Assembly (NCBI RefSeq): GCF_000307105.1
Contig: NC_018645.1
Coordinates: 593,001-657,000 of the forward strand
DNA: 64,000 nucleotides
Direction of reading: 5' to 3'
Source: Desulfobacula toluolica Tol2
GTDB lineage: Bacteria; Desulfobacterota; Desulfobacteria; Desulfobacterales; Desulfobacteraceae
The notes under the pieces were generated by a model that saw only the letters and a list, made by a program, of their open reading frames with translations, searched no databases and was not told the origin of the DNA. Of this stretch, positions 1 through 64,000 are shown piece by piece; position 1 is the first letter of the stretch, and each line of letters starts with the position of its first letter. Both the position numbers and the translations under genes were made by a program.

Positions 1-669
1 TTTGGAATAATGGCGGCCTTGCTTCAGCGTGAAAAAACAGGCAAGGGACAGACCGTTGAAGTGTCTCAGCTTGAGTCGGCCATTGCCATGAAACCCATTG
101 ACAGCATGCTGTATGCGGCAAACAAAGAGATTCTGGGTGGGATGGGATGCAGTGATCCCGATGCTGCTCCGCATGGTGTGTATGAAACACTCGGGTACAG
201 GAAATGGCTTGCCATTGCCGTATTTACGGATGATGAATGGACAGGATTTAAAACAGTAATGGGAAATCCTGCCTGGGCCGAAGATGAAAAATTTGCCACT
301 CTGGCAAGCAGAAAAGAAAACGAAGATGAACTGAACAGATATGTTGAAGAGTGGACAAAAGATAAATATGCGGCAACACTGATGCGGCAATTGCTGGCTC
401 ACGGTGTGAGGGCCGGTGTTGTAAATGATGCCAGGGCTGCCATAGAGGATGAACATCTTATCGAACGTAATTTCTGGTCATATCTGAATCATTCCGAGGT
501 CGGACGAACGCTTTATAACAGAGCGCCCATAATGTTTTCCGAAACACCAATTGAAATGAAAACAGCAGCTCCGCTTCTGGGTGAGCATACTGACGAGGTG
601 TTAACCGGCTTTTTAGGGTATACAAATGAAGAACTTGAACAGCTTAAAGCCGAGGATGTGCTGACCTGA
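1..669 (+). CDS. Class III (CaiB/BaiF) CoA-transferase, C-terminal part
   Basis: Partial: the frame is open to the first base and only about 220 of the usual ~400 residues are present. The start of the visible protein carries the family's REKTGKGQ segment, and the C-terminal small-domain pattern ([13 protein letters not shown], then LGEHTDEVL) follows. Family III enzymes move CoA between carboxylic acids through an aspartyl-CoA intermediate; the catalytic Asp lies outside the window. The next genes are an acyl-CoA dehydrogenase and a crotonase, so it probably activates the acid that they oxidise. BbsF-like (benzylsuccinate) or CaiB-like (carnitine) identities both fit; I cannot choose between them. 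Confidence 0.85.
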
Positions 670-730
670 TAAAAATGAAATAACATTTTTATGATATTTA
701 TTTAAACCGTATAAAAAAAAGAGAGTGATG

Positions 731-1963
731 ATGGATTTTAGTATATCTGAAGAATATATGATGTTGAAAGAAGCCATGAGGGAGTTTGTAAAACGTGAAC
801 TTCTTCCTTTGGAAAAAACATTGCTTGAACGGGATATGAGTTTGTGGACGGAACCCGGTCCCCTTATTCCCAAAGAAGATTCCGAAAGGCTTTATGCCAT
901 TACCAAAGAACTGGGATTCTGGGGAATTGAAGTTGAAGAAAAATTCGGCGGACAGGGCCTTGGCATGCTGGCAAAAACTTTGGTGATGGAAGAGATGTGC
1001 AAAAGTTTTGTGGGATTTTCACCCCATGGCTTTATGCTTCCACCGGATGCCCCCAACCTTTATTACCTGGACGCCTGCTGCGTTGATGATCAGCGTGAAA
1101 CGTATTTTATCCCCTATTGTAATCGTGAACTTGATTCTGCAATGGCGGTTACAGAACCGGATGCCGGATCAGACGTGAGTGGTTTGAAAACCACTGCAGT
1201 TAGAAAAGGTGACAAATGGGTGCTTAACGGGACAAAAACTTTTATCAGTAAATGCGATAAAGATAATGTGTTTTTTATTTTGATTGCAGTTACGGATAAA
1301 GAGGCCTCAACCAAAGATAAATTTACGGCTTTCCTGATTGACAAAAGTATGCCGGGTGTAAGAGTTGGAAAAGAAATTCCTGTAATTGGTGCCATGCCCA
1401 CATGGGAACTTATTCTCGATGATGTTGAAGTCGGTGACAATAAAGTTCTGGGAGAAGTGGGAAAAGCATTTATTCCACTTCAGAATAGATTCGGGGTCAG
1501 GCGCATTGAGCTGGCTTCAAGATGTACTGGTATGGCGGAACGACTTATCCAGATGATGATTGACCAGGCCAATACAAGAATTACCTTTGGCAAACCCCTG
1601 GCAGATCGCCAGACCGTCCAGAACTGGATCGCTGACTCCACCATGGAACTTGAGGCGGTTCGTCTCAGGTTGTATTATGCCTGCTGGAAAAACGATCAGG
1701 GACTGACGGATTTGAGAATAGAAGGGTCCAACATAAAGGTTGCCGCAACGGAGATGCTGTCCAATGTTGCTGACAGGGCCATGCAGATGCATGGAGGCGT
1801 AGGCCTATCTAAAGAATTGGGCATTGAATATGTGGCAAGAATGGTCCGGATCTGGAGAGTGCTTGAAGGTCCCAATGAAATTCACAGATGGACCATTGCC
1901 AGAGCGATTTTGCGCGATAAAAAACCTTATAATCCATTTATTGTAAGTGCTGAAGAAGATTAA
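731..1963 (+). CDS. Acyl-CoA dehydrogenase
   Basis: FAD-dependent alpha,beta-dehydrogenation of an acyl-CoA, passing electrons to ETF. The ~410-residue length is slightly long for the family. Visible motifs are AMAVTEPDAGSD (FAD/substrate loop), ITFGKPLADRQTVQ, MQMHGGVGLSKELGIE and RVLEGPNEIHRWTIAR; the Glu in LEGPNE sits where the catalytic base of MCAD-type enzymes lies. Start: GTG 725, ATG 728 and ATG 731 are all possible. ATG 731 gives the usual MDFS opening and the best spacing from the weak GAGAG at 721-725. Substrate is not readable from sequence; context suggests a substituted succinyl-CoA or gamma-butyrobetainyl-type acyl-CoA. Confidence 0.93.
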   Translation: MDFSISEEYMMLKEAMREFVKRELLPLEKTLLERDMSLWTEPGPLIPKEDSERLYAITKELGFWGIEVEEKFGGQGLGMLAKTLVMEEMCKSFVGFSPHGFMLPPDAPNLYYLDACCVDDQRETYFIPYCNRELDSAMAVTEPDAGSDVSGLKTTAVRKGDKWVLNGTKTFISKCDKDNVFFILIAVTDKEASTKDKFTAFLIDKSMPGVRVGKEIPVIGAMPTWELILDDVEVGDNKVLGEVGKAFIPLQNRFGVRRIELASRCTGMAERLIQMMIDQANTRITFGKPLADRQTVQNWIADSTMELEAVRLRLYYACWKNDQGLTDLRIEGSNIKVAATEMLSNVADRAMQMHGGVGLSKELGIEYVARMVRIWRVLEGPNEIHRWTIARAILRDKKPYNPFIVSAEED

Positions 1964-2004
1964 TAAAACAACCGGTACGACCGGAGCTTAAAGGAGTTAT
2001 CACA

Positions 2005-2775
2005 ATGGGTGTAGAATTTACTAAAGAAGATCACGTTGCATATATAACCTTAAACAGGCCCGATGCCATGAATTCCCTTGATCCTGAATCCGTTACCAAA
2101 CTGGCCGAGATTTGGGCAGCAGTACAAAATGATGACGATATTCGTGTTTCAGTGCTTACAGGTGCGGGAGAAAAATCTTTTTGTACAGGTACGGATATGA
2201 AAAAGACTCCGCCACCGGCAGAATGTATGGCATCCATCTGGTTAAGGGAGGGTCAGCCCATCGTTCCTCATATGAAAATGTGGAAACCGATTATCTGTGC
2301 AATCAATGGTTATGCTGTAGGCGGTGGTATGGAAATGGCCCTGGCATGTGATTTGAGAATTGCCAGCAGTAATGCAAAATTTGGATTAACAGAAGTAAAA
2401 GTGGCAAGCCTTGCAGGTTTAAACGGTACTCAATGCATGCCCAGAGCAATTCCCCAGGCCGTTGCAATGAAAATGTTGTTGACAGGCGAGATGATTGATG
2501 CAAAAGAAGCACACAGGGTAGGACTTATTTCTGATGTTGTAGAACCCGGCGAGCTGATGGATCTTGCTAAAAAGCTGGCACTTAGAATTGCCAGTAATGC
2601 ACCCTTAAGCGTTAAGGCTGCAAAACAGGCAGCGGTTATGGGTCTTGAAATGCCGTTGGAACACGGTATTGCTTTCTCACATCTTTTGTGGGGCGTATTG
2701 CGTGACACTGAAGACAGAAAAGAGGGATTTACAGCATTTGCAGAAAAAAGAGCGCCCGAGTGGAAGGGCAGATAG
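2005..2775 (+). CDS. Enoyl-CoA hydratase/isomerase (crotonase family)
   Basis: 256 residues, the normal single-domain crotonase length. Both catalytic glutamates of hydratases are present: E110 in GGGMEMALACD and E130 in LTEVKVAS, 20 residues apart as in rat mitochondrial enoyl-CoA hydratase (E144/E164). The oxyanion-hole segments TGAGEKSFCTGTD and INGYAVGGG are intact. It follows the acyl-CoA dehydrogenase by 41 bp with a clear AAAGGAG site and so probably hydrates that enzyme's enoyl-CoA product (BbsH- or CaiD-like role). A strong terminator follows it. Confidence 0.93.
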   Translation: MGVEFTKEDHVAYITLNRPDAMNSLDPESVTKLAEIWAAVQNDDDIRVSVLTGAGEKSFCTGTDMKKTPPPAECMASIWLREGQPIVPHMKMWKPIICAINGYAVGGGMEMALACDLRIASSNAKFGLTEVKVASLAGLNGTQCMPRAIPQAVAMKMLLTGEMIDAKEAHRVGLISDVVEPGELMDLAKKLALRIASNAPLSVKAAKQAAVMGLEMPLEHGIAFSHLLWGVLRDTEDRKEGFTAFAEKRAPEWKGR

Positions 2776-2794
2776 ATAGCAATAGATAATAGAG

Positions 2795-2863
2795 CGGGGA
2801 TATTTTTTACAATATTTGAGTTGATTCTTAATATGGCTTTGGTAAAAAATGATCCCCGTTTTT
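2795..2863 (+). terminator. Intrinsic terminator after the crotonase gene
   Basis: CGGGGAT (2795-2801) pairs with ATCCCCG (2852-2858); TTTTTTAC (2803-2810) also pairs with GTAAAAAA (2842-2849) across a one-base bulge, giving about 15 bp of stem, then a T-run. It separates the CoA-transferase/dehydrogenase/hydratase unit from etfBA. Confidence 0.7.
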
Positions 2864-2948
2864 AAATTTAGATGTAAACGGCTTACTTGACCATAAAAAA
2901 TCAAATCCAAATTGATTGGATTGGACAAAAGCCAGGGAGGAGTAAAAA

Positions 2949-3704
2949 ATGCATATTGCGGTATTAGCAAAGGTTGTTCCGGATTATGAAGTGCCGGCCA
3001 TGGATTTTGAATTATCAAACAACCGGGCCCATGAAAGGTTTTCTCGAATGCTGGGGCTTTATGATGAAAATGCCATTGAAACCGGAATACAGCTCAAGGC
3101 TAAGACATCTTCATCCTTGACCATTATTTCTTATGGAACTGACGGTGATGTTCAGTTTTTAAGAAAAGGTGTGGCAATGGGTGCTGACAAATTGATACTG
3201 GTAAAAGGAACGTCAGATGACCCGTCCATTATTGCCCAGAATCTTAAGCTGGCAGTGGAAGAATTGGGTGACGTTGATCTTATTCTGGCCGGCCAGCAGT
3301 CTGCTGATATGGATCGGGGAATTGTACCTGGAATTTTGGCCCAGATGCTGGGTGCCACTTTTATTCCCCAGGTGGGTTATATTGAAAGCAAAGATGATCT
3401 GTGGAATGTCAATCAGATTACTTCAACCGGAAAACGAGAGCTTGAGTTCAAGGGGCTTGGTGTGTTGTCTATCACAAGTATTCCGGAAAATGTGCCCAGA
3501 ATACCGGCAGTTCGTGCCATATTTGCTGCAAAGAAAAAACCGGTCGTCAAACTTGACGGCGTGGATCAGGGCAAAATGGCTTTACAGGAAATCAGTGTTG
3601 AGATTCCCAAGAGTGAATCTGTTTGTGAATTTATTAATGCGGATGATCCTAATGAAGCCGTAAAGACATTACTGACCAGATTGACCGAGGAGAGATTTAT
3701 ATGA
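2949..3704 (+). CDS. etfB: Electron transfer flavoprotein, beta subunit
   Basis: 251 residues, standard EtfB length. It opens with the family's MHIAVLAKVVPDYEVP and holds the nucleotide-binding segment LAGQQSADMDRGIVPGILAQ (AMP or FAD site of the beta subunit). It accepts electrons from acyl-CoA dehydrogenases with EtfA in the cytoplasm. The start has a strong GGGAGGAG site just upstream. The stop overlaps the etfA start by 4 bp (ATGA), so the two are translationally coupled. Confidence 0.95.
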   Translation: MHIAVLAKVVPDYEVPAMDFELSNNRAHERFSRMLGLYDENAIETGIQLKAKTSSSLTIISYGTDGDVQFLRKGVAMGADKLILVKGTSDDPSIIAQNLKLAVEELGDVDLILAGQQSADMDRGIVPGILAQMLGATFIPQVGYIESKDDLWNVNQITSTGKRELEFKGLGVLSITSIPENVPRIPAVRAIFAAKKKPVVKLDGVDQGKMALQEISVEIPKSESVCEFINADDPNEAVKTLLTRLTEERFI

Positions 3705-4588
3705 AAACGCTTATTATAGAAAATATTGATCTGAAAAAAATCGGTGAATTAGTGACCGTGAGCAAGCAGTTTTGTGATGCCCCTGACATTATTGCACTGG
3801 GTGAAGGAGATATCCCCGGATCATTCGGTAAAGCATGGCAGTTTGGTCAGGCTGTGCCTGCAAATCTTGTATCAACGGTGTCAAACATCATTAAACAGGA
3901 AAATTATGAAGTTATCCTGATGAGTGTTTCAACCCTTGGAAGCGGTCTGGCAGGGCCTTTGAGTGCTGCGCTTGCAGCTCCTGCCGTAACAGAAGTAACT
4001 GCGATTCATCCGGATCTGGTTGTGGATCGCCCAGTGTATGGCGGTAAAGCCATTATACAGCATAAGATAGAATCAACCCCGACCATATTGACTATTCGCC
4101 GCAAATATTTTGAACCGGCCCAGCTTGACGGAACAACTGCGGCAACAGCTCTTGAAGCTGTTGAGGACAAAGTAACCCTTGTTGCTGAAACACATGAGCA
4201 GACAGATGGAATACCTCTGGAAGATGCAAATATTATTGTATCCGGGGGTAGAGGAATCGGTGATCCTGAAAACTTTAGCATGCTTCAGGAAATGGCGCAT
4301 CAGCTAAATGGTGCTGTAGGTGCTTCAAGGGGTGCGGTTGATGAAGGGTGGGCCTCCCCGACCAAACAGATCGGCCAGACCGGAAAAATTGTTGCTCCCA
4401 GCGTTTATTTTGCCGTGGGAATTTCAGGTGCCAGCCAGCATCTTGCCGGAATAGCCAATTCCAAATGTGTTGTTGCCATTAACAAAGATGAAGACGCCAA
4501 TATCTTCAACCGTGCCAGATTCGGTGTTGTGTGTGATTATAAGAAAATCGTTCCGATATTAACCCAGGCTATTATGGAGGGTAAGTAA
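3701..4588 (+). CDS. etfA: Electron transfer flavoprotein, alpha subunit
   Basis: 295 residues, slightly short for EtfA. The C-terminal FAD domain is complete: [41 protein letters not shown], then [10 protein letters not shown]. Partner of the preceding EtfB. It is followed without spacing (TAA directly before ATG) by the membrane Fe-S oxidoreductase, so the three proteins very likely form one electron path from acyl-CoA to the quinone pool. Confidence 0.95.
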
Positions 4589-6565
4589 ATGGCCCGCGTT
4601 CCTTACTGGAATATCAGTTACGGTGTAATCATTGACTTGTTATCCATTCCGGTATTTCTTATTTTCCTTTATGGTCTGTATCTGCAATGGAAACTTATCG
4701 AAAAGGGTAAATTAAGAATTCTTCCTTCCATCAGCAATGTGTTTCAGGGGATTGGAACTTTTCATCCCAAAGCCTTTTTTGTAAGAGGCATATTGAATCC
4801 TAAGATATACCGGAAGCCAGCTTCCGGTATTGCCCACGGGTGCGTTTTCTGGGGTATGTTCATGCTGTTTGTGGGTACTAATCTTGTCATACTCAATATT
4901 TTGTTCGGGCTACCTGTTTTTAACGGTGCTTTTAACAGCTGGTTTATGGCATTCACTCTTGATCTGGCAGGTCTTTTAGCCTTTTGCGGTCTTGTCTTTT
5001 TTCTTGTCAGAAGGCAGTTCATGCCCGACCGTCTTAAGATTCCCGAGGAAAGAAAAGGATTTGTTCTTGTCGGCAGTCTGCTGGGAGTTCTAATCTTAAC
5101 GGGGTTTATTATAGAGGGTGCAAGGCTGGCGGCTTCCAACCCGGAAAGCGGTGCATTTGTAGGAAATTTTTTTGCATCCACAATTATCAGTTCTTCCAGC
5201 GCCCTTCAGATACACACCATGACCTGGTGGGTACACGGTCTTTTGGCGCTTTGTTTTGTCGCCTATATTCCGTTTTCTCCCCTTGTTCATATTATCCTTG
5301 CACCGGTTAACAGCGGATTTGCAGACCCGGCTCCCGGGGTAAAAATGGGGGTTATGGATTTTTCAGCGTTTGACGATGAAGATGCAGAAGAACTGCCGGC
5401 ATTGGGTGCTGATAAACTGGCTGATTTTACAAGAAAACGGTTCCTGGATTTTTCCAGTTGCTTGTGGTGCGGACGGTGTCAGGAAGCTTGCCCGGCGTAC
5501 AACACGAAAAAACCTCTGTCCCCTAAAGGGGTTATTGTGACAATGGCTGAAAAGCTTAAAAATGCTCAATTGGATGATAATGTAATTGATACCATATCCA
5601 TGGATGCGATTTTTAATTGTACAACCTGTGCAGCCTGTATGGAAGCCTGTCCTGTAAGTATCAATCAACCCAAGACCATCATGAGGTTCAGACAGAATCT
5701 GGTCATGGAACAGGGTCAGATTCCGGAACTTATGGGAAAAGCGATTTCCAGTCTTGAACAAAGATCCCATCCTTTTTTTGGTACGGGTTCAGGTGCTGCA
5801 GAATGGCGTAAAGATCTTGAGGTTCCGGTTTTTGAGGCCGGCAAGACGGAATATCTGCTCTGGATAGGCTGTTCCATCACCTATGAGCAGCGGGCATGGC
5901 AGATCGGAAGAGCCATGGTCAACATCTTGCAGCAAGCCAATGTATCATTTGGAATTCTTGAAGATTCCCGCTGTACCGGTGATCCTGCCAAACAGATGGG
6001 CAATGAGTTTTTGTTTGCGGAAATTGCCCAGCAGAATATAGATGATTTTGCATCCCTTGGCATTAAAAAAATTATCACCATGTGTCCCCATTGTTATAAT
6101 AGTTTTACCCGGCATTATCCTAAACTGGGTGGTCAGTATGAGGTTATTCCCCATGCTGCGTTTATCAAGACGCTTATTGACCAAGATAAATTGCCCCTTA
6201 CCAACAACCCCCAGAGCATAACATATCACGACCCTTGTTATCTGGGCAGGAGGAATGGTTTTTACGACGATCCTCGCAAAGTTCTTTCCAATGTGGGAGA
6301 TCTTGTTGAGATGCCACGCAATAAAAATGAAAGTTTTTGCTGCGGCGGTGGCGGCGGCAATTACTGGGCAGAGGAGGAAGGAACAAGAATCAATCAGGAA
6401 CGTGCTGGTGAAGCACTTGCTACGGATGCCGATACCATTGCGGTTGCCTGTCCTTTTTGTCTGCTGATGCTGACAGATGGTTTGAAAAAGCATACTGAAG
6501 AGATCAAGGCCTTTGATATTGCAGAGATTGTTGAAAAATGTCTGCCTGAAAAGTCAGAAGCTTAA
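4589..6565 (+). CDS. Membrane Fe-S ETF:quinone oxidoreductase (HdrD-like)
   Basis: 658 residues in three parts. The N-terminal ~250 residues hold about five hydrophobic helices of NarI-like cytochrome b type. Next come two ferredoxin clusters, CLWCGRCQEACP and CTTCAACMEACP. The C-terminal half has paired CCG-type domains as in heterodisulfide reductase HdrD, with HDPCYLGR, CCGGGGGNYW and ACPFCLLML. This architecture is that of the EMO-type ETF:(methyl)menaquinone oxidoreductases of anaerobes such as Geobacter and Syntrophus. Directly downstream of etfBA, it probably oxidises reduced ETF and reduces menaquinone in the inner membrane. Confidence 0.88.
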   Translation: MARVPYWNISYGVIIDLLSIPVFLIFLYGLYLQWKLIEKGKLRILPSISNVFQGIGTFHPKAFFVRGILNPKIYRKPASGIAHGCVFWGMFMLFVGTNLVILNILFGLPVFNGAFNSWFMAFTLDLAGLLAFCGLVFFLVRRQFMPDRLKIPEERKGFVLVGSLLGVLILTGFIIEGARLAASNPESGAFVGNFFASTIISSSSALQIHTMTWWVHGLLALCFVAYIPFSPLVHIILAPVNSGFADPAPGVKMGVMDFSAFDDEDAEELPALGADKLADFTRKRFLDFSSCLWCGRCQEACPAYNTKKPLSPKGVIVTMAEKLKNAQLDDNVIDTISMDAIFNCTTCAACMEACPVSINQPKTIMRFRQNLVMEQGQIPELMGKAISSLEQRSHPFFGTGSGAAEWRKDLEVPVFEAGKTEYLLWIGCSITYEQRAWQIGRAMVNILQQANVSFGILEDSRCTGDPAKQMGNEFLFAEIAQQNIDDFASLGIKKIITMCPHCYNSFTRHYPKLGGQYEVIPHAAFIKTLIDQDKLPLTNNPQSITYHDPCYLGRRNGFYDDPRKVLSNVGDLVEMPRNKNESFCCGGGGGNYWAEEEGTRINQERAGEALATDADTIAVACPFCLLMLTDGLKKHTEEIKAFDIAEIVEKCLPEKSEA

Positions 6566-6603
6566 AAGAACATTAAGATTATATATATTTGGAGAGGTAA
6601 GAT

Positions 6604-7266
6604 ATGGATAAAAAGAAAATCGGAGTGTTATTGTCAGGGTGCGGTGTGTTTGACGGAACTGAAATACATGAATCCGTATTAACATTGCTTTTTATTGATC
6701 AGGCGGGTGCCGAAGCCGTCTGTTTTGCCCCGGATATTGACCAGGCCCATGTGATCAATCATTTGACCCAGCAGGAAGAAAAAGAGACAAGAAATGTTCT
6801 TGTTGAATCTGCCAGGATCGCAAGGGGGGAAATTCAAAGTATCAATGATGTTGATGTTGCAAAATTGGATGCTGTTATATTGCCGGGAGGATTCGGCGCT
6901 GCAAAGAATCTGAGTGAATTTGCCTTTAAAGGCCCCCAGGGTGAAGTTAATAAAGATGTTGCTGCGTTGCTTGAAAAAGTAATTGAGGCAAAAAAACCGC
7001 TTGGTGCGCTGTGTATTGCTCCTGCCACCGTGGGTATGGCATTAAAGGATAAATCCCCGGAACTTACAATTGGCTGTGAAGAGGGCATTATCGGTGCTTT
7101 AGAGTCTATTGGGGTTAAACATGCCCTTTGTAAAGTGGATGAGATTGCTGTTGATGAAAAAAATCGCATTGTTACTTCACCGGCTTATATGATTGGACCC
7201 GGCATTGCTGATGTGGCAAAAGGCATCAAAAAACTTGTTGAAAAAGTAATAGAAATGACACAATAG
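6604..7266 (+). CDS. elbB: ElbB-like DJ-1/PfpI-family protein
   Basis: 220 residues (E. coli ElbB is about 217). The family signatures GVLLSGCGVFDGTEIHE, ILPGGFGAAKNLS and GALCIAPA are present, including the nucleophile-elbow Cys in ALCIAPA. ElbB proteins have a class I glutamine-amidotransferase-like fold; weak glyoxalase activity and an indirect effect on isoprenoid yield have been reported. It lies 38 bp after the Fe-S oxidoreductase behind GGAGAGG, so it may be the last gene of that operon. Its role here is unknown. Confidence 0.9.
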   Translation: MDKKKIGVLLSGCGVFDGTEIHESVLTLLFIDQAGAEAVCFAPDIDQAHVINHLTQQEEKETRNVLVESARIARGEIQSINDVDVAKLDAVILPGGFGAAKNLSEFAFKGPQGEVNKDVAALLEKVIEAKKPLGALCIAPATVGMALKDKSPELTIGCEEGIIGALESIGVKHALCKVDEIAVDEKNRIVTSPAYMIGPGIADVAKGIKKLVEKVIEMTQ

Positions 7267-7342
7267 ATTATAAATAGATTAAATTAACCGATATGTTGTG
7301 TCCAAAAGAGTATATCCCATGCAGTTTTAAAAAAATAACGAG

Positions 7343-7927
7343 GTGTTTTTGTCAAAAAAATTAACTCTTATCATGGACTGGATAAAATCCAGAACAAAAG
7401 ACAGGATATATTTTAATTCCGAACATATGGTCAGATATCTGACCCGGAGGACTTTTTCCATATCGGAAATAGAAACGGTTCTTGCGGAGGGGAGCATACT
7501 GGAAACACATTCCCATCCCCTTCGCAATGATTGTTATCTTGTCCTGGCATATCCTGATAATAAGCCGATTCATGTTATGTGTACAAAAGATAAAGATGAA
7601 AATCTTATTGTTTTATATGCCTATCGCCCCTCAGAACCTACATGGAAAGATGAACGAACAAGAAGACAAGTCAAAGGCCAACCAATGGATGAAAACCTGA
7701 GAAAATGTTTTTTCTGCAATAGTGATATAGAACCAATAACCGTGGGTAATTTTGATTTCCGATGGGAGGGCAGTCTGTATGTTATCAAAGGTGTGCCTGC
7801 AGGACTGTGTGTTCAATGCGGAGAAAAATACATTTCTGCTGAAGCTTCAAAAAAGATTGTTGCAAAAATTGAAAAAAAGGATTTTACAGGAAAAGACGAT
7901 GTCCTTGTCTTTGAATATGAAGGATAA
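7343..7927 (+). CDS. DUF4258 - YgiT-type zinc-finger fusion protein
   Basis: 194 residues from GTG 7343. The N-terminal ~110 residues look like DUF4258 (RYLTRRTFSISEIE, CYLVLAYPDNKPIHVM). The C-terminal ~70 are a YgiT/MqsA-like zinc finger with C122-C125 and C156-C159 (CFFC, CVQC). In many bacteria these are two adjacent small genes treated as a toxin-antitoxin-like pair; here one uninterrupted frame joins them. The start is uncertain: TTG 7349 has better spacing from the GAGG at 7340-7343, and ATG 7373 has no visible site. A cytoplasmic regulatory or self-neutralised toxin role is inference. Confidence 0.7.
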   Translation: MFLSKKLTLIMDWIKSRTKDRIYFNSEHMVRYLTRRTFSISEIETVLAEGSILETHSHPLRNDCYLVLAYPDNKPIHVMCTKDKDENLIVLYAYRPSEPTWKDERTRRQVKGQPMDENLRKCFFCNSDIEPITVGNFDFRWEGSLYVIKGVPAGLCVQCGEKYISAEASKKIVAKIEKKDFTGKDDVLVFEYEG

Positions 7928-7961
7928 ATCAAGATCCTGTTCATGATATTGGAAGGTACGT

Positions 7962-8885
7962 ATGAAGGGGCTTGAACTTTGCCACAAGTATTTCAATGCT
8001 TATGGCGAACAGATGATAAACAAAAAATTTTATTCATACCGCAACAAGATTGCTGTTGGAATGGTTGGTGAGGGTTCAGAGTGCCTTGGGTTTGATGATC
8101 CTATATCCAGGGATCATGATTGGGGGCCTGGCTTTTGTCTTTGGCTGGGTGATGCGGATTTCGATGAAATCGGCAGCCGGCTTCAGGAAGCATATGAACA
8201 ACTGCCAAGGATTTTCATGGGATTTGTCCGTAAGCCTGCTGCCTTAAGCAATCAGAAGAACGGTGTTTTCAGGATCTCTGATTTTTATAAACGCTTTACA
8301 GGGCTTGCCCATGCCCCTGAAAATAACATGCAATGGGTTAATTTGTCTGATGAATATCTTTGTGCTTGTACAAGTGGAAAGGTCTTTTTTGATCCTTTGG
8401 GTCAATTTTCAGATATACGAAACAAACTTCTCAATTTTTATCCCGAAGACGTCCGTCTATTTAAGATAGCTGCCAAATGTATGACCTGTGCCCAGTCCGG
8501 GCAGTATAATTTTATGAGATCCGTCAAAAGAGGGGAAGTTTTTGCTGCAGCATATGCTTTAAATACATTTTGCTCGGATATCATTTCCCTTGTCTTTTTA
8601 TTGAACAAAAAGTTTGTTCCGTTTTATAAATGGAAACACAGAGCTGTCCGCGAATTATCCATCCTTGGTGAATCTATTTACGAAAATATAACTCAGCTGC
8701 TTTTTGTAAATGATGAGATTAAAAAAAATAAGATCATTGAAAATAGTTGCGCCCAGATCATAAATGAGATCAAAAATCAGGGAATGAGTGAATCAAAAAG
8801 TGACTTTTTATTAGAGCATGGGATAGAGGTTCAAAAAAGGATACAGGATATAAAATTGCGGGAAAGGGATGCTTGGGGCGGGTGA
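7962..8885 (+). CDS. DUF4037 nucleotidyltransferase-like protein
   Basis: 307 residues. Near residues 30-55 it carries GEGSECLGFDDPISRDHDWG, which resembles a polymerase-beta nucleotidyltransferase core: GS, then a D-x-D pair in RDHDW. I recall DUF4037 as often fused or adjacent to DUF4125, which is encoded two genes downstream. The reaction is unknown; a transferred nucleotide is plausible because the acidic pair is intact. It is followed after 6 bp by the epimerase gene, so the two are cotranscribed. Confidence 0.72.
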   Translation: MKGLELCHKYFNAYGEQMINKKFYSYRNKIAVGMVGEGSECLGFDDPISRDHDWGPGFCLWLGDADFDEIGSRLQEAYEQLPRIFMGFVRKPAALSNQKNGVFRISDFYKRFTGLAHAPENNMQWVNLSDEYLCACTSGKVFFDPLGQFSDIRNKLLNFYPEDVRLFKIAAKCMTCAQSGQYNFMRSVKRGEVFAAAYALNTFCSDIISLVFLLNKKFVPFYKWKHRAVRELSILGESIYENITQLLFVNDEIKKNKIIENSCAQIINEIKNQGMSESKSDFLLEHGIEVQKRIQDIKLRERDAWGG

Positions 8886-8891
8886 AGACTA

Positions 8892-9824
8892 ATGACTAAA
8901 AATATTTTAATTATAGGCGGAAGTTATTTTGCCGGCAGATCTTTGGTGGAACATTTAGTCGTTCAAAAAGATGTAACCCTGTTTACATTTAACCGGGGAA
9001 ACATTCCCTTGAATATCAGCCGGGTTACACAGCTTCATGGTGACAGGACCGACAGTCAATCAATAAAAGATAATATTCCTACAATGGACTGGGATGTCCT
9101 GATTGATTTTTGCGGTTATGCGCCGGATGATATAAAAAAGGTGATACAATCTGTTCCTGGAAATATAAAACAGTATATCTTCATCAGTTCTGCCAGTGTG
9201 TATGATCATTCATCCATCCTTCCTCTTGACGAGACAACCCGGACGATAGAAACTCCTCAGCCGGAACTTGGAGAATACGCTGAATATGGATTAAATAAAA
9301 TCAAAGCCGAGCAGTTGCTTGAAAAAGAATGCCTTAACAGATCCATATCATGGACCATACTGCGGCCTTCAATTGTATATGGCAAATTCAACTATGCACC
9401 AAGGGAAAATTATTTTTTTGATTTGCTTGAAAAAGCCGAGCCCGTTATCCTGCCAGAGAATAATCTTGCATTGTTTAATTTTATTTTTGTAGATGATCTT
9501 GCAAAAATTATTATAAAATGCATTGAAAATCCAAGCGCCCGTAACCAGGTGTTTAATACCGTATCTCATGAGTATTTTTCATATGATACCTATGTTGCGA
9601 TGTTGGAAAAAGTGATAAACAAGAAAATTAAAACCGTTGCAATGAGTGTGGACAAAATAGTGCAGGGACGTATTCCCCTGCCTTTTCCAATTGATCAGCA
9701 CCAGGTTTATTCAGGAGCAAAACTGAATAAAGCAATCGGTTTTGAGTTTATATCATTGTTTGAGGGAATGAAAAGAACCTATGAATTTCATCAATTTTTA
9801 ATGGAAAGCAAAAGGGGGCAGTAA
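8892..9824 (+). CDS. NAD-dependent epimerase/dehydratase (extended SDR)
   Basis: 310 residues with an N-terminal Rossmann fold (ILIIGGSYFAGRSLVEHL), the acidic segment LIDFCGYAPDD, the SSASVYDHS strand and the catalytic Y-x-x-x-K in YGLNKIKAEQLL. Extended SDRs act on nucleotide sugars or similar alcohols. The glycine motif is GxxYFxGR rather than GxxGxxG, as in the atypical subgroup of this family. It sits between DUF4037 and DUF4125 with gaps of 6 bp and 1 bp. Substrate unknown. Confidence 0.85.
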   Translation: MTKNILIIGGSYFAGRSLVEHLVVQKDVTLFTFNRGNIPLNISRVTQLHGDRTDSQSIKDNIPTMDWDVLIDFCGYAPDDIKKVIQSVPGNIKQYIFISSASVYDHSSILPLDETTRTIETPQPELGEYAEYGLNKIKAEQLLEKECLNRSISWTILRPSIVYGKFNYAPRENYFFDLLEKAEPVILPENNLALFNFIFVDDLAKIIIKCIENPSARNQVFNTVSHEYFSYDTYVAMLEKVINKKIKTVAMSVDKIVQGRIPLPFPIDQHQVYSGAKLNKAIGFEFISLFEGMKRTYEFHQFLMESKRGQ

Positions 9825-9825
9825 A

Positions 9826-10413
9826 ATGGACGTGTACAAAAGAAGCAGGGAAGTTTTGATCAAAAGCATTTTAAATATAGAATTGAGTATGTTTCTTAAG
9901 GTGAATGGTGAGTCCAATGCCCCGTGCCAGGAACACCCGGATGCGTTTAGAAAAATCCGGGGAAGCATTTATGAGTTCTGGTCTGATGAAATGCTGGAAT
10001 CCTATTTCAATGATCTGGTTGTAGCGGAAAGAAGTGACAGGAATCTTGTTTTTGAAAAATATGCCAGAATGGATAACAAGATACCAAAAACCAATAATAA
10101 TCCGCTAATTGATAATATTGTTGAAATTGAACAAAAATGGCAGGAAAATTTAAAAGAGATGTATCCTGCAATTTATAATCATACCTGCCGGGACATGAAT
10201 CTGGCATCCGATGGCAGTAATTTTAAGGTTTACCTTGCAAGTGAGCTTGAAACCTATAGCGACAGAACTCTGAAAAAATATTACGACCATGTAAAAACAG
10301 CTTTTGATAAAGGAGAGAACCTTTCTGTTGAAATGCTTGGACAGTTGGCTAAAAAAAGCGGGATTGAGAGTCTTGAAAAATTAGAACAATTAATGCAGGC
10401 AGATGTGAACTAA
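9826..10413 (+). CDS. DUF4125 family protein
   Basis: 195 residues, soluble and mostly helical. Features recalled for DUF4125 are the N-terminal segment with an invariant Cys (ESNAPCQEHPDAFRKIRGS), the WSDEMLESYFNDL segment and the Cys in NHTCRDMN. No catalytic function is known. It begins 1 bp after the epimerase stop behind AAGGGGGC and its stop overlaps the next ATG by one base. The link to DUF4037 is a known genomic association and supports a shared pathway. Confidence 0.72.
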   Translation: MDVYKRSREVLIKSILNIELSMFLKVNGESNAPCQEHPDAFRKIRGSIYEFWSDEMLESYFNDLVVAERSDRNLVFEKYARMDNKIPKTNNNPLIDNIVEIEQKWQENLKEMYPAIYNHTCRDMNLASDGSNFKVYLASELETYSDRTLKKYYDHVKTAFDKGENLSVEMLGQLAKKSGIESLEKLEQLMQADVN

Positions 10414-11951
10414 TGAAATGGAATACAGGAAAAATACTTAGTAAAAGGGAATCGCTTACTCCGGATAAAACAGCCGTTATTTTTGAAGACACCCCTGTGA
10501 CGTATAAAGAACTGAACAGGGAAACAAATAGAGTTGCTCACTTTTTTCAGCAAAAAGGATTGAAAAAAGGAGATCGTATTGCTCTGGATCTTTTAAACTG
10601 CCCCGAATTTCTGGCCTGCTATTTTGCAGCAGGTAAACTGGGCTTGATCGTGGTGCCTTTGAATTACAGACTGGTAGCCCAGGAACTGAAATATCAGATT
10701 AACCAATGTAATTGCAGTCTGCTTGTGTTTAATGATAAATTCAGTGAAAATATTTACCCTGTTCGACATTCTCTGGATGTAAAAGAGGATAATTTTGTTT
10801 GTGTTACAGGTTATACGGATAAAAACCAGTGTCCTGAATGGGCTGTAGACTATCACCAAATCATTGAAAAATATCCTTTTTCCGAACCTGTTCCTGATGA
10901 AGTTATTGATTTGGATGATCCTTTTGTTATTTTGTATACATCCGGGGTTACGGGCAATCCAAAAGGAGCTGTTATCACCCACGGTCAGACTTATTTTAAA
11001 TGTTTTCAGATCATTAATTATACTGATATGCGTCAGGATGATATCTTTCATTCCCAGGCACCTTTGTGTCATTCTGCAGGGCTTGCAGCTGTGACAACGC
11101 CGGCACTGTGTCGCGGGGCAACCATTTTGATGAGATCAAAATTTGATCCTGAGAAATTTGCTTTGGATATAGAAAAATACAAGGCAACCATTGTGTTCAG
11201 TTTGACCACCATGATGCGGTTTGTCATTGATACAGGAGTCCTTGACCAAGTGGACTTAAGCAGTGTGCGTTTTGCATTTGGCGGTGGTGAAAAAACTCCT
11301 CTGGAATTTTTTGACGAGTTGGATGAAAAAGGATTGAAACTTCTCCCTGGATTCGGGCAAACTGAAAATTCAGCCATGGTTTTAATGCCCATGGATGCTC
11401 CTGAAAGCAAAAAAAAATCAGCAGGCCTGCCTAATTTTTTTACGGATTTATGGATACAAAATGAAAAGGGTGAAAAGCTTGCTCCAGGTGAAATAGGTCA
11501 GATAGTTGCCATGGGTCCTAATGTGATGGAAGGGTACTGGAACATGCCGGAAGAAACCAAAAATACCATAATTGATAATGTGCTGTATACAGGAGATCTT
11601 GGCTATCTTGACGAGGATGGATATCTTTATATCGTTGACAGGGTAAAGGATATGTATCGAAGCGGTGCTGAAAATGTTTACCCGGCAGAAGTGGAAGCGG
11701 TTTTGATGGAACACCCTAAAATAAGGAGAGTGGCCATTGTAGGTGTTCCTGATGAAAAATGGGGAGAAACCGGAAAAGCTTTTATTGTCTGTTATCAAGG
11801 TGAGACGATCAGCTATGAAGAGGTGTTGTCGTTTTTAGAGGGCAAACTTGCCAGGTTTAAATTTCCAAAAACGATTCAACTGCTTGATTCAATGCCGGTA
11901 ACAGTGACGGGCAAGTTGAAAAAAGCGGTGTTAAAAGAGGAATTTTGTTGA
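10413..11951 (+). CDS. AMP-forming acyl-CoA synthetase/ligase
   Basis: 512 residues. ANL-superfamily motifs are in order: YTSGVTGNPKGAVITH (A3 loop), GFGQTENSAMV (A5), YTGDLGYLDEDGYL (A7), DRVKDMYRSGAENVYP (A8) and the C-terminal catalytic Lys in TVTGKLKKAVL. It makes an acyl-adenylate and then an acyl-CoA. It is the last gene of the DUF4037/epimerase/DUF4125 group (1-bp overlap). It could serve the acyl-CoA pathway at the window start (a CaiC-like role) or activate a product of its own operon; sequence does not decide. Confidence 0.88.
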   Translation: MKWNTGKILSKRESLTPDKTAVIFEDTPVTYKELNRETNRVAHFFQQKGLKKGDRIALDLLNCPEFLACYFAAGKLGLIVVPLNYRLVAQELKYQINQCNCSLLVFNDKFSENIYPVRHSLDVKEDNFVCVTGYTDKNQCPEWAVDYHQIIEKYPFSEPVPDEVIDLDDPFVILYTSGVTGNPKGAVITHGQTYFKCFQIINYTDMRQDDIFHSQAPLCHSAGLAAVTTPALCRGATILMRSKFDPEKFALDIEKYKATIVFSLTTMMRFVIDTGVLDQVDLSSVRFAFGGGEKTPLEFFDELDEKGLKLLPGFGQTENSAMVLMPMDAPESKKKSAGLPNFFTDLWIQNEKGEKLAPGEIGQIVAMGPNVMEGYWNMPEETKNTIIDNVLYTGDLGYLDEDGYLYIVDRVKDMYRSGAENVYPAEVEAVLMEHPKIRRVAIVGVPDEKWGETGKAFIVCYQGETISYEEVLSFLEGKLARFKFPKTIQLLDSMPVTVTGKLKKAVLKEEFC

Positions 11952-12124
11952 AGAAAAAAAAAGGCCTTTGATATAAAATTACTTATGGTGGAAGATGTCC
12001 ATCATATGATGATAACTTTTTTTAAGAAAGCTGGTATTGCCGGGAAAAATGTGAGACTGTTTTTTGTTTTCAGGGCTGCAGGATTTGATATTGTATTGGT
12101 AGTTATCATTCTTGGAGATTGCAG

Positions 12125-12144
12125 GCAGCAAAACGCTGCTTTTT
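12125..12144 (+). terminator. Small intrinsic terminator before sucC
   Basis: GCAGC (12125-12129), a five-base loop AAAAC, GCTGC (12135-12139), then five T. It ends the acyl-CoA-ligase transcript 24 bp before sucC. The stem is only 5 bp, so it is moderate. The rest of the 216-bp gap holds a TATGGTGGA / TCCATCATA hairpin (11984-12006) and no gene. Confidence 0.45.
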
Positions 12145-12167
12145 AAAAGAAAATTCAAGGAAATAAA

Positions 12168-13328
12168 ATGAAAATACATGAATATCAGGCAAAGGAACTT
12201 TTTAGAAAATATAATGTTCCTGTTGCTGAAAGCTGTGTTGCTTTTTCAAAAGAAGAAGCTTTGAAGGCTGCAAATGATCTTGGCGTTTTCCCCGTGGTGA
12301 TCAAGGCTCAGATTCATGCCGGAGGAAGGGGGAAAGGAGGCGGTGTGAAGCTTGCTGCAAATCAGGAACAGGTATTAACAATTGCCGATCAATTTCTTGG
12401 AATGAGGCTGGTTACCCATCAGACAGGGCCTGAAGGAAAGATAGTAAGAAAGGTCTTGGTTGAAGCCGGTCAGAGTATTGACAAAGAGTTTTATTTGAGT
12501 CTCCTGGTTGACAGGCATACTGAAAAAATTGTGATCATGGCAAGTCAGGCCGGTGGCATCGATATTGAGGATGTTGCGCAAAAAACACCTGAAAAAATCT
12601 TCAAGGTGTATGTGGACCCGCTTTTAGGCATACAAGGGTATCAATTACGGGAAGTTGGATTTCGCCTTGGCTTTCCCGCTCCCGCGATGAAACAGCTGTA
12701 TGGATTGTTGTTCAATCTTTACAAGTTTTTTGTGGAAAATGATGCTTCTCTTGTTGAAATAAACCCTTTAATCCTTACTTCGGAAGGGGTGGTACTGGCT
12801 TTGGATGCCAAAGTGGATTTTGATTCAAATGCCCTTTACCGGCACAAGGATATTCTGGAATTAAGGGATCTTGACGAGGAAGATCCACTGGAAGTGGAAG
12901 CTTCCAAGTACAACCTTAATTATGTCAACCTTGACGGCAATGTTGGCAATATTGTCAATGGAGCAGGTCTGGCAATGGCCACTATGGACATCATAAAGAA
13001 TGCAGGTGCTGCTCCTGCTAATTTTATGGATGTCGGCGGAGGAGCAACTTCCGAACAGGTTGAAAATGCCTTCCGCATTATCCTGGCCGATCCCAAGGTA
13101 AAAGCCATATTGATCAATATCTTTGGTGGTATTTTAAGGTGTGATATTTTTGCAAAAGGCGTTGTGGATGCGGTTAAAAAAACAGGGATCAGCGTTCCTG
13201 TTGTGGTTCGCATGAGGGGCACGAATATGGATGAGGGAAAGAAAATCCTGATTGATTCCGGACTCAATTTCATTAATGCTTTTGATCTTTCCGATGCTGC
13301 TGCTAAAATTGCAGCAGCAGTCAACTAA
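12168..13328 (+). CDS. sucC: Succinyl-CoA synthetase, beta subunit
   Basis: 386 residues, standard SucC length. It has the opening MKIHEYQAKELFRKYNVPV, an ATP-grasp domain with the Gly-rich AGGRGKGGGVKL, the acidic metal site VEINPL and the C-terminal CoA-ligase segment with VGNIVNGAGLAMATMD and FGGILRCDIFA. With SucD it interconverts succinyl-CoA and succinate with nucleotide phosphorylation. It is 12 bp from sucD and followed by frdCAB, so succinate made here feeds the next enzyme. Confidence 0.97.
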   Translation: MKIHEYQAKELFRKYNVPVAESCVAFSKEEALKAANDLGVFPVVIKAQIHAGGRGKGGGVKLAANQEQVLTIADQFLGMRLVTHQTGPEGKIVRKVLVEAGQSIDKEFYLSLLVDRHTEKIVIMASQAGGIDIEDVAQKTPEKIFKVYVDPLLGIQGYQLREVGFRLGFPAPAMKQLYGLLFNLYKFFVENDASLVEINPLILTSEGVVLALDAKVDFDSNALYRHKDILELRDLDEEDPLEVEASKYNLNYVNLDGNVGNIVNGAGLAMATMDIIKNAGAAPANFMDVGGGATSEQVENAFRIILADPKVKAILINIFGGILRCDIFAKGVVDAVKKTGISVPVVVRMRGTNMDEGKKILIDSGLNFINAFDLSDAAAKIAAAVN

Positions 13329-13340
13329 AGGAGATTTGTT

Positions 13341-14213
13341 GTGAGTATATTTATAGATAAAAACACAAAGCTTTTAGTTCAGGGAATAACCGGAAAGGAA
13401 GGCCGTTTTCATGCAAGACACTGCGTTAACTATGGTACAAATGTTGTGGCAGGCATAACGCCGGGTAAGGGAGGACAGAAAATGGATGAGGTGCCGGTTT
13501 TTAATACGGTCAGCCAGGCAGTTCTGGAGACAGGTGCCAATGCCAGTATCATCTTTGTTCCTCCGCCATTTGGAGCTGATGCCATAATAGAAGCGGCAGA
13601 TGCAGGAATAGATCTTATTATTACCATTACGGAAGGTATTCCCATTCTGGATATGGTAAAAGTGAAAAATTATCTTGCAACAAAGGCATGCCGTCTTATC
13701 GGCCCCAATTGCCCCGGTATTATTTCTCCTGATGTTTGCAAAATCGGCATTATGCCGGGTAAGATTCATAAAAAAGGAACTATCGGCGTGGTGTCTCGAT
13801 CAGGAACATTGACTTATGAGGTTGTTGATCAATTGACAAGCGGGGGGATGGGTCAGTCTACATGCATTGGCATAGGGGGTGATCCGGTGAACGGGACCAG
13901 CTTTATAGATGTGCTGGCCGCGTTTGAAGAGGATGACGAAACTACAGGGATCGTCATTGTTGGAGAGATTGGTGGAAATACTGAAGAAGAAGCAGCAGCA
14001 TATATAAAGGAAAATCTGACAAAACCGGTAGTTGGCTTTATTGCAGGACTGACAGCACCTCCCGGCAGAAGAATGGGACATGCCGGAGCAATTATTTCAG
14101 GTTCCAGTGGTACGGGCGCAGCAAAAATTCAGGCCTTCAGGGACAATGGTATTCATGTCTGTGAAAACCTGGGAAAAATCGGTCGGATTTGTAAAGATGT
14201 ATTTTTAGCGTAA
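13341..14213 (+). CDS. sucD: Succinyl-CoA synthetase, alpha subunit
   Basis: 290 residues from a GTG start behind AAAGGAGA. It has the CoA-binding Rossmann domain ([16 protein letters not shown]), the [10 protein letters not shown] segment and the active-site phospho-histidine loop [15 protein letters not shown]. Partner of SucC; the reaction is reversible and the direction depends on metabolism. It is cotranscribed with sucC and probably with frdC, which begins 17 bp after its stop behind AAAGGAGG. Confidence 0.97.
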
Positions 14214-14230
14214 CCTAAAGGAGGTTGAAT

Positions 14231-15154
14231 TTGGACAGTTACATTATTGAATCAAATAAGAAAAAGAGCAGAATGCCGGCAAGACTTGATCTTGTCCAGA
14301 GCGGCACAGGCTTGATTCTGGGCGTGTTCATATGGATGCATTTGCTTTTTGACAGCAGTATTATATTGGGAAAAGGAGCTTTTCATTTTGTATCAAAAAA
14401 TTTGGAGCTTGCTTTTCTTTCAGATACAGGTCATGGGTTTCCCATCGCAGTTTTTTTTGCCGTTATAGTCATAGGCACCTTATTTATTATTCATGCTATG
14501 CTCGGGGTCAGAAAGTTTCCCATTTCCTGGAAGCAGCATCGGATCATAAGAGATCAGATGCAGATGATGAACCATAGTGAAACAAATCTTTGGTATATAC
14601 AAGTTGTGACAGGATTTATCATGTTTTTCGCAGGATCAGTCCATTTGTATGTGATGTTTGCCAATCCAGGCAGCATTGATCCTTATTTGTCAGCAGACAG
14701 GATTGTTTCAGGGCATATGTGGCCTTTGTATCTTGTTTTGCTTGTCAGTGTTGTGCTTCACGGTAACATCGGCCTTTACCGGCTGTGTATGAAATGGGGA
14801 TGGTTTGCAGGCAAGGATGCAAGAAAGTCAAGAAAAACATTGCAGACATTGAAAAACAGGTTGATCATGTTTTACTTGACCATCGGTATTTTAGGGTTAT
14901 TGGTTTTTGTTGTGATTGGTATCAATCACAGGGATAACGTCGGGGAAAGATATGCCGCTCATGCGACAGCTATTGAACAGGTTCATGCAATGGAAGATAC
15001 CCGGGAATCCGAAGGAGTTCAGACTCTGGAAGAAAGCCAGGAGCCGGAAGAAAGTCCGGTAGTGGAAGATAACCAGGACTTGGAAGAAAGCCCGGCAATG
15101 GAAGAAAGCCAGGAGTTGGAAGAGAGTCAACCTGTTGAAGAATCTCATGAATAA
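14231..15154 (+). CDS. frdC: Fumarate reductase/succinate dehydrogenase cytochrome b subunit
   Basis: Closely resembles the di-haem FrdC of Wolinella succinogenes: KKSRMPARLD opening, conserved membrane histidines, FFAGSVHLYVMF, MWPLYLVLL and LYRLCMKWGWFAG, with five membrane helices. Start: TTG 14225 directly abuts the AAAGGAGG and is too close; TTG 14231, 6 bp from it, is the better start, giving 307 residues. The Wolinella protein is about 256 residues; the extra C-terminal ~50 are an acidic Glu/Ser repeat not seen in the family. It anchors FrdAB and links them to menaquinone. Confidence 0.93.
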   Translation: MDSYIIESNKKKSRMPARLDLVQSGTGLILGVFIWMHLLFDSSIILGKGAFHFVSKNLELAFLSDTGHGFPIAVFFAVIVIGTLFIIHAMLGVRKFPISWKQHRIIRDQMQMMNHSETNLWYIQVVTGFIMFFAGSVHLYVMFANPGSIDPYLSADRIVSGHMWPLYLVLLVSVVLHGNIGLYRLCMKWGWFAGKDARKSRKTLQTLKNRLIMFYLTIGILGLLVFVVIGINHRDNVGERYAAHATAIEQVHAMEDTRESEGVQTLEESQEPEESPVVEDNQDLEESPAMEESQELEESQPVEESHE

Positions 15155-15166
15155 GGGGACATCTAA

Positions 15167-17137
15167 ATGAAAGTCATATATACGGATTCACTTGTAATCG
15201 GCGGTGGCCTGGCAGGCCTTAGAGTAGCCATCGCGTCCATGCAAAGAGGGTATGATACCATCGTCCTTTCTTTGATTCCTGCCAAGCGGTCTCACTCTGC
15301 AGCAGCCCAGGGCGGTATGCAGGCAAGCCTGGGTGCATGCATTAAAGGAGAAGGGGACGATGAAGAAGTCCATTTTGCAGACACGGTAAAAGGAAGCGAC
15401 TGGGGATGCGATCAGAATGTAGCAAGAGCTTTTGTGAATACATCTCCCAAGGCTATCCGGCAGCTTGCTGCCTGGGGAGTACCCTGGTCAAGGGTCAGAG
15501 AGGGAGATCATGACGTGGTGATTAACGGTAAAAAAGTCACCATTACCGAAAAAGCAGAATCACACGGCCTGATTATGGCCCGGGATTTTGGCGGAACAAA
15601 GAAATGGCGAACCTGTTATACCTCTGACGGCGCAGGTCATACCATGCTTTATGCCATGGATAACAAAGCCATTCAGATGGGCATTCCGGTTCATGAAAGA
15701 AAAGAAGCCCTGGCCCTGATCCATGAAGACGGTGTATGTTATGGTGCCATTGTAAGAGATCTTATCACAGGTGAGTTGATCGCTTATGTAGCCAAGGCAA
15801 CAACCGTTGCTACCGGCGGTTACGGAAGGCTTTATGCCATTACAACCAATGCGGTGATTTCCGAAGGCATTGGAAATGCCATTGCTCTTGAAACAGGCGT
15901 TGCAACTCTTGGAAATATGGAAGCTGTGCAGTTTCACCCTACTGCCATTGTACCGGTCGGGATTCTCACCACTGAAGGATGCCGGGGTGACGGCGGCCTG
16001 CTTCTGGACAAAGATGGATACAGGTTTATGCCGGATTATGAACCTGATAAAAAAGAGCTGGCCTCCAGGGACGTTGTGTCACGCAGAATGACGGAACATA
16101 TGAGAAAAGGCAAAGGAGTGCCCTCTCGTTACGGTGATCATCTCTGGCTGGATATCCGTTTGCTGGGCCGTCCTCATATTGAAAAGAATTTAAGAGAAGT
16201 CAAAGAGATCTGTGAATACTTTTTAGGAATTGATCCGGTTGAAGAATTGATTCCGGTCAGACCCACACAGCATTATTCTATGGGCGGTATAAGAACCAAG
16301 CCGACAGGTGAAAGTCCGACTCTCAAGGGCCTTTTTTCCGCAGGTGAAGCAGCTTGCTGGGATATGCACGGATTTAACCGTCTGGGCGGAAATTCCGTTG
16401 CGGAAACCGTTGTGGCAGGAATGATTGTCGGGGAATATGTGGCTGATTACTGCGCTGCAAATTCATTGAATATCAGCACAACCACCATTGAGCATTTCAT
16501 GAAACAGGAAGAAAAGAAAATTACAGATCTTCTGGTCAGGGATTTTGGCGAGAACCCCTTCCAGTTAAAAGCTGAAATGCAGAAGATTATGATGGACAAA
16601 GTCGGAATTTTCAGAAATGGTGAAGATCTTGAACAGGCAGTTGAAGAATTGAAAGTCTTAAACCAGCGGGCAAAAAACATTGCTTTGAGAAATCGGATCA
16701 GCTCGTCTAATCCTGAGTTGGTTGAAGCCATCCGTGTGCCGAAAATGATAAAACTTGCCCAGTGTGTGGCCTATGGAGCCATGCTCAGAACCGAGAGCCG
16801 CGGTGCCCATTCCAGGGAAGATTATCCTGAAAGAAATGACAAAGAGTGGTTAAAAAGAACCCTTACAACATGGAAAGACGAGTCAGCAGATCTTCCTGAA
16901 ATCGAATATGAAGAGCTGGATATCATGAAAATGGAAATGCCTCCGGGATCAAGGGGCTATGGTGTTGACAATACTGTGCATCATCCTGATACCGCTAAAC
17001 GGGAACAGGAAATTGAAGAGATCAAGAAAGCCAATCCGGGTGCAGACAGGTTTGAACTTCAGAAGTTGTTGAATCCAATTACTATTCCAGAAAAATTCAA
17101 AGGTAAAAATGAGCGTATAGGCAGGGGGTTTAAATAA
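15167..17137 (+). CDS. frdA: Fumarate reductase/succinate dehydrogenase flavoprotein subunit
   Basis: 656 residues, the same length as Wolinella FrdA. It has the FAD Rossmann opening [14 protein letters not shown], the covalent-FAD histidine segment [16 protein letters not shown], the capping-domain substrate loop [20 protein letters not shown], and [16 protein letters not shown]. It interconverts succinate and fumarate at the cytoplasmic side. In a complete oxidiser the likely direction is succinate oxidation, although this subtype is named fumarate reductase. Its stop overlaps the frdB start by one base. Confidence 0.96.
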
Positions 17138-17871
17138 TGAGTGAACAAGAAAGAATCCTGAAATTTCAAGTATTTAGATATAATCCCCAGAAAAAGGGCG
17201 ACAAGCCCCGCATGGTAACCTATGAGGTTACCGAAGCCCCTGGGATGACGGTTTTTATTGCATTGAACGAGATTCGAGAACAGCAGGATCCGTCTTTTCA
17301 GTTTGATTTTGTCTGCCGGGCGGGCATCTGCGGATCATGTGCCATGGTGATTAACGGTCAGCCGACCCTTGCATGCAGAACCCTGACCTCAAATTATAAA
17401 GACGGTGAGATTAAACTTCTGCCCTTGCCCGGATTTGAACTGATCGGAGATCTTTCAGTCAATACTGGCAAATTCATGCGGGCCATGTCCGAACGAGTAG
17501 AGTCCTGGATACATGACACCAATGCGGATGATGTGAATTTTGATAAACTTGAAGAGCGCATGGACCCGGATGTGGCAGATCAAATTTATGAGCTTGAACG
17601 GTGTGTTGAATGCGGTTGCTGTGTATCTGCCTGTGCTACCAAACGAATGAGACCGGATTTTTTATCTGCAGTAGGATTTATGCGTCTGGCACGGTATGCA
17701 CTTGATCCAAGGGATAAACGCTCTGATGAAGAATTTTATGAAATCATTGGTGATGATGACGGCGTGTTTGGCTGCATGACCCTTTTGGGATGTGAAGACT
17801 ATTGCCCCAAGGATTTGCCTCATCAGACACAGATAGCTTATCTGAGAAGGAAAATGAGCTTGATCAGTTAG
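17137..17871 (+). CDS. frdB: Fumarate reductase/succinate dehydrogenase iron-sulfur subunit
   Basis: 244 residues. It has the plant-ferredoxin [2Fe-2S] segment CRAGICGSCAMVINGQP with a distal Cys in LACRT, then CVECGCCVSAC and CMTLLGCEDYCPKDLP for the [4Fe-4S] and [3Fe-4S] clusters. It carries electrons between FrdA and the haems of FrdC. It is the last gene of the sucCD-frdCAB unit, closed by a strong terminator. Confidence 0.96.
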   Translation: MSEQERILKFQVFRYNPQKKGDKPRMVTYEVTEAPGMTVFIALNEIREQQDPSFQFDFVCRAGICGSCAMVINGQPTLACRTLTSNYKDGEIKLLPLPGFELIGDLSVNTGKFMRAMSERVESWIHDTNADDVNFDKLEERMDPDVADQIYELERCVECGCCVSACATKRMRPDFLSAVGFMRLARYALDPRDKRSDEEFYEIIGDDDGVFGCMTLLGCEDYCPKDLPHQTQIAYLRRKMSLIS

Positions 17872-17937
17872 AGATTAAAAAGATAAGATAAGTCAAATAA
17901 GACAAGTCAAATAAAATAAGTCAAAAAAAATTAAGAC

Positions 17938-17978
17938 CAGGCAGCAGGCAGTCAATGCTTTGCTGCCTGTTGTATTTT
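17938..17978 (+). terminator. Intrinsic terminator of the sucCD-frdCAB unit
   Basis: CAGGCAGCA (17938-17946) pairs perfectly with TGCTGCCTG (17961-17969) across a 14-base loop and is followed by a T-rich stretch. Just before it (17890-17925) the motif AAGTCAAAT occurs about three times in a degenerate tandem. Confidence 0.75.
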
Positions 17979-18005
17979 ATATGAAAATCGTGTAAATCCA
18001 ATCGA

Positions 18006-18101
18006 GACTTTCAATCGTTGTTGCGGGCAAACCAGGATGACCAGATTGTTGTAAAAAATGGCCAGGTTTGCCCGTGGCAGTTATATAGAGGTAAGAACAA
18101 A
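18006..18101 (+). promoter_or_regulatory. Structured leader of the class I fumarase gene (element copy 1)
   Basis: It begins GACTTTCAATCGTTGTTG (18006-18023) and holds a perfect 10-bp inverted repeat, CGGGCAAACC (18024-18033) with GGTTTGCCCG (18065-18074). The same 5' block recurs, with a compatible inner helix, at 37451 and 61659, each time shortly before a start codon. It could be a cis-regulatory RNA or an operator; I do not recognise a named class. Confidence 0.5.
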
Positions 18102-19712
18102 ATGAATGGGTTTATATATGAACACATGTTTCCTTTGGGCAAAGATACGACGCAGTACCGCCGCCTTACCGGGAAATATATTAAGATAAAAAAATTTGAG
18201 GAAAAAGATGTCCTCATTGTGGAACCGCAGGCATTGACCCTGCTTGCTGAAAAAGCCTTTAAGGATGTGGCCCATCTTTACAGGTCAGAGCATCTTGAAA
18301 GACTCAGACAGATTATTGATGATCCGGAAAGTTCCGACAATGACCGGTATGTGGCGTTGGAATTGTTGAAAAATGCCGTTATTGCAGCGGGAAAAGTGTA
18401 TCCCATGTGCCAGGATACGGGAACTGCCATTGTCATGGCAAAAAAAGGGCAGCAGGTCTGGAGCCGGACCGATGATGCAGAAGAGTTATCCAAAGGCGTA
18501 TTTAAGGTGTATACACAAAATTATTTGAGATATTCTCAAAATGCACCTTTTAGCATGTATGATGAGAAAAATACCAAGACCAATCTGCCGGCCCAGATTG
18601 ATATTACAGCTGAACAGGGAGATGAATACAAATTCCTGTTCATGGCAAAAGGTGGCGGATCTGCCAATAAAACCGTCCTTTTTCAGATGACAAAGACCGT
18701 ATTGAAGTCAGAAAATACCCTGATTGATTTTATGCTGGAAAAAATGAAAGAGCTTGGAACGTCAGCCTGCCCGCCATATTATATTGCATTTGTCATTGGC
18801 GGCACATCTGTGGAACTTAATTTAAAGACTGTAAAACTGGCGTCCGCCAGATACCTGGATTCGCTTCCCACCCAAGGCAGCGACACGGCTCATGCCTTCA
18901 GGGACATTGATCTTGAAAAAAAAGTGCTGGCCCGGTCATATGGATTGGGCATTGGAACTCAGTTCGGGGGCAAGTATTTTGCCCTTGATATAAGGGTGAT
19001 CCGTCTGCCGAGGCACGGGGCATCCTGTCCCATTGGTCTGGGGGTTTCCTGCTCTGCTGATCGGCAGATCAAGGGAAAAATTACAAAGGACGGAATTTTT
19101 CTGGAACAGCTGGAAGAAAATCCCGATCAATATCTGCCGAAAAAAGAACCAGACATGAAAGAAGCTGTTCACATTAATTTGAACAGGCCAATGGATGAGA
19201 TCCGGTCGGAACTGTCCAGGTATCCTGTGGCCACACGGCTGGCCTTAACCGGACAAATTGTTGTGGCAAGGGATATTGCCCATGCAAAATTCATGGAACA
19301 GTATGAAGCAGGCAAAGGCCTGCCTAACTACCTGAAAAATCATATTGTCTATTATGCCGGCCCTGCCAAACGGCCCAAACAGGAAATTTCAGGATCATTT
19401 GGTCCTACAACGGCCGGGAGAATGGATTCTTATGTGCCTTCCTTCCAGAAAGAGGGTGCTTCCATGATAATGCTGGCCAAGGGCAATAGATCAAAGCAGG
19501 TTAAAGATTCGTGCAGAATCCATGGCGGGTTTTATCTGGGGTCAATCGGCGGTCCTGCAGCCCGGATAGGGAAAGACTTTATTAAAAAAGCACATATCAT
19601 CGAATATGAAGAGCTGGGTATGGAAGCTGTTTATATGATCACGGTGGAAAATTTTCCGGCCTTTATTATTATTGATGATAAAGGCAATGATTTTTATGAG
19701 GATATTTTGTAG
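18102..19712 (+). CDS. fumA: Fumarate hydratase, class I ([4Fe-4S])
   Basis: 536 residues from ATG 18102, which has GAGG 10 bp upstream; an upstream in-frame TTG at 18018 would place the leader hairpin inside the coding region and is rejected. The alpha and beta parts are fused as in E. coli FumA. Cys103 (MCQDTGTA), Cys223 (TSACPPYY) and Cys309 (GASCPIGLG) match the three cluster ligands. [12 protein letters not shown] and the C-terminal [13 protein letters not shown] are present. It hydrates fumarate to malate and is oxygen sensitive. A class II enzyme is encoded at 24009. Confidence 0.95.
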
Positions 19713-19736
19713 CTGATCTTGCTTTTAAACTTTAAC

Positions 19737-19770
19737 CCCCGTTGATGATACTTGATATCAACGGGGTTTT
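19737..19770. terminator. Bidirectional terminator between fumA and the hybrid kinase
   Basis: CCCCGTTGAT (19737-19746) pairs with ATCAACGGGG (19757-19766), with A-rich sequence to the left and T5 to the right, so it can stop transcription from both converging genes. Confidence 0.75.
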
Positions 19771-22481
19771 TAGATTGATTCATCCACATAATCCATTATT
19801 TCACGATTATCTAATATTTTACGGATTTTTTGTGAAAGATCCGTCATCACAATGGGTTTGAATAGCATCTCTTTAACGCCCCTGGGTAATACAATTTGCT
19901 TTAAAGTTTTTTCATCATTTAATCCAGTGCAAATGATTATTGGAATATCCCGGCGTATTTTTATCAATTCAGAGGCCAGGATATCTCCGGGTAATTTGGG
20001 CATGGTCATGTCGGTAATAACAAGATCGAATGCATAAGGTTCTGACCGAAACATTTCCAAAGCTTCAATACTGCTGGTTTTTGAAAAAACCTTATAACCC
20101 AGACGGTTAAGCATCTTTGTTCCCATTGAAAGAATGGATTGTTCATCATCCACAAGCAAAATGTTTTCTGTTCCATGCAGAAGCGTTCTGTCTGTTTTCA
20201 TCTCGTTTGGTGCTGAAATTTTTTTAATCAAAGGGAAATACACACGAAATGTGCTGCCCTTGCCGGATTCACTATACACTTTGATAGCACCTCCATGGCT
20301 TTTCATAATGCCGTGTACTACTGAAAGACCCAGACCGGTTCCTTTGTCCTTATCCTTTGTGGTAAAAAACGGATCAAAGATTTTTTTTTGAAGTTCCTTA
20401 TCCATTCCAATTCCGGTATCTGCTATTGTCAGACATGCATATGCCCCTGGTTTCAGTTCATGGCTTATTGTATCATGTTGTCCTAATTGAATGGCCTGAA
20501 GGCTGACCGTTAATTTACCACCTGTTTTTTCCATAGCATGGTATGCATTGGTTGCAAGATTCATTATCAGTTGATGAATTTGGGTGGGATCGGCTTTAAT
20601 TGTACCGCAATTGTTAGAGATATCCTGTATGATCTCAATGGTTGTTGGGATTGTGGATCGGATCAGTTTTAAAACTTCCTTGAGAATGTGTTGAATTTTT
20701 ATGAGTTTTAGTTCATCGTTATTTTGCCGGGAGAAGGTGAGTATCTGTTTTACCAGTTCCTTGGCCCTCAAGGCCGCCGTATAAATGCCCTCCAGACCGG
20801 GTCGCAAAGGATGGTTGTGTGATATGTCCTCAAGCAGCATCTCGCTGTGGCCTAAAATAGGGAAAAGAATATTGTTAAAATCATGGGCAATACCTCCGGC
20901 AAGCGTGCCAATGGCCTCCATTTTCTGGGATTGCCGGAGTTTAGCTTCAAGCATGCCCTTTTCAGTGATATCACGGGTAATAGACAAAATGGTCTCTTTG
21001 TTGTCTATCATCAATAGTCGTGCAGACATAAGACCTGTTCTGATTTGCCCGTCTTTTCCTCTGAAATTTGCTTCCAGGTTCTCAACAAGCCCATGCTTTT
21101 TAAGGTCTGAAATTAAATGGGTTCGATCTTTGAGGTTATTCCAGATATTTAGTTCAACTGAAGATTTTCCAATAATATCTTCTCGTGTGTAGCCCAGGAT
21201 TTTTGTAAAACCATCGTTTATGTCCATGTATGTGCCATTTTCAAGGCTGTTTAGATTAATTGCATCCGGGCTTGTTCGAAATGCCAATCGAAATTTTTCT
21301 TCACTTTTGCGCAATGCTTCATTGCTTTTTTGCAGGGCGGTTTCTGCTTTTTTACGCTGTGTGATATCATGGATGATAGAATAGAGAAAAGTTTCCTGCC
21401 CATACTCTATGGGGCCTGAATATACCTCAACATCCCTTGTTTTACCGGACGCCAACCTGTGTGAAAATCGGAATACCAATTTATTTTTAGATAAAGCTTT
21501 GTTCATCTCATCAGATACCTTTTCAGGAGTCAGGGTATTAATGTCGGTAATTTTTAAGGATATAAACTTCTCTTTGGGATACCCATAGAAAAGGCAAGCC
21601 GCCTTATTGGCTTCAACAATGGAACCGTCTGCCGGGTTTATGATCAGCTTTACCGCCTGATTTGTTTCAAATATTTGGCGATAGCGGTTTTCTTTCTCAC
21701 TGATTTCTTTGAACATCAGGCGGTATGGTTCCACAAGCCCTGTGTGGATAAGTGCCCTGTAGATCAAATAAAATGAAATAATTTTAAATATGTGACCAAG
21801 CATGTTTGAAAAATCATACACATTGATATAAGCCGTAAATGCAAGTTCCGCAGCAATTTTAAGAGCAATTGATATATTTATAAGGATATAAACTGATGGG
21901 TCAAACGCATGTCGTTTTTGAAATAACAAATAAATTGATCCAATAAGGATCAAGACAATTATGTATTCGCTTGTTTTTTTAAAATGAGTCATCCCAATGC
22001 CATCAACAAAACAATCCGGAAAAATATTCCAGTAAAATATTGATGCCAGCAAAAGGGCAGTGAGAAAAAAATAGCTGTAGAATATCTGACTGATTTTCAG
22101 TTCTTTTGTCATAAGCAGCGGTGCCATCAGCAGGGTAAGGCTTTCTATATATCGAGCTGCTATCCAAAGTTGGGTCGGCAAATTTGTTTCAGATTCTTTG
22201 AAAACCTCCATTCCTTTATAAGACAGCATATGGAGCATATCTATGCTGCCACTGAAAAGACATGCTATGCCAAGCAATATGATATAATTGTTTTTGAAAA
22301 ATGTTTTTGAATTCCAGATAATCATGAAAATACCGCAAGAAATTACAATACTGAAGAGTTCGGTAAGGCAGTGAAAGAGAAGATAATTGTGTAACCCGGT
22401 AAGAGAAATTACGCTTAAAAAAAGAATAGCTAATAAAATGTATGTCCATTGAGTCCCGGCTGATATTGCTGTTTTCATCAT
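19770..22481 (-). CDS. Hybrid sensor histidine kinase (membrane sensor-PAS-PAS-HisKA-HATPase-receiver)
   Basis: About 903 residues. The N-terminal ~250 form a seven-to-eight-helix membrane sensor of MASE3 type (LFSGSIDMLHMLSYKGM, LWIAARYIESLT). Two PAS domains follow (YRQIFETNQAVKLI; LAFRTSPDAINLNS). The HisKA motif is LAGGIAHDFNNIL, then a HATPase (DTGIGMDKELQ, GTGLGLSVVHGI) and a receiver with an intact Asp in LVITDMTMPKLPGD. Start: a longer frame reaches 22538, but AAAAGGA sits just before the ATG-ATG at 22481/22478. No partner gene is adjacent; ligand unknown. Confidence 0.9.
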   Translation of the reverse strand: MMKTAISAGTQWTYILLAILFLSVISLTGLHNYLLFHCLTELFSIVISCGIFMIIWNSKTFFKNNYIILLGIACLFSGSIDMLHMLSYKGMEVFKESETNLPTQLWIAARYIESLTLLMAPLLMTKELKISQIFYSYFFLTALLLASIFYWNIFPDCFVDGIGMTHFKKTSEYIIVLILIGSIYLLFQKRHAFDPSVYILINISIALKIAAELAFTAYINVYDFSNMLGHIFKIISFYLIYRALIHTGLVEPYRLMFKEISEKENRYRQIFETNQAVKLIINPADGSIVEANKAACLFYGYPKEKFISLKITDINTLTPEKVSDEMNKALSKNKLVFRFSHRLASGKTRDVEVYSGPIEYGQETFLYSIIHDITQRKKAETALQKSNEALRKSEEKFRLAFRTSPDAINLNSLENGTYMDINDGFTKILGYTREDIIGKSSVELNIWNNLKDRTHLISDLKKHGLVENLEANFRGKDGQIRTGLMSARLLMIDNKETILSITRDITEKGMLEAKLRQSQKMEAIGTLAGGIAHDFNNILFPILGHSEMLLEDISHNHPLRPGLEGIYTAALRAKELVKQILTFSRQNNDELKLIKIQHILKEVLKLIRSTIPTTIEIIQDISNNCGTIKADPTQIHQLIMNLATNAYHAMEKTGGKLTVSLQAIQLGQHDTISHELKPGAYACLTIADTGIGMDKELQKKIFDPFFTTKDKDKGTGLGLSVVHGIMKSHGGAIKVYSESGKGSTFRVYFPLIKKISAPNEMKTDRTLLHGTENILLVDDEQSILSMGTKMLNRLGYKVFSKTSSIEALEMFRSEPYAFDLVITDMTMPKLPGDILASELIKIRRDIPIIICTGLNDEKTLKQIVLPRGVKEMLFKPIVMTDLSQKIRKILDNREIMDYVDESI

Positions 22482-22664
22482 ATTCCTTTTGTTAATATTT
22501 GTTCCCAATTGCAACATATTGCTCGCGTGAACTTTCAAATTTTTATGAGAGGCATGGTAACCGTTTTGGTAAACTCAATTGTGAATTTTTTTTGTCGTAG
22601 GCAAATCCAGTCTAAAGACCAACTCTGGTCTGCCTTTAGCAGTTGTTTGGAAACAAGCATATTG

Positions 22665-23705
22665 TCATTTCAAATCATCTTTTTTCATTTCCATATACCA
22701 GTCTTCATTGCCATAAAGGGCATCGGAACATTTAGAACACAAACTATGACTGAATAAAATATTGGAATGAGTCTGTATATATTCTTCCAAAGAATCCCAA
22801 TATCCCTCATCGTTTCGGATTTTTTTGCATTTGGCGCAGATCGGTAGTAAACCGCTTAATGTTTTGACATTTTCAAGTGATTCTTGCAGCTCTTTGATTA
22901 ATTTTTCTTGTTCTTTTTCCGCTTTCCTGCGAGCGGCAACTTCTTTTTCAAGAATTGCTATGGATGTAGTGCTGTGTTGAAGGCTTTTTGCCATGCTGTT
23001 GAATGAAATGGCTAAATTGCCAAATTCATCATTTTGCTTCATATCAATTCGGTATTTAAAATCATCTTTTCCAATTTTTTGGGTAGCTGTATCAAGTATT
23101 GCAAGAGGTTTGGCAATTTTTTGGCCAAATATATAGGAAATCAATACTAAAATAAAAATTATTGCAATGCCTATTAACATCATCGATTCTATGAACTCAA
23201 TTAAAGGTGTTCGAATTCCTTTCATTTCACGATAACTTATAACATACCATGATTCATCCGTGTTGCCATTTTTATGGTCAACCGATTCAAATGTTCCCCC
23301 AAAAGCATGCCATTGCCCCCTTTTGTAAGTTTTATCTCTGAAATTCCTACAAGATATTTTTTTTCAGAATCATTGAGAATGAAAGACTCATTATTCTGGT
23401 TTTTCAATCTTATAAGAATAGAATCATGAATTCTTGTACTCAGTGGTTCAAAACCTTCTTCAAAGACAACCATTCCACCGGATCGGGTCAGTTTGAAGTT
23501 TCCGATTAATTTGTCCTTTTCACAGGACAGTAATTCACTGATACTGCCGAGGATATTGATATTGCATTTTAATATACCGATTATCCGGTTGACTTGTCTG
23601 ATGGGAACAACAAGGCCTAAGACATAGCCGTCAACACTGTCATCATACCCACGGTCATCAAAAAATATAGCGCCTTCAATCCTTCAATTTTTGTCCGAAC
23701 TGACT
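22665..23705 (-). pseudogene. Decayed Cache-HAMP sensor with CxxC module
   Basis: Read on the minus strand, ~130 codons of an extracellular Cache-like domain run from about 23680 and end in a shifted frame near 23237. Changing the G-run at 23316-23320 from five to six bases restores one protein (Cache to GGTFESVDHKNGN to membrane helix, HAMP, coiled coil). Near 23680 an 8-bp duplication (ATTGAAGG twice) creates a second shift and a stop, and no N-terminal membrane segment is found upstream. The intact 3' part (22665-23225) encodes helix, HAMP, coiled coil and a C-terminal CAKC...CSKC module, but no kinase domain. Confidence 0.75.
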
Positions 23706-23720
23706 TATATAAATGTTAGT

Positions 23721-23743
23721 GCTTATGTTTTATAAGCATAAGC
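23721..23743. repeat. Inverted repeat upstream of fumC
   Basis: GCTTATG (23721-23727) and CATAAGC (23737-23743) form a perfect 7-bp stem over nine A/T bases, with no T-run after it. It could be an operator or a decayed terminator. The 300-bp gap 23706-24008 holds no gene. Confidence 0.4.
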
Positions 23744-23945
23744 TCAGATAGATTTTTAATCTTTATCAATACCGGATTTGTTGTCTGCCCGCAAGTCACA
23801 TATATATTTATACTTCATAAATTAAAAGGCATTCTTTTTTTGTTTTTCATTCATCAAGTTTTTGGCTTTATTTTTGATGTTATGTTAAGGTATTGTCAAA
23901 TTTCTTAATTAACGGCCATGGCAGATTGATTTACCATAATAAAAA

Positions 23946-23986
23946 ATGAAAGAATTTTGATTCCAGCTGGTTGGAAGCTCTTTCAT
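23946..23986 (+). promoter_or_regulatory. Hairpin in the fumC leader
   Basis: ATGAAAGA (23946-23953) pairs with TCTTTCAT (23979-23986), and inside it TTCCA pairs with TGGAA. No T-run follows; GGGAG and the fumC start come 12-22 bp later, so the hairpin would be in the 5' leader next to the ribosome site. Confidence 0.45.
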
Positions 23987-24008
23987 ATAACAGTCATGGG
24001 AGATTTTT

Positions 24009-25400
24009 ATGCAAACAAGAATAGAAACAGACACCATGGGGCAGGTCAGTGTCCCTTTGGATAAATACTGGGGATCTCAGACCCAAAGATCCATAAATAA
24101 TTTTAAAATCGGACGCCAAAAAATGCCGTTGGAGGTTATTCGGGCATTTGGAATTTTAAAAAAAGCTGCGGCAGTGGTAAATTATGATTTAGGGGTGCTG
24201 TCCCGGGACAGGAAAGATATTATTATCCGGGTCTGTGATGAAATTATCAGTGGTAGTCTGGAGGATCATTTCCCTTTGCTTGTCTGGCAGACAGGATCAG
24301 GCACCCAGTCCAACATGAATGTGAATGAAGTGATTGCCAACCGTGCCCATGTGCTGCTGGGCAACCAGCTTGGAAAGGGAAAACGCCTGGTTCATCCTAA
24401 TGATGATGTCAATAAATCCCAATCATCAAATGATACCTTTCCAACGGCCATGAATATCGCGGCATTCACAATGCTTGCAGATCATACCATCCCCTGTTTT
24501 AAAAAATTGAAATCCTCTTTGGAAAAAAAAGCAGTTGCCTGGAACGATATCGTAAAAATCGGCCGGACTCATATGATGGATGCAACCCCTTTGACACTGG
24601 GACAGGAATTTTCCGGCTATGCCTCAATGCTGGATCATGGTCTTTGCGCCCTTGACAACACCTTGCCCCACCTGTCTGAGCTGGCATTGGGGGGAACTGC
24701 TGTGGGGACCGGCCTGAATACGCCAATAGGCTATGATAAAAAAGTGGCCGGAGCCATTTCCGATCTGACCGGTTATACATTTATTACAGCGCCCAATAAG
24801 TTTGAATCCCTGGCCGCACACGATGCCCTTGTGACCACTCATGGGGTATTGAAAACCATGGCAGGCAGTCTCATGAAAATAGCTAATGATATAAGATTGT
24901 TAGGATCCGGGCCGCGCTGTGGTGTCAGTGAACTGATGCTGCCTGGAAATGAACCCGGCTCATCCATCATGCCGGGAAAAGTGAATCCCACCCAGATAGA
25001 AGCATTAACCATGGTGTGTGCCCAGGTTATGGGAAATGATGTCACCATCGGCATTGGCGGGGCAAACGGACATTTTGAGCTGAATGTGTTCAAGCCGGTT
25101 ATTATTTATAATTTTTTGGAATCTGCCCGGCTCATGGGTGATGCTGCCTTGTCTTTTAAAAATAATTGTGTGGACGGAATGGAGCCCAATCGTGAAAAAA
25201 TTGCAAAATGTCTTCAAGAATCGCTTATGCTGGTGACGGCCTTAAATCCACATATCGGTTATGAACAGGCTGCCAGGATTGCAAAAAAAGCCCAGGAAGA
25301 AAACAAAACACTCAAACAGGCAGGCCTTGAACTGGGAATTGTTACCAACTATCAGTTTGATCAATGGGTAGATCCCAACAAGATGATTGGACGTCCGTGA
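24009..25400 (+). CDS. fumC: Fumarate hydratase, class II
   Basis: 463 residues, the normal FumC length. The fumarase/aspartase signature [13 protein letters not shown] is intact, with [28 protein letters not shown] and the catalytic-site segment [17 protein letters not shown]. It performs the same fumarate-malate conversion as the class I enzyme at 18102 but has no iron-sulfur cluster, so it tolerates oxygen and iron shortage. It is expressed from its own leader, separately from the first TCA unit. Confidence 0.96.
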
Positions 25401-25461
25401 AAAAAGAGCTTATACTCTGAAAATAAGCAATGAATATTTAATTAAAACAGGAGCCAATGCT

Positions 25462-25674
25462 ATGAATAATGATGTGACAGTGTTTACGCCTTATCCGTTC
25501 AAACTCGGGCAAAAGATACGAATTGAGGGATCAAGACGATCCGGTGACTGGGAGGTTATTGATTTGAGTGAAACCAAGGTTACCCTTAGGTGTCCGATTT
25601 CAAAAAAAGAGGTGAACTGGGACAGATTTTGTTATTTTGTTGAAGAAAAAAATATGAAATGGCCAAGTGACTGA
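25462..25674 (+). CDS. Small protein of unknown function
   Basis: 70 residues from ATG 25462, with AGGAG 8 bp upstream; an upstream alternative in the same frame starts inside fumC and lacks a ribosome site. The sequence (KLGQKIRIEGSRRSGDWEVI, SETKVTLRCPISKKEVNW) suggests a compact all-beta fold of SH3/KOW kind. No family recognised. It may be cotranscribed with fumC or with the reductase downstream. Confidence 0.6.
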   Translation: MNNDVTVFTPYPFKLGQKIRIEGSRRSGDWEVIDLSETKVTLRCPISKKEVNWDRFCYFVEEKNMKWPSD

Positions 25675-25710
25675 GACCCGATAACTTGAGACCTTACGCC
25701 TTAGATCCGG

Positions 25711-25754
25711 GTGCATGAGATCCGGATGAATAAGATCTATATGCATAAGATCGG
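25711..25754. repeat. Degenerate short tandem repeat
   Basis: Three imperfect ~14-15-bp units resembling GCATAAGATCCGG occur in a row between the 70-residue gene and the reductase gene. No function is evident. Confidence 0.4.
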
Positions 25755-25779
25755 AGGCGTTAAAAAAGGATAGTAAACA

Positions 25780-26292
25780 ATGAAAGTGATACTCTTGATG
25801 GCTGTTACAGCAGACGGGATGATTGCAAGAAATTCCATGCAATTGGTTGACTGGACCGGAAAAGCAGACAAACAATATTTTGTTGATGTCACACGAAAGG
25901 CAGGAGCCATGATCATGGGCTCGAAAACATTTGATACCATCGGGAAAGTGTTGCCTGACCGCAAAAATATTGTCATGACAAGGAACAAAAAAAGGACAAG
26001 CCAAAACACGGATCTGATTTTTACCGACCAGACACCAAAGCAGGTTTTAAAAGAACTTGAAGCACAGGGCTTAACTTGTGCAACACTTGTTGGCGGATCA
26101 GTTGTGAATACCTTGTTTTTACAAGAAAATCTGGTGGATGAAATCCATCTCACCATTGTACCAAGGTTTTTCGGCAAAGGTATGTCCTTGTTTAATGAAA
26201 TTCTGGATACCCGTTTGGAACTGATGGAAGTCAAAAAAATTGATGAGGGCCATGTGTTATTGATATACAGGGTTAAAAAAGAATCATACTAA
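25780..26292 (+). CDS. Dihydrofolate reductase-family / RibD C-terminal protein
   Basis: 170 residues. It opens MKVILLMAVTADGMIA, with GAMIMGSKTFDTIG (NADPH binding) and ATLVGGSVVNTLFLQ, then LVDEIHLTIVPRFFGKG, the pattern of RibD_C/DHFR-like reductases. The substrate may be a pteridine or a ribitylamino-pyrimidine; no thymidylate synthase or riboflavin genes are nearby. It lies 8 bp before the histidine kinase gene. Confidence 0.85.
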   Translation: MKVILLMAVTADGMIARNSMQLVDWTGKADKQYFVDVTRKAGAMIMGSKTFDTIGKVLPDRKNIVMTRNKKRTSQNTDLIFTDQTPKQVLKELEAQGLTCATLVGGSVVNTLFLQENLVDEIHLTIVPRFFGKGMSLFNEILDTRLELMEVKKIDEGHVLLIYRVKKESY

Positions 26293-26299
26293 AAATTGA

Positions 26300-27841
26300 A
26301 TGTCTTCATCTGAAAAAATAAACGCATTAGAACCGGATTTTGAAAAAACACCTTTGTTTTTGAAAACCCTTCCAGTAAGACTTATTATTCCTGTAACATT
26401 AACCATTCTTCTTTTTATCCTGACCATTTTCTTTTTAATCATTCCCCTTTTGGAAAAAAATATGATGGACGGTAAAAGAGAAGGCATTATGCATCTGACT
26501 GAAACAGCGTGGAGTACATTGGATTTTTTTTATTCAAAAGCCCAACGCGGTTTGATTTCACAAAAAGAAGCAAAACTTGCCGCCATCACCCATTTGCAGC
26601 AATTAAAATACGGCCCTGAACAAGAAGATTATTTCTGGATAAATGACATGACTCCCGGAATGATCATGCATCCCTACCGCCCGGATCTTGAGGGCAGGGA
26701 TATGTCTGATTTTAAAGACTCTGCAGGCAAGCTTTTGTTTGTTGATATGGTTAAAATCGTGGAACAAAAAGATGCCGGGTTTGTGGATTATCTGTGGCAA
26801 TGGAAGGGGGATTCCAATAAAATTGTTCCCAAAATTTCCTATGTAAAGGGGTTTGCCCCCTGGGGATGGATTATCGGAACAGGTATCTATGTTGAAGATG
26901 TCAGACAGGAGATTCTTACCATTACACACCAATTGATTTATACTTGTTCCGGAATTTTGATGCTGTTTTTGCTCTTGTCCGGGTATATTGTATGGCAGGG
27001 AACAAAGGGTGAAAAACAACGGATAATGGCAATGGAACAATCCCGTTTAAGGGATAAACAATTGCTTCAGGCAGATAAAATGACCTCCTTGGGCATACTG
27101 GTGGCAGGAGTTGCACATGAAATCAATAATCCCGCCACCTCGTTGATGCTCAATGCACCGAATCTTAAAAAAGCCTGGGCATCATTTACTCCGATTCTGG
27201 ATGATCATTTTAAGCAGCAACAGCATGCTGTTGTCTGCAATATGCCTTACAAAGATCTTTCCAACCGCATTGAGATGATGTTGACGTCAATGGAAGACAG
27301 TGCTGCACGGATAAAAAGAATCATCACCGAGTTAAAGGATTTTTCTCGGCCCACAAGGGTTGAAATGGATGATGATATCAATATTAATAGTGTGGTTGGA
27401 AAATCCCTGGACCTGACCCGTTCCATATTGAAAAAAGCAACCCATCACCTGTCGGTTGATCTGGAAGAGGGGTTGCCAAAGATTTCAGGTAATTTTCAGC
27501 AACTGCAGCAAGTGATGATCAATTTGGTGGTGAATGCCTGTCAGGCCCTTGAAACCCCGGAACAGTCAATTCAAGTGAAAACCTCAATTTCTCTAAATTC
27601 CGGTTTTATTGTGATAGAGGTGTCCGATACCGGACCGGGAGTTCATCCACGAGATTTGAACAAGCTGAAAGAGCCTTTTTTTACAACCAAAAGAGATCAT
27701 GGGGGGACCGGTCTCGGGCTTTCTATTTCAGAGAAGATTGTGTATGATCACAAGGGGATAATGGAATTTTATTCGGAATTTGGAAAAGGTCTGACCGTAA
27801 AAATATTTTTACCGGTGAGCCGTGTTGAGAACAAGGTTTAA
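26300..27841 (+). CDS. Cache-domain sensor histidine kinase
   Basis: 513 residues. One N-terminal helix (~28-50), a periplasmic single-Cache domain (DYFWINDMTPGMIMHPY, KGFAPWGWIIGTGIY), a second helix (~213-235), then HisKA with the phospho-His in LVAGVAHEINNPA and a HATPase (DTGPGVHPRD, GGTGLGLSISEKI). This Cache type binds small carboxylates in several characterised receptors. It is 24 bp upstream of a sigma-54 response regulator and close to an OFA transporter and acs, so acetate or a related acid is the likely signal (inference). Confidence 0.9.
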   Translation: MSSSEKINALEPDFEKTPLFLKTLPVRLIIPVTLTILLFILTIFFLIIPLLEKNMMDGKREGIMHLTETAWSTLDFFYSKAQRGLISQKEAKLAAITHLQQLKYGPEQEDYFWINDMTPGMIMHPYRPDLEGRDMSDFKDSAGKLLFVDMVKIVEQKDAGFVDYLWQWKGDSNKIVPKISYVKGFAPWGWIIGTGIYVEDVRQEILTITHQLIYTCSGILMLFLLLSGYIVWQGTKGEKQRIMAMEQSRLRDKQLLQADKMTSLGILVAGVAHEINNPATSLMLNAPNLKKAWASFTPILDDHFKQQQHAVVCNMPYKDLSNRIEMMLTSMEDSAARIKRIITELKDFSRPTRVEMDDDININSVVGKSLDLTRSILKKATHHLSVDLEEGLPKISGNFQQLQQVMINLVVNACQALETPEQSIQVKTSISLNSGFIVIEVSDTGPGVHPRDLNKLKEPFFTTKRDHGGTGLGLSISEKIVYDHKGIMEFYSEFGKGLTVKIFLPVSRVENKV

Positions 27842-27865
27842 ATCAGCAGGATACAATATACAATA

Positions 27866-29341
27866 ATGGCAAACAGACAACATACCCTGGACCGGCCTAT
27901 TTTTATTGTTGACGATGAACCGGAAATTCTTCTGGCTGTAGATACCTGCCTGAGAATGGCGGGTATGGACAATATTATCACCATCAGCGATGCCAGGGAT
28001 GTTATCCGGCAAATGGAACGTCAGATTCCGTGTCTGATGATCCTGGATTTGAATATGCCCCATATCAACGGCAGGCGGTTGCTTCAAATTATTCGTAAAA
28101 CTTATCCCAGGATACCTGTTATTATTCTTACAGGTGCAATTGACGTGGATACGGCTGTAAACTGCATGAAAATAGGGGCCATGGATTATGTGGTCAAACC
28201 GGTGGAGGAAAAGCGGCTCCTGGCTGCAGTCGAACAGGCACTGGCCCTGATCAACCTGGAAAACAAAGCCAAGATGACTCTGCCAACAGAATTGTTTGCC
28301 CAGATTAAAAATCCCAAGGCATTTGCCCATATTATCACTCAGGATGAAAAGATGCACTCCATCTTTCACTATATTGAGGCCATTGCCCCGTCTTCTCAGC
28401 CGGTCCTTGTTTTTGGGGAAACCGGAGTGGGAAAGGAACTCATTGGCCAGTCCATTCATGAGTTGAGCCAGAGAAAGGGAAAACTGGTTGTGGTCAATGT
28501 GGCGGGACTGGATGACAATATTTTTTCCGATACGCTTTTCGGGCATGTTCCCGGGGCGTTTACCGGGGCACAAACTTCAAGGCCCGGCCTGATCGAACAG
28601 GCGGCCGGGGGCACGCTTTTTTTGGATGAAATAGGAGATCTTGCCTTAACCTCTCAGGTTAAACTGCTTCGTCTGCTTCAGGAAAGGGAATACCTGCCCT
28701 TGGGGTCTGACAAGACACGACAGTCAGATGCCAGGGTTGTTGCCGCCACCAACCGGGATCTGTGGAACCTTGAAAGAAAAGGGGTTTTCAGAAAAGACTT
28801 GATTTACAGGCTTTCCACCCACACCCTTACCCTGCCTCCCCTCCGGGACCGTCTTCTGGATCTGCCGCTGCTGCTGGACCGTTTCATATGCCAGGCCGCC
28901 AATGAACTGGACAAACCGGTTCCCGAACTTCCCAAAATATTGATTGAACAGATGGAAACTTATCCGTTCAAGGGCAATATACGGGAGTTGAAATCCATGG
29001 TGTATGACGCTATTTCACGATATCGGAAAGGACCTATGACAGCGGATCTGTTCAAGGGCCTGGGCATAGTCGGATCGGGCATTTTTGGATCAAGCTCATT
29101 TGGATCAAGCTCATTTGGATCAGGCGAAACCGTATCCGGGTCATTTGAATCCGGGGCCGGGCCAGACAAGGATTCGTCTGTCTCTCTTCCCACCCTTAAA
29201 GAAGCCTCCAGAGAGCTTGTGGAAAAGGCTATGAAGCAAACCGGCGGAAACCAGTCCGCTGCAGCGGGAATTCTGGGCATCTCTCAACAGGCCTTGAGTA
29301 AGCGGCTGAAAAAGTTAAAACAGGAACAAGATAAAAACTAA
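27866..29341 (+). CDS. Sigma-54-dependent response regulator
   Basis: 491 residues in NtrC order. The receiver has phospho-acceptor D61 (LMILDLNMPHINGR). The AAA+ domain has GETGVGKE (Walker A), the sigma-54-contact loop GAFTGA, and GGTLFLDEIGD (Walker B). A linker with GSSSF repeats follows, then a Fis-type helix-turn-helix (GGNQSAAAGILGISQQALSK). Partner of the preceding kinase. Three palindromes just downstream, ahead of a -24/-12 promoter, are its likely binding sites. Confidence 0.93.
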   Translation: MANRQHTLDRPIFIVDDEPEILLAVDTCLRMAGMDNIITISDARDVIRQMERQIPCLMILDLNMPHINGRRLLQIIRKTYPRIPVIILTGAIDVDTAVNCMKIGAMDYVVKPVEEKRLLAAVEQALALINLENKAKMTLPTELFAQIKNPKAFAHIITQDEKMHSIFHYIEAIAPSSQPVLVFGETGVGKELIGQSIHELSQRKGKLVVVNVAGLDDNIFSDTLFGHVPGAFTGAQTSRPGLIEQAAGGTLFLDEIGDLALTSQVKLLRLLQEREYLPLGSDKTRQSDARVVAATNRDLWNLERKGVFRKDLIYRLSTHTLTLPPLRDRLLDLPLLLDRFICQAANELDKPVPELPKILIEQMETYPFKGNIRELKSMVYDAISRYRKGPMTADLFKGLGIVGSGIFGSSSFGSSSFGSGETVSGSFESGAGPDKDSSVSLPTLKEASRELVEKAMKQTGGNQSAAAGILGISQQALSKRLKKLKQEQDKN

Positions 29342-29343
29342 TT

Positions 29344-29377
29344 TACAACAAAAGTTGTATCTACAACAAAAGTTGTG
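29344..29377. promoter_or_regulatory. Two upstream-activator palindromes
   Basis: TACAACAAAAGTTGTA (29344-29359) and TACAACAAAAGTTGTG (29362-29377) are near-identical 16-bp palindromes with centres 18 bp apart, about 150-180 bp before the sigma-54 promoter. The spacing and symmetry fit a dimeric NtrC-type activator. Confidence 0.7.
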
Positions 29378-29399
29378 GATTCTTTGCTTTGATCGGTTC

Positions 29400-29425
29400 T
29401 GCCGAGCATCCGCTCGGCATTGTTT
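29400..29425 (+). terminator. Terminator of the kinase-regulator transcript
   Basis: TGCCGAGC (29400-29407), loop ATCC, GCTCGGCA (29412-29419), then a T/G-rich run. It lies between the second and third activator palindromes. Confidence 0.65.
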
Positions 29426-29432
29426 GTTTTCC

Positions 29433-29448
29433 TACAACTTTTGTTGTA
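29433..29448. promoter_or_regulatory. Third activator palindrome
   Basis: TACAACTTTTGTTGTA is the reverse-complement form of the two upstream palindromes, about 85 bp before the sigma-54 promoter, a normal enhancer distance. Confidence 0.68.
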
Positions 29449-29524
29449 CTCTTTTTTAAGTTTAATCAACTCTACCATTCTAAATAAATTCAATAAAAAC
29501 AAATAGATATAATCTTAACGTCAT

Positions 29525-29541
29525 TGGGCACAATACTTGCT
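29525..29541 (+). promoter_or_regulatory. Sigma-54 (-24/-12) promoter for the OFA transporter
   Basis: TGGGCACAATACTTGCT has the GG and GC dinucleotides exactly 10 bp apart and matches TGGCAC-N5-TTGCW closely. It is 46 bp upstream of the transporter start and downstream of three activator palindromes. Confidence 0.8.
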
Positions 29542-29586
29542 TTAATAATAAATGAATAACAATTATTAATTAAAGGAGAATTGCTC

Positions 29587-30873
29587 ATGGAGAAAATTAA
29601 AAATCTAGGCTGGCGTGTAACAATGGCAGGACTGGGTATCAATCTGGCATTGGGAATATTGTATACCTGGAGTATTTTTAAGATGAGCATCAAAGAGTCA
29701 ATTGTGGCAGGCGACGGTCTTTTTAACTGGAGCCTTGCGTCTTTAAACGACCCTTATGCCGTCTGCTGTCTGGTCTTTGCCTTTACCATGATTTTTGCCG
29801 GCCGTGTTCAAGACCGACTCAGTCCCAGGATTACGGCTGTTATCGGCGGTATTCTCACAGGGCTTGGCTTGATTCTCATTTCATTTTCAACTTCATGGAT
29901 AAGCTGGATAATAGGATTCGGGATCTTCACGGGTATGGGGCTTGGATTTGGCTATGCATCAGCCACACCACCTGCCATTAAATGGTTTCCGTCTGCCAAA
30001 ACAGGCATGATCGCAGGTATCGTAGTGGCAGGATTCGGTCTGGCATCGGTCTATATCGCCCCTTTGGCCATATTTTTAATCGACAAGTTCGGGCTTTCCC
30101 AGTCTATGCTGATTTTTGGTATTGCCTTTCTTGTTATTGTATCTGCTCTTGCGCAATTTCTTGTGAATCCGCCTGACGGTTATGTTCATCCCCAAACAAT
30201 TCAAAATAAAAATTCCACGGCAAACACAAGCATTGATTTTGAACCCGGAAAAATGCTTCGTACAGTCACCTTTTATAAATTATGGATTATTTTTTGTATC
30301 GCCTCTGGTGCAGGCCTTATGATAATAGGCGGTGTGGCCGGGATGGCAAAACACGGCATGGGTCATATGGCATGGGTGGTTGTGGCTTTGATGGCAGTGG
30401 GAAACGCGTCCGGACGGGTCATTGCAGGGATACTATCTGATCGTATCGGACGGGCTAACACTCTTTTTATCATGTTGATTTTTCAGGCCATTGTCATCTT
30501 TTCACTCTTGTTTATCACACCTGCCCAGGTCATGCTTTTGGTTATTGCCGCTATGCTCATAGGTTTTAATTACGGCACCAACCTTTCCTTGTTTCCGTCC
30601 GCTACCAAAGATTTTTTCGGTTTAAAAAATTTCGGTGTTAATTACGGGCTGGTATTCAGTGCCTGGGGTGTGGGAGGATTTATATTCCCAAGGGTTTCTC
30701 AAATGATCATAGCTTATACCAATACTCCCAGGATGGCATATATTCTTGCATCAGGACTGCTTCTTGTCGGAGCGGTTGTGGCTTTGACGACTAAGGCTCC
30801 AGCAACTGAACCTGTAATTAAAATTGAAGAGCAACCTGAATTTATCGCAACTCCCGTACCTGAAGAGACCTAA
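29587..30873 (+). CDS. OFA-family MFS transporter (oxalate/formate antiporter-like)
   Basis: 428 residues from ATG 29587, 8 bp after AAAGGAG; the TTG at 29581 is too close to that site. Twelve hydrophobic helices are visible, with the OFA pattern GMGLGFGYASATPPAIKWF and the second-half GNASGRVIAGILSDRIGR. OFA proteins move monocarboxylates or dicarboxylates across the inner membrane. Only 75 bp separate it from acs, and a sigma-54 promoter precedes it, so uptake of acetate or another short acid is the likely job. Confidence 0.88.
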   Translation: MEKIKNLGWRVTMAGLGINLALGILYTWSIFKMSIKESIVAGDGLFNWSLASLNDPYAVCCLVFAFTMIFAGRVQDRLSPRITAVIGGILTGLGLILISFSTSWISWIIGFGIFTGMGLGFGYASATPPAIKWFPSAKTGMIAGIVVAGFGLASVYIAPLAIFLIDKFGLSQSMLIFGIAFLVIVSALAQFLVNPPDGYVHPQTIQNKNSTANTSIDFEPGKMLRTVTFYKLWIIFCIASGAGLMIIGGVAGMAKHGMGHMAWVVVALMAVGNASGRVIAGILSDRIGRANTLFIMLIFQAIVIFSLLFITPAQVMLLVIAAMLIGFNYGTNLSLFPSATKDFFGLKNFGVNYGLVFSAWGVGGFIFPRVSQMIIAYTNTPRMAYILASGLLLVGAVVALTTKAPATEPVIKIEEQPEFIATPVPEET

Positions 30874-30948
30874 GACAAAGTTCTTTACAACTGCCGAAAA
30901 TAGTGACATCAATTTTGTATACGGTTTTAATTGAAAAAAGGAGGTAAA

Positions 30949-32916
30949 ATGAGCGAATTTAAATTTCACGCACCTGATGAGTACCGTAAAAATGCCTGGA
31001 TCAAAACAATGGATGAGTACAAACAGATGTATGATCAGTCTATTGAGAAACCAGAAGAATTTTGGACACAAATGGCGGATCAGTTCTACTGGGAAAAACG
31101 CTGGGACAGTGTCCGGGATTATAACTACAGCATTTCCAAAGGCCCTATTAATATTGAGTGGTTCAAGGGCGGCAAAACAAATATTACTTACAATTGCCTT
31201 GACCGTCATTTAAAAGACAGGGGCGATCAAACCGCCTTGATATGGGAAGGAAACAGTATTGGCGAAGACCGTGAAATTTCCTACAAAGAACTCTATGAAA
31301 TGGTTTGTCAATTTGCCAATGTTTTAAAATCCAAAGGCGTACAAAAAGGCGACCGGGTAGCCATTTACATGCCCATGATACCGGAGCTTGCCGTCACCAT
31401 GCTGGCATGTGCCAGAATCGGTGCCATTCACAGTATTGTTTTTGGCGGTTTTTCCGCAGACGCCTTGTCTAACCGTATACTGGACAGCCTTTGTAAAGTT
31501 CTTGTTACCTCTGATGGTGTTATGCGGGGGGCTAAGGCTGTTCCGTTAAAAGGCAATGCAGATACGGCTATGGATCTGTGTGAGAAACAGGGGCATTTGG
31601 TGGAGTGCTGTGTTGTGGTCAATCGAACCGGTTCCGAGGTTGAAATGAAACAGGGCAGGGATGTGTGGTGGCATGAGCAGATCCAGGCGCAAAGCATGGA
31701 TTGTCCCGTGGAATGGATGGATGCAGAAGATCCTTTGTTTATCCTTTACACCTCAGGATCAACAGGAACGCCCAAAGGTGTGCAACACAATGTAGGCGGC
31801 TACATGGTTTATACCGGTATCACTTTCAGATATATTTTTGACTACCATGACAACGACATCTACTGGTGTACTGCTGATATCGGCTGGGTAACCGGGCACA
31901 GCTACATTGTTTACGGTCCCCTCTCACAAGGTGCCACAAGCATCATGTTTGAGGGGGTCCCCAATTATCCTGATCCTGGACGGTTCTGGGCCACAGTGGA
32001 TAAATGGAAGGTAAACCAGTTTTACACAGCTCCCACAGCCATAAGGGCATTGATGGCTCAGGGGGAGCAATGGGTTGAAAAATATGATCTTTCATCTTTA
32101 AGATTGTTGGGATCGGTTGGCGAACCCATTAATCCCGAGGCCTGGAAATGGTATTTTAAACATGTGGGCAAAGAAAGATGCCCGATCGTGGATACCTGGT
32201 GGCAGACTGAAACCGGAGGCATCATGATTACGGCTCTTCCCTATGCCATTGACCAGAAACCGGGGTCAGCCACCCTGCCGTTTTTCGGTGTTAATCCGGT
32301 GCTGTTAAATGAAGAGGGAAAACCCCTTGAAGGGGCTTGTGACGGTATCCTGGCCATACAAGAACCATGGCCCGGCCAGATGAGAACTGTTTACAATAAT
32401 CATGAAAGATTTGAAAAAGTTTATTTTCAGATGTTTGACGGCTATTACTTTGCCGGTGACGGATGCCGCAGGGATGAAGACGGTTATTACTGGATCACAG
32501 GACGTGTGGATGATGTCATCAATGTGTCCGGCCACAGGATGGGGACGGCCGAGGTTGAAAGCGCCCTGGTCAGTCATAAGGAGGTGGCCGAAGCCGCAGT
32601 GATCGGCTTTCCCCATGACATTAAAGGTCAGGGTATTTATGCATTTGTCACCCTCAATGTCAGTGCAACCCCGAGCGATGAATTGTTAAGCCAGCTCAAA
32701 CTGCACGTCAGAAAGGAGATCGGGCCAATTGCCACACCTGATATTATCCATTTTGCACCTGCATTGCCTAAAACCCGGTCAGGCAAAATTATGCGCCGGA
32801 TTTTGCGAAAAATCGCAACTGATGAGTTTGACAGCTTAGGTGACATCTCCACCCTTGCAGATCCCGAGGTGGTGGGCAGCCTGATCGAAAACCATAAGGA
32901 ATTAACAAGTAATTAA
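30949..32916 (+). CDS. acs: Acetyl-CoA synthetase (AMP-forming)
   Basis: 655 residues from ATG 30949 behind AAAGGAGG. It has the Acs N-terminal domain, [19 protein letters not shown] (nucleotide loop), [14 protein letters not shown] (acetate/adenylate pocket) and the C-terminal catalytic, acetylatable Lys in [15 protein letters not shown]. It makes acetyl-CoA from acetate, ATP and CoA. Probably cotranscribed with the OFA transporter; a terminator follows. Confidence 0.96.
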
Positions 32917-33009
32917 AATCGTTTCATATGGCCTGACAAGCTCCTGGTATTATAAAAAGTGGTGTTTAAAAGACATAAAAAGCGCCCTTGATCGGATACG
33001 CTTTACATG

Positions 33010-33053
33010 AAAGGGCCGGTTTGAAATCCATGGGATGTTCAGACCGGCCCTTT
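33010..33053. terminator. Strong terminator between acs and the rhodanese gene
   Basis: AAAGGGCCGGT (33010-33020) pairs with ACCGGCCCTTT (33043-33053), and TGAA with TTCA inside it. Lying between converging genes, it can serve both. Confidence 0.75.
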
Positions 33054-33169
33054 ATTCTGTATGTTCTGCTAGTGTGTTCTGGCGAGCTTAAATTATTGCC
33101 TGATACGGAGAGATAAACGATGATAATTTTCTCATCAATTTGATTTCACTCTAAAGTGTCCTGAATCGT

Positions 33170-33712
33170 TTAATAGACCAATGCCGGATCAAGTTTAAAG
33201 GTCCAGGGCGCACCTGAGTTTTTCCATCCATTCACGGTTCTTTGACCTTGATCGTCCTTGTCTCCCTCAAACCCGTCGGTAATGGTGTAAACATCGTTGA
33301 ATCCGGCTTTGGCAAGCAAATTGACACAGGCTGCGCTTCTGGCACCAGACCTGCACATCACAAGGATCTGATCCGTTTTTTTGAATCGTTTCATCACCTC
33401 GGATACAAAATTTTCATTTGTCGGCATCACAGGCTTATTTTTGTCTGTCAATCCGCGGTCCAGGAATTTTAGGGGGATATTAACCGCCATGGGGGCGTGG
33501 CCCACAAACACATATTCACCTATGGTTCTGGCATCAAGGATCTTGACGTTGGCCGGGTCCTGGGAGTATTTTTCATACGCTTGTTTCGCTGTCACATATT
33601 TGGCAAGTACGGTCTGTTTTTTTGGGGGAAGTGTTGAAGCCCCAAAACAGGTTATAGAAAAACTAAATACCAGTAATTGAGCCAGCAGAAATGCCATCAT
33701 TTTTCTTTTCAT
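33170..33712 (-). CDS. Exported rhodanese-like protein
   Basis: 180 residues. A signal peptide is visible (MKRKMMAFLLAQLLVFSFSI, cleavage near CFGAS). One rhodanese domain follows, with DARTIGEYVFVGHAPMAVNI and the active-site loop CRSGARSAACVNLL containing the sulfur-carrying Cys. Probably periplasmic sulfurtransferase or sulfur-binding activity. A GGAG site lies before the start. It stands alone on the minus strand. Confidence 0.9.
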   Translation of the reverse strand: MKRKMMAFLLAQLLVFSFSITCFGASTLPPKKQTVLAKYVTAKQAYEKYSQDPANVKILDARTIGEYVFVGHAPMAVNIPLKFLDRGLTDKNKPVMPTNENFVSEVMKRFKKTDQILVMCRSGARSAACVNLLAKAGFNDVYTITDGFEGDKDDQGQRTVNGWKNSGAPWTFKLDPALVY

Positions 33713-34020
33713 ATTGATCTCCTTTTTTTATGTGTACGATGAGGTTTTTAAACCATTATGAAGCTGCGATTATATTGGATAATACCGGAAGATATATATT
33801 CATTTTCTTTTTTTTATGTCAACAAAAATTTTAACCGAACCAATTGTCAGTTTTGTGTCATTATGCTTTTAACAACGTTTTGATTATAAAGAAGAGTTTC
33901 AAGAAAGCGCAAATAATACAATTTTTTTCCAGATGAGCTGAAAATTGCTGGTTCACTGTCATCATTGGTATGTTTTGTTTGTTAATCTTATGTGTTCGAA
34001 TTTAATGGGGGTGCTGGAAA
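33713..34020. other. Gene-free spacer of 308 bp
   Basis: AT-rich DNA between the rhodanese start and the 3' end of the YdjM-like gene, both on the minus strand. It must contain the rhodanese promoter, but I see no convincing box. ACCAATTGTCA occurs here (about 33839) and again inside the end of the next gene (about 34058). No gene or RNA is seen. Confidence 0.5.
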
Positions 34021-34755
34021 TTAAGGGAATTTTGATTGGTAAAACATCAATTCACTGAACCAATTGTCACTGGGAAAAAATTTCAGGTGACGGTAGGTGC
34101 TGGTGTCAAAAAATATTGAAAAAAAATGGTTGTGTTCAGGTGTGGAAAAGAACAGAAGAACAATTGCAAGGTAGATAAAAAATGTGGACTTGAGATCTGA
34201 TGCATTCCCGAATTTAAATGCGGTTCCTGCTGATTTTTTAATTCCTAAACCTTTAAGATTTAGGCTGTACAGCTCATCTAAAAGCAGATGGATGATATAT
34301 CCTCCAAAAACAAACATGCCTGCCATCCAGGCGACAAATTCATTAAAATGAAAAATGCGGTAAAGCAGTATAGTGCTGATAAGCCCGAAAAAAACAGAGG
34401 CGGGTATCGAGTGGATGATGCCTCGGTGGACTGTTATTCTTGTAAAAAATGAAAAAAGAAAATATTTTATAAAGACAAAGCTTCCCATCCATACAAGTAG
34501 CAGTTCGACAGCTGTATTTTCAGGCGGCTGCTTGAACATCACAAGAAAGGATATGACGGTTGCAATAAACGTAAAAAGTATCCGAACGGGAAGGGAATTG
34601 TCTGAATCAATATCCGGTAAAAGACCGCCAACCACGCCGAGAGTAAAGTAGAGAAGAACTTCCTGGGGCGTGGCAATCGCCGATGCAAAAAGTATTGTGG
34701 ATGCAATGCTGCTGCCGATACTGGTTATTGTAAAATGTGTTTTAAAATCAGCCAC
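34021..34755 (-). CDS. YdjM-like membrane metal-dependent hydrolase
   Basis: 244 residues. It has the N-terminal MADFKTHFTITSIGSS, the acidic metal site GLLPDIDSDNS, the HRGIIHSIPA segment and a second histidine/acid site (YIIHLLLDELYSLN), with five or six hydrophobic helices. This is the LexA-binding inner-membrane-associated hydrolase (YdjM) pattern. Substrate unknown. It is a single gene, not clearly linked to its neighbours. Confidence 0.82.
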   Translation of the reverse strand: MADFKTHFTITSIGSSIASTILFASAIATPQEVLLYFTLGVVGGLLPDIDSDNSLPVRILFTFIATVISFLVMFKQPPENTAVELLLVWMGSFVFIKYFLFSFFTRITVHRGIIHSIPASVFFGLISTILLYRIFHFNEFVAWMAGMFVFGGYIIHLLLDELYSLNLKGLGIKKSAGTAFKFGNASDLKSTFFIYLAIVLLFFSTPEHNHFFSIFFDTSTYRHLKFFPSDNWFSELMFYQSKFP

Positions 34756-34875
34756 TTTTCCTGCCCGGTGATACGGTTGCTATATATTATTAAACAACTA
34801 AAAAAAACATTAATATCATAAAATTTTAAATTTGTAACAATCTATTGTAGATGTTGAACTAGTAATTAAATATTT

Positions 34876-34913
34876 AAAATGATCATAGCGCAAAAAAAGG
34901 AAAAAAAGAGACT
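34876..34913. repeat. Direct repeat, left copy, flanking the HD-GYP gene
   Basis: About 33 of 38 positions match the copy at 37242-37278 in the same orientation; both open with AAAATGATCATA. The two copies bracket the 2.1-kb PAS/HD-GYP/receiver gene. Confidence 0.5.
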
Positions 34914-34947
34914 GTGTGTTAAAATTCTATCTGCCTGCCACGAAACA

Positions 34948-37029
34948 CTACCTGTGTTTTCTGCTGGCATACCGCTGTACGGCCCGGCTGATACTTTTTC
35001 TGAACAACATGGAGTTGATGGGTTTTTCAAGAAAATCCGAAGCGCCTGACCGAAGCGCCCTTAAAGAGCCTTCTTTGCTGTCGCACTTAGCGATCAATAT
35101 TACCTCACAGTCAGGCTGCAGGCTTTTGATTTGCTGAGTAAGTTGAACCCCGTTCATTCCAGGCATTTCAAGTTCAATGATGACCATGGAAAAGGATTTT
35201 TCCATGGCTTTTTTTAAAGCATAACCGGATGTTGTAACCCCAATGGGTTCCAGACCGGCAAGTTTTAGTTCGGCACTGACACCTTCAACGATTAAAGGAT
35301 CATAGTCCACTACCATGACACGGCTGTCATTCAGGCGCATGACATGAATGATGGCATCAACCACTTTAGAGTCATACTGGATATTCAGTCCGGCGGACAG
35401 TTCGTCTATGGCTTCCTTAAGGGGAAGGCCGGGGCGGTAAGGCCTATGGCTGGTCATAGCGTCAAAAATGTCAGCCACTGAAATAATGCGGGCCCAAAGA
35501 TGTATCTTGTCTCCTGAAATTCCCAGTGGGTAGCCTGTGCCGTCCAGTCGTTCGTGATGCTGGTGAACCACATCTGCAACCGGCCAGGGAAAAGGTATAC
35601 GGCGCAGGGTTTCAAATGCGGTCGTGGGATGTTCTCGGATAAAGCCCCATTCGTGTCCGGACAGTTTTCCCGGTTTGTTTAAAATAGCGGCCGGGATAAT
35701 AGCCTTTCCAATATCATGTAAAAGCGCACACACATTGAGGCCCTCAAGCTCGTTGTTGTTTAATCCCAATATTTTTCCGATTTTAACGGCCAGTTTTGCC
35801 ACATGTTTGGAATGCCCTGCAGTGTAGGGATCACGGCTTTCAACCAGTTCGCTTAACGCTTCGGTGATGCCTTTGAAGCTGTTTGCAAGGTCCTTGCTTA
35901 AACGTAAGGACTCTTTTTCATTTTGCCTGTGGGTGGTGACATCGCTGATAACTTCAACCGTGTGAGTAATCCTCCCGTTATTGTCCTTTATCGGAGATGC
36001 ACAGAAATGAAGGGTCCGGTTCAGGTGGGTTTCGTATTCCTCAGCTTCACAATAAATGCCTTTTTTTTGCGCTTTCAAGTGTGGGCAATATTGGGGAGGC
36101 TTGTCCATGCCGTGGAAAAGATTATAGCAGCGCATGCCGATAAGCTGACTGATATCAATGTTCAAAAGGCGCGAGGTGGCTATATTGGCTCTCCTGATCT
36201 TAAAATCCGGGTTGATGAGCATTACGGCATCATCCAGTGCATCAAAGGATTTGCGCCACTCTTCCGATGCCAGGGTCAATGCCCGCATCATGGCCTCACG
36301 TTCACTGGTGTCCCTGACCATACAGATGATCATGTCCTGGCCTGATATGAACATATGTTGGGCAATAATTTCAACGGGTAGGATTTTCCCTTCCTGGTTT
36401 TGACATAAATTCCAGGAAGTTATGCCGCCAGGGTTTTCCTTGAAACGATAAAAACTTTCTTTTGCCTCTTTTTGAAATTCAGGTGGCTGGAGTTCCCATA
36501 TTTTTTTTTGTTTAAGTTCGGAAAGCAGGTATCCGGTCTGGCGCTGAAATTCCATATTGGCATCAATAATGTTGCCGTCATAATAACTGGTAATGATAAT
36601 GCCTTCTCTTGCCAATTCGAAAATAGACCGATATTTATGCTCGGAGATTTTCAGTTTTTTTTCAATATGCTTGGTTTCAGTCACATCCATAAAATGGCCT
36701 ACCACTGCTTTTTGACTTTCAAACTCTATGGCATCCACACTCTCAATAACCCACCGGATTTCACCATTGGCTGTAACCACCCTGAACTCATATGGCTCCT
36801 TTCTTTTATGTTTTAACATGGCGACTGCATTGTCTCTTACTTTTTGCCGGTCTTCTTCTATCACTAGATCCAATGGATTCATTTTTAATAATTCATTTTC
36901 AGAATAGCAGGAAATTTTCTGAAATTTTGTGTTGGTAAACCGGAATTTATGACCTTGAACCACATACGTGCCAATAGGAGAGTATGTAAAAAAGCTTTTT
37001 ATCTGATCCTGTTCGATTGGATAATGCAT
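34948..37029 (-). CDS. PAS-PAS-PAS-HD-GYP protein with C-terminal receiver-like domain
   Basis: 693 residues. Three PAS domains (SPIGTYVVQGHKFRFTN; YRSIFELAREGIIITS; SFDALDDAVMLINPD), then an HD-GYP phosphodiesterase domain (LLHDIGKAIIPA, HHERLDGTGYP) and a C-terminal receiver. The HD-GYP motifs are intact, so cyclic-di-GMP hydrolysis is expected. In the receiver the phospho-acceptor position reads IIELEMPGMNG, Glu instead of Asp, and the acidic pair is VDYDP instead of VDDDP; the conserved Lys (FLEKP) remains. Receivers usually precede HD-GYP domains, so the order is also unusual. Confidence 0.9.
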   Translation of the reverse strand: MHYPIEQDQIKSFFTYSPIGTYVVQGHKFRFTNTKFQKISCYSENELLKMNPLDLVIEEDRQKVRDNAVAMLKHKRKEPYEFRVVTANGEIRWVIESVDAIEFESQKAVVGHFMDVTETKHIEKKLKISEHKYRSIFELAREGIIITSYYDGNIIDANMEFQRQTGYLLSELKQKKIWELQPPEFQKEAKESFYRFKENPGGITSWNLCQNQEGKILPVEIIAQHMFISGQDMIICMVRDTSEREAMMRALTLASEEWRKSFDALDDAVMLINPDFKIRRANIATSRLLNIDISQLIGMRCYNLFHGMDKPPQYCPHLKAQKKGIYCEAEEYETHLNRTLHFCASPIKDNNGRITHTVEVISDVTTHRQNEKESLRLSKDLANSFKGITEALSELVESRDPYTAGHSKHVAKLAVKIGKILGLNNNELEGLNVCALLHDIGKAIIPAAILNKPGKLSGHEWGFIREHPTTAFETLRRIPFPWPVADVVHQHHERLDGTGYPLGISGDKIHLWARIISVADIFDAMTSHRPYRPGLPLKEAIDELSAGLNIQYDSKVVDAIIHVMRLNDSRVMVVDYDPLIVEGVSAELKLAGLEPIGVTTSGYALKKAMEKSFSMVIIELEMPGMNGVQLTQQIKSLQPDCEVILIAKCDSKEGSLRALRSGASDFLEKPINSMLFRKSISRAVQRYASRKHR

Positions 37030-37241
37030 AATTAATATCCTTAAAGTTCGTTGAAATTAGTCATGGTTAAATATCGGATTTAATAACAACACTTATCACA
37101 TGTAGCAAAAAAATATTTTAAAATCAAACTAATGAGAAAAGAATGTAGAAAAGAATGCATGCAAGAATGGTGGGTTTTTTTTGGATAAGCGCATTATATC
37201 GAGCCTGATTAGGATGAAATTTTGATTGACTTTCCATATTG

Positions 37242-37278
37242 AAAATGATCATATCGCAGAAAGTGGAAAAAGGAGACT
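37242..37278. repeat. Direct repeat, right copy, flanking the HD-GYP gene
   Basis: Same-orientation partner of 34876-34913. It lies 26 bp before the DHH-family remnant and includes GGAGACTT. Confidence 0.5.
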
Positions 37279-37303
37279 TAAATTATAATAAGGTAGATAT
37301 GAC

Positions 37304-37372
37304 ATGAGATTATTAACCCGTTCATATTTTGATGGATTAGGATGTGCAGCATTGCTCAAAGAAGACTTCTAA
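37304..37372 (+). pseudogene. 22-codon remnant of a DHH-family phosphoesterase N-terminus
   Basis: The frame reads MRLLTRSYFDGLGCAALLKE and then stops. This resembles the opening of DHH exopolyphosphatase-like proteins, which start M-R-L-L-T-R-x-D-F-D-G. The Asp of the usual DFDG is Tyr here and no downstream DHH motif is found, so only the 5' end survives. The rest of the 488-bp gap 37030-37517 holds the right direct repeat, AT-rich DNA and the leader of the next gene. Confidence 0.45.
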
Positions 37373-37450
37373 TCCCTTGGAATCATGTCTCTTTTGTCCT
37401 TTTTTTCGGCATCTTGCTCTGCCATGACAGTTTTAAAAAATTCATACACA

Positions 37451-37500
37451 GACTTTCAATTTCTGCTGTGGGTAAATTTAAATACAATGCCAGATACCAT
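37451..37500 (+). promoter_or_regulatory. Leader element copy 2, before the 1380-residue membrane protein
   Basis: GACTTTCAATTTCTGCTGTG followed by GGTAAAT matches the fumarase leader at 18006, differing mostly by transitions. GGTA here can pair with TACC about 30 bases on, replacing the GGCA/TGCC of the glutamate dehydrogenase leader, a compensatory-type change. Confidence 0.4.
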
Positions 37501-37517
37501 TTAACAGGAGAAGTATT

Positions 37518-40500
37518 GTGAGAACAACACATCATTTTTTTTGTACTAAATGCAGATTGTTATTGGTTCTTGTTTTTGTTTTTGCCTTTATTCAGCCCTG
37601 TTCTGCAAATACGGCGGTGCATGTTCCAAAACTGCTTCAACCCTGGGTGGACTGGGTTCTGCATGATAAAGAAGAACAATTGAAATGTATTGCCCAATAT
37701 AACGATGCTGATATTTATCAATGTGCCTGGCCGTCCGAGCTTGAGGTGGTGTTGAACGATCAGGGCGGACAATTCAGCCAGTCCTGGCTGGTACACCACG
37801 AAAGCTGGGTGACACTGCCGGGCAACAGCAGGTATTGGCCTCTGGATGTTAGAGTTGACGAAAAACCCCGGATTATTCTACAGAAGAACTATACGCCGAA
37901 AATTCAACTTCAACCTGGACTTCACATGATAACCGGGCGTTTCACCTGGAGTCGACTGCCGGAAAATCTTCAGATTCCAGCTCAGTCCGGCCTTGTTTCT
38001 TTGACCGTAAACAATGAAAATATCGGGTTTCCAAATCTTGATGCATCCGGCCGACTGTGGCTAAAAAGACTCCAGAATGAAGAAAAGATTGAAAATCGTC
38101 TTAAAATCGAGAGTTTCAGGCTGATAGAGGATTCAATCCCGTCTAAGGTTTTGCTCTATTTTACTCTTGATGTGGCTGGTTCTGCCCGGGAAATTACATT
38201 GGGTCCTCTTTATGCACCGGAAAATTTTACCCCTCTTTCATTAAAAAGCGCTCTTCCGGCCAGGCTTGAACACGACGGCCGGATGCTCATGCAGGTAAGA
38301 CCCGGACAATACAGCGTGAGCGTAACACTTCGGCATGCAGGGTCCTTAACCGAATTTTCGTTTCATCCGCCTGATAATGGGTTCTGGCCCCAACAGGAGA
38401 TATGGTCATTTCGTGCGCAACCAGATTTGAGACTTGTTGAGATTGGCGGGGTGCCGTCAATTGATCCGCTTCGGACATCCTTGCCCAAGGACTGGCATGA
38501 ATATCCAGCCTACAGAGTGCTGCCCGGTGATTCCATGCGGTTTAAGCAAATCAAACGGGGTGACCCGAACCCGGCACCGGATCAGCTGACATTGAACCGG
38601 AGTCTCTGGCTGAGGTTTGACGGTTCAGGGTATTCGATCCAGGACCGGATCAACGGCCAGAAAAATACCAATTGGCGATTGGAAATCGACCCGGCCATCA
38701 AGCTTGGAAGGGTTGCTGTTGATGGAATCGAACAGTTTATTACCGCGCGCAAAGGATCTGATAAGGCAGGAATTGAACTTCGCAACGGGGTTTTAAATCT
38801 TACTGCCGACAGTGTGTATCAAGGAAAAATCACAAATCTTCCGGCCACAGGATGGGATCATGATTTTAAGCAGGCCAAAGGACGCTTGTTCCTGCCGCCG
38901 GGCTGGAAATTGCTGAATGCTGCCGGAATTGACAATATCCCCCGCACATGGGTTAAACGCTGGACCCTGCTGGATTTTTTCATTGTGCTTATTTTTACAA
39001 TTGCACTGGCGAAACTTTTTTCAAAGCCTTTGGCCGGGGTTGCGTTTTTAACCCTGGTATTGATCTATCATGAACCAGGAGCCCCTCGTTATATCTGGCC
39101 AGCCCTGCTGATTGGTTTTGCATTGCTCAAATACCTGCCTGATGGAGCGTTTAAAAAGGCGGTTAAATTTTATCAGAGTGTCGCTGTTTTATGTTTTGTG
39201 ATAATTGTAATTCCTTACTCAATTCATGCTCTCAGGATCGGTATGTATCCACAGCTGGCAAAGCCATGGACATCAATGACCGATTATGCTTTGCGTCAAA
39301 ACGCATCTTCTTCTGTAGGCATGCAAAGGGATGCGCTACAGGAAATGCAAAGCGCACCCATGAACTCATACATGGACTCCAAGTCTGTCGGCAGGTCCGG
39401 CAAGGCCTTTGTCAAAAGAGATGAGGCGCGTTTGAAAACTTCAATTTCCGGTGCAGGGTCTTCCTATTACAGCACCCAGGTCATGCAGCATGATCCAAAA
39501 GCTCTTACCCAGACAGGGCCGGGGATGCCTAAATGGCTCCCTTTTGAGACTATTGATTTCAGTTGGTCCGGGCCGGTGACACGTGATCAGAGAGTCACAT
39601 TTGCTCTTATCGGTCCTAAGACAAACCTGATTCTGGCGTTTGTGCGGGTTTTTCTCATTGTTTTTCTGGCGTTTGGCATGTTTGGAATCAGGTACAGGCC
39701 AGGGGAAGGAGTTGGTTTTACAGGAATGAAATCACTTAAGATATGTGCGTTTCTGGTGTTTTTTTTATTGAGCCCCCACCTTGCTCAAAGCACTGAAATT
39801 CCATCTCAGCAAATTCTCGATGAGCTGCAGGCAAGGCTTCTTGAAAAAAATGAATGTTATCCTGCCTGTTCTGATATGCCGGATGTCCATATAAACATCA
39901 GCTCCGATAGGCTTTCAATGGATATCAATGTGGATGCGCAACTGGATGCTTCCATACCGTTGCCAAGCCATGTGAAACACTGGCTGCCCAATCATGTGAT
40001 GATTGACGGCAGTCCTGCCCAAGGCCTTTTGCGCAAGGAAAACGGTTTATGGATGCTGGTTCCGGCAGGCAGACATATGGTGACCTTGAGTGGTCCCATT
40101 CGAAAGCAGAATGTGCTGCAGCTTCCTCTTCCTCTAAGGCCCCATCATGTTACCGTTAACGCTGAGGGCTGGTCTGTAGAAGGGGTGCATCCTGATGGAA
40201 AGGTTGACGCCCAGTTGCAGTTCAAGCGGATTGTGGAACAAGATGAACAACAGACACAAAATTTGGAAACCGGTATTCTTCCGCCGTTTGTGCTGGTAGA
40301 ACGAAATGTTTTGCTAGGTCTTGTCTGGAAAATCCAAACAAAGATTCAACGCCTGAGCCCGACAGGGTCAGCAGTTGTACTGGACATCCCGCTTTTGCCG
40401 GGAGAATCGGTGACAACAGAAGGGCTACGGGTTGAGGCTGGTGTTGCCAAAATCAACCTGGGTGCCGGCCAGGGGCATCTGAGCTGGGAATCCTTTTTGG

Positions 40501-41660
40501 AACCTGCTGATCAGCTTCAGCTTGAACATAAACAAACAACTGCCTGGACAGAAATCTGGAAGGTTGATGTCAGTCCCATATTTCACCTGGAGTATGAAGG
40601 CATTCCGGTGATCCTGCATAAAACCGGAACCCGCTGGTATCCCACATGGCACCCCTGGCCGGGAGAAACGGTCAGCCTGAATATTTCCCGGCCTGCCGGA
40701 GTTGAAGGGCAGACATTGACCATTGAAAAAAGTCATCTTGAACTGCGCCCGGGACAAAAAAACACAGCCGCTAAAATGCTGCTTTCCATTAAAAGCAGCC
40801 AGGGTGGGCAACATACTATTACTCTTCCTTTAACTGCCAAATTACAGGAAGTGAAAATCAAGGGAAAAATTCAGCCGGTCCGCCAGGAAGGCCGACGGGT
40901 AGCGCTTCCCATCATCCCGGGTCAACAGAACATTGAACTTAAGTGGGTTGAATCAAAAAGGTTGGCAATGAGATATCAGAGTTCTGATATTGATCTGGGC
41001 ACCCAAAGTGTGAATGCAAGTGTTGACATTTATCTTCCGCGCAGCTGCTGGCCCTTGTTTATAGGGGGAGAACAGCTGGTCGGACCGGCGGTTCTCTTCT
41101 GGTCGGTCCTCATTATTATTGTACTGGTCGCTTTTGCTTTGTCTAAAACCGGCTGGACCCCGCTTAAGTTTTATCATTGGTTTCTGCTGGGCATTGGTAT
41201 GTCTATGAGCCATCTGGCTGTCGCTGTTATGATTGTCAGCTGGCTGATCGTTTTAGACCGCAGAAAAAAAGCTGCCACACTTGAAGGCTTAAAGTTTAAT
41301 TTCATGCAAACCGGAATAGTAATCCTCACTATTGCCGCCATGGGATCACTTGTTTTTGCCGTTTCCAGAGGATTGCTCGGTCATCCTGATATGAATATCA
41401 TCGGCAACGGATCAAACAGCGGTCTTTTAAGATGGTATCAGGATGTGAGTGATCCAACGCTTCCAAAGGCATGGATATTTTCAATCCCCATGTTATTTTA
41501 TCGCATCGCCATGCTGGCCTGGGCACTTTGGCTGTCATTCTGGCTTGTTGGGATTCTAAAATGGGGGTGGCAACAATTTACAACACCAAAGCTGTGGTGC
41601 AGCCTGCCACCCAGGATCAAAAGAAATAAAAGAATAAAAAAAGAAACTGAAACTGATTAA
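37518..41660 (+). CDS. Very large membrane protein of unknown function with duplicated exported module
   Basis: 1380 residues from GTG 37518 behind AGGAG. There is a signal peptide (LLLVLVFVFAFIQPCSA) and a ~440-residue beta-rich exported domain. Four hydrophobic helices (~485-600), one more (~700-730), and a second signal-like helix (KICAFLVFFLLSPHLAQS, ~745) follow. Next are a second beta-rich domain (~765-1230) and about five C-terminal helices. Both beta domains begin with a Cys pair and share a pattern of LP...W..V.IDG, then aGrHm(I/V)T..G, then LP and VN, so they look duplicated. I recognise no family. Envelope location is likely; it stands alone. Confidence 0.8.
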   Translation: MRTTHHFFCTKCRLLLVLVFVFAFIQPCSANTAVHVPKLLQPWVDWVLHDKEEQLKCIAQYNDADIYQCAWPSELEVVLNDQGGQFSQSWLVHHESWVTLPGNSRYWPLDVRVDEKPRIILQKNYTPKIQLQPGLHMITGRFTWSRLPENLQIPAQSGLVSLTVNNENIGFPNLDASGRLWLKRLQNEEKIENRLKIESFRLIEDSIPSKVLLYFTLDVAGSAREITLGPLYAPENFTPLSLKSALPARLEHDGRMLMQVRPGQYSVSVTLRHAGSLTEFSFHPPDNGFWPQQEIWSFRAQPDLRLVEIGGVPSIDPLRTSLPKDWHEYPAYRVLPGDSMRFKQIKRGDPNPAPDQLTLNRSLWLRFDGSGYSIQDRINGQKNTNWRLEIDPAIKLGRVAVDGIEQFITARKGSDKAGIELRNGVLNLTADSVYQGKITNLPATGWDHDFKQAKGRLFLPPGWKLLNAAGIDNIPRTWVKRWTLLDFFIVLIFTIALAKLFSKPLAGVAFLTLVLIYHEPGAPRYIWPALLIGFALLKYLPDGAFKKAVKFYQSVAVLCFVIIVIPYSIHALRIGMYPQLAKPWTSMTDYALRQNASSSVGMQRDALQEMQSAPMNSYMDSKSVGRSGKAFVKRDEARLKTSISGAGSSYYSTQVMQHDPKALTQTGPGMPKWLPFETIDFSWSGPVTRDQRVTFALIGPKTNLILAFVRVFLIVFLAFGMFGIRYRPGEGVGFTGMKSLKICAFLVFFLLSPHLAQSTEIPSQQILDELQARLLEKNECYPACSDMPDVHINISSDRLSMDINVDAQLDASIPLPSHVKHWLPNHVMIDGSPAQGLLRKENGLWMLVPAGRHMVTLSGPIRKQNVLQLPLPLRPHHVTVNAEGWSVEGVHPDGKVDAQLQFKRIVEQDEQQTQNLETGILPPFVLVERNVLLGLVWKIQTKIQRLSPTGSAVVLDIPLLPGESVTTEGLRVEAGVAKINLGAGQGHLSWESFLEPADQLQLEHKQTTAWTEIWKVDVSPIFHLEYEGIPVILHKTGTRWYPTWHPWPGETVSLNISRPAGVEGQTLTIEKSHLELRPGQKNTAAKMLLSIKSSQGGQHTITLPLTAKLQEVKIKGKIQPVRQEGRRVALPIIPGQQNIELKWVESKRLAMRYQSSDIDLGTQSVNASVDIYLPRSCWPLFIGGEQLVGPAVLFWSVLIIIVLVAFALSKTGWTPLKFYHWFLLGIGMSMSHLAVAVMIVSWLIVLDRRKKAATLEGLKFNFMQTGIVILTIAAMGSLVFAVSRGLLGHPDMNIIGNGSNSGLLRWYQDVSDPTLPKAWIFSIPMLFYRIAMLAWALWLSFWLVGILKWGWQQFTTPKLWCSLPPRIKRNKRIKKETETD

Positions 41661-41792
41661 GATTAAGCGCCTGAGCAAAGTTTTTTTGCCGTTTAGCAGT
41701 GCTTTCAGGATGTTTGGATGAACACCTTTGCAATAGTCGTTTTTGAAGTTGTACATGGCATATTGTACATGGTAAGCACCTGGACTAAAATT

Positions 41793-42209
41793 TTATTCTC
41801 CAATTATTTTGACCAAAACCCGTTTTTTTCTTCTGCCGTCAAATTCACCATAAAAAATTTGTTCCCATGTACCAAAATCAAGTTTTCCTTGAGTGATTGC
41901 AACAACACTTTCTCTGCCCATGATCTGTCTTTTCATATGAGCGTCTGCATTGTCTTCACCAACATTATGCCTGTATTGGGATACCGGCTCATGGGGTGCT
42001 AATTTTTCAAGCCAGATATCATAATCATGGTGTAATCCTGATTCATTATCATTGATAAATACCGATGCTGTTATATGCATTGCATTAACAAGTACAAGTC
42101 CTTCGGTCACACCGCTTTCATTGATGCAGTCTTGAATGTCGGATGTGATATTGACAAAAGCCCGTCTGGTTGGAATTTCAAACCATAATTCTTTTCTGTA
42201 TGTTTTCAT
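41793..42209 (-). CDS. YjbQ-family protein (UPF0047)
   Basis: 138 residues, the usual length. It has the family's [54 protein letters not shown] and [18 protein letters not shown]. YjbQ proteins form trimers; thiamine-phosphate synthase side activity has been reported, but the physiological role is unsettled. It converges with the 1380-residue gene and precedes nothing obviously linked. Confidence 0.92.
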
Positions 42210-42304
42210 AAATTACTCCAGTAGCAGTTAATTGAGTTGCAAGAATAAACCATATAAAAAATCATTTTTCAAGTTGGTTTGCTCACAAAAAAGAATGAGC
42301 GTGC

Positions 42305-42664
42305 TTAGCTGAGCTTGACGGCTGTTCCATACACCAACAATTCAGATGCAGTGCCAACAACACTGGTAGTCATATAGCGAACATTTATGACTGCATCAGC
42401 CTCCATTTCAGCGGCCTTGGCTGTCATCCTTTCTGTGGCGGTTGACCGGGCATTTCCCATCATTTCCGTGTATTCAATCAATTCGCCGCCAAGAATGAGC
42501 CTGACGATGGCGGACAGGTCTTTGCCAAGCCATATGGCAAAGACCGTTTGCCCCTGGACAAGCCCGAGAACCTCAGTTATTTTTCTATCGGGCAGTGTAT
42601 CTGAGTTCAACAGCAGAACCCCTTGATTAGACTCAGCAGGCAATGTTTTTTCAACTGCTGCCAT
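42305..42664 (-). CDS. UPF0145 / YbjQ-type putative heavy-metal-binding protein
   Basis: 119 residues. LNSDTLPDRKITEVLGLVQGQTVFA and EADAVINVRYMTTSVVGTASELLVYGTAVKL match the YbjQ pentamer family. No metal ligand is certain from the sequence. It lies 34 bp downstream of the chemoreceptor gene on the same strand and may be read through from it. Confidence 0.85.
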   Translation of the reverse strand: MAAVEKTLPAESNQGVLLLNSDTLPDRKITEVLGLVQGQTVFAIWLGKDLSAIVRLILGGELIEYTEMMGNARSTATERMTAKAAEMEADAVINVRYMTTSVVGTASELLVYGTAVKLS

Positions 42665-42698
42665 GTGAACCTTTTGCCGGGGTTATTAAAGCCCCTGA

Positions 42699-44612
42699 TT
42701 AAAAATCTTTAAATTCATCATCAAAAGGGATGACCTGGTTCGGTCTGATTTCGTTTGTTTTTACTGCCGGCATTCTTTTTTGAGAAGCAAAAGCAGATTC
42801 AGCTTTGGAAACAAGGATACGGTTTTGTTGTAAAGAAAAATTTGAGGTGCGGTCTTTTGTCGTGCCGTTGACAAGCTGGACAAGCTCTCTTACATAGTCT
42901 TTGAGCTGTTCTGCCTGGGCGTTCATCTCTTCGGCTGCTGCTGCTGACTCTTCTGCATTGGCTGCATTCTGCTGGACCACTTTATCCATTTCCGAAATAT
43001 TTATATTTACCTGTTCAATCCCATCAGACTGTTCTTTGGACGCCTGGGTAATTTCCGCAATCAGTTCTGCAACCTTGCCTGAGCTGTCTGTTACCCGACT
43101 GAAAGCATCGTTTGTGGTGGCAACTAATTCTGATCCTTCATTGACTTTTTTAACGGTCCCCTCAATCATATCAGCGGTGTTTTTTGCTGCATCAGCCGCT
43201 CTTATGGCAAGGTTTCTGACTTCATCTGCCACCACGGCAAAACCGGCACCTGCTTCTCCTGCACGGGCAGCTTCAACCGCAGCATTTAAAGCCAGAAGGT
43301 TTGTCTGGAAAGCGATCTCATCAATGGTTTTGATGATCTTTGAGGTTTCCAGGCTTGCTTTGGAAATATCTTCCATAGACAAAATCAGTTGTTTCATGGA
43401 TTTGTTGGCCTTGGTTACCACCTGATTGGCATCCTTCATCAAATTATCCGCATGCCGTGCATTTTCAGCATTTTTCTTTGTCATGGAAGATATTTCTTCC
43501 ATGGATGAAGACGTTTCTTCTATTGAAGCTGCCTGCTGTGACGATCCATCGGCAAGGGACTGGCTGGTGGAAGACACTTCGCTTGATGCATTGGTCACCT
43601 GTTCTGCTCCCTGATTCAACCCTTCACTGATACGGATGATGGGCAGAACAAGGTTTCTTGCAAACAAGAGTACTACAAAAATTGCGACACCAAGGAAGGT
43701 CCCTCCCACGATAAGGGTCATGTTTCTCATGGCAACAGATGTGGCCATTAATTCATGCTTGTCCTGGTTAACACCAATTGCCCAGCCTGTGATGGAAACC
43801 GGTGCAAAACCGACTACCTTATCCTCTCCTTGATAAGAATATTCATCTGTCCCGGTTTTTCCACTTAGCATCTGTAAAATAATGGATTCTACCTCTTTGA
43901 TATTTTTTAAATTTTTTTCAAGAATAAACTCTTTTTTGGGATGAATAATTGTCATTCCCTTTTTGTCCACCATGAACGGATAGCCGGTTTTACCTATCTT
44001 CACCCGGGTAATTTTATCTGATAAAATATCCAGCTTGATTACTGCTCCAAAAATACCTGCAAATTGTCCTGATGTTGTTTTTAATGGAACCGCCACTATG
44101 ACGATTGGTTTTCCAGTGACTTTTGATTTGTCAGGAGCGCCGATATTGGTCTTTCCTTGTTTGGCAGCTTGAAAATAATCCCTGTTAGTTAAGGATAATT
44201 TTTTGTCCCGAAGTACACCCCCCAAGTTGTCTGATACGGCAGTTCCATTTGCATCTGCCATGAAAAAAAATTCATAGGCGCTCCCAGTCTGCTTAAAAAC
44301 GGTGGCAAAAAATTGATCCAGGGCCTTTAGATCTGTAAGGGCATTGTCACTTCCGTTTTCATGGACATTTTGTGCGGCAGCGATGACAAGTGGTTCAACT
44401 GCAAGGGATTTGGCAAGTTTGATTTCCTGTTCAAAAAAGAGATCCGTCATGGCGGCAAGATCCAGTGCAACCTGTTTTGCCCCGGATTTGCCGGTTTCCA
44501 TCAGGGCCTTGGAAGCCTTGTTCACCGAGAAAAAACCAATGATGATTAAAGGGAAAAGAACAACAAGAATACCGCCGGTTATAAGTTTGAATTTAAGACT
44601 TTTTTTTTCCAT
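42699..44612 (-). CDS. Methyl-accepting chemotaxis protein (dCache)
   Basis: 637 residues from ATG 44612, chosen for GAAGGAA 5 bp upstream rather than the longer frame to 44672. One N-terminal helix, a periplasmic double-Cache domain ([35 protein letters not shown]), a second helix, then the signalling domain with the hairpin tip [21 protein letters not shown] recognisable HAMP is reduced or missing between helix and signalling domain. The C-terminus lacks a CheR-docking pentapeptide. Ligand unknown. Confidence 0.93.
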
Positions 44613-44794
44613 TTTATTCCTTCTGGTTATCATTTGATTATAATTATTTGATTGCCACTCTTTTTCAGCCAAAGCTAATAAACGCTAAAACGATAACTCA
44701 GCCGGCTGACATATTCTTAATAAAAAGAATCCCAAATAGTTCAAATACAAAATTATTCAAATACAAAAAGAATGCCAAATGGTGTAAAAAAATG

Positions 44795-44829
44795 GTGTTG
44801 TAAAAAGTTCAATATCTATTTTACAACAC
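44795..44829 (-). terminator. Inverted repeat, probable minus-strand terminator
   Basis: GTGTTGTAAAA (44795-44805) pairs perfectly with TTTTACAACAC (44819-44829). On the minus strand a T-rich run follows, so it probably ends the thioesterase transcript. The 320-bp gap 44673-44992 otherwise holds the chemoreceptor promoter region and no gene. Confidence 0.55.
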
Positions 44830-44960
44830 GAATTGTTTTGTTGTTATAAATGGCTTTCAATACATTGGGTTATGCTTAAAGCATTTTATGAGCTGATTTT
44901 TTTGTCTTCATTAACAATAAGCATAGAGACAGATAGCAAAATTCATCTTTCAAACAAGAA

Positions 44961-44998
44961 AAGAATTTTGCTAGTTAGGGGAAAGAATTTTGCTAGTT
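44961..44998. repeat. 16-bp direct repeat at the edge of a gene remnant
   Basis: AAGAATTTTGCTAGTT occurs at 44961-44976 and again at 44983-44998. The second copy abuts the point where similarity to the helicase-like remnant begins, so it may mark a past rearrangement. Confidence 0.5.
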
Positions 44999-44999
44999 C

Positions 45000-45135
45000 A
45001 AGACGGCGATCTCAAAATAAATGAGACCAAAAGGGGAGGGCAGGGTCAAATTGTTGAATATTCGGTCAGGTGATTTTGAAGAAATGTTCAAAATATCGGT
45101 ACAGAGACTGAAAGTTTTGTCCAAAGAATCAAAGC
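45000..45135 (+). pseudogene. Remnant of a RecG/AlbA-like ATPase gene, 3' part (copy 1)
   Basis: The DNA matches the copy at 52409-52590 over about 130 bp with many substitutions: AAGACGGCGA, AATGAGACC, CAGGGTC.AATT.TTG and CGGTCAGG all align in order. The proline-glycine-lysine repeat block of the second copy is deleted and no long frame survives. It is squeezed between the chemoreceptor upstream region and the thioesterase gene. Confidence 0.6.
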
Positions 45136-45155
45136 TGCACTGGTTTGAGTTGATC

Positions 45156-45578
45156 CTATGAAAATTGAGATAAAAATGCTTCAGGTATGGTTGTAACTTT
45201 ATTTTGAGTACGGTCAATGAACACAATACCTGTTTTTGCCAGTAGAACCAGGTTACCGGTTTTTGCGTTTGTTGCGCGATAAAATATATCACATCCATAT
45301 TTATTAAAGTCACCGGTGCCTATTTCAAACTTCAATTTGTCGCCATAAAACGATTGTGACTTATAGGAAACTGCAAGGTCTGCGAGAATTAATCCTTTCC
45401 CGTCAATATCAGTTTCAGAAAAGCCGAAACGGCACAAAAATCGAACCCTTGCTTCATGCATCAGAGAGATAAGAGCATCATGTCCCACATGGTTGCCGTA
45501 ATTCAGGTTTGATATCCTGATGGCAATTTCAGTTTCAAAAACAAATTTTTTTATCATGTCAATTTCAATGCGTGCCAT
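45156..45578 (-). CDS. Acyl-CoA thioesterase (hotdog, 4HBT/YbgC-like)
   Basis: 140 residues. The hotdog pattern RISNLNYGNHVGHDALISLMHEARVRFL corresponds to the 4-hydroxybenzoyl-CoA thioesterase/YbgC family, with LADLAVSYKSQSFYGDKL for the second strand. It hydrolyses an acyl-CoA, exact chain unknown. It is divergent from the corrinoid methyltransferase gene. Confidence 0.85.
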   Translation of the reverse strand: MARIEIDMIKKFVFETEIAIRISNLNYGNHVGHDALISLMHEARVRFLCRFGFSETDIDGKGLILADLAVSYKSQSFYGDKLKFEIGTGDFNKYGCDIFYRATNAKTGNLVLLAKTGIVFIDRTQNKVTTIPEAFLSQFS

Positions 45579-45720
45579 AATCTTCCTTGTTAATCAATTT
45601 GTTTAATCTTTGTTTAAAGCTTTTCTGTATCTTAAAAGTTTCTTTTTTAGCCTTTTTTATCTGAAATTTCAATGGTATCATTCCGGCAACTCGTCAATGA
45701 TATGAAAATGGAATGCTGAT

Positions 45721-46515
45721 ATGAAATTGATTGCAGATAATCTTAGAATTACAAAAACCGATGTCCAGGACGCGCTTAATGTCCGTGACCCAAGGCCTGT
45801 GCAGGATCTTGTCAAGCTATGTGCGGCAAAAATGGCCTTTGCCATTGATGTGAATACCGGACCTTTGGGCAAATCGCCTGAAGAGGGCATGGTGTTTTTT
45901 ATTAAGGCGGTGGAGAGTGTAACAAACCTTCCTCTGCTCATTGACACCTCTAATCCTGCTGCAATGAGGGCAGGGGTTGAAGCTGCTCATAACCGGGTCA
46001 TTATCAACGGATTTTCCCTTGAACCCCAAAAAATTGAGAAGATCTTACCTCTTGCACAAGAGCATGATGCGGATATTGTGGGATTTTTATTGTATCCTGA
46101 CAGCCGGGTGCCCAAGGATGAGGCTGAGCGGTTTGAGGTCGCGCTTGAGCTGTTTGAACGGGCTGAAGCGGCCGGGGTGTCAAAAGAGCGGATCATTATT
46201 GATCCCATTGTGCCGCCTTTGGCATGGGAGGACGGGATTGTTCAGGCAAGATCGGTGCTGAATGTCATACGGACTTTGCCCGATCTTATGGGGTTCCCGG
46301 TTAGAACCATTGCCGGGGTTTCCAACCTTACCACGGGGGCAAAGGATAAAGCAAAAAAGAACCTTATGGAGCAAGCTTATGTGGCCATGCTGGCAGCGGC
46401 CGGCCTGGATTATGCCCTGCTGGATATATTGAACGGGGAAACTGTATTGGCTGCAAATGCTGCAGCCATTCTTGCCCGGGAAGATATTTTTTCCTGGGGC
46501 ATGATTCCCGGTTAA
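45721..46515 (+). CDS. Methyltetrahydrofolate:corrinoid methyltransferase (AcsE-like, pterin-binding)
   Basis: 264 residues, matching AcsE (~262). TIM-barrel pterin-binding motifs are visible: AFAIDVNTGPLG, LLIDTSNPAAMRAG, RVIINGFSLEPQK, RIIIDPIVPPLAW and RTIAGVSNLTTGAKDK. It moves the methyl of methyl-tetrahydrofolate to or from a corrinoid protein, as in the Wood-Ljungdahl pathway or O-/N-demethylation. No acs/CODH genes lie in the window, so the partner is not visible. Confidence 0.88.
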   Translation: MKLIADNLRITKTDVQDALNVRDPRPVQDLVKLCAAKMAFAIDVNTGPLGKSPEEGMVFFIKAVESVTNLPLLIDTSNPAAMRAGVEAAHNRVIINGFSLEPQKIEKILPLAQEHDADIVGFLLYPDSRVPKDEAERFEVALELFERAEAAGVSKERIIIDPIVPPLAWEDGIVQARSVLNVIRTLPDLMGFPVRTIAGVSNLTTGAKDKAKKNLMEQAYVAMLAAAGLDYALLDILNGETVLAANAAAILAREDIFSWGMIPG

Positions 46516-46542
46516 TTGAAAAATAAACATCAGGAAAAAATT

Positions 46543-47904
46543 ATGAAAATCTTGAAAAAGCTGTTGATCATTATCCCTGTTGTCTGCGGGATTGCTTTGT
46601 TTGCCGTAATGAAAATGAATAAAAAAGCACCGGTCCGTCTTGAGAACAAAGAGAGGGTTCAGACCGTCCGGGTGATCCCTCTGGAAAAAATGCAAGTTAT
46701 CCCGCGGATCACGGCCTATGGGTATGTTGAGGCAGACCGTACCTGGCAGGCAATTTCCGAGGTCAGCGGGAAAATTGTCAATGTGAACCAGAACCTGAAA
46801 AGAGGGTATTTTATAAAAAAAGGCGAGGTTTTGTTTAAAATTGACACCACCTCCTACGGCCTGGCAGAAACCCGGGGGGTGGCGGATCTGATGAACGTGG
46901 ATGCAAGGCTCAAAGAGTTGGAGCAGTCCCGGAAAAACACGGAACGTCTTTTGGCCATTGAGAAAAAATCTCTTGCCAGTGCGGGCCAGGAGCTGAAACG
47001 CAAGCGCGGATTATTTGCAAATGAATATATCTCCGCGTCTGATCTTGAAAAGGAAGAAAGAACTTTTCTGGCCCACCAGACCACTGTTAACAACTTGCAG
47101 AATACCCTGGACCTGATCCCGTCGCAAAAAAAGGCGCTGCTGGCTCAGAAAAAATCGGGTGAATCCATGGTAACAGAACGCAGACTGGATGTTGCCAGGA
47201 CTGAAATTCGGGCTCCTTTTGACTGCCGCCTGTCGGTTGTGAATATTGAACTTTACCAGTTTGCAGCCGCCGGAACCGTTCTGGTGGAAGCTGAAAGCGT
47301 TGACCGGGCGGAAATTCCTGTTTCCCTGACGCCAAAGAGTTTTATGACCCTTTTGCCCCGAAAATATGAGGGCACTGTTGGGCAGTTGCCGGATATGGAA
47401 ACCATCCGACGGGCCATCGGCATTACCGCCAGGGTCAGACTTCCCCTGGACGGGCGGGAACCCATTGAGTGGGAAGGCATTTTTTCCAGGACAAGCGAAT
47501 CCATGGATCTTAAGACCGGAGCCATTACCATCTATATCACTGTGGACAAACCTTATGAAAATGTGATTCCGGGCAAACGCCCGCCCCTGGTCACAAATAT
47601 GTATGTGGAAGTTGAATTAAAAGGCAGATCCATGCCGGACCGGTTTGTAGTGCCCGGAAGTGCTATCCATGACAAAAAACTTTATATCTGTACCCCTGAA
47701 AATCGGCTTGAGATCCGGCCGGTGAACATTGAGTTTTATATGGCGGATGTGGCGGTTTTGTCGCAAGGACTTGAGGCTGGAGAGACGCTTGTGCTGGCGG
47801 ATCTGGTGCCTGCAGTGGAAGGGATGCGGTTGAAACCTGTTTTGGCACAAGAGGTGGTGACGCTGTTGCAACAACAGGCCATTGGGGAGGCGATTCAGCG
47901 ATGA
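46543..47904 (+). CDS. RND efflux periplasmic adaptor (membrane fusion protein)
   Basis: 453 residues from ATG 46543 behind AGGAA. An N-terminal helix (KKLLIIIPVVCGIALFAVM) is followed by a biotinyl-lipoyl half (SEVSGKIVNVNQNLKRGYFI), a long coiled-coil hairpin (~125-230), the second lipoyl half (RTEIRAPFDCRLSVVNIELY) and beta-barrel domains. It links the RND pump to an outer-membrane channel. It overlaps the pump gene by 4 bp (ATGA). No TolC gene is adjacent. Confidence 0.92.
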   Translation: MKILKKLLIIIPVVCGIALFAVMKMNKKAPVRLENKERVQTVRVIPLEKMQVIPRITAYGYVEADRTWQAISEVSGKIVNVNQNLKRGYFIKKGEVLFKIDTTSYGLAETRGVADLMNVDARLKELEQSRKNTERLLAIEKKSLASAGQELKRKRGLFANEYISASDLEKEERTFLAHQTTVNNLQNTLDLIPSQKKALLAQKKSGESMVTERRLDVARTEIRAPFDCRLSVVNIELYQFAAAGTVLVEAESVDRAEIPVSLTPKSFMTLLPRKYEGTVGQLPDMETIRRAIGITARVRLPLDGREPIEWEGIFSRTSESMDLKTGAITIYITVDKPYENVIPGKRPPLVTNMYVEVELKGRSMPDRFVVPGSAIHDKKLYICTPENRLEIRPVNIEFYMADVAVLSQGLEAGETLVLADLVPAVEGMRLKPVLAQEVVTLLQQQAIGEAIQR

Positions 47905-50900
47905 AAGCATTTAAACAGGTTATCTCCTATTTTTGCGCCCATCCCACGGCATCCAATCTTTTGATGCTGCTGTTTATCGCCCTGGGTGCCGTATCAGTCA
48001 CTGATTTGAAACGGGAAACTTTTCCTGATTTTTCAATCAATGCGGTTGAAATTTCGGTGGCCTATCCAGGTGCCACAGCAGATGATGTTGAATCCTCTGT
48101 GTGCAGGCGCATTGAAGATGCCATTGACAGTGTGAGCAATATTGCCGAGATCAAGAGTACGGCCATGGAAAATCGGGCTTCCGTTGTGGTGGAAATGGCG
48201 CAAGACAATGATATTATTGAGTTTTTTAATGATATCAAAACCGAAGTTGAGGCTGTCAATGATTTCCCGGTCGAAGTGGAAGATGTGATTGTAAAAAGGG
48301 TTAACCGGACAGATCCGGTTGTGTCTGTGGCTGTAACCGGACCCATGAGTCCATTGCATTTGAAATTTTATTGTGAAGATTTAAAAGACCGGCTAAAGCG
48401 CCTTGACCGGGTCTCTCAGGTGGAGATCCTGGGATTTTCAGACCATGAATTTTTAATTGAGATCCCTTTTTATAACATGATGCGGCTGGGTCTTTCCGTG
48501 TCGGACATCCAGGGTGCTGTGGCCGCCCAGAATGTGGATCTGCCGGCCGGAAGCCTGGAAACACGGGATTCGGATATTTTGATCCGGTTTTCAGAAGAAA
48601 GAAAAACTTTGCATGACCTGGAAAATCTCATTGTGGTATCTTCGAGAAGCGGTGCTGAAATTCGTCTGGGGGAGATTGCAAAAATTTTTGACAGGTTTAT
48701 GGATGATGAGGATAAGATCCTGTTTGACGGAAAACGGGCCGGACTTCTTCAGATCAACAAGACCAAGTCTGAAGACGCCTTGAAAATAATGGATGAGGTG
48801 GCGGCCTTTCTGGAGGAAGAGCAGGCTCGTGCCCCGTCCGGGGTTTCTTTTTCTGTTACCCAGAACGTGTCCAAGATTGTCCGGGACCGCCTTCAAATGC
48901 TGATCAAGAACGCTGTGGTCGGTTTGATTCTCGTGTTTTTAGCCATGCTGCTTTTTTTTCCGTTTGGGTTTTCCTTCTGGGTGGCCATGGGACTGCCGGT
49001 TTCGTTTTTCCTGACCTTTTTCTTTATGAAGCACCTGGGGCTTTCCATCAACATGGTCTCCATGGTCGGGCTGCTCATCGGCCTGGGGCTGCTCATGGAT
49101 GATGCCATTGTAATTGCCGAGAATATTTCCGCCCACCTTGACAAAGGTAAAACTATTTTTAACTCCACGGTGGACGGTATCTGTGAAGTTGCGGCAGGTG
49201 TGTTTTCCTCTTTTTTAACCACGGTGTTTATTTTTGGATCTTTAGCCTTGAGTATGGCAGGAGATATTGGAAAGGTTCTTTATGTCATTCCAGTGGTGTT
49301 GATCCTGACTCTTTGTGTGAGTCTTGTGGAAGCCTTTTTGATTCTTCCCCATCACCTGTCACATTCTCTTTCAAAGCGGGTGCCGGGCTTGCAGAAAAAA
49401 ACATACCGCCAAAAGATGGACGACGGGGTCAACTGGCTGAAGGAAAAGTTTCTGGGGCGGATTGTTGATGCGGCAGTAAATTTCAGGTATCTGTTCATCG
49501 GACTTGTGATCTTTGTCTTTATTGCTTCTGTTGCCATGATTGCGGGCGGGCGTTTGAAAACCCAGGCTTTTCCGGATATCGAAGGGGATGTGCTGCAGGC
49601 AAGGGTTCTTTTTCCCCAGGGAACTCCCCTTGAAAGAACGCAATTTTATGTGGACCAGCTGGTTGCTGCGGCCCAAAAGATGAATGACCGGCTTGCTCCT
49701 TCCCAGCCGGGCAAGGCAGATCTGGTGGAGCATATCGGCGTATTGTACAACACCAATGTGGATGCAGGGGAAAAGGGCGCTCATGTGGCAACGATATCCC
49801 TGGATCTGTTGAGCGCTGAAAAAAGATTCAGTACCATGGATGATATTATCGGTCTGTGGCGAACCCTGGCAGGGGATATCCCGGATGCCATTGCCGTCGC
49901 GTTCAAGGAGCCTGTTATAGGGCCGGGTGGGCTTCCCATTGAAATCCGGCTTAAGGGAGATAGCCTGGATGAATTAAAACAGGCCTCCACACAGCTGATC
50001 AACTGGTTTTATGCTTATGAGGGCGTGTCGGATCTGTATGATGATCTTCGGCCAGGCAAACCTGAAATTCAGGTAAAACTTAAAAAAGGCGCTAAAATCA
50101 GGGGTTTTGATGCCCAAATCGTTTCAAAACAATTGAGAGCCGCTTTTTATGGTGCCACGGCAAGCGAAGTGATTGTGGGGGATGACTCCTATGAAGTCAA
50201 TATTCGCATGGCAGGTGCCGACCGGAACAGTGTGTCCAGTCTTGAAAATTTTTATCTCATGGACGGCAAAGGCGAACGGGTTCCTTTGAACACAGTGGCA
50301 TCCATTACCTACAGCCGGGGCTATTCCGGGATCAAGCGGGTGGATGCTGACCGGACGGTTACGATAACAGGGGATGTGGACACCCGGGTGGCCAATGCAG
50401 CCGATATCATAGCTGATACAAAGGCCAGGTTTCTGCCGCAATTGAAAAAACAATTTCCCAATATTATTATCGGGCTTGAGGGCCAGGAAAAGGAGATGAA
50501 AGCGTCAATGGGCGGTATGGTAAAGGCGCTTGGTATCGGTGTTTTCGGGGTGTTTTGTTTGTTGAGTTTTCAGTTCAGATCCTACCAGGAACCCCTGGTG
50601 ATAATGATTACCATTCCATTTGCCTTTATCGGTGTTGTCTGGGGTCATATTCTCATGGGACTTGATATCAGCATGCCCAGCATTATGGGGTTTGTGTCCC
50701 TGGCCGGTATTGTGGTGAATGATTCCATCCTTCTGGTGGGGTTTATCAAACTGCATACCGCTTTGGGTAAATCCGTGGGTGAGGCGGGAAAATTGGCTTC
50801 AAGAGAGCGGTTCAGGGCGGTGATGCTGACATCGGTTACCACCATAGCCGGGCTTTTACCACTTCTTTCTGAACGATCTTTACAGGCCCAGATACTGATT

Positions 50901-51050
50901 CCACTGGCCTGCTCCATTGTGTTCGGACTTTTGATGTCAACGTTGCTGGTGCTGGTGGTGGTGCCCTGCCTTTACACCATTATGGCGGATTTTAACCTGG
51001 TGAAACCGGTCTCCCGCACTGATTTTGTCCAGATCACCGCGAAGGACTGA
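47901..51050 (+). CDS. RND-family efflux transporter
   Basis: 1049 residues with the AcrB-like plan: helix 1, porter domain, helices 2-6 with GLLIGLGLLMDDAIVIAE (helix 4, two acidic residues), second porter domain, helices 8-12 with FVSLAGIVVNDSILLVGFI. It is closest to the unspecified hydrophobe/metal RND groups. The last ~13 codons (VSRTDFVQITAKD) replace what a second copy of the 3' end at 52789 reads as PEKS-stop, so the C-terminus seems to have been altered by a rearrangement. Confidence 0.93.
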   Translation: MKAFKQVISYFCAHPTASNLLMLLFIALGAVSVTDLKRETFPDFSINAVEISVAYPGATADDVESSVCRRIEDAIDSVSNIAEIKSTAMENRASVVVEMAQDNDIIEFFNDIKTEVEAVNDFPVEVEDVIVKRVNRTDPVVSVAVTGPMSPLHLKFYCEDLKDRLKRLDRVSQVEILGFSDHEFLIEIPFYNMMRLGLSVSDIQGAVAAQNVDLPAGSLETRDSDILIRFSEERKTLHDLENLIVVSSRSGAEIRLGEIAKIFDRFMDDEDKILFDGKRAGLLQINKTKSEDALKIMDEVAAFLEEEQARAPSGVSFSVTQNVSKIVRDRLQMLIKNAVVGLILVFLAMLLFFPFGFSFWVAMGLPVSFFLTFFFMKHLGLSINMVSMVGLLIGLGLLMDDAIVIAENISAHLDKGKTIFNSTVDGICEVAAGVFSSFLTTVFIFGSLALSMAGDIGKVLYVIPVVLILTLCVSLVEAFLILPHHLSHSLSKRVPGLQKKTYRQKMDDGVNWLKEKFLGRIVDAAVNFRYLFIGLVIFVFIASVAMIAGGRLKTQAFPDIEGDVLQARVLFPQGTPLERTQFYVDQLVAAAQKMNDRLAPSQPGKADLVEHIGVLYNTNVDAGEKGAHVATISLDLLSAEKRFSTMDDIIGLWRTLAGDIPDAIAVAFKEPVIGPGGLPIEIRLKGDSLDELKQASTQLINWFYAYEGVSDLYDDLRPGKPEIQVKLKKGAKIRGFDAQIVSKQLRAAFYGATASEVIVGDDSYEVNIRMAGADRNSVSSLENFYLMDGKGERVPLNTVASITYSRGYSGIKRVDADRTVTITGDVDTRVANAADIIADTKARFLPQLKKQFPNIIIGLEGQEKEMKASMGGMVKALGIGVFGVFCLLSFQFRSYQEPLVIMITIPFAFIGVVWGHILMGLDISMPSIMGFVSLAGIVVNDSILLVGFIKLHTALGKSVGEAGKLASRERFRAVMLTSVTTIAGLLPLLSERSLQAQILIPLACSIVFGLLMSTLLVLVVVPCLYTIMADFNLVKPVSRTDFVQITAKD
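50969..51009. repeat. Direct repeat, 5' copy (inside RND gene end)
   Basis: Thirty-seven of 41 bases match 52789-52829; the last 24 bases are identical. It marks the left edge of a 1.8-kb segment. Confidence 0.8.
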
Positions 51051-51510
51051 GTGAAACCAGACAGAAAATTGTTTACCGATATGAACGTCTCCAATGATTT
51101 GAGCTGTCGGAGCGATAAAGACCGTTGAATCAATTCAGGGCCTGGAATTTTTGTTATTCCGGATATAGAGGGGAGGAAACTCCTCGTTCCCCTTTTTGGA
51201 GCTTGATCATAAGATCGGCCACAAGGAATCCACTCAAAAAATTTAAAAATGACATTTAGGAAAAAAATCGGATTACCGGCAACGTAAAAAGAATGCAACC
51301 GGCGATCCAGGATAAATTCTGTTAATATGGGAACTATGAATACAAGTCACCGCTTTTTGGTGTCAGGTCAAACCAAAGACTGATACCATTATTGTTCTCT
51401 ATGATAGTGAGATAATTTTCCATTTTTTTTTGCATAAAAATACGTTTTGTAGTAGTTATCACTTTGATCATCCAAATTAAAAAAAAATATCTTTTGGGAG
51501 CATAAGTGCA
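51051..51510. other. 460-bp spacer after the RND gene
   Basis: It contains the RND terminator (51168-51197) and then AT-rich DNA with no gene. CACC/GGTG and other short hairpins near 51350 are too small to call. The 3' part must hold the promoter of the PAS gene at 51511, but no box is convincing. Confidence 0.5.
51168..51197 (+). terminator. Terminator after the RND operon
   Basis: AGGGGA (51169-51174) pairs with TCCCCT (51188-51193) around a smaller inner GAG/CTC stem and is followed by TTTT. Confidence 0.6.
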
Positions 51511-52149
51511 GTGGTTGATGAAATAATCAAAATTGAAAAATCCTTGGGGTTACCTTTTTTACAAGCTGTGCTGGAGAACTCATCAGCTTGTATAATTCTT
51601 GCAGAGGCATCATCAGGGAAAATTATTTACATTAATAATGCTGTTCGTATCTTTCGTGGAAAAACAGATGCACCATTAGATAATATCGCTTTGAAAGAAT
51701 ACGTCCTTTCATGGAAAGATTTGTTTCCTGATGGAACACCAATGAAAAATGAAGAAATGCCTCTTGCAAGGGCAATATTGAACGATGAAATTATTAGCAA
51801 TGAAGAAGTCATAGTAGAGTTGGATAATGGAGAGTACCGCTGGGCTCTTGCTTCAGCTTCTCCCATAAAGGATGAGAATGGGACAACCGTTGCAGGAATT
51901 GTGTCATGGTTGGATATAACAGATTACAAAGAAAAACAGATAGAACTCCAAAAAACAAAAGATGAGATTAAAACTTTAAAAGGACTTATTCCAATCTGCT
52001 CATCCTGTAAAAAAATTCGTGATGATAAAGGAAATTGGAGTCAAATTGAGGAATATATACGGAGGCATTCAGAGGCCGAGTTTAGCCACGGTATATGTAA
52101 AGAATGTATTGTTAAACTCTATCCTGATTTAGATATCTATGGTAAATAA
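51511..52149 (+). CDS. PAS-domain protein with C-terminal CxxC module
   Basis: 212 residues from GTG 51511 with GGGAG 10 bp upstream. One PAS/PAC domain (LPFLQAVLENSSACIILAEA, SPIKDENGTTVAGIVSWLDI), a short coiled coil, then LKGLIPICSSCKKIRDDKGN ... HGICKECI, a module with two CxxC pairs. The same C-terminus closes the decayed sensor at 22665. There is no kinase, cyclase or DNA-binding output. It is the main gene of the 1.8-kb segment between two copies of the RND 3' end. Confidence 0.82.
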   Translation: MVDEIIKIEKSLGLPFLQAVLENSSACIILAEASSGKIIYINNAVRIFRGKTDAPLDNIALKEYVLSWKDLFPDGTPMKNEEMPLARAILNDEIISNEEVIVELDNGEYRWALASASPIKDENGTTVAGIVSWLDITDYKEKQIELQKTKDEIKTLKGLIPICSSCKKIRDDKGNWSQIEEYIRRHSEAEFSHGICKECIVKLYPDLDIYGK

Positions 52150-52203
52150 TTAAGTGTTGATTATGTCTATAAATCCTGTCTTTTAGGCCTCTGAAGACTA
52201 TAA

Positions 52204-52743
52204 CGTGATAAGCTCGCTTTTGATAACCGGATTATTTTTTCAAATCCGGGAACCTTGTTCGGCAATCTTACTCTCAAAGCCCTGGAAAAAGATGATTATG
52301 TTTCTTCCATCCGGAACAAGCTTCTGGCCGAAGCCTTTTACCTGACCGGGGATATTGAAAAATATGGAACCGGGTTTATCCGTATCAGGAAAAAACTCAA
52401 CGAATTAAAGACGGCGACCTGCAAAATCAGTGAGACCGGGGATTTTTTCAGGGTCGAATTATTGGATATACGGTCAGGCGACCTGGAAGGAGTTTCCAAA
52501 ACGCCGGGGAAAACGCCGGGGAAAATGTCGGGGAAAACGCTGGTGCAGATACTGAAAATTTTATCCAGAGAACCACACCTGACGATTCCTGAAATTGTCA
52601 AAAAGATCCAAAAGTCCGACTCAGCCACTCAGAGGGCCATTCGAAAATTGTGTGAAGCAGGGTTTATTGACCGGGTCGGATCTGCTAAAGCAGGGTATTG
52701 GAAAGTTCTGGTGAGTCAATCTGAAATTGATGGAAACAAATAA
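52204..52743 (+). pseudogene. 5'-truncated RecG/AlbA-like ATP-binding protein (copy 2)
   Basis: Similarity to the family starts abruptly at about 52222 (DNRIIFSNPGTLFGNLTL) after a stop at 52201; the N-terminal AlbA_2/ATPase part is missing. What remains is the ...KYGTGFIRIRKKL segment, a linker with a TPGK/MSGK repeat (52500-52545) and a winged-helix end (TIPEIVKKIQKSDSATQRAI). A short form could be translated from TTG 52255, but with no ribosome site. A related, worse decayed copy is at 45000. Confidence 0.75.
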
Positions 52744-52788
52744 GGATCATGTTTAGCTGAGCTTAACAGACAGTGCATCTAAGTTTAA

Positions 52789-52829
52789 CCTTTACGCCAT
52801 TCTATCGGATTTTAACCTGGTGAAACCGG
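52789..52829. repeat. Direct repeat, 3' copy of the RND gene end
   Basis: Matches 50969-51009. Here the frame continues from GTGAAACCGG into GAAAAATCATGA, giving an EKS-stop that may be the original end of the RND protein. Confidence 0.8.
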
Positions 52830-52850
52830 AAAAATCATGATCCCATCAAA

Positions 52851-54959
52851 TTATTTGATGGAAGATCTCGCGATCTGTGCCTCGTCAAAGGAGGCCATCT
52901 GGGTCATGATTTTACAGGCTGTCTCGGCCATGTCAATGGCAATTGCAGCTCCTGTGCCTTCTCCCAGCCGCATGTTGAAATCAATCAGGGGGACAAGGTC
53001 CATGTGGGAGAGTGCCGCTTTCTGGGACTGTTCCGCAGATTTGTGACCGGAGATAAGATAACCTCGGATGCTCGGGTTGATGGCATAGGCCACAAGTCCT
53101 GCCGCCGTTGAAATTACCCCGTCCAGAACCACTGCGGTTTTTTTGGAGGCAGCAGCCAGAATTGCCCCGGCAATGCCCGCGATTTCAAACCCGCCTATTT
53201 TTTGAAGGATCTCAAACCCGTTGGACGGATCAATGGTATGAAAGGCCAGAACCCGTTCAATGACTTCTGTTTTGTGGGCAAGACCCTTGTCGTCAATGCC
53301 GGTTCCCCTTCCCGTGGCCTGGGCTGGTGAAAGCCCGGTGATGACACAAATGATGGCGGAAGCAGGTGTGGTGTTGCCTATGCCCATTTCTCCGACGCCT
53401 ACAATGTCAATGGGGTTTTGTTCATAGGCGTCAAGAAAGGTTGTCATGCCGTTTTCCAGGGCATGGATCACCTGTTGGCGTGTCATGGCATTTTCAATGG
53501 CAAAGTTTTTTGTTCCGTTGGCCACTTTTTTAATGATCAGTCCGGGATGGGGGGTAAATTCACGGATGACGCCCATGTCCACCACTTTCATCTCTATGCT
53601 GTGGTGACGGCACAACACATTGATGGCAGCACCGCCGTTTAAAAAGTTGTCCACCATCTGGGCTGTTACCTCGGAAGGATAGGCGGATACGCCTTCCTCG
53701 CAAATCCCGTGATCCCCGGCAAACACAAACAGATTTTTGCGCCTGATTTCAGGGTTCAGACTGTCCTGGATCAGGCTCATTTGGATGGCCAGATCTTCGA
53801 TACGGCCCAGTGCGCCCAGGGGTTTTGTTTTTTCATCTATTTTGGCGGTGGCGGCTGCCAGCAGGTGGTTTGGCAGGGGGGTGATTTGTTCAATTACTTT
53901 TTTGCACAGGCTTTGGGGTGCAAGCTCATTGAGCCTTAAGTCCGGGGTATGGCTTTTTTGCGGGGTTTTAATGGTTGGCGAGTTTGATGCAAGGCTGAAA
54001 TCAAGGATATATTTCAAGTGTTTTCCAGACAGCACCTCTGCCATGAGGTCCGGCGCTTTTTGCGGGGCAACAATGGCTTCTATCAGCAGATTCAGCTCTT
54101 TTTCATGGGCCTGCATGAACGGCACTGCTTTTTTCATATGAGCCCGTGTCATGCCGTAGACACCTGAGACCACAGCCTCCTTGTAATGAATCAGGTTGAG
54201 CAGGTTGGTTTCAATATGTTCATTTTTTGAAATTCCGCTGAAAAAGCAAATCTGTCCGGCTTTGCCCACCTTGGCAATGCCTTGGCAAAAGGCAATAAAA
54301 TCCCCGCAGGTATTGATCACCAGTTCAAATTCGCTCTCATGGGTGTCTTTGTTGCAGGCAATGCCGGTGGCTGCAACAAAGGGGGCAATATGGGCTATTT
54401 TTGTTTCATTTTTTTCAAGGACTTGGGGCACAAGCCCCAGATGCCGGGCATAAAGCGCTGTGATCAGCCCCATGGTGCCGGACCCGTAGATCAGTATTCT
54501 GTCATTTTGCCTGACGGATAATTTTTCAAAGGCATTGATCACGCACCCGACAGGCTCTGCAAAACAGGCCGCATGGAAGGCCAGATCATCAGGGATGGGA
54601 ATCAGGCTGTCTTTTGGCAGGACGGCATGGTCGGCAAATCCGCCGTCCGTATGGAACCCGGTGATTTTCATCTCCTGGCAAAGGTTTTCCCGGCCGGTTT
54701 GACAAAAGGTGCAGGTGCCACAGCTTTTTCCGGGCCAGACAACAAAGCGTTGACCGGTTTGATCCGCGACCACGATTTCATGCCCTAAAACCCTTGGCAG
54801 AACAAGATCCCTGTGGCCCTGTTCCCACATTTTGGCATCGGTACGGCAGATGGCACAGCAAAGGACACGGGTTTGGACATACCCTTTTTCAGGGGGGGGT
54901 GTCAGTTGTTCGGCAGGGTCGATTTCAAGTTTGCCAAGGCCGGTTAACACCATTTTCAT
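52851..54959 (-). CDS. cobT: Fusion: zinc-dependent alcohol dehydrogenase (MDR) - CobT
   Basis: 702 residues. Residues 1-~322 are a medium-chain dehydrogenase: catalytic zinc ligands C38 (AICRTD), H60-E61 (LGHE) and E135 (FAEPVGC); structural zinc Cys 80, 83, 86, 94; NAD fold YGSGTMGL. Residues ~345-702 are a complete CobT: FAGDHGICEEG, GVGEMGIGNTTPASAI, TGRGTGIDDKGLAHK and the general-base Glu in RLGEGTGAAIAID. CobT makes alpha-ribazole phosphate from a lower-ligand base and nicotinate mononucleotide. It is the last gene of a cobalamin-riboswitch unit. The dehydrogenase's substrate is unknown; an aminopropanol/aminoacetone or base-modifying step is speculation. Confidence 0.9.
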   Translation of the reverse strand: MKMVLTGLGKLEIDPAEQLTPPPEKGYVQTRVLCCAICRTDAKMWEQGHRDLVLPRVLGHEIVVADQTGQRFVVWPGKSCGTCTFCQTGRENLCQEMKITGFHTDGGFADHAVLPKDSLIPIPDDLAFHAACFAEPVGCVINAFEKLSVRQNDRILIYGSGTMGLITALYARHLGLVPQVLEKNETKIAHIAPFVAATGIACNKDTHESEFELVINTCGDFIAFCQGIAKVGKAGQICFFSGISKNEHIETNLLNLIHYKEAVVSGVYGMTRAHMKKAVPFMQAHEKELNLLIEAIVAPQKAPDLMAEVLSGKHLKYILDFSLASNSPTIKTPQKSHTPDLRLNELAPQSLCKKVIEQITPLPNHLLAAATAKIDEKTKPLGALGRIEDLAIQMSLIQDSLNPEIRRKNLFVFAGDHGICEEGVSAYPSEVTAQMVDNFLNGGAAINVLCRHHSIEMKVVDMGVIREFTPHPGLIIKKVANGTKNFAIENAMTRQQVIHALENGMTTFLDAYEQNPIDIVGVGEMGIGNTTPASAIICVITGLSPAQATGRGTGIDDKGLAHKTEVIERVLAFHTIDPSNGFEILQKIGGFEIAGIAGAILAAASKKTAVVLDGVISTAAGLVAYAINPSIRGYLISGHKSAEQSQKAALSHMDLVPLIDFNMRLGEGTGAAIAIDMAETACKIMTQMASFDEAQIARSSIK

Positions 54960-54960
54960 G

Positions 54961-55161
54961 TTATAACTCCTCTTCCGTCAGAACGAGTTTTTTTATGCAT
55001 ACATTGTTAAATCCGTTTTCTTTGAGACATGATTCATGCTGCCGGACAAGGTCCATCTGCTCAAAAGTGAAGACGCTGGCTTTTTCAAGCTTGACCAACA
55101 GGTAATCGTCATCTTTGAACCGGATATAGTCTTTACCGGATTTGATAATCAAAAGTTCCAT
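54961..55161 (-). CDS. 66-residue protein of unknown function
   Basis: Starts behind AAAAAGGGAATAATAAA and ends 1 bp before the CobT-fusion start; its last codons (GAGGAG) supply that gene's ribosome site. The sequence (IIKSGKDYIRFKDDDYLLVK; MDLVRQHESCLKENGF) is soluble with one beta-hairpin and one helix. No family recognised. Conserved position between TrpD-like and CobT genes suggests a small partner subunit (inference). Confidence 0.65.
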   Translation of the reverse strand: MELLIIKSGKDYIRFKDDDYLLVKLEKASVFTFEQMDLVRQHESCLKENGFNNVCIKKLVLTEEEL

Positions 55162-55169
55162 TTTATTAT

Positions 55170-55211
55170 TCCCTTTTTATTGCATCAGTTTTATTGCGTC
55201 CGTTTTATTGC
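55170..55211. repeat. Three 14-bp tandem repeats between TrpD-like and 66-residue genes
   Basis: On the minus strand GCAATAAAACGGAC, GCAATAAAACTGAT and GCAATAAAAAGGGA follow each other. The first holds the TrpD-like stop codon and the third the ribosome site of the next gene. Confidence 0.7.
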
Positions 55212-56308
55212 ATTAGGCGGTGAAGTTTTTTTAGTCCTTTTTTGGGATCTGTATTCTGGGCTTTTACCCAGTTTTCCAGGGTTTCAAATGCTGTTCCTGC
55301 TTCCAGAAGTTTTGTTGCCTGTTGGATTCCATCTTCCACATCTTTGGCTTTTCTTGCAGCAAGGAAAATCAGGCCTGCATTGAGCAGTGCCGCGTCTTTC
55401 CTGGCACTGTTTTCCTGGTTGTTGATCAGGGCGGCAAAACGTTTTGATTCGGTTTCAATGTCTTGTTCAGGCGACAGTTCCGTATGGTTTTTCACGGCAA
55501 GGCCCAGTTTTTTAGGGTCAATGGTAAATTCGTTTGTTTTTTTATTTTCCTGGATTTGCGCGCAATGGGTGATTCCGCAGACCGAGGCTTCATCCATGCC
55601 CTTGTCTGAGTCTTCAATGGAACCGTGCAGAACAATGGCATTTTGATAGCCTATTTCCTGCATGACATCTGACACAGGCCGGATCATTTCCCTTGAATAT
55701 ACGCCCCTTACTCCGATGGACGGCAGGGCCGGGTTGGCAAGGGATGCGGCAATGTTAAGTGTGGACCCGAAATAGATTTGAGACAGGATGCGGCCCAATG
55801 CCATGGGGTGAATATGGGGGCTCATGCCGTTAAACAGGCCAAGACTTACGGTTTCAATGCTTTTGGCAACAATATCAGCCGTGCATTCCACATCAACACC
55901 CAGGGCCTCTGCCATGTCAACGGTTCCGCACACGGATGTGATGGCCCGGGCACCGTGCCTTGCCATGGGGATGCCGCCTGCAGCCGCAATAATGGAGGCG
56001 GCAGTGCTGATATTGAATGTTTTAAAGGTGTCCATTCCAGTGCCGCTGTTGTCAACGGTTTTGATCTCATGGTTTAATTTTACTTTGGTTGTGTCAAGAT
56101 CATAAATGGCCTCCCAGGAACCTGCCACTTCTTCTTTGGTTTCGCCTTTGGCGGTCAACGCTGCCAGGAAAGCACCCTGGTGCATGTCGGTGACTGTATT
56201 GTTTAAAACACAAACAAACGCTTGTTTTGCCTCATTTCGGGTGAGATTTTTTTTTTGGATAAGGCGGGTGATAATTGTTCCGAATTCCCTGTTAATTGTC
56301 TGGGACAT
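55205..56308 (-). CDS. Anthranilate phosphoribosyltransferase-like protein (TrpD paralogue)
   Basis: 367 residues with the TrpD fold throughout. PRPP/metal segments remain: NSGTGMDTFKTFNIST and GMDEASVCGITH (the Asp-Glu metal pair). Anthranilate-site residues do not: KHGNR reads RHGAR, and the two Arg near the RTxFNxLGPLxNPA block are gone (FGSTLNIAASLANPA). It is therefore unlikely to make tryptophan, and no trp genes are near. It is the first gene after a cobalamin riboswitch, upstream of CobT, so a phosphoribosyl transfer onto a lower-ligand base or precursor is a reasonable hypothesis. Confidence 0.85.
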   Translation of the reverse strand: MSQTINREFGTIITRLIQKKNLTRNEAKQAFVCVLNNTVTDMHQGAFLAALTAKGETKEEVAGSWEAIYDLDTTKVKLNHEIKTVDNSGTGMDTFKTFNISTAASIIAAAGGIPMARHGARAITSVCGTVDMAEALGVDVECTADIVAKSIETVSLGLFNGMSPHIHPMALGRILSQIYFGSTLNIAASLANPALPSIGVRGVYSREMIRPVSDVMQEIGYQNAIVLHGSIEDSDKGMDEASVCGITHCAQIQENKKTNEFTIDPKKLGLAVKNHTELSPEQDIETESKRFAALINNQENSARKDAALLNAGLIFLAARKAKDVEDGIQQATKLLEAGTAFETLENWVKAQNTDPKKGLKKLHRLMQ

Positions 56309-56397
56309 AATAGATCTCCTGAATAATCACTGATTAATAATCATAATTTTATTCAAAAGGATCTTGTTCCAGCAAAGAATCCTGTAAATCAGTATTA

Positions 56398-56602
56398 AGG
56401 CAGGCTTTCCGACTTACGGATCATCCTAATCACTGCGTCTTCCCCTTTTAAACAGAGTGACATATTGCAGTTTTTGTCCCCGATCACGGCAACGGCTGGC
56501 ATGTGACGGATTTGCACCGTCTTTCCTTTTAACCTCGGGAAGGCCGTATCGGCAATCCCGGCACCTTGATACCTTAAAAAAGGTTATACCTTTCCGGGCG
56601 TT
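56398..56602 (-). ncRNA. Cobalamin riboswitch
   Basis: On the minus strand the conserved parts appear in order: GGTGCAAATCCGTCACA, then GCCGTTGCCGTGA, GTCACTCTG, GGGAAGAC, and the B12-box region GATGATCCGTAAGTCGGAA followed by AGCCTGCC. It lies 90 bp before the TrpD-like start (GGAG before ATG). B12 would be expected to repress the TrpD-like/66-residue/MDR-CobT unit. Edges are approximate. Confidence 0.92.
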
Positions 56603-56622
56603 ATTTTGTCAATCCATAAAAG

Positions 56623-56647
56623 ACCCCCGGCCATCACGGCCGGGGGT
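56623..56647 (-). terminator. Terminator of the fmdE transcript
   Basis: ACCCCCGGCC (56623-56632) pairs with GGCCGGGGGT (56638-56647); CTTTTA follows on the minus strand. It separates fmdE from the riboswitch unit, so the two are independently transcribed. Confidence 0.8.
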
Positions 56648-56656
56648 TGAACTGTG

Positions 56657-57259
56657 TCAGTTACAGCAGTCTTGGCATACCATTTGGCCGTCCACATCTT
56701 TCAGCTTGGATTTCATGACCGGTTCTTTGCAGCGCGAACAAGGTTCGGAAGGTTCAATGCGCGCCTTTTGCGGCAGTTCCATGGAGGTTTCTCTGATTGT
56801 AAACAGTTCTTGGTCCGGGGTTTCCAGAATCGACATGCTTTTTTGAAGATGAAGTTCCTGGAACTGTTCCTGCTCGGTATCAGTCAATTTTCCATCAATC
56901 ATTTTCCGGATCAGTTCCATGTGTTCCGGGGCAAGCCCGCTTGTGCCCGCTTTTACCGCGACCCGGACGCCTTTGCCTGAGTTGCGGCTGAGCAGGGTCA
57001 GTACCATTTTTCCGTAATCCTTGTGAATAAAATTTCCCTTTCCAAAGGTGCAACCTGTCAGAACCTGTACCGCGTCAGCTGAACAGGCGTTTGTTTCGAC
57101 AATGGCGATGATTTCTTCATCTTCGGATCGGTTTTCTTTAAGCCATGCCATACCTGCTTTGGCTGCCTTATAGCCGATGGACACCCCTGGACAGACATGT
57201 CCGTGAAATGACACGCATTGCTTAAAATCATTGCTGTTCATGATTTCCTGTACGTTCAT
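56657..57259 (-). CDS. FmdE-family protein (formylmethanofuran dehydrogenase subunit E-like)
   Basis: 200 residues. The FmdE domain has C15, H19, H21 and C23 in CVSFHGHVCPGVSIGYKAAKAG, and ETNACSADAVQVLTGCTFGKGN. A C-terminal zinc ribbon follows (CSRC ... CQDC). FmdE proteins travel with molybdenum/tungsten enzymes and often follow Mo/W signals, but the biochemical role is unknown. Here it has its own structured leader with a terminator, so expression is likely attenuated. Confidence 0.88.
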   Translation of the reverse strand: MNVQEIMNSNDFKQCVSFHGHVCPGVSIGYKAAKAGMAWLKENRSEDEEIIAIVETNACSADAVQVLTGCTFGKGNFIHKDYGKMVLTLLSRNSGKGVRVAVKAGTSGLAPEHMELIRKMIDGKLTDTEQEQFQELHLQKSMSILETPDQELFTIRETSMELPQKARIEPSEPCSRCKEPVMKSKLKDVDGQMVCQDCCN

Positions 57260-57294
57260 AATTTTTTTTCCTTTGTTGCTTTAGCGTTTTAAAC

Positions 57295-57351
57295 AAAAAA
57301 AAAGGCCACAAAGATTCATCCCTGTCTTAAAACAGGCTGACCTTCGTGGCC
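57295..57351 (-). terminator. Terminator in the fmdE leader (attenuator)
   Basis: GGCCACAAAG (57304-57313) pairs with CTTCGTGGCC (57342-57351), with CCTGT/ACAGG inside. On the minus strand nine T follow at once, and the fmdE start is about 35 bp further on. No minus-strand gene lies upstream, so its position makes sense only as a leader terminator. Confidence 0.7.
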
Positions 57352-57360
57352 TTTTATTAT

Positions 57361-57470
57361 ATTACGTTATGCTGCAACCGCCATTGTGACGGTAAATTTC
57401 TTGTTTCCAGCGTTGTCGCCGGCATGGCACACGGCTTCTGCCGTAATTATTATTAATGACAACTCATAGT
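57361..57470 (-). ncRNA. Structured fmdE leader, possible riboswitch aptamer
   Basis: GACAAC (57458-57463) pairs with GTTGTC (57412-57417), enclosing ACGGC/GCCGT (57431-57444); a further ACCGCC/GACGGT helix lies near 57377-57392. Followed by the attenuator terminator. A molybdenum/tungsten-cofactor riboswitch would suit FmdE, but I could not confirm that consensus by eye. Confidence 0.4.
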
Positions 57471-57681
57471 GGATGGTTTTCAGGAAGTCAAGGGTTTTGT
57501 TTTTTCCAAATCCACTGATTTGCCTTTGGACAGGTCTTAAAAAAATATGCGGTGGATTTGGGACTGCAGCAGTGATTGATTTTTTGTACAGCTTGTATTA
57601 AAATTGCTGAATTATTCTATTGCGATTGCTGATAAATTTAGCATATGACCTTATTGGTTCGGTGCGTTGGAATGTTAACCT

Positions 57682-58920
57682 GTGAGTACGGAGTTGGAAC
57701 AGATGGATCATGAACTGCACAAGCTTCAAATAGCATGTGCTTATCTTTTTTCTCCCATCCATGCAAGGGATAATGCTTTTATTGTCAGTCTCGACCGCAA
57801 CATGATTAAAAAAGCATTCAGGGAAAAAGCAAAGCTGTACCATCCGGATCTTCATGGCAATGAAACAGAAGAAATGATCCTGAAAAGAAAAGAACGTTTC
57901 ATCAAAATAAAAAAATCTTATGAGTATCTGTCGCAAAGAGTCCATGATGACAGGCCTACAGATGTAAAACAGCCGGAGAATAAACCTCAAAAGCGACCGG
58001 TTGTTATTGCTGTAGGCGGAGCAAAGGGCGGTATAGGAAAAAGTCTGGTCACAGCCAATCTGAGCGTTTCCCTGTCCAACAAAGGACTGAAAACAGTTGC
58101 CGTGGATCTGGATCTGGGAGGGGCTAATCTGCACCTGTATCTTGGCAAAACCCGTATAAAAAAGAATATCAATGATTTTTTTGATAAAAAAGAGCTTGCC
58201 ATCTCAGATATCATGGAAAAAACTGATTTCGGCCCTTACCTGATCGGCGGTGACAGCGGCAGGCTGGGAGCCGGTAATATTCCGTTTGCCCGAAAACTCA
58301 AATTGTTGAAAGCGATAAAAACAATTGATGCCGATTGTGTTGTCATTGATTTGGGAGGTGATACCTCCTATAATATGCTTGATTTTTTTCTTGCAGCAGA
58401 TCAGGGTGTTGTGATGACAACATGCGATCCTGCCTCATATCTGGACGCCTATACATTCATCAAAGTGGCTTTATATCGAAAACTGAATCGTTTGTTTGGG
58501 CCAGAGTCGGATTATTCAGGAGAAACAACCGGTGTTTTAAAAAATCTTATCCAGGACATGACCCTGCCTCAAAATGGGAGAGGGGTATCAGACATGAATG
58601 TTTTCAGGGCAAAAATCAAACAGGAATGTCCGTCAGGACTGGGTATTGTTAATCAGGCCATCTCAGGTTTTTTCCCCCACATCATTGTAAACAAGACAAA
58701 TGATGCAAATGCAGCCCTTGAACCTGTAAAAAGGATTCAACAGGTGGCAAAGCAGAACCTCACCATTGATGTAAACCATCTTTGCAACCTGCCGTTTATG
58801 ACCGACATTGAGAGAAGCGCCAGAACTCTTGTTCCATGGGTTTCCACAGACAGTAACGGCAGTTTTGCCCTTTTGCTGGACGGACTATCAAAGACTCTCC
58901 TGAGCAATATCATCCTTTAA
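57682..58920 (+). CDS. J-domain fused to MinD/FlhG-like ATPase
   Basis: 412 residues from GTG 57682 (ATG 57706 is a possible alternative). The first ~90 residues form a J-domain with the HPD motif in KLYHPDLHGN. After a ~20-residue linker comes a ParA/MinD ATPase with deviant Walker A GGAKGGIGKSLVTANL, VDLDLGGANLHLYLG and CVVIDLGGDTSYNM. It is closer to FlhG/MinD-like orphans than to Soj, and no MinE or parB is adjacent. It may place a cell structure such as flagella or a membrane complex. Confidence 0.85.
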   Translation: MSTELEQMDHELHKLQIACAYLFSPIHARDNAFIVSLDRNMIKKAFREKAKLYHPDLHGNETEEMILKRKERFIKIKKSYEYLSQRVHDDRPTDVKQPENKPQKRPVVIAVGGAKGGIGKSLVTANLSVSLSNKGLKTVAVDLDLGGANLHLYLGKTRIKKNINDFFDKKELAISDIMEKTDFGPYLIGGDSGRLGAGNIPFARKLKLLKAIKTIDADCVVIDLGGDTSYNMLDFFLAADQGVVMTTCDPASYLDAYTFIKVALYRKLNRLFGPESDYSGETTGVLKNLIQDMTLPQNGRGVSDMNVFRAKIKQECPSGLGIVNQAISGFFPHIIVNKTNDANAALEPVKRIQQVAKQNLTIDVNHLCNLPFMTDIERSARTLVPWVSTDSNGSFALLLDGLSKTLLSNIIL

Positions 58921-59253
58921 AATATATATAAAGCATATCTTATTTTCCAAGCTCCTGAACTTGATTGCAGAAGAGGCTGCCATATTTGAGTTAAGGTGCT
59001 TGATTTTTTTATTTTCTGCAACTTCAAATAAATTCATAACCATTCCCAATAAATTCTTTTTCTAATTGCAATTGGCTCAAACTCTTTTTAAGATGTTTTT
59101 GGTTATTATAAGTCTCTTTAAGCTGCAATATTTTTAATATTGGTGAATATATTGACAAATACAAACCAATAATATAACTATTAGGCTATTTTTAGCTGTG
59201 AGGACGGGAGGCTGAAATTTCCTTGAATACAAACAAGATAAAGGAATAATAAA
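58921..59253. other. 333-bp spacer with palindrome and promoter
   Basis: AT-rich. It has a TTGCAGAA/TTCTGCAA inverted repeat (about 58963 and 59015), a CAATATT-TTT-AATATTG palindrome (59126-59142) and a likely promoter (59152-59178). No gene is visible. Confidence 0.55.
59126..59178 (+). promoter_or_regulatory. Promoter and operator-like palindrome before the TupA-like gene
   Basis: TTGACA (59152-59157) and TATAAC (59173-59178) are spaced by 15 bp, slightly short. The perfect 7-3-7 palindrome CAATATT-TTT-AATATTG ends 9 bp before the -35, in position to bind a regulator. Confidence 0.45.
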
Positions 59254-60132
59254 ATGAAAATTTCAAAAAAAATAAAATTGGGATTCTTATTGATTTTATT
59301 TGTTTTAATTCTGGCTGGAATCTGCCAAGCAGATACCTGCAAAGCAACCTATGGAAATGGAATTCTTTCAGTTAAATTGGCTACCGGCAGTCCTGGTGAA
59401 CTGGGTTTGCTAAAAGAGCTTGCCGAAGTATTTAACAGAGAACACAACACATCCATGTGCTGGATAAAGGCAGGGTCGGGTAAATCTTTAGAGCTTCTCA
59501 AAAATAAAAAAGTGGATATTGCTATGGTTCATGCGCCTGCTGCTGAAAAACAGGCTGTTAAAGACGGCTGGGCCATTAAAAGAGTTCTTATCGGATCTAA
59601 TGAGTTTTATATAGTTGGTCCCAAAAGTGATCCGGCAGGCATTGCATATGCAAAAAGTGCTGCTGATGCCTATGCCAGGATTGCAAAAAGCCAATCAAAC
59701 TTCCTTTCTCGAGGTGATAATTCCGGGACCAACAAAAAGGAACTTGCCATCTGGAAAAAAGCCTGCATTGATCCTGAAGGGGACTGGTATGAAGGCAATT
59801 GGTATATTATCACAAAAACATTTATGATGGCCACTTTGAAAAAAGCGGATCAGATAAACGGGTATTTTATGACAGATTCATCAACCTGGGTGGCTGGTAA
59901 AAAAGATATTAAAAATTTGAAAGTTTTGTTTAAAGGAGATCCTGTTTTAATCAATACTTACCATGGCCTTTGCCAGCCCGTCGGGAATGGCAAGTCTCAA
60001 GAATTTGCTTCAAAATTTATTGATTTTATTGCGTCAAAACAAGGTCAGAAAATTGTTGGTGAATACGGGAAAGGCTTATATGGGGAAGCTATGTACAATG
60101 ATGCAGAATATGCCAAACAATACAACCATTAA
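59254..60132 (+). CDS. TupA-like oxyanion-binding periplasmic protein (orphan)
   Basis: 292 residues with a signal peptide (LGFLLILFVLILAGICQA). It follows the TupA pattern: AGSGKSLELLKNKKVDIAMVH (TupA: GTGqAl...GdaDvlLvH), GSNEFYIVGPKSDPAGI and SRGDNSGTNKKELAIW. The tungstate-binding TTS segment near the N-terminus reads ATGSPGELGLL, so the ligand may differ. No permease or ATPase gene is adjacent. Tungstate, molybdate or another oxyanion is possible. Confidence 0.82.
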   Translation: MKISKKIKLGFLLILFVLILAGICQADTCKATYGNGILSVKLATGSPGELGLLKELAEVFNREHNTSMCWIKAGSGKSLELLKNKKVDIAMVHAPAAEKQAVKDGWAIKRVLIGSNEFYIVGPKSDPAGIAYAKSAADAYARIAKSQSNFLSRGDNSGTNKKELAIWKKACIDPEGDWYEGNWYIITKTFMMATLKKADQINGYFMTDSSTWVAGKKDIKNLKVLFKGDPVLINTYHGLCQPVGNGKSQEFASKFIDFIASKQGQKIVGEYGKGLYGEAMYNDAEYAKQYNH

Positions 60133-60145
60133 AAGGAGACTTATA

Positions 60146-60367
60146 GTGAGTAAACTCAGAAAATTCCCGGACAATGTTATACCGGTTAATTTTAATAGAA
60201 AAAGCACTGCCCTGCCGGACAGGAAAACATTGTCTTCAAATCCATTTGCCATGTTTGTGGATGAAAATTCTTTAAATCCCGATGAATTCAGCAAAGCACT
60301 GTTAGCATCTGTTAAAACGCATGATGATTTGGTTTTTGAAATTGAAAAAGAGAATCAAAACAGATAA
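60146..60367 (+). CDS. 73-residue protein of unknown function
   Basis: GTG 60146 with AAAAGGAG 7 bp upstream. A longer open frame begins inside the TupA-like gene and is rejected. Basic N-terminus, acidic C-terminal half (FVDENSLNPDEFSKALLASV). It is 13 bp after the TupA-like stop and is probably cotranscribed with it. No family recognised. Confidence 0.55.
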   Translation: MSKLRKFPDNVIPVNFNRKSTALPDRKTLSSNPFAMFVDENSLNPDEFSKALLASVKTHDDLVFEIEKENQNR

Positions 60368-60379
60368 ATCTCATAGCGC

Positions 60380-61339
60380 TTAACCTTGATTTTTATACAG
60401 CAATCTTCCTTTTAAATGGGGCAGTCCCTGGTGTTTGTCTCTGAGTTCAAAATGAACAATAGGCGGATGGCCTTGTGTATGGTTTTGGCGGTCATACCCC
60501 AGAATAGTTGTTGCGGGCAGGAAAATCGGCAGTTTGAAAGCCGCTTCAATCATGGCGGCATCCTGAATGCCAAATTCCCTGTCAAGGCTTGCTGTAACCC
60601 TTGCTAAGCTCCACATGCCATGGGCAATGGCTCTTTTGAATCCAAAAAGTTTTGCAGGTAACGTGTGGAGGTGATGGGGATTGTAATCCCCTGAGACGGC
60701 TGCATATTTTCTGCCGGTTTCTGACGGCACAAAAATGGTCTCTTTTTTGGCTAAAAAGATGTCACTTTTTTTCTTTGATGGTTTTTTCTTGTTTACACGG
60801 TTTTTGGTTAAAAAAGTTGAGACACCCTGCCATACAAGAGTTTTGCCTGACATCACTTCCAGAGTAAAATCGGTTTCAATGCCTTTTGGAGTTTTTCTAA
60901 CACCTGAAAGGATGCAGGCAAGATCAAGAATTTCATTGGTTGTCACAGCTCTTTTTTGTTCAAAAGACTGAAAAATATGGATCAGCCCCAATGGATTAAC
61001 CGGAAAAAAACAAGAGGTGATAAACCTGCCTATAAGCCCGATAAAAAGTGTCTGAAAATAGGATATGGGTATGATATCAATCCTGTTGTCCTCTGAAAAT
61101 GCACAGATTTTTCTATACTGTTTGATTCGCTGTTTATCAGGCAAATAATTTTTCAGGATCATCCGGGTGGTTTTCATAATCGCATTATCTGCAATCGTAT
61201 TGGTGCGAAAAGGAGAAATCAACACGGCCTTGAGAAAAATAAAACCCATTTGGCTTTTAAAGGAAGGGTTCTTTTTTATCTCAAAAATGGTTTCATACCC
61301 GGTCAGTGGAATGTCTATAATTGGCGGATTATTTTTCAT
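60380..61339 (-). CDS. MaoC-like (R)-specific hydratase, two-domain
   Basis: 319 residues. The C-terminal half carries the hydratase-2 motif AVSGDYNPHHLHTLPAKLFG followed by FKRAIAHGMWSLARV, with the catalytic Asp and His. The N-terminal half has degenerate hotdog sequence, as in two-domain MaoC proteins of lipid metabolism. It converges with the 73-residue gene and diverges from gdhA. Confidence 0.82.
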   Translation of the reverse strand: MKNNPPIIDIPLTGYETIFEIKKNPSFKSQMGFIFLKAVLISPFRTNTIADNAIMKTTRMILKNYLPDKQRIKQYRKICAFSEDNRIDIIPISYFQTLFIGLIGRFITSCFFPVNPLGLIHIFQSFEQKRAVTTNEILDLACILSGVRKTPKGIETDFTLEVMSGKTLVWQGVSTFLTKNRVNKKKPSKKKSDIFLAKKETIFVPSETGRKYAAVSGDYNPHHLHTLPAKLFGFKRAIAHGMWSLARVTASLDREFGIQDAAMIEAAFKLPIFLPATTILGYDRQNHTQGHPPIVHFELRDKHQGLPHLKGRLLYKNQG

Positions 61340-61748
61340 AGGGTTTTTAATTTATCCTTGCTCAGGGGGAAGTCAATAATGACTTTCATGTTTTGTTGTG
61401 TGCAAACCAATGTGACCTGATTATAGCATAAAATGGCCATATCTGACCGTGGCTGTTTAATAAAAAAGTGTTATTTGATCATGAAAAGTGTTATTTTAAT
61501 TAAAGATTAATTTGGTTTTTAAATCAAAAAAAGCCTTAATCCAGCGAAAAAAAATATTTATAGTCTGACAAACCGATCCTCTATGAAATGAAATTTGTTA
61601 CCATTGTATCTTGTACTGCTCTTACGACCGGGATGCAAACGATAAAGATCCAAACAGTGACTTTCAACCTTTGTTGTTGGCAAATCAAGGTGGCACAAGC
61701 CTATGCCCGAAAGTTGAATTTAACACTTATTTTAACAGGAGGCGGAAA
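61340..61748 (+). other. gdhA upstream region
   Basis: 409 bp without a convincing gene. It holds the AT-rich divergent promoter region (to about 61600) and the leader element at 61649-61717. A frame-extension from TTG 61611 across this stretch has no ribosome site and overlaps the conserved leader. Confidence 0.55.
61649..61717 (+). promoter_or_regulatory. Leader element copy 3, before gdhA
   Basis: GACTTTCAACCTTTGTTG (61659-61676) matches the fumarase leader. GGCA (61679-61682) pairs with TGCC (61704-61707), and TCAA-C-CTTT (61664-61672) with AAAGTTGA (61710-61717), stacked with one bulge. GGAGG and the start follow 21-32 bp later. Confidence 0.5.
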
Positions 61749-63098
61749 ATGGATTCAATACTTGATATTGTAATGGCAAGAGATCCATTTGAAAAAGAGT
61801 TCCATCAGGCGGTCACAGAAGTGATTGAGTCGGTAAAGCCGGTTCTGGACAGGAATCCCGAATACCGTCATGCAGGTATTATGGAAAGACTCATTGAGCC
61901 GGAACGTGTGGTTCAGTTCAGGGTTCCCTGGATGGATGACCAGGGGCAGGTTCGGGTCAACCGAGGCTTCAGAGTCCAGATGAACAGCGCCATAGGGCCT
62001 TACAAGGGAGGAATGCGTTTCCATCCTTCTGTAAATCTTTCCATTATGAAATTTCTTGCATTTGAACAAGTCTTTAAAAATGCATTGACCACTTTGCCTA
62101 TAGGAGGTGGAAAAGGAGGATCGGATTTTGATCCCAAAGGCAAATCAGACAATGAAGTCATGCGCTTCTGCCAGAGTTTCATGTGCGAACTGTTTCGTTA
62201 TTTAGGCCCTTATACGGATGTCCCGGCAGGGGACATTGGTGTTGGCGGAAGAGAGATCGGATACCTTTTCGGGATGTATAAAAAATTGAAAAATGAATTC
62301 TCCGGTGTTCTGACCGGCAAAAGTCTTAACTGGGGCGGAAGCCTTATCAGGCCGGAAGCAACCGGTTATGGTTCGGTGTTTTTTGCCGATGAAATGCTGA
62401 GTACCCGTAAACAAAGCCTTAAGGACAAGGTTTGTCTTGTTTCAGGCTCCGGCAATGTTGCCCAGTATACCATTGAAAAACTGAACCATCTGGGGGCAAA
62501 GGTGCTAACGCTTTCAGATTCTTCCGGATATGTTTATGATGAAAAAGGGATTGATGACGCCAAACTTCAATATATCATGTACCTGAAAAACGTCAAACGC
62601 GGAAGGATCAAGGAGTATGCCGAAAAATATCCCAAAGCGGTCTATACGGCTTTTGATGCGGGGACTGACCACAACCCGTTATGGAATCACAAGGCTGACT
62701 GTGTGTTTCCCAGTGCCACTCAAAATGAAATCAATGCAAAAGATGCCCAGAATCTGGTGAACAATGGTGTCTATATGGTCAGTGAAGGGGCGAACATGCC
62801 CACCATGCCGGACGGGATTGATATATTTCTTGACAATAATATACTTTATGCACCCGGCAAGGCAGCCAATGCCGGCGGTGTCGCCGTATCCGGGCTTGAA
62901 ATGTCCCAGAATTCAATGAGAATCAGGTGGTCCAGGCAGGAAGTGGAATCCCGGCTTAAATCCATCATGCAAAGCATTCATGCATCATGTCTTTTGGCTT
63001 CGGAAGAATATGGAACTCCCGGCAACTATGTTAATGGTGCCAATATTGCCGGATTTATTAAAGTCGCGGATTCAATGATGGATCAGGGGATTGTTTGA
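61749..63098 (+). CDS. gdhA: NADP-type glutamate dehydrogenase
   Basis: 449 residues from ATG 61749 behind AGGAGG (E. coli GdhA is 447). It has FRVQMNSAIGPYKGGMRFHP, the catalytic Lys region LPIGGGKGGSDFDP, DVPAGDIGVGGREIGY and the NADP fold CLVSGSGNVAQYTIEKL. It forms glutamate from 2-oxoglutarate and ammonium, so it links the TCA intermediates to nitrogen assimilation. Confidence 0.96.
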   Translation: MDSILDIVMARDPFEKEFHQAVTEVIESVKPVLDRNPEYRHAGIMERLIEPERVVQFRVPWMDDQGQVRVNRGFRVQMNSAIGPYKGGMRFHPSVNLSIMKFLAFEQVFKNALTTLPIGGGKGGSDFDPKGKSDNEVMRFCQSFMCELFRYLGPYTDVPAGDIGVGGREIGYLFGMYKKLKNEFSGVLTGKSLNWGGSLIRPEATGYGSVFFADEMLSTRKQSLKDKVCLVSGSGNVAQYTIEKLNHLGAKVLTLSDSSGYVYDEKGIDDAKLQYIMYLKNVKRGRIKEYAEKYPKAVYTAFDAGTDHNPLWNHKADCVFPSATQNEINAKDAQNLVNNGVYMVSEGANMPTMPDGIDIFLDNNILYAPGKAANAGGVAVSGLEMSQNSMRIRWSRQEVESRLKSIMQSIHASCLLASEEYGTPGNYVNGANIAGFIKVADSMMDQGIV

Positions 63099-63170
63099 TC
63101 TGTCATGATTGTTTAACTCCTGTTCAAAAAGGCCTGTGATTTTTTTTGCAATTTTTTTATCGAATCATTC

Positions 63171-63581
63171 TTACATGTCAAAAATATAGGGTTTGATCAT
63201 CGCAAGTTCGTTGGGCCGGATAGACCGCCAGGATATGGAATAAAGTGTTTCAGGGACATTTTTTTGAACAGGGGTTAAAACAGCCACCCTGATTTTATCA
63301 TCTATTTCAATCCACAGGGTCTTGCTGATATTCAGATTATACTCTTTTGACAGTTTTTGGGCAAAATTATGGATATAGTTTTTTAAGGATGTGTTCATCA
63401 TGCTCGGCTGGGTTTTGGCATTTTTCAAGATAACGGCAATGGGAACAAGGTAGCTGATGTTGTTTTTATCGGTTCCCAGTTTAACAATTTTAACATGGTA
63501 TGATCCAGGCCACCATGAAACCGGCTTTTCACCTTTGGTTGTTTTTCCGTCCCATTCATAAATAAAATCATGCAGAATCAT
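63171..63581 (-). CDS. Conserved hypothetical protein
   Basis: 136 residues from ATG 63581 (AAAGGAAAG upstream); an extension to 63662 would overlap the preceding gene. WWPGSYHVKIVKL, LVPIAVILKNAKTQPSM and WIEIDDKIRVAVLTPVQ suggest a small alpha/beta protein. No family recognised. Cotranscribed with the GalT/HIT-like gene just upstream (14-bp gap). Confidence 0.6.
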   Translation of the reverse strand: MILHDFIYEWDGKTTKGEKPVSWWPGSYHVKIVKLGTDKNNISYLVPIAVILKNAKTQPSMMNTSLKNYIHNFAQKLSKEYNLNISKTLWIEIDDKIRVAVLTPVQKNVPETLYSISWRSIRPNELAMIKPYIFDM

Positions 63582-63595
63582 TTTTCTTTCCTTTG

Positions 63596-64000
63596 TTAAA
63601 AAGTTTTGATTGCCATTCGGCAGGCATGGGCAAAATCCTCGGGATAACATCCGCTGATCCATCTTAACTGGGCTTCGGAAAAGGTGTCGGGCGCATAGGG
63701 AAGTCTCGGGATAAAGGAATACAACATGTGTTGATCATGAATTTTTGAATCAAACCGTTTTGAAAATTCAATGGAGGTTACAAAGTTTGCCCCAAGGGAT
63801 TCAAGTGTCTTTACGGCGGTCAGGATGGCTTGGTCCAGAGAATTTCTCATCTTGATATCTGCTTCAATAATATTACCGCAAGCGATTTTGGGCATAAGCT
63901 GCAGTTCCCATTCACTTATCTGGGCCTTGGGCACAAATAAAATAACCTGGTCATCTTCCATCAGTATTAGGGAGGATTGATTGCCTTTTTTGCCGTCCGT
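63596..64000 (-). CDS. GalT/HIT-like nucleotidyltransferase family protein, C-terminal part
   Basis: Partial at the right edge: the frame is open through the last base, with 134 codons visible. LILMEDDQVILFVPKAQISEWELQLMPK resembles the C-terminal half of galactose-1-phosphate uridylyltransferase/HIT-fold proteins, where W-E-L-Q-x-M-P-K is conserved. The active-site HxHxH is not in the visible part. Alternative: an uncharacterised HIT relative. I am only moderately sure of the family. Confidence 0.5.
   Translation of the reverse strand, partial: TDGKKGNQSSLILMEDDQVILFVPKAQISEWELQLMPKIACGNIIEADIKMRNSLDQAILTAVKTLESLGANFVTSIEFSKRFDSKIHDQHMLYSFIPRLPYAPDTFSEAQLRWISGCYPEDFAHACRMAIKTF

Follow-up and report, generated by a model that had tools for sequence, protein, structure and literature searches.

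A riboswitch-preceded unit of a divergent TrpD-like phosphoribosyltransferase and a dehydrogenase-CobT fusion, probably serving lower-base supply for B12, in Desulfobacula toluolica and related bacteria

The structure of the lower ligand determines which cobamides a microbe can use, and several described systems resemble in part the locus presented here. In the Bza route (BzaAB/BzaF plus CobT) a riboswitch-controlled gene for base supply lies beside cobT in an anaerobe, an arrangement shared by our locus, which however encodes a TrpD-family phosphoribosyltransferase (hereafter TrpD*) and a dehydrogenase, and no ThiC-family enzyme. BluB is a flavin-destroying enzyme of the nitroreductase fold that needs O2. 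The BluB-CobT2 fusion of Propionibacterium, as presented in the available part of PMC4657239, provides a precedent for joining a base-supplying oxidoreductase to the CobT that activates the base, although the place of BluB is taken here by a zinc-type MDR domain with an adjacent TrpD paralogue. The phenol-activating pair ArsAB also employs a CobT homologue for lower-ligand attachment, and ArsA, whose structure has been solved, is closely related in sequence to the fused CobT domain (236 bits); yet ArsA and ArsB are tandem CobT homologues, whereas our locus carries a single CobT, fused to the MDR, and no tandem pair. From the anthranilate phosphoribosyltransferase TrpD itself, TrpD* differs in two anthranilate-site residues (Arg and Lys), in two residues of the PRPP motifs, in its clade and in its riboswitch/cobT context. 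According to the part of PMC6461909 available, the lower ligand can be predicted for 58% of the predicted cobamide producers, purinyl cobamides being a possibility for the others. For some of these unexplained producers, a conserved Desulfobacterota unit in which an altered phosphoribosyltransferase and a dehydrogenase are tied to CobT would serve as a marker and might also represent a pathway. A literature search that covered no bioRxiv preprints and only a minority of subscription papers found no published description of the unit and no match combining a B12 riboswitch with an anthranilate phosphoribosyltransferase.

In Desulfobacula toluolica Tol2 a cobalamin riboswitch is followed by the genes of TrpD*, of a 66-residue protein (S66) and of an MDR-CobT fusion, all on the minus strand (Table 1). 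This is the layout that an earlier note had read from the same DNA, and it proved real: the aptamer match is well above its gathering score of 31.5 bits, the gaps between genes measure only 43 bp (TrpD*/S66) and 1 bp (S66/MDR-CobT), and the Pfam matches agree with the gene types proposed for the TrpD-like protein and the fusion. The aptamer lies 73 bases upstream of the TrpD* start codon and is the only Rfam match at gathering scores within the window, that is, the whole stretch of 64,000 nt that was analysed. The remark that the window also encodes a corrinoid-dependent methyltransferase fits a Pterin_bind match in it.

Table 1. Features of the Desulfobacula toluolica Tol2 locus, in positions of the window
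Feature	Position	Strand	Basis
Cobalamin riboswitch aptamer RF00174	56382..56583	-	cmscan, 81.5 bits over the full model (1-189)
TrpD* (TrpD-family phosphoribosyltransferase), 367 aa	55205..56308	-	PF00591 162 bits, PF02885 56 bits
S66, 66 aa	54961..55161	-	conserved ORF; no family found
MDR-CobT fusion, 702 aa	52851..54959	-	ADH_N plus DBI_PRT/CobT
MDR (zinc alcohol dehydrogenase-type) domain, fusion residues 1 to ~345	53925..54959	-	PF08240
CobT domain, fusion residues 351-702	52851..53909	-	PF02277 430 bits (match at residues 359-696)
Pterin_bind methyltransferase	45721-46515		51 bits; predicted from sequence

In Desulfobacula-like bacteria and their relatives, dozens in all, the gene group behind this B12 sensor has stayed linked. 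The order TrpD*-S66-MDR occurs in 25 of the 29 loci found with the MDR domain, which is beyond chance and means that it is not peculiar to this genome; among the exceptions, L020 and L024 have no S66, L034 begins at a contig edge and L036 consists of broken fragments. A riboswitch precedes the module in 31 of 34 genomes checked, in a survey that left out L020, L028, L031, L034 and L036 and found none at the gathering score in G035, G231 and L029. A sister form with the order riboswitch-MDR-TrpD* was present in 7 of 8 further loci. The sister pair lies directly upstream of cobT in four of them (L197, L198, L199 and L202), with cobS next after cobT in the last three, and in L199 cobD and cbiB come after cobT-cobS. 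In L198 a trpE-G-D-C-F-B cluster with a canonical TrpD adjoins the unit containing TrpD*. No CobT was found beside the MDR in the sister loci L200, L201 and L203 or in the module loci L020, L023, L024 and L029. In the phylum as a whole TrpD* was present in 13 of 395 genomes, belonging to different families.

TrpD* forms a clade separate from canonical TrpD (SH-aLRT 100) in a tree that excluded ORF matches below 250 aa, exact duplicates and rows containing X; because of these filters the broken or partial TrpD* of G062 and G190 are missing from the 33 module rows. The two types are also set apart by score, at 357-723 versus at most 225 bits (395 genomes, up to 5 candidates scored in each). In canonical enzymes, as given in the available part of PMC5537072, one Arg (Arg159 in Tk, Arg193 in Mtb, Arg164 in Sso) is essential for anthranilate, while in the KHGN motif the Lys binds anthranilate and the Asn is assigned to PRPP binding. 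That Arg is a Gly in 33/33 module and 8/8 sister rows, and an Arg in 19/19 canonical rows (the genome's own TrpD, the trp-operon TrpD of L198 and the 17 best canonical matches, a set biased towards TrpD*-like sequences). In all 41 TrpD* rows, which count one gene of G035 twice (L004 and L075), the Lys of KHGN is replaced by Arg and the Asn by Ala or Ser, the module rows reading RHGA (one RHGS). GTGGD has become GTGMD in 32/32 module rows with letters at that place and in 7/8 sister rows. The Asp-Glu metal pair is retained throughout the 41 rows, as is most of the PRPP motif. Judged by sequence comparison, TrpD* thus has the Glycos_transf_3 fold and the metal pair of an anthranilate phosphoribosyltransferase and departs from it in the Arg, in KHGN and in GTGGD.

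These changes escape routine annotation, and herein lies a trap, since the score of TrpD* against the NCBIfam trpD model (239.8) exceeds the cut-off of 199.05. A plasmid search returned seven records with 28.5-30.2% identity, and all five with a listed gene were annotated trpD. The D. toluolica Tol2 genome encodes in addition a separate canonical TrpD. G190, like G053 and G044, yielded no CobT other than the fused one, and its TrpD* match is incomplete, with a TAG in frame.

The in-frame MDR-CobT fusion was recovered in 27 distinct sequences. Cys38, His60, Glu61 and Glu135 of the MDR domain, presumably including the ligands of the catalytic zinc, are invariant in 24/24 module rows, as are the structural Cys80/83/86/94, so that together with GxGxxG the domain has the catalytic zinc ligands and the four-Cys lobe of a zinc MDR; the zinc-ligand His is changed to Glu in 3/7 sister MDRs. 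The CobT domain is full-length, reaches 433.5 bits with TIGR03160 (equivalog cut-off 319.3) and retains the LGEGTGAA motif. In an alignment that dropped rows with fewer than 280 aligned residues, most fused CobTs have, by eye, Tyr/Met at the equivalents of SeCobT positions 80 and 88, which we take to be pocket residues, and Phe/Met prevails at these positions among single CobTs. The MDR resembles threonine dehydrogenase according to NCBIfam. A role for it in making the aminopropanol linker was given low weight because CobD adjoins the sister pair in L199.

The module is not the only lower-ligand unit of its genome, since a riboswitch-BzaF-like-CobT unit is also present elsewhere, the two CobT genes being non-adjacent. 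Nor is it simply a replacement for BzaF: a BzaF-like gene occurs in 16 of the 38 module genomes, namely the own genome and 15/37 others, and was not found in four of the eight best-assembled ones. The module itself contains neither a ThiC-family BzaA/B nor BzaF, a second ThiC-family gene lying in another unit of the genome; the ThiC-type classification leans to the 30 best scorers, with no match in L110 and a ThiC-family fragment of G527 left unclassed. BluB was found in 0/38 module genomes over the 150-bit cut-off (best 99.5), and sub-cut-off nitroreductase-type matches appeared in all 38. In G053 (99% complete) and G044, CobS is present and no CobT other than the fused one was found; searches there detected no BzaF-like gene, nor a BluB above cut-off. 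G101 carries TrpD*-S66-MDR, yet the searches for CobT and CobS both gave nothing. Gene absences are weak evidence in the 28 of 38 module genomes reached through their loci, as their completeness is unstated and most are MAGs.

Taken together, these data suggest that the unit probably makes or prepares the lower base of B12 by a route so far undescribed. The lower-ligand role proposed in the earlier note is thereby supported in part. Its link to lower-ligand or nucleotide-loop synthesis stands, given the recurring order, the lack of the anthranilate Arg in TrpD* and the position of the sister form upstream of cobT (four loci) and of cobT-cobS (three). The supposed absence of bza and bluB from such genomes fails as worded, for a BzaF-like gene accompanies the module in 16 of the 38, its own genome included, although no BluB above cut-off does. 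That the ligand is unusual, and what each enzyme contributes, we infer.

The reading preferred here, in which our confidence is moderate, is that of a dedicated cobamide-controlled lower-ligand unit where TrpD* acts on an acceptor other than anthranilate and the MDR oxidises or reduces, both in the service of CobT. Confidence is lowered by the two changed PRPP-motif residues and by the interrupted TrpD* of G190. Cobalamin riboswitches are usually OFF switches, and scarcity of cobamide would let the operon be read. TrpD* would then use a donor, most likely PRPP, to place 5-phosphoribose on an acceptor that is aromatic or heteroaromatic but not anthranilate. The MDR domain, zinc- and probably NAD-dependent, would oxidise or reduce the product or its precursor to yield the base. 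The fused CobT domain would swap this base onto NaMN, and CobS would attach the resulting alpha-ribotide to the corrinoid. TrpD* is placed before CobT rather than substituting for it because the beta-ribotide that TrpD makes from alpha-PRPP, with inversion, is not the anomer that cobamides need; theirs is the alpha form, which is made by CobT. A more specific proposal, possible but on balance unlikely, is a third dedicated pathway besides BluB and Bza, in which TrpD* would phosphoribosylate an arylamine, the MDR would oxidise the sugar, leading to chain cleavage and ring closure, and the base would pass to the fused CobT. If true, the BluB-CobT fusion would have a counterpart that works without oxygen, and the lower ligand might be one not yet described.

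It is distinctly less probable that TrpD* works in reverse, splitting a purine or other ribotide to release a base for CobT while the MDR modifies base or sugar. Such salvage or remodelling would suit the two altered PRPP-motif residues, a fold common to nucleoside and AMP phosphorylases (weak NCBIfam matches) and the purinyl cobamides considered possible in producers without bza or bluB (PMC6461909, available part), but TrpD* retains the metal pair, and its PRPP motif is still largely of the TrpD type. Identity as an AMP phosphorylase was rejected, and the match given no weight, because the own canonical TrpD scores higher on that model than TrpD* does (52.5 versus 40.5 bits).

Cobalamin riboswitches also control B12-independent isozymes, and TrpD* and the MDR might accordingly serve a bypass used when cobamide is scarce, CobT being there through shared control only. 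The loci without CobT beside the pair, and G101, would be explained in this way; the many in-frame CobT fusions and the three cobT-cobS operons that include the sister form would not, and we consider the bypass improbable. Ranked below it, and doubtful, is a supply of the CobT donor, whereby TrpD* would make NaMN from PRPP and the nicotinate released by CobT, closing its cycle, with the MDR acting separately. TrpD* often adjoins CobT, nicotinate has an aromatic ring that bears a carboxylate and includes a nitrogen, and the right anomer would result from two inversions. Against this, the anthranilate-binding Arg of TrpD is lost, the MDR is left unexplained, and a NAPRTase is already matched in the own genome (208 bits) and in 20/38 module versus 27/34 other genomes (72 searched), the lower module share possibly reflecting drafts. 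It is very improbable that an anthranilate phosphoribosyltransferase was duplicated and, together with a dehydrogenase unrelated to it, drifted into a CobT operon, for although TrpD* exceeds the trpD cut-off, it has both anthranilate residues replaced in every row, forms its own clade across families and coexists with a canonical TrpD in D. toluolica Tol2 and L198.

The small protein between the two enzymes matched no Pfam family above cut-off and nothing in NCBIfam, and its model had no Foldseek match in the PDB at E<=0.001. Its predicted fold is beta-beta-beta-alpha-beta (AlphaFold2 pLDDT 95.8), and we regard S66 as most probably a small protein that partners TrpD* or the MDR.

The unit described in the earlier note, a cobalamin riboswitch followed by genes for a TrpD-family phosphoribosyltransferase with the anthranilate Arg replaced by Gly (TrpD*), a 66-residue protein (S66) and a dehydrogenase fused to CobT (MDR-CobT), was read correctly there, and is a riboswitch-linked unit of Desulfobacterota conserved beyond what the sequence alone had revealed. 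In the window, which belongs to a genome assembled as a single contig of 5,197,905 bases, gaps of 43 bp and 1 bp separate TrpD* from S66 and S66 from MDR-CobT, respectively, and a GC hairpin with a T run (about 56646-56618; by eye, unscored) lies between the module and the upstream FmdE-family gene. TrpD* scores above the NCBIfam trpD cut-off, so that a pipeline using that model would label it anthranilate phosphoribosyltransferase.

Features of the riboswitch-linked operon and its upstream neighbour in the window
Feature	Position	Strand	Remark
Cobalamin riboswitch	56382-56583	minus	RF00174, 81.5 bits
TrpD*	55205-56308	minus	first gene after riboswitch
S66	54961-55161	minus	second gene after riboswitch
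MDR-CobT, 702 residues	52851-54959	minus	third gene after riboswitch
FmdE-family gene	56657-57259		upstream of module, beyond hairpin

Scanning genome contigs with the MDR domain as query gave 29 module loci, the nearest named ones to that of the window being from Desulfobacula MAGs. The order TrpD*, S66, MDR was kept in 25, the exceptions being L020 and L024 (no S66), L034 (starting at a contig edge) and L036 (broken fragments). CobT follows MDR in 21 of the 25 loci with an intact MDR and a continuing contig, being absent from this place in L020, L023, L024 and L029; in L017 it lies in broken frames. The riboswitch was found in 31 of 34 module genomes (the window, all 13 loci of one set, ten more loci [L022-L027, L030, L032, L033, L035] and seven further genomes), and was below the gathering score or absent in L029, with 494 bases available upstream, and in genomes G035 and G231. 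Of 146 genomes from the order, seven gave S66 in a single-sequence search; a profile found it in 5 of 395 from the phylum, each count including the genome of the window. No published description of the riboswitch-TrpD*-S66-MDR-CobT unit was found in the literature searched. L036, on a second contig of Desulfotignum S25.Bin111, carries broken TrpD* and MDR fragments side by side and looks like a decayed duplicate, another copy being present in the same MAG at L023. In G035, aroQ (type II 3-dehydroquinate dehydratase; L075, 9016-9459) lies directly upstream of TrpD*. In L013, L018 and L031, proteins encoded close to the module have a start very similar to that of the Pterin_bind methyltransferase at 45721-46515 of the window.

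All 24 module MDR sequences keep Cys38, His60, Glu61, Glu135 and four structural Cys, together with the signatures C-R-T-D-A-K and G-H-[RK]-D-L. By sequence, the closest relatives of solved structure belong to the zinc dehydrogenases, including threonine, sugar and polyol enzymes; the zinc-ligand positions and NAD preference are assigned as is usual for this family. The fused CobT of the window retains the LGEGTGAA motif, sharing 37-45% identity with 16 single CobTs of this genome group (42% with the second CobT of its own genome). This second CobT directly follows a second ThiC-family gene behind a separate cobalamin riboswitch (86.2 bits). Among the ThiC-family loci fetched, CobT is adjacent to 10 of 13 distinct genes at least 63% identical to this one and to 0 of 46 rows at 35-46% identity. 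The former class was called BzaF-like, a label given by context; the BzaF-like gene of the window's genome scores 561 bits with NCBIfam ThiC (cut-off 410) and falls under the cut-off of the BzaB model.

The expectation that bza genes would be missing from module genomes proved only half true. BluB exceeded its cut-off in none of the 38, and a BzaF-like gene was absent from four (G044, G053, G101, G190) of the eight genomes that are 90% or more complete and no more than 5% contaminated; however, 16 of the 38 have one (13 by identity class; G231, G528 and G547 by CobT adjacency). CobT was matched in 36 and CobS in 32. In G044, G053 and G190 the fused CobT is the sole one found, with CobS present; the TrpD* of G190 (L080, C89:54830-55594) is a partial match with an in-frame TAG, S66, MDR-CobT and riboswitch all being present. 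Neither CobT nor CobS was found in G101 (L085), despite riboswitch and TrpD*-S66-MDR. The module can thus be the sole recognisable lower-ligand unit, yet often stands beside BzaF, which may point to a second, different base or to conditional use.

The proposal that the module makes, modifies or activates an unusual lower-ligand base is plausible. Lower-ligand supply is its most likely role, given that it keeps company with a cobamide riboswitch, with CobT and at some loci with CobS, that CobT is fused in frame, and that TrpD* has retained its metal pair but has an altered acceptor site. In this scheme a precursor would be phosphoribosylated by TrpD*, MDR would alter its redox state and CobT would form the alpha-ribotide. 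As the reaction of TrpD turns alpha-PRPP into a beta product, whereas the bond made by CobT is alpha, TrpD* should act upstream of CobT. The fusion of MDR to CobT parallels the reported BluB-CobT2 fusion (PMC4657239), and by this analogy suggests that MDR may perform the last base-forming step.

A sister form emerged when the TrpD* profile was run against the 395 phylum genomes, with at most five candidates scored per genome: 13 genomes scored 357-723 bits and the remainder at most 225. Five of the 13 are those with an S66 profile match; the other eight gave none, and seven of their loci read riboswitch-MDR-TrpD*, the contig of the eighth (L204) ending 150 bases before TrpD*. A separate CobT follows the pair in L197, L198, L199 and L202, with CobS next in the last three, and no CobT adjoins the pair in L200, L201 and L203; in L199, CobD and CbiB come after CobS, and the stretch also encodes CobU, CobQ and a corrinoid adenosyltransferase. 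In the seven sister MDRs, T-D and Lys are conserved, as are Gly, Arg and Asp in the second motif; three of them (L197, L201, L203) have Glu for His60, reading GEE where the zinc-ligand motif GHE is expected. MDR and TrpD* under a cobalamin riboswitch thus look like the older core, with S66 and the CobT fusion apparently traits of the window's branch. In L198, a trpE-G-D-C-F-B cluster with a canonical TrpD (6974-12743) directly precedes the riboswitch-MDR-TrpD*-CobT-CobS unit.
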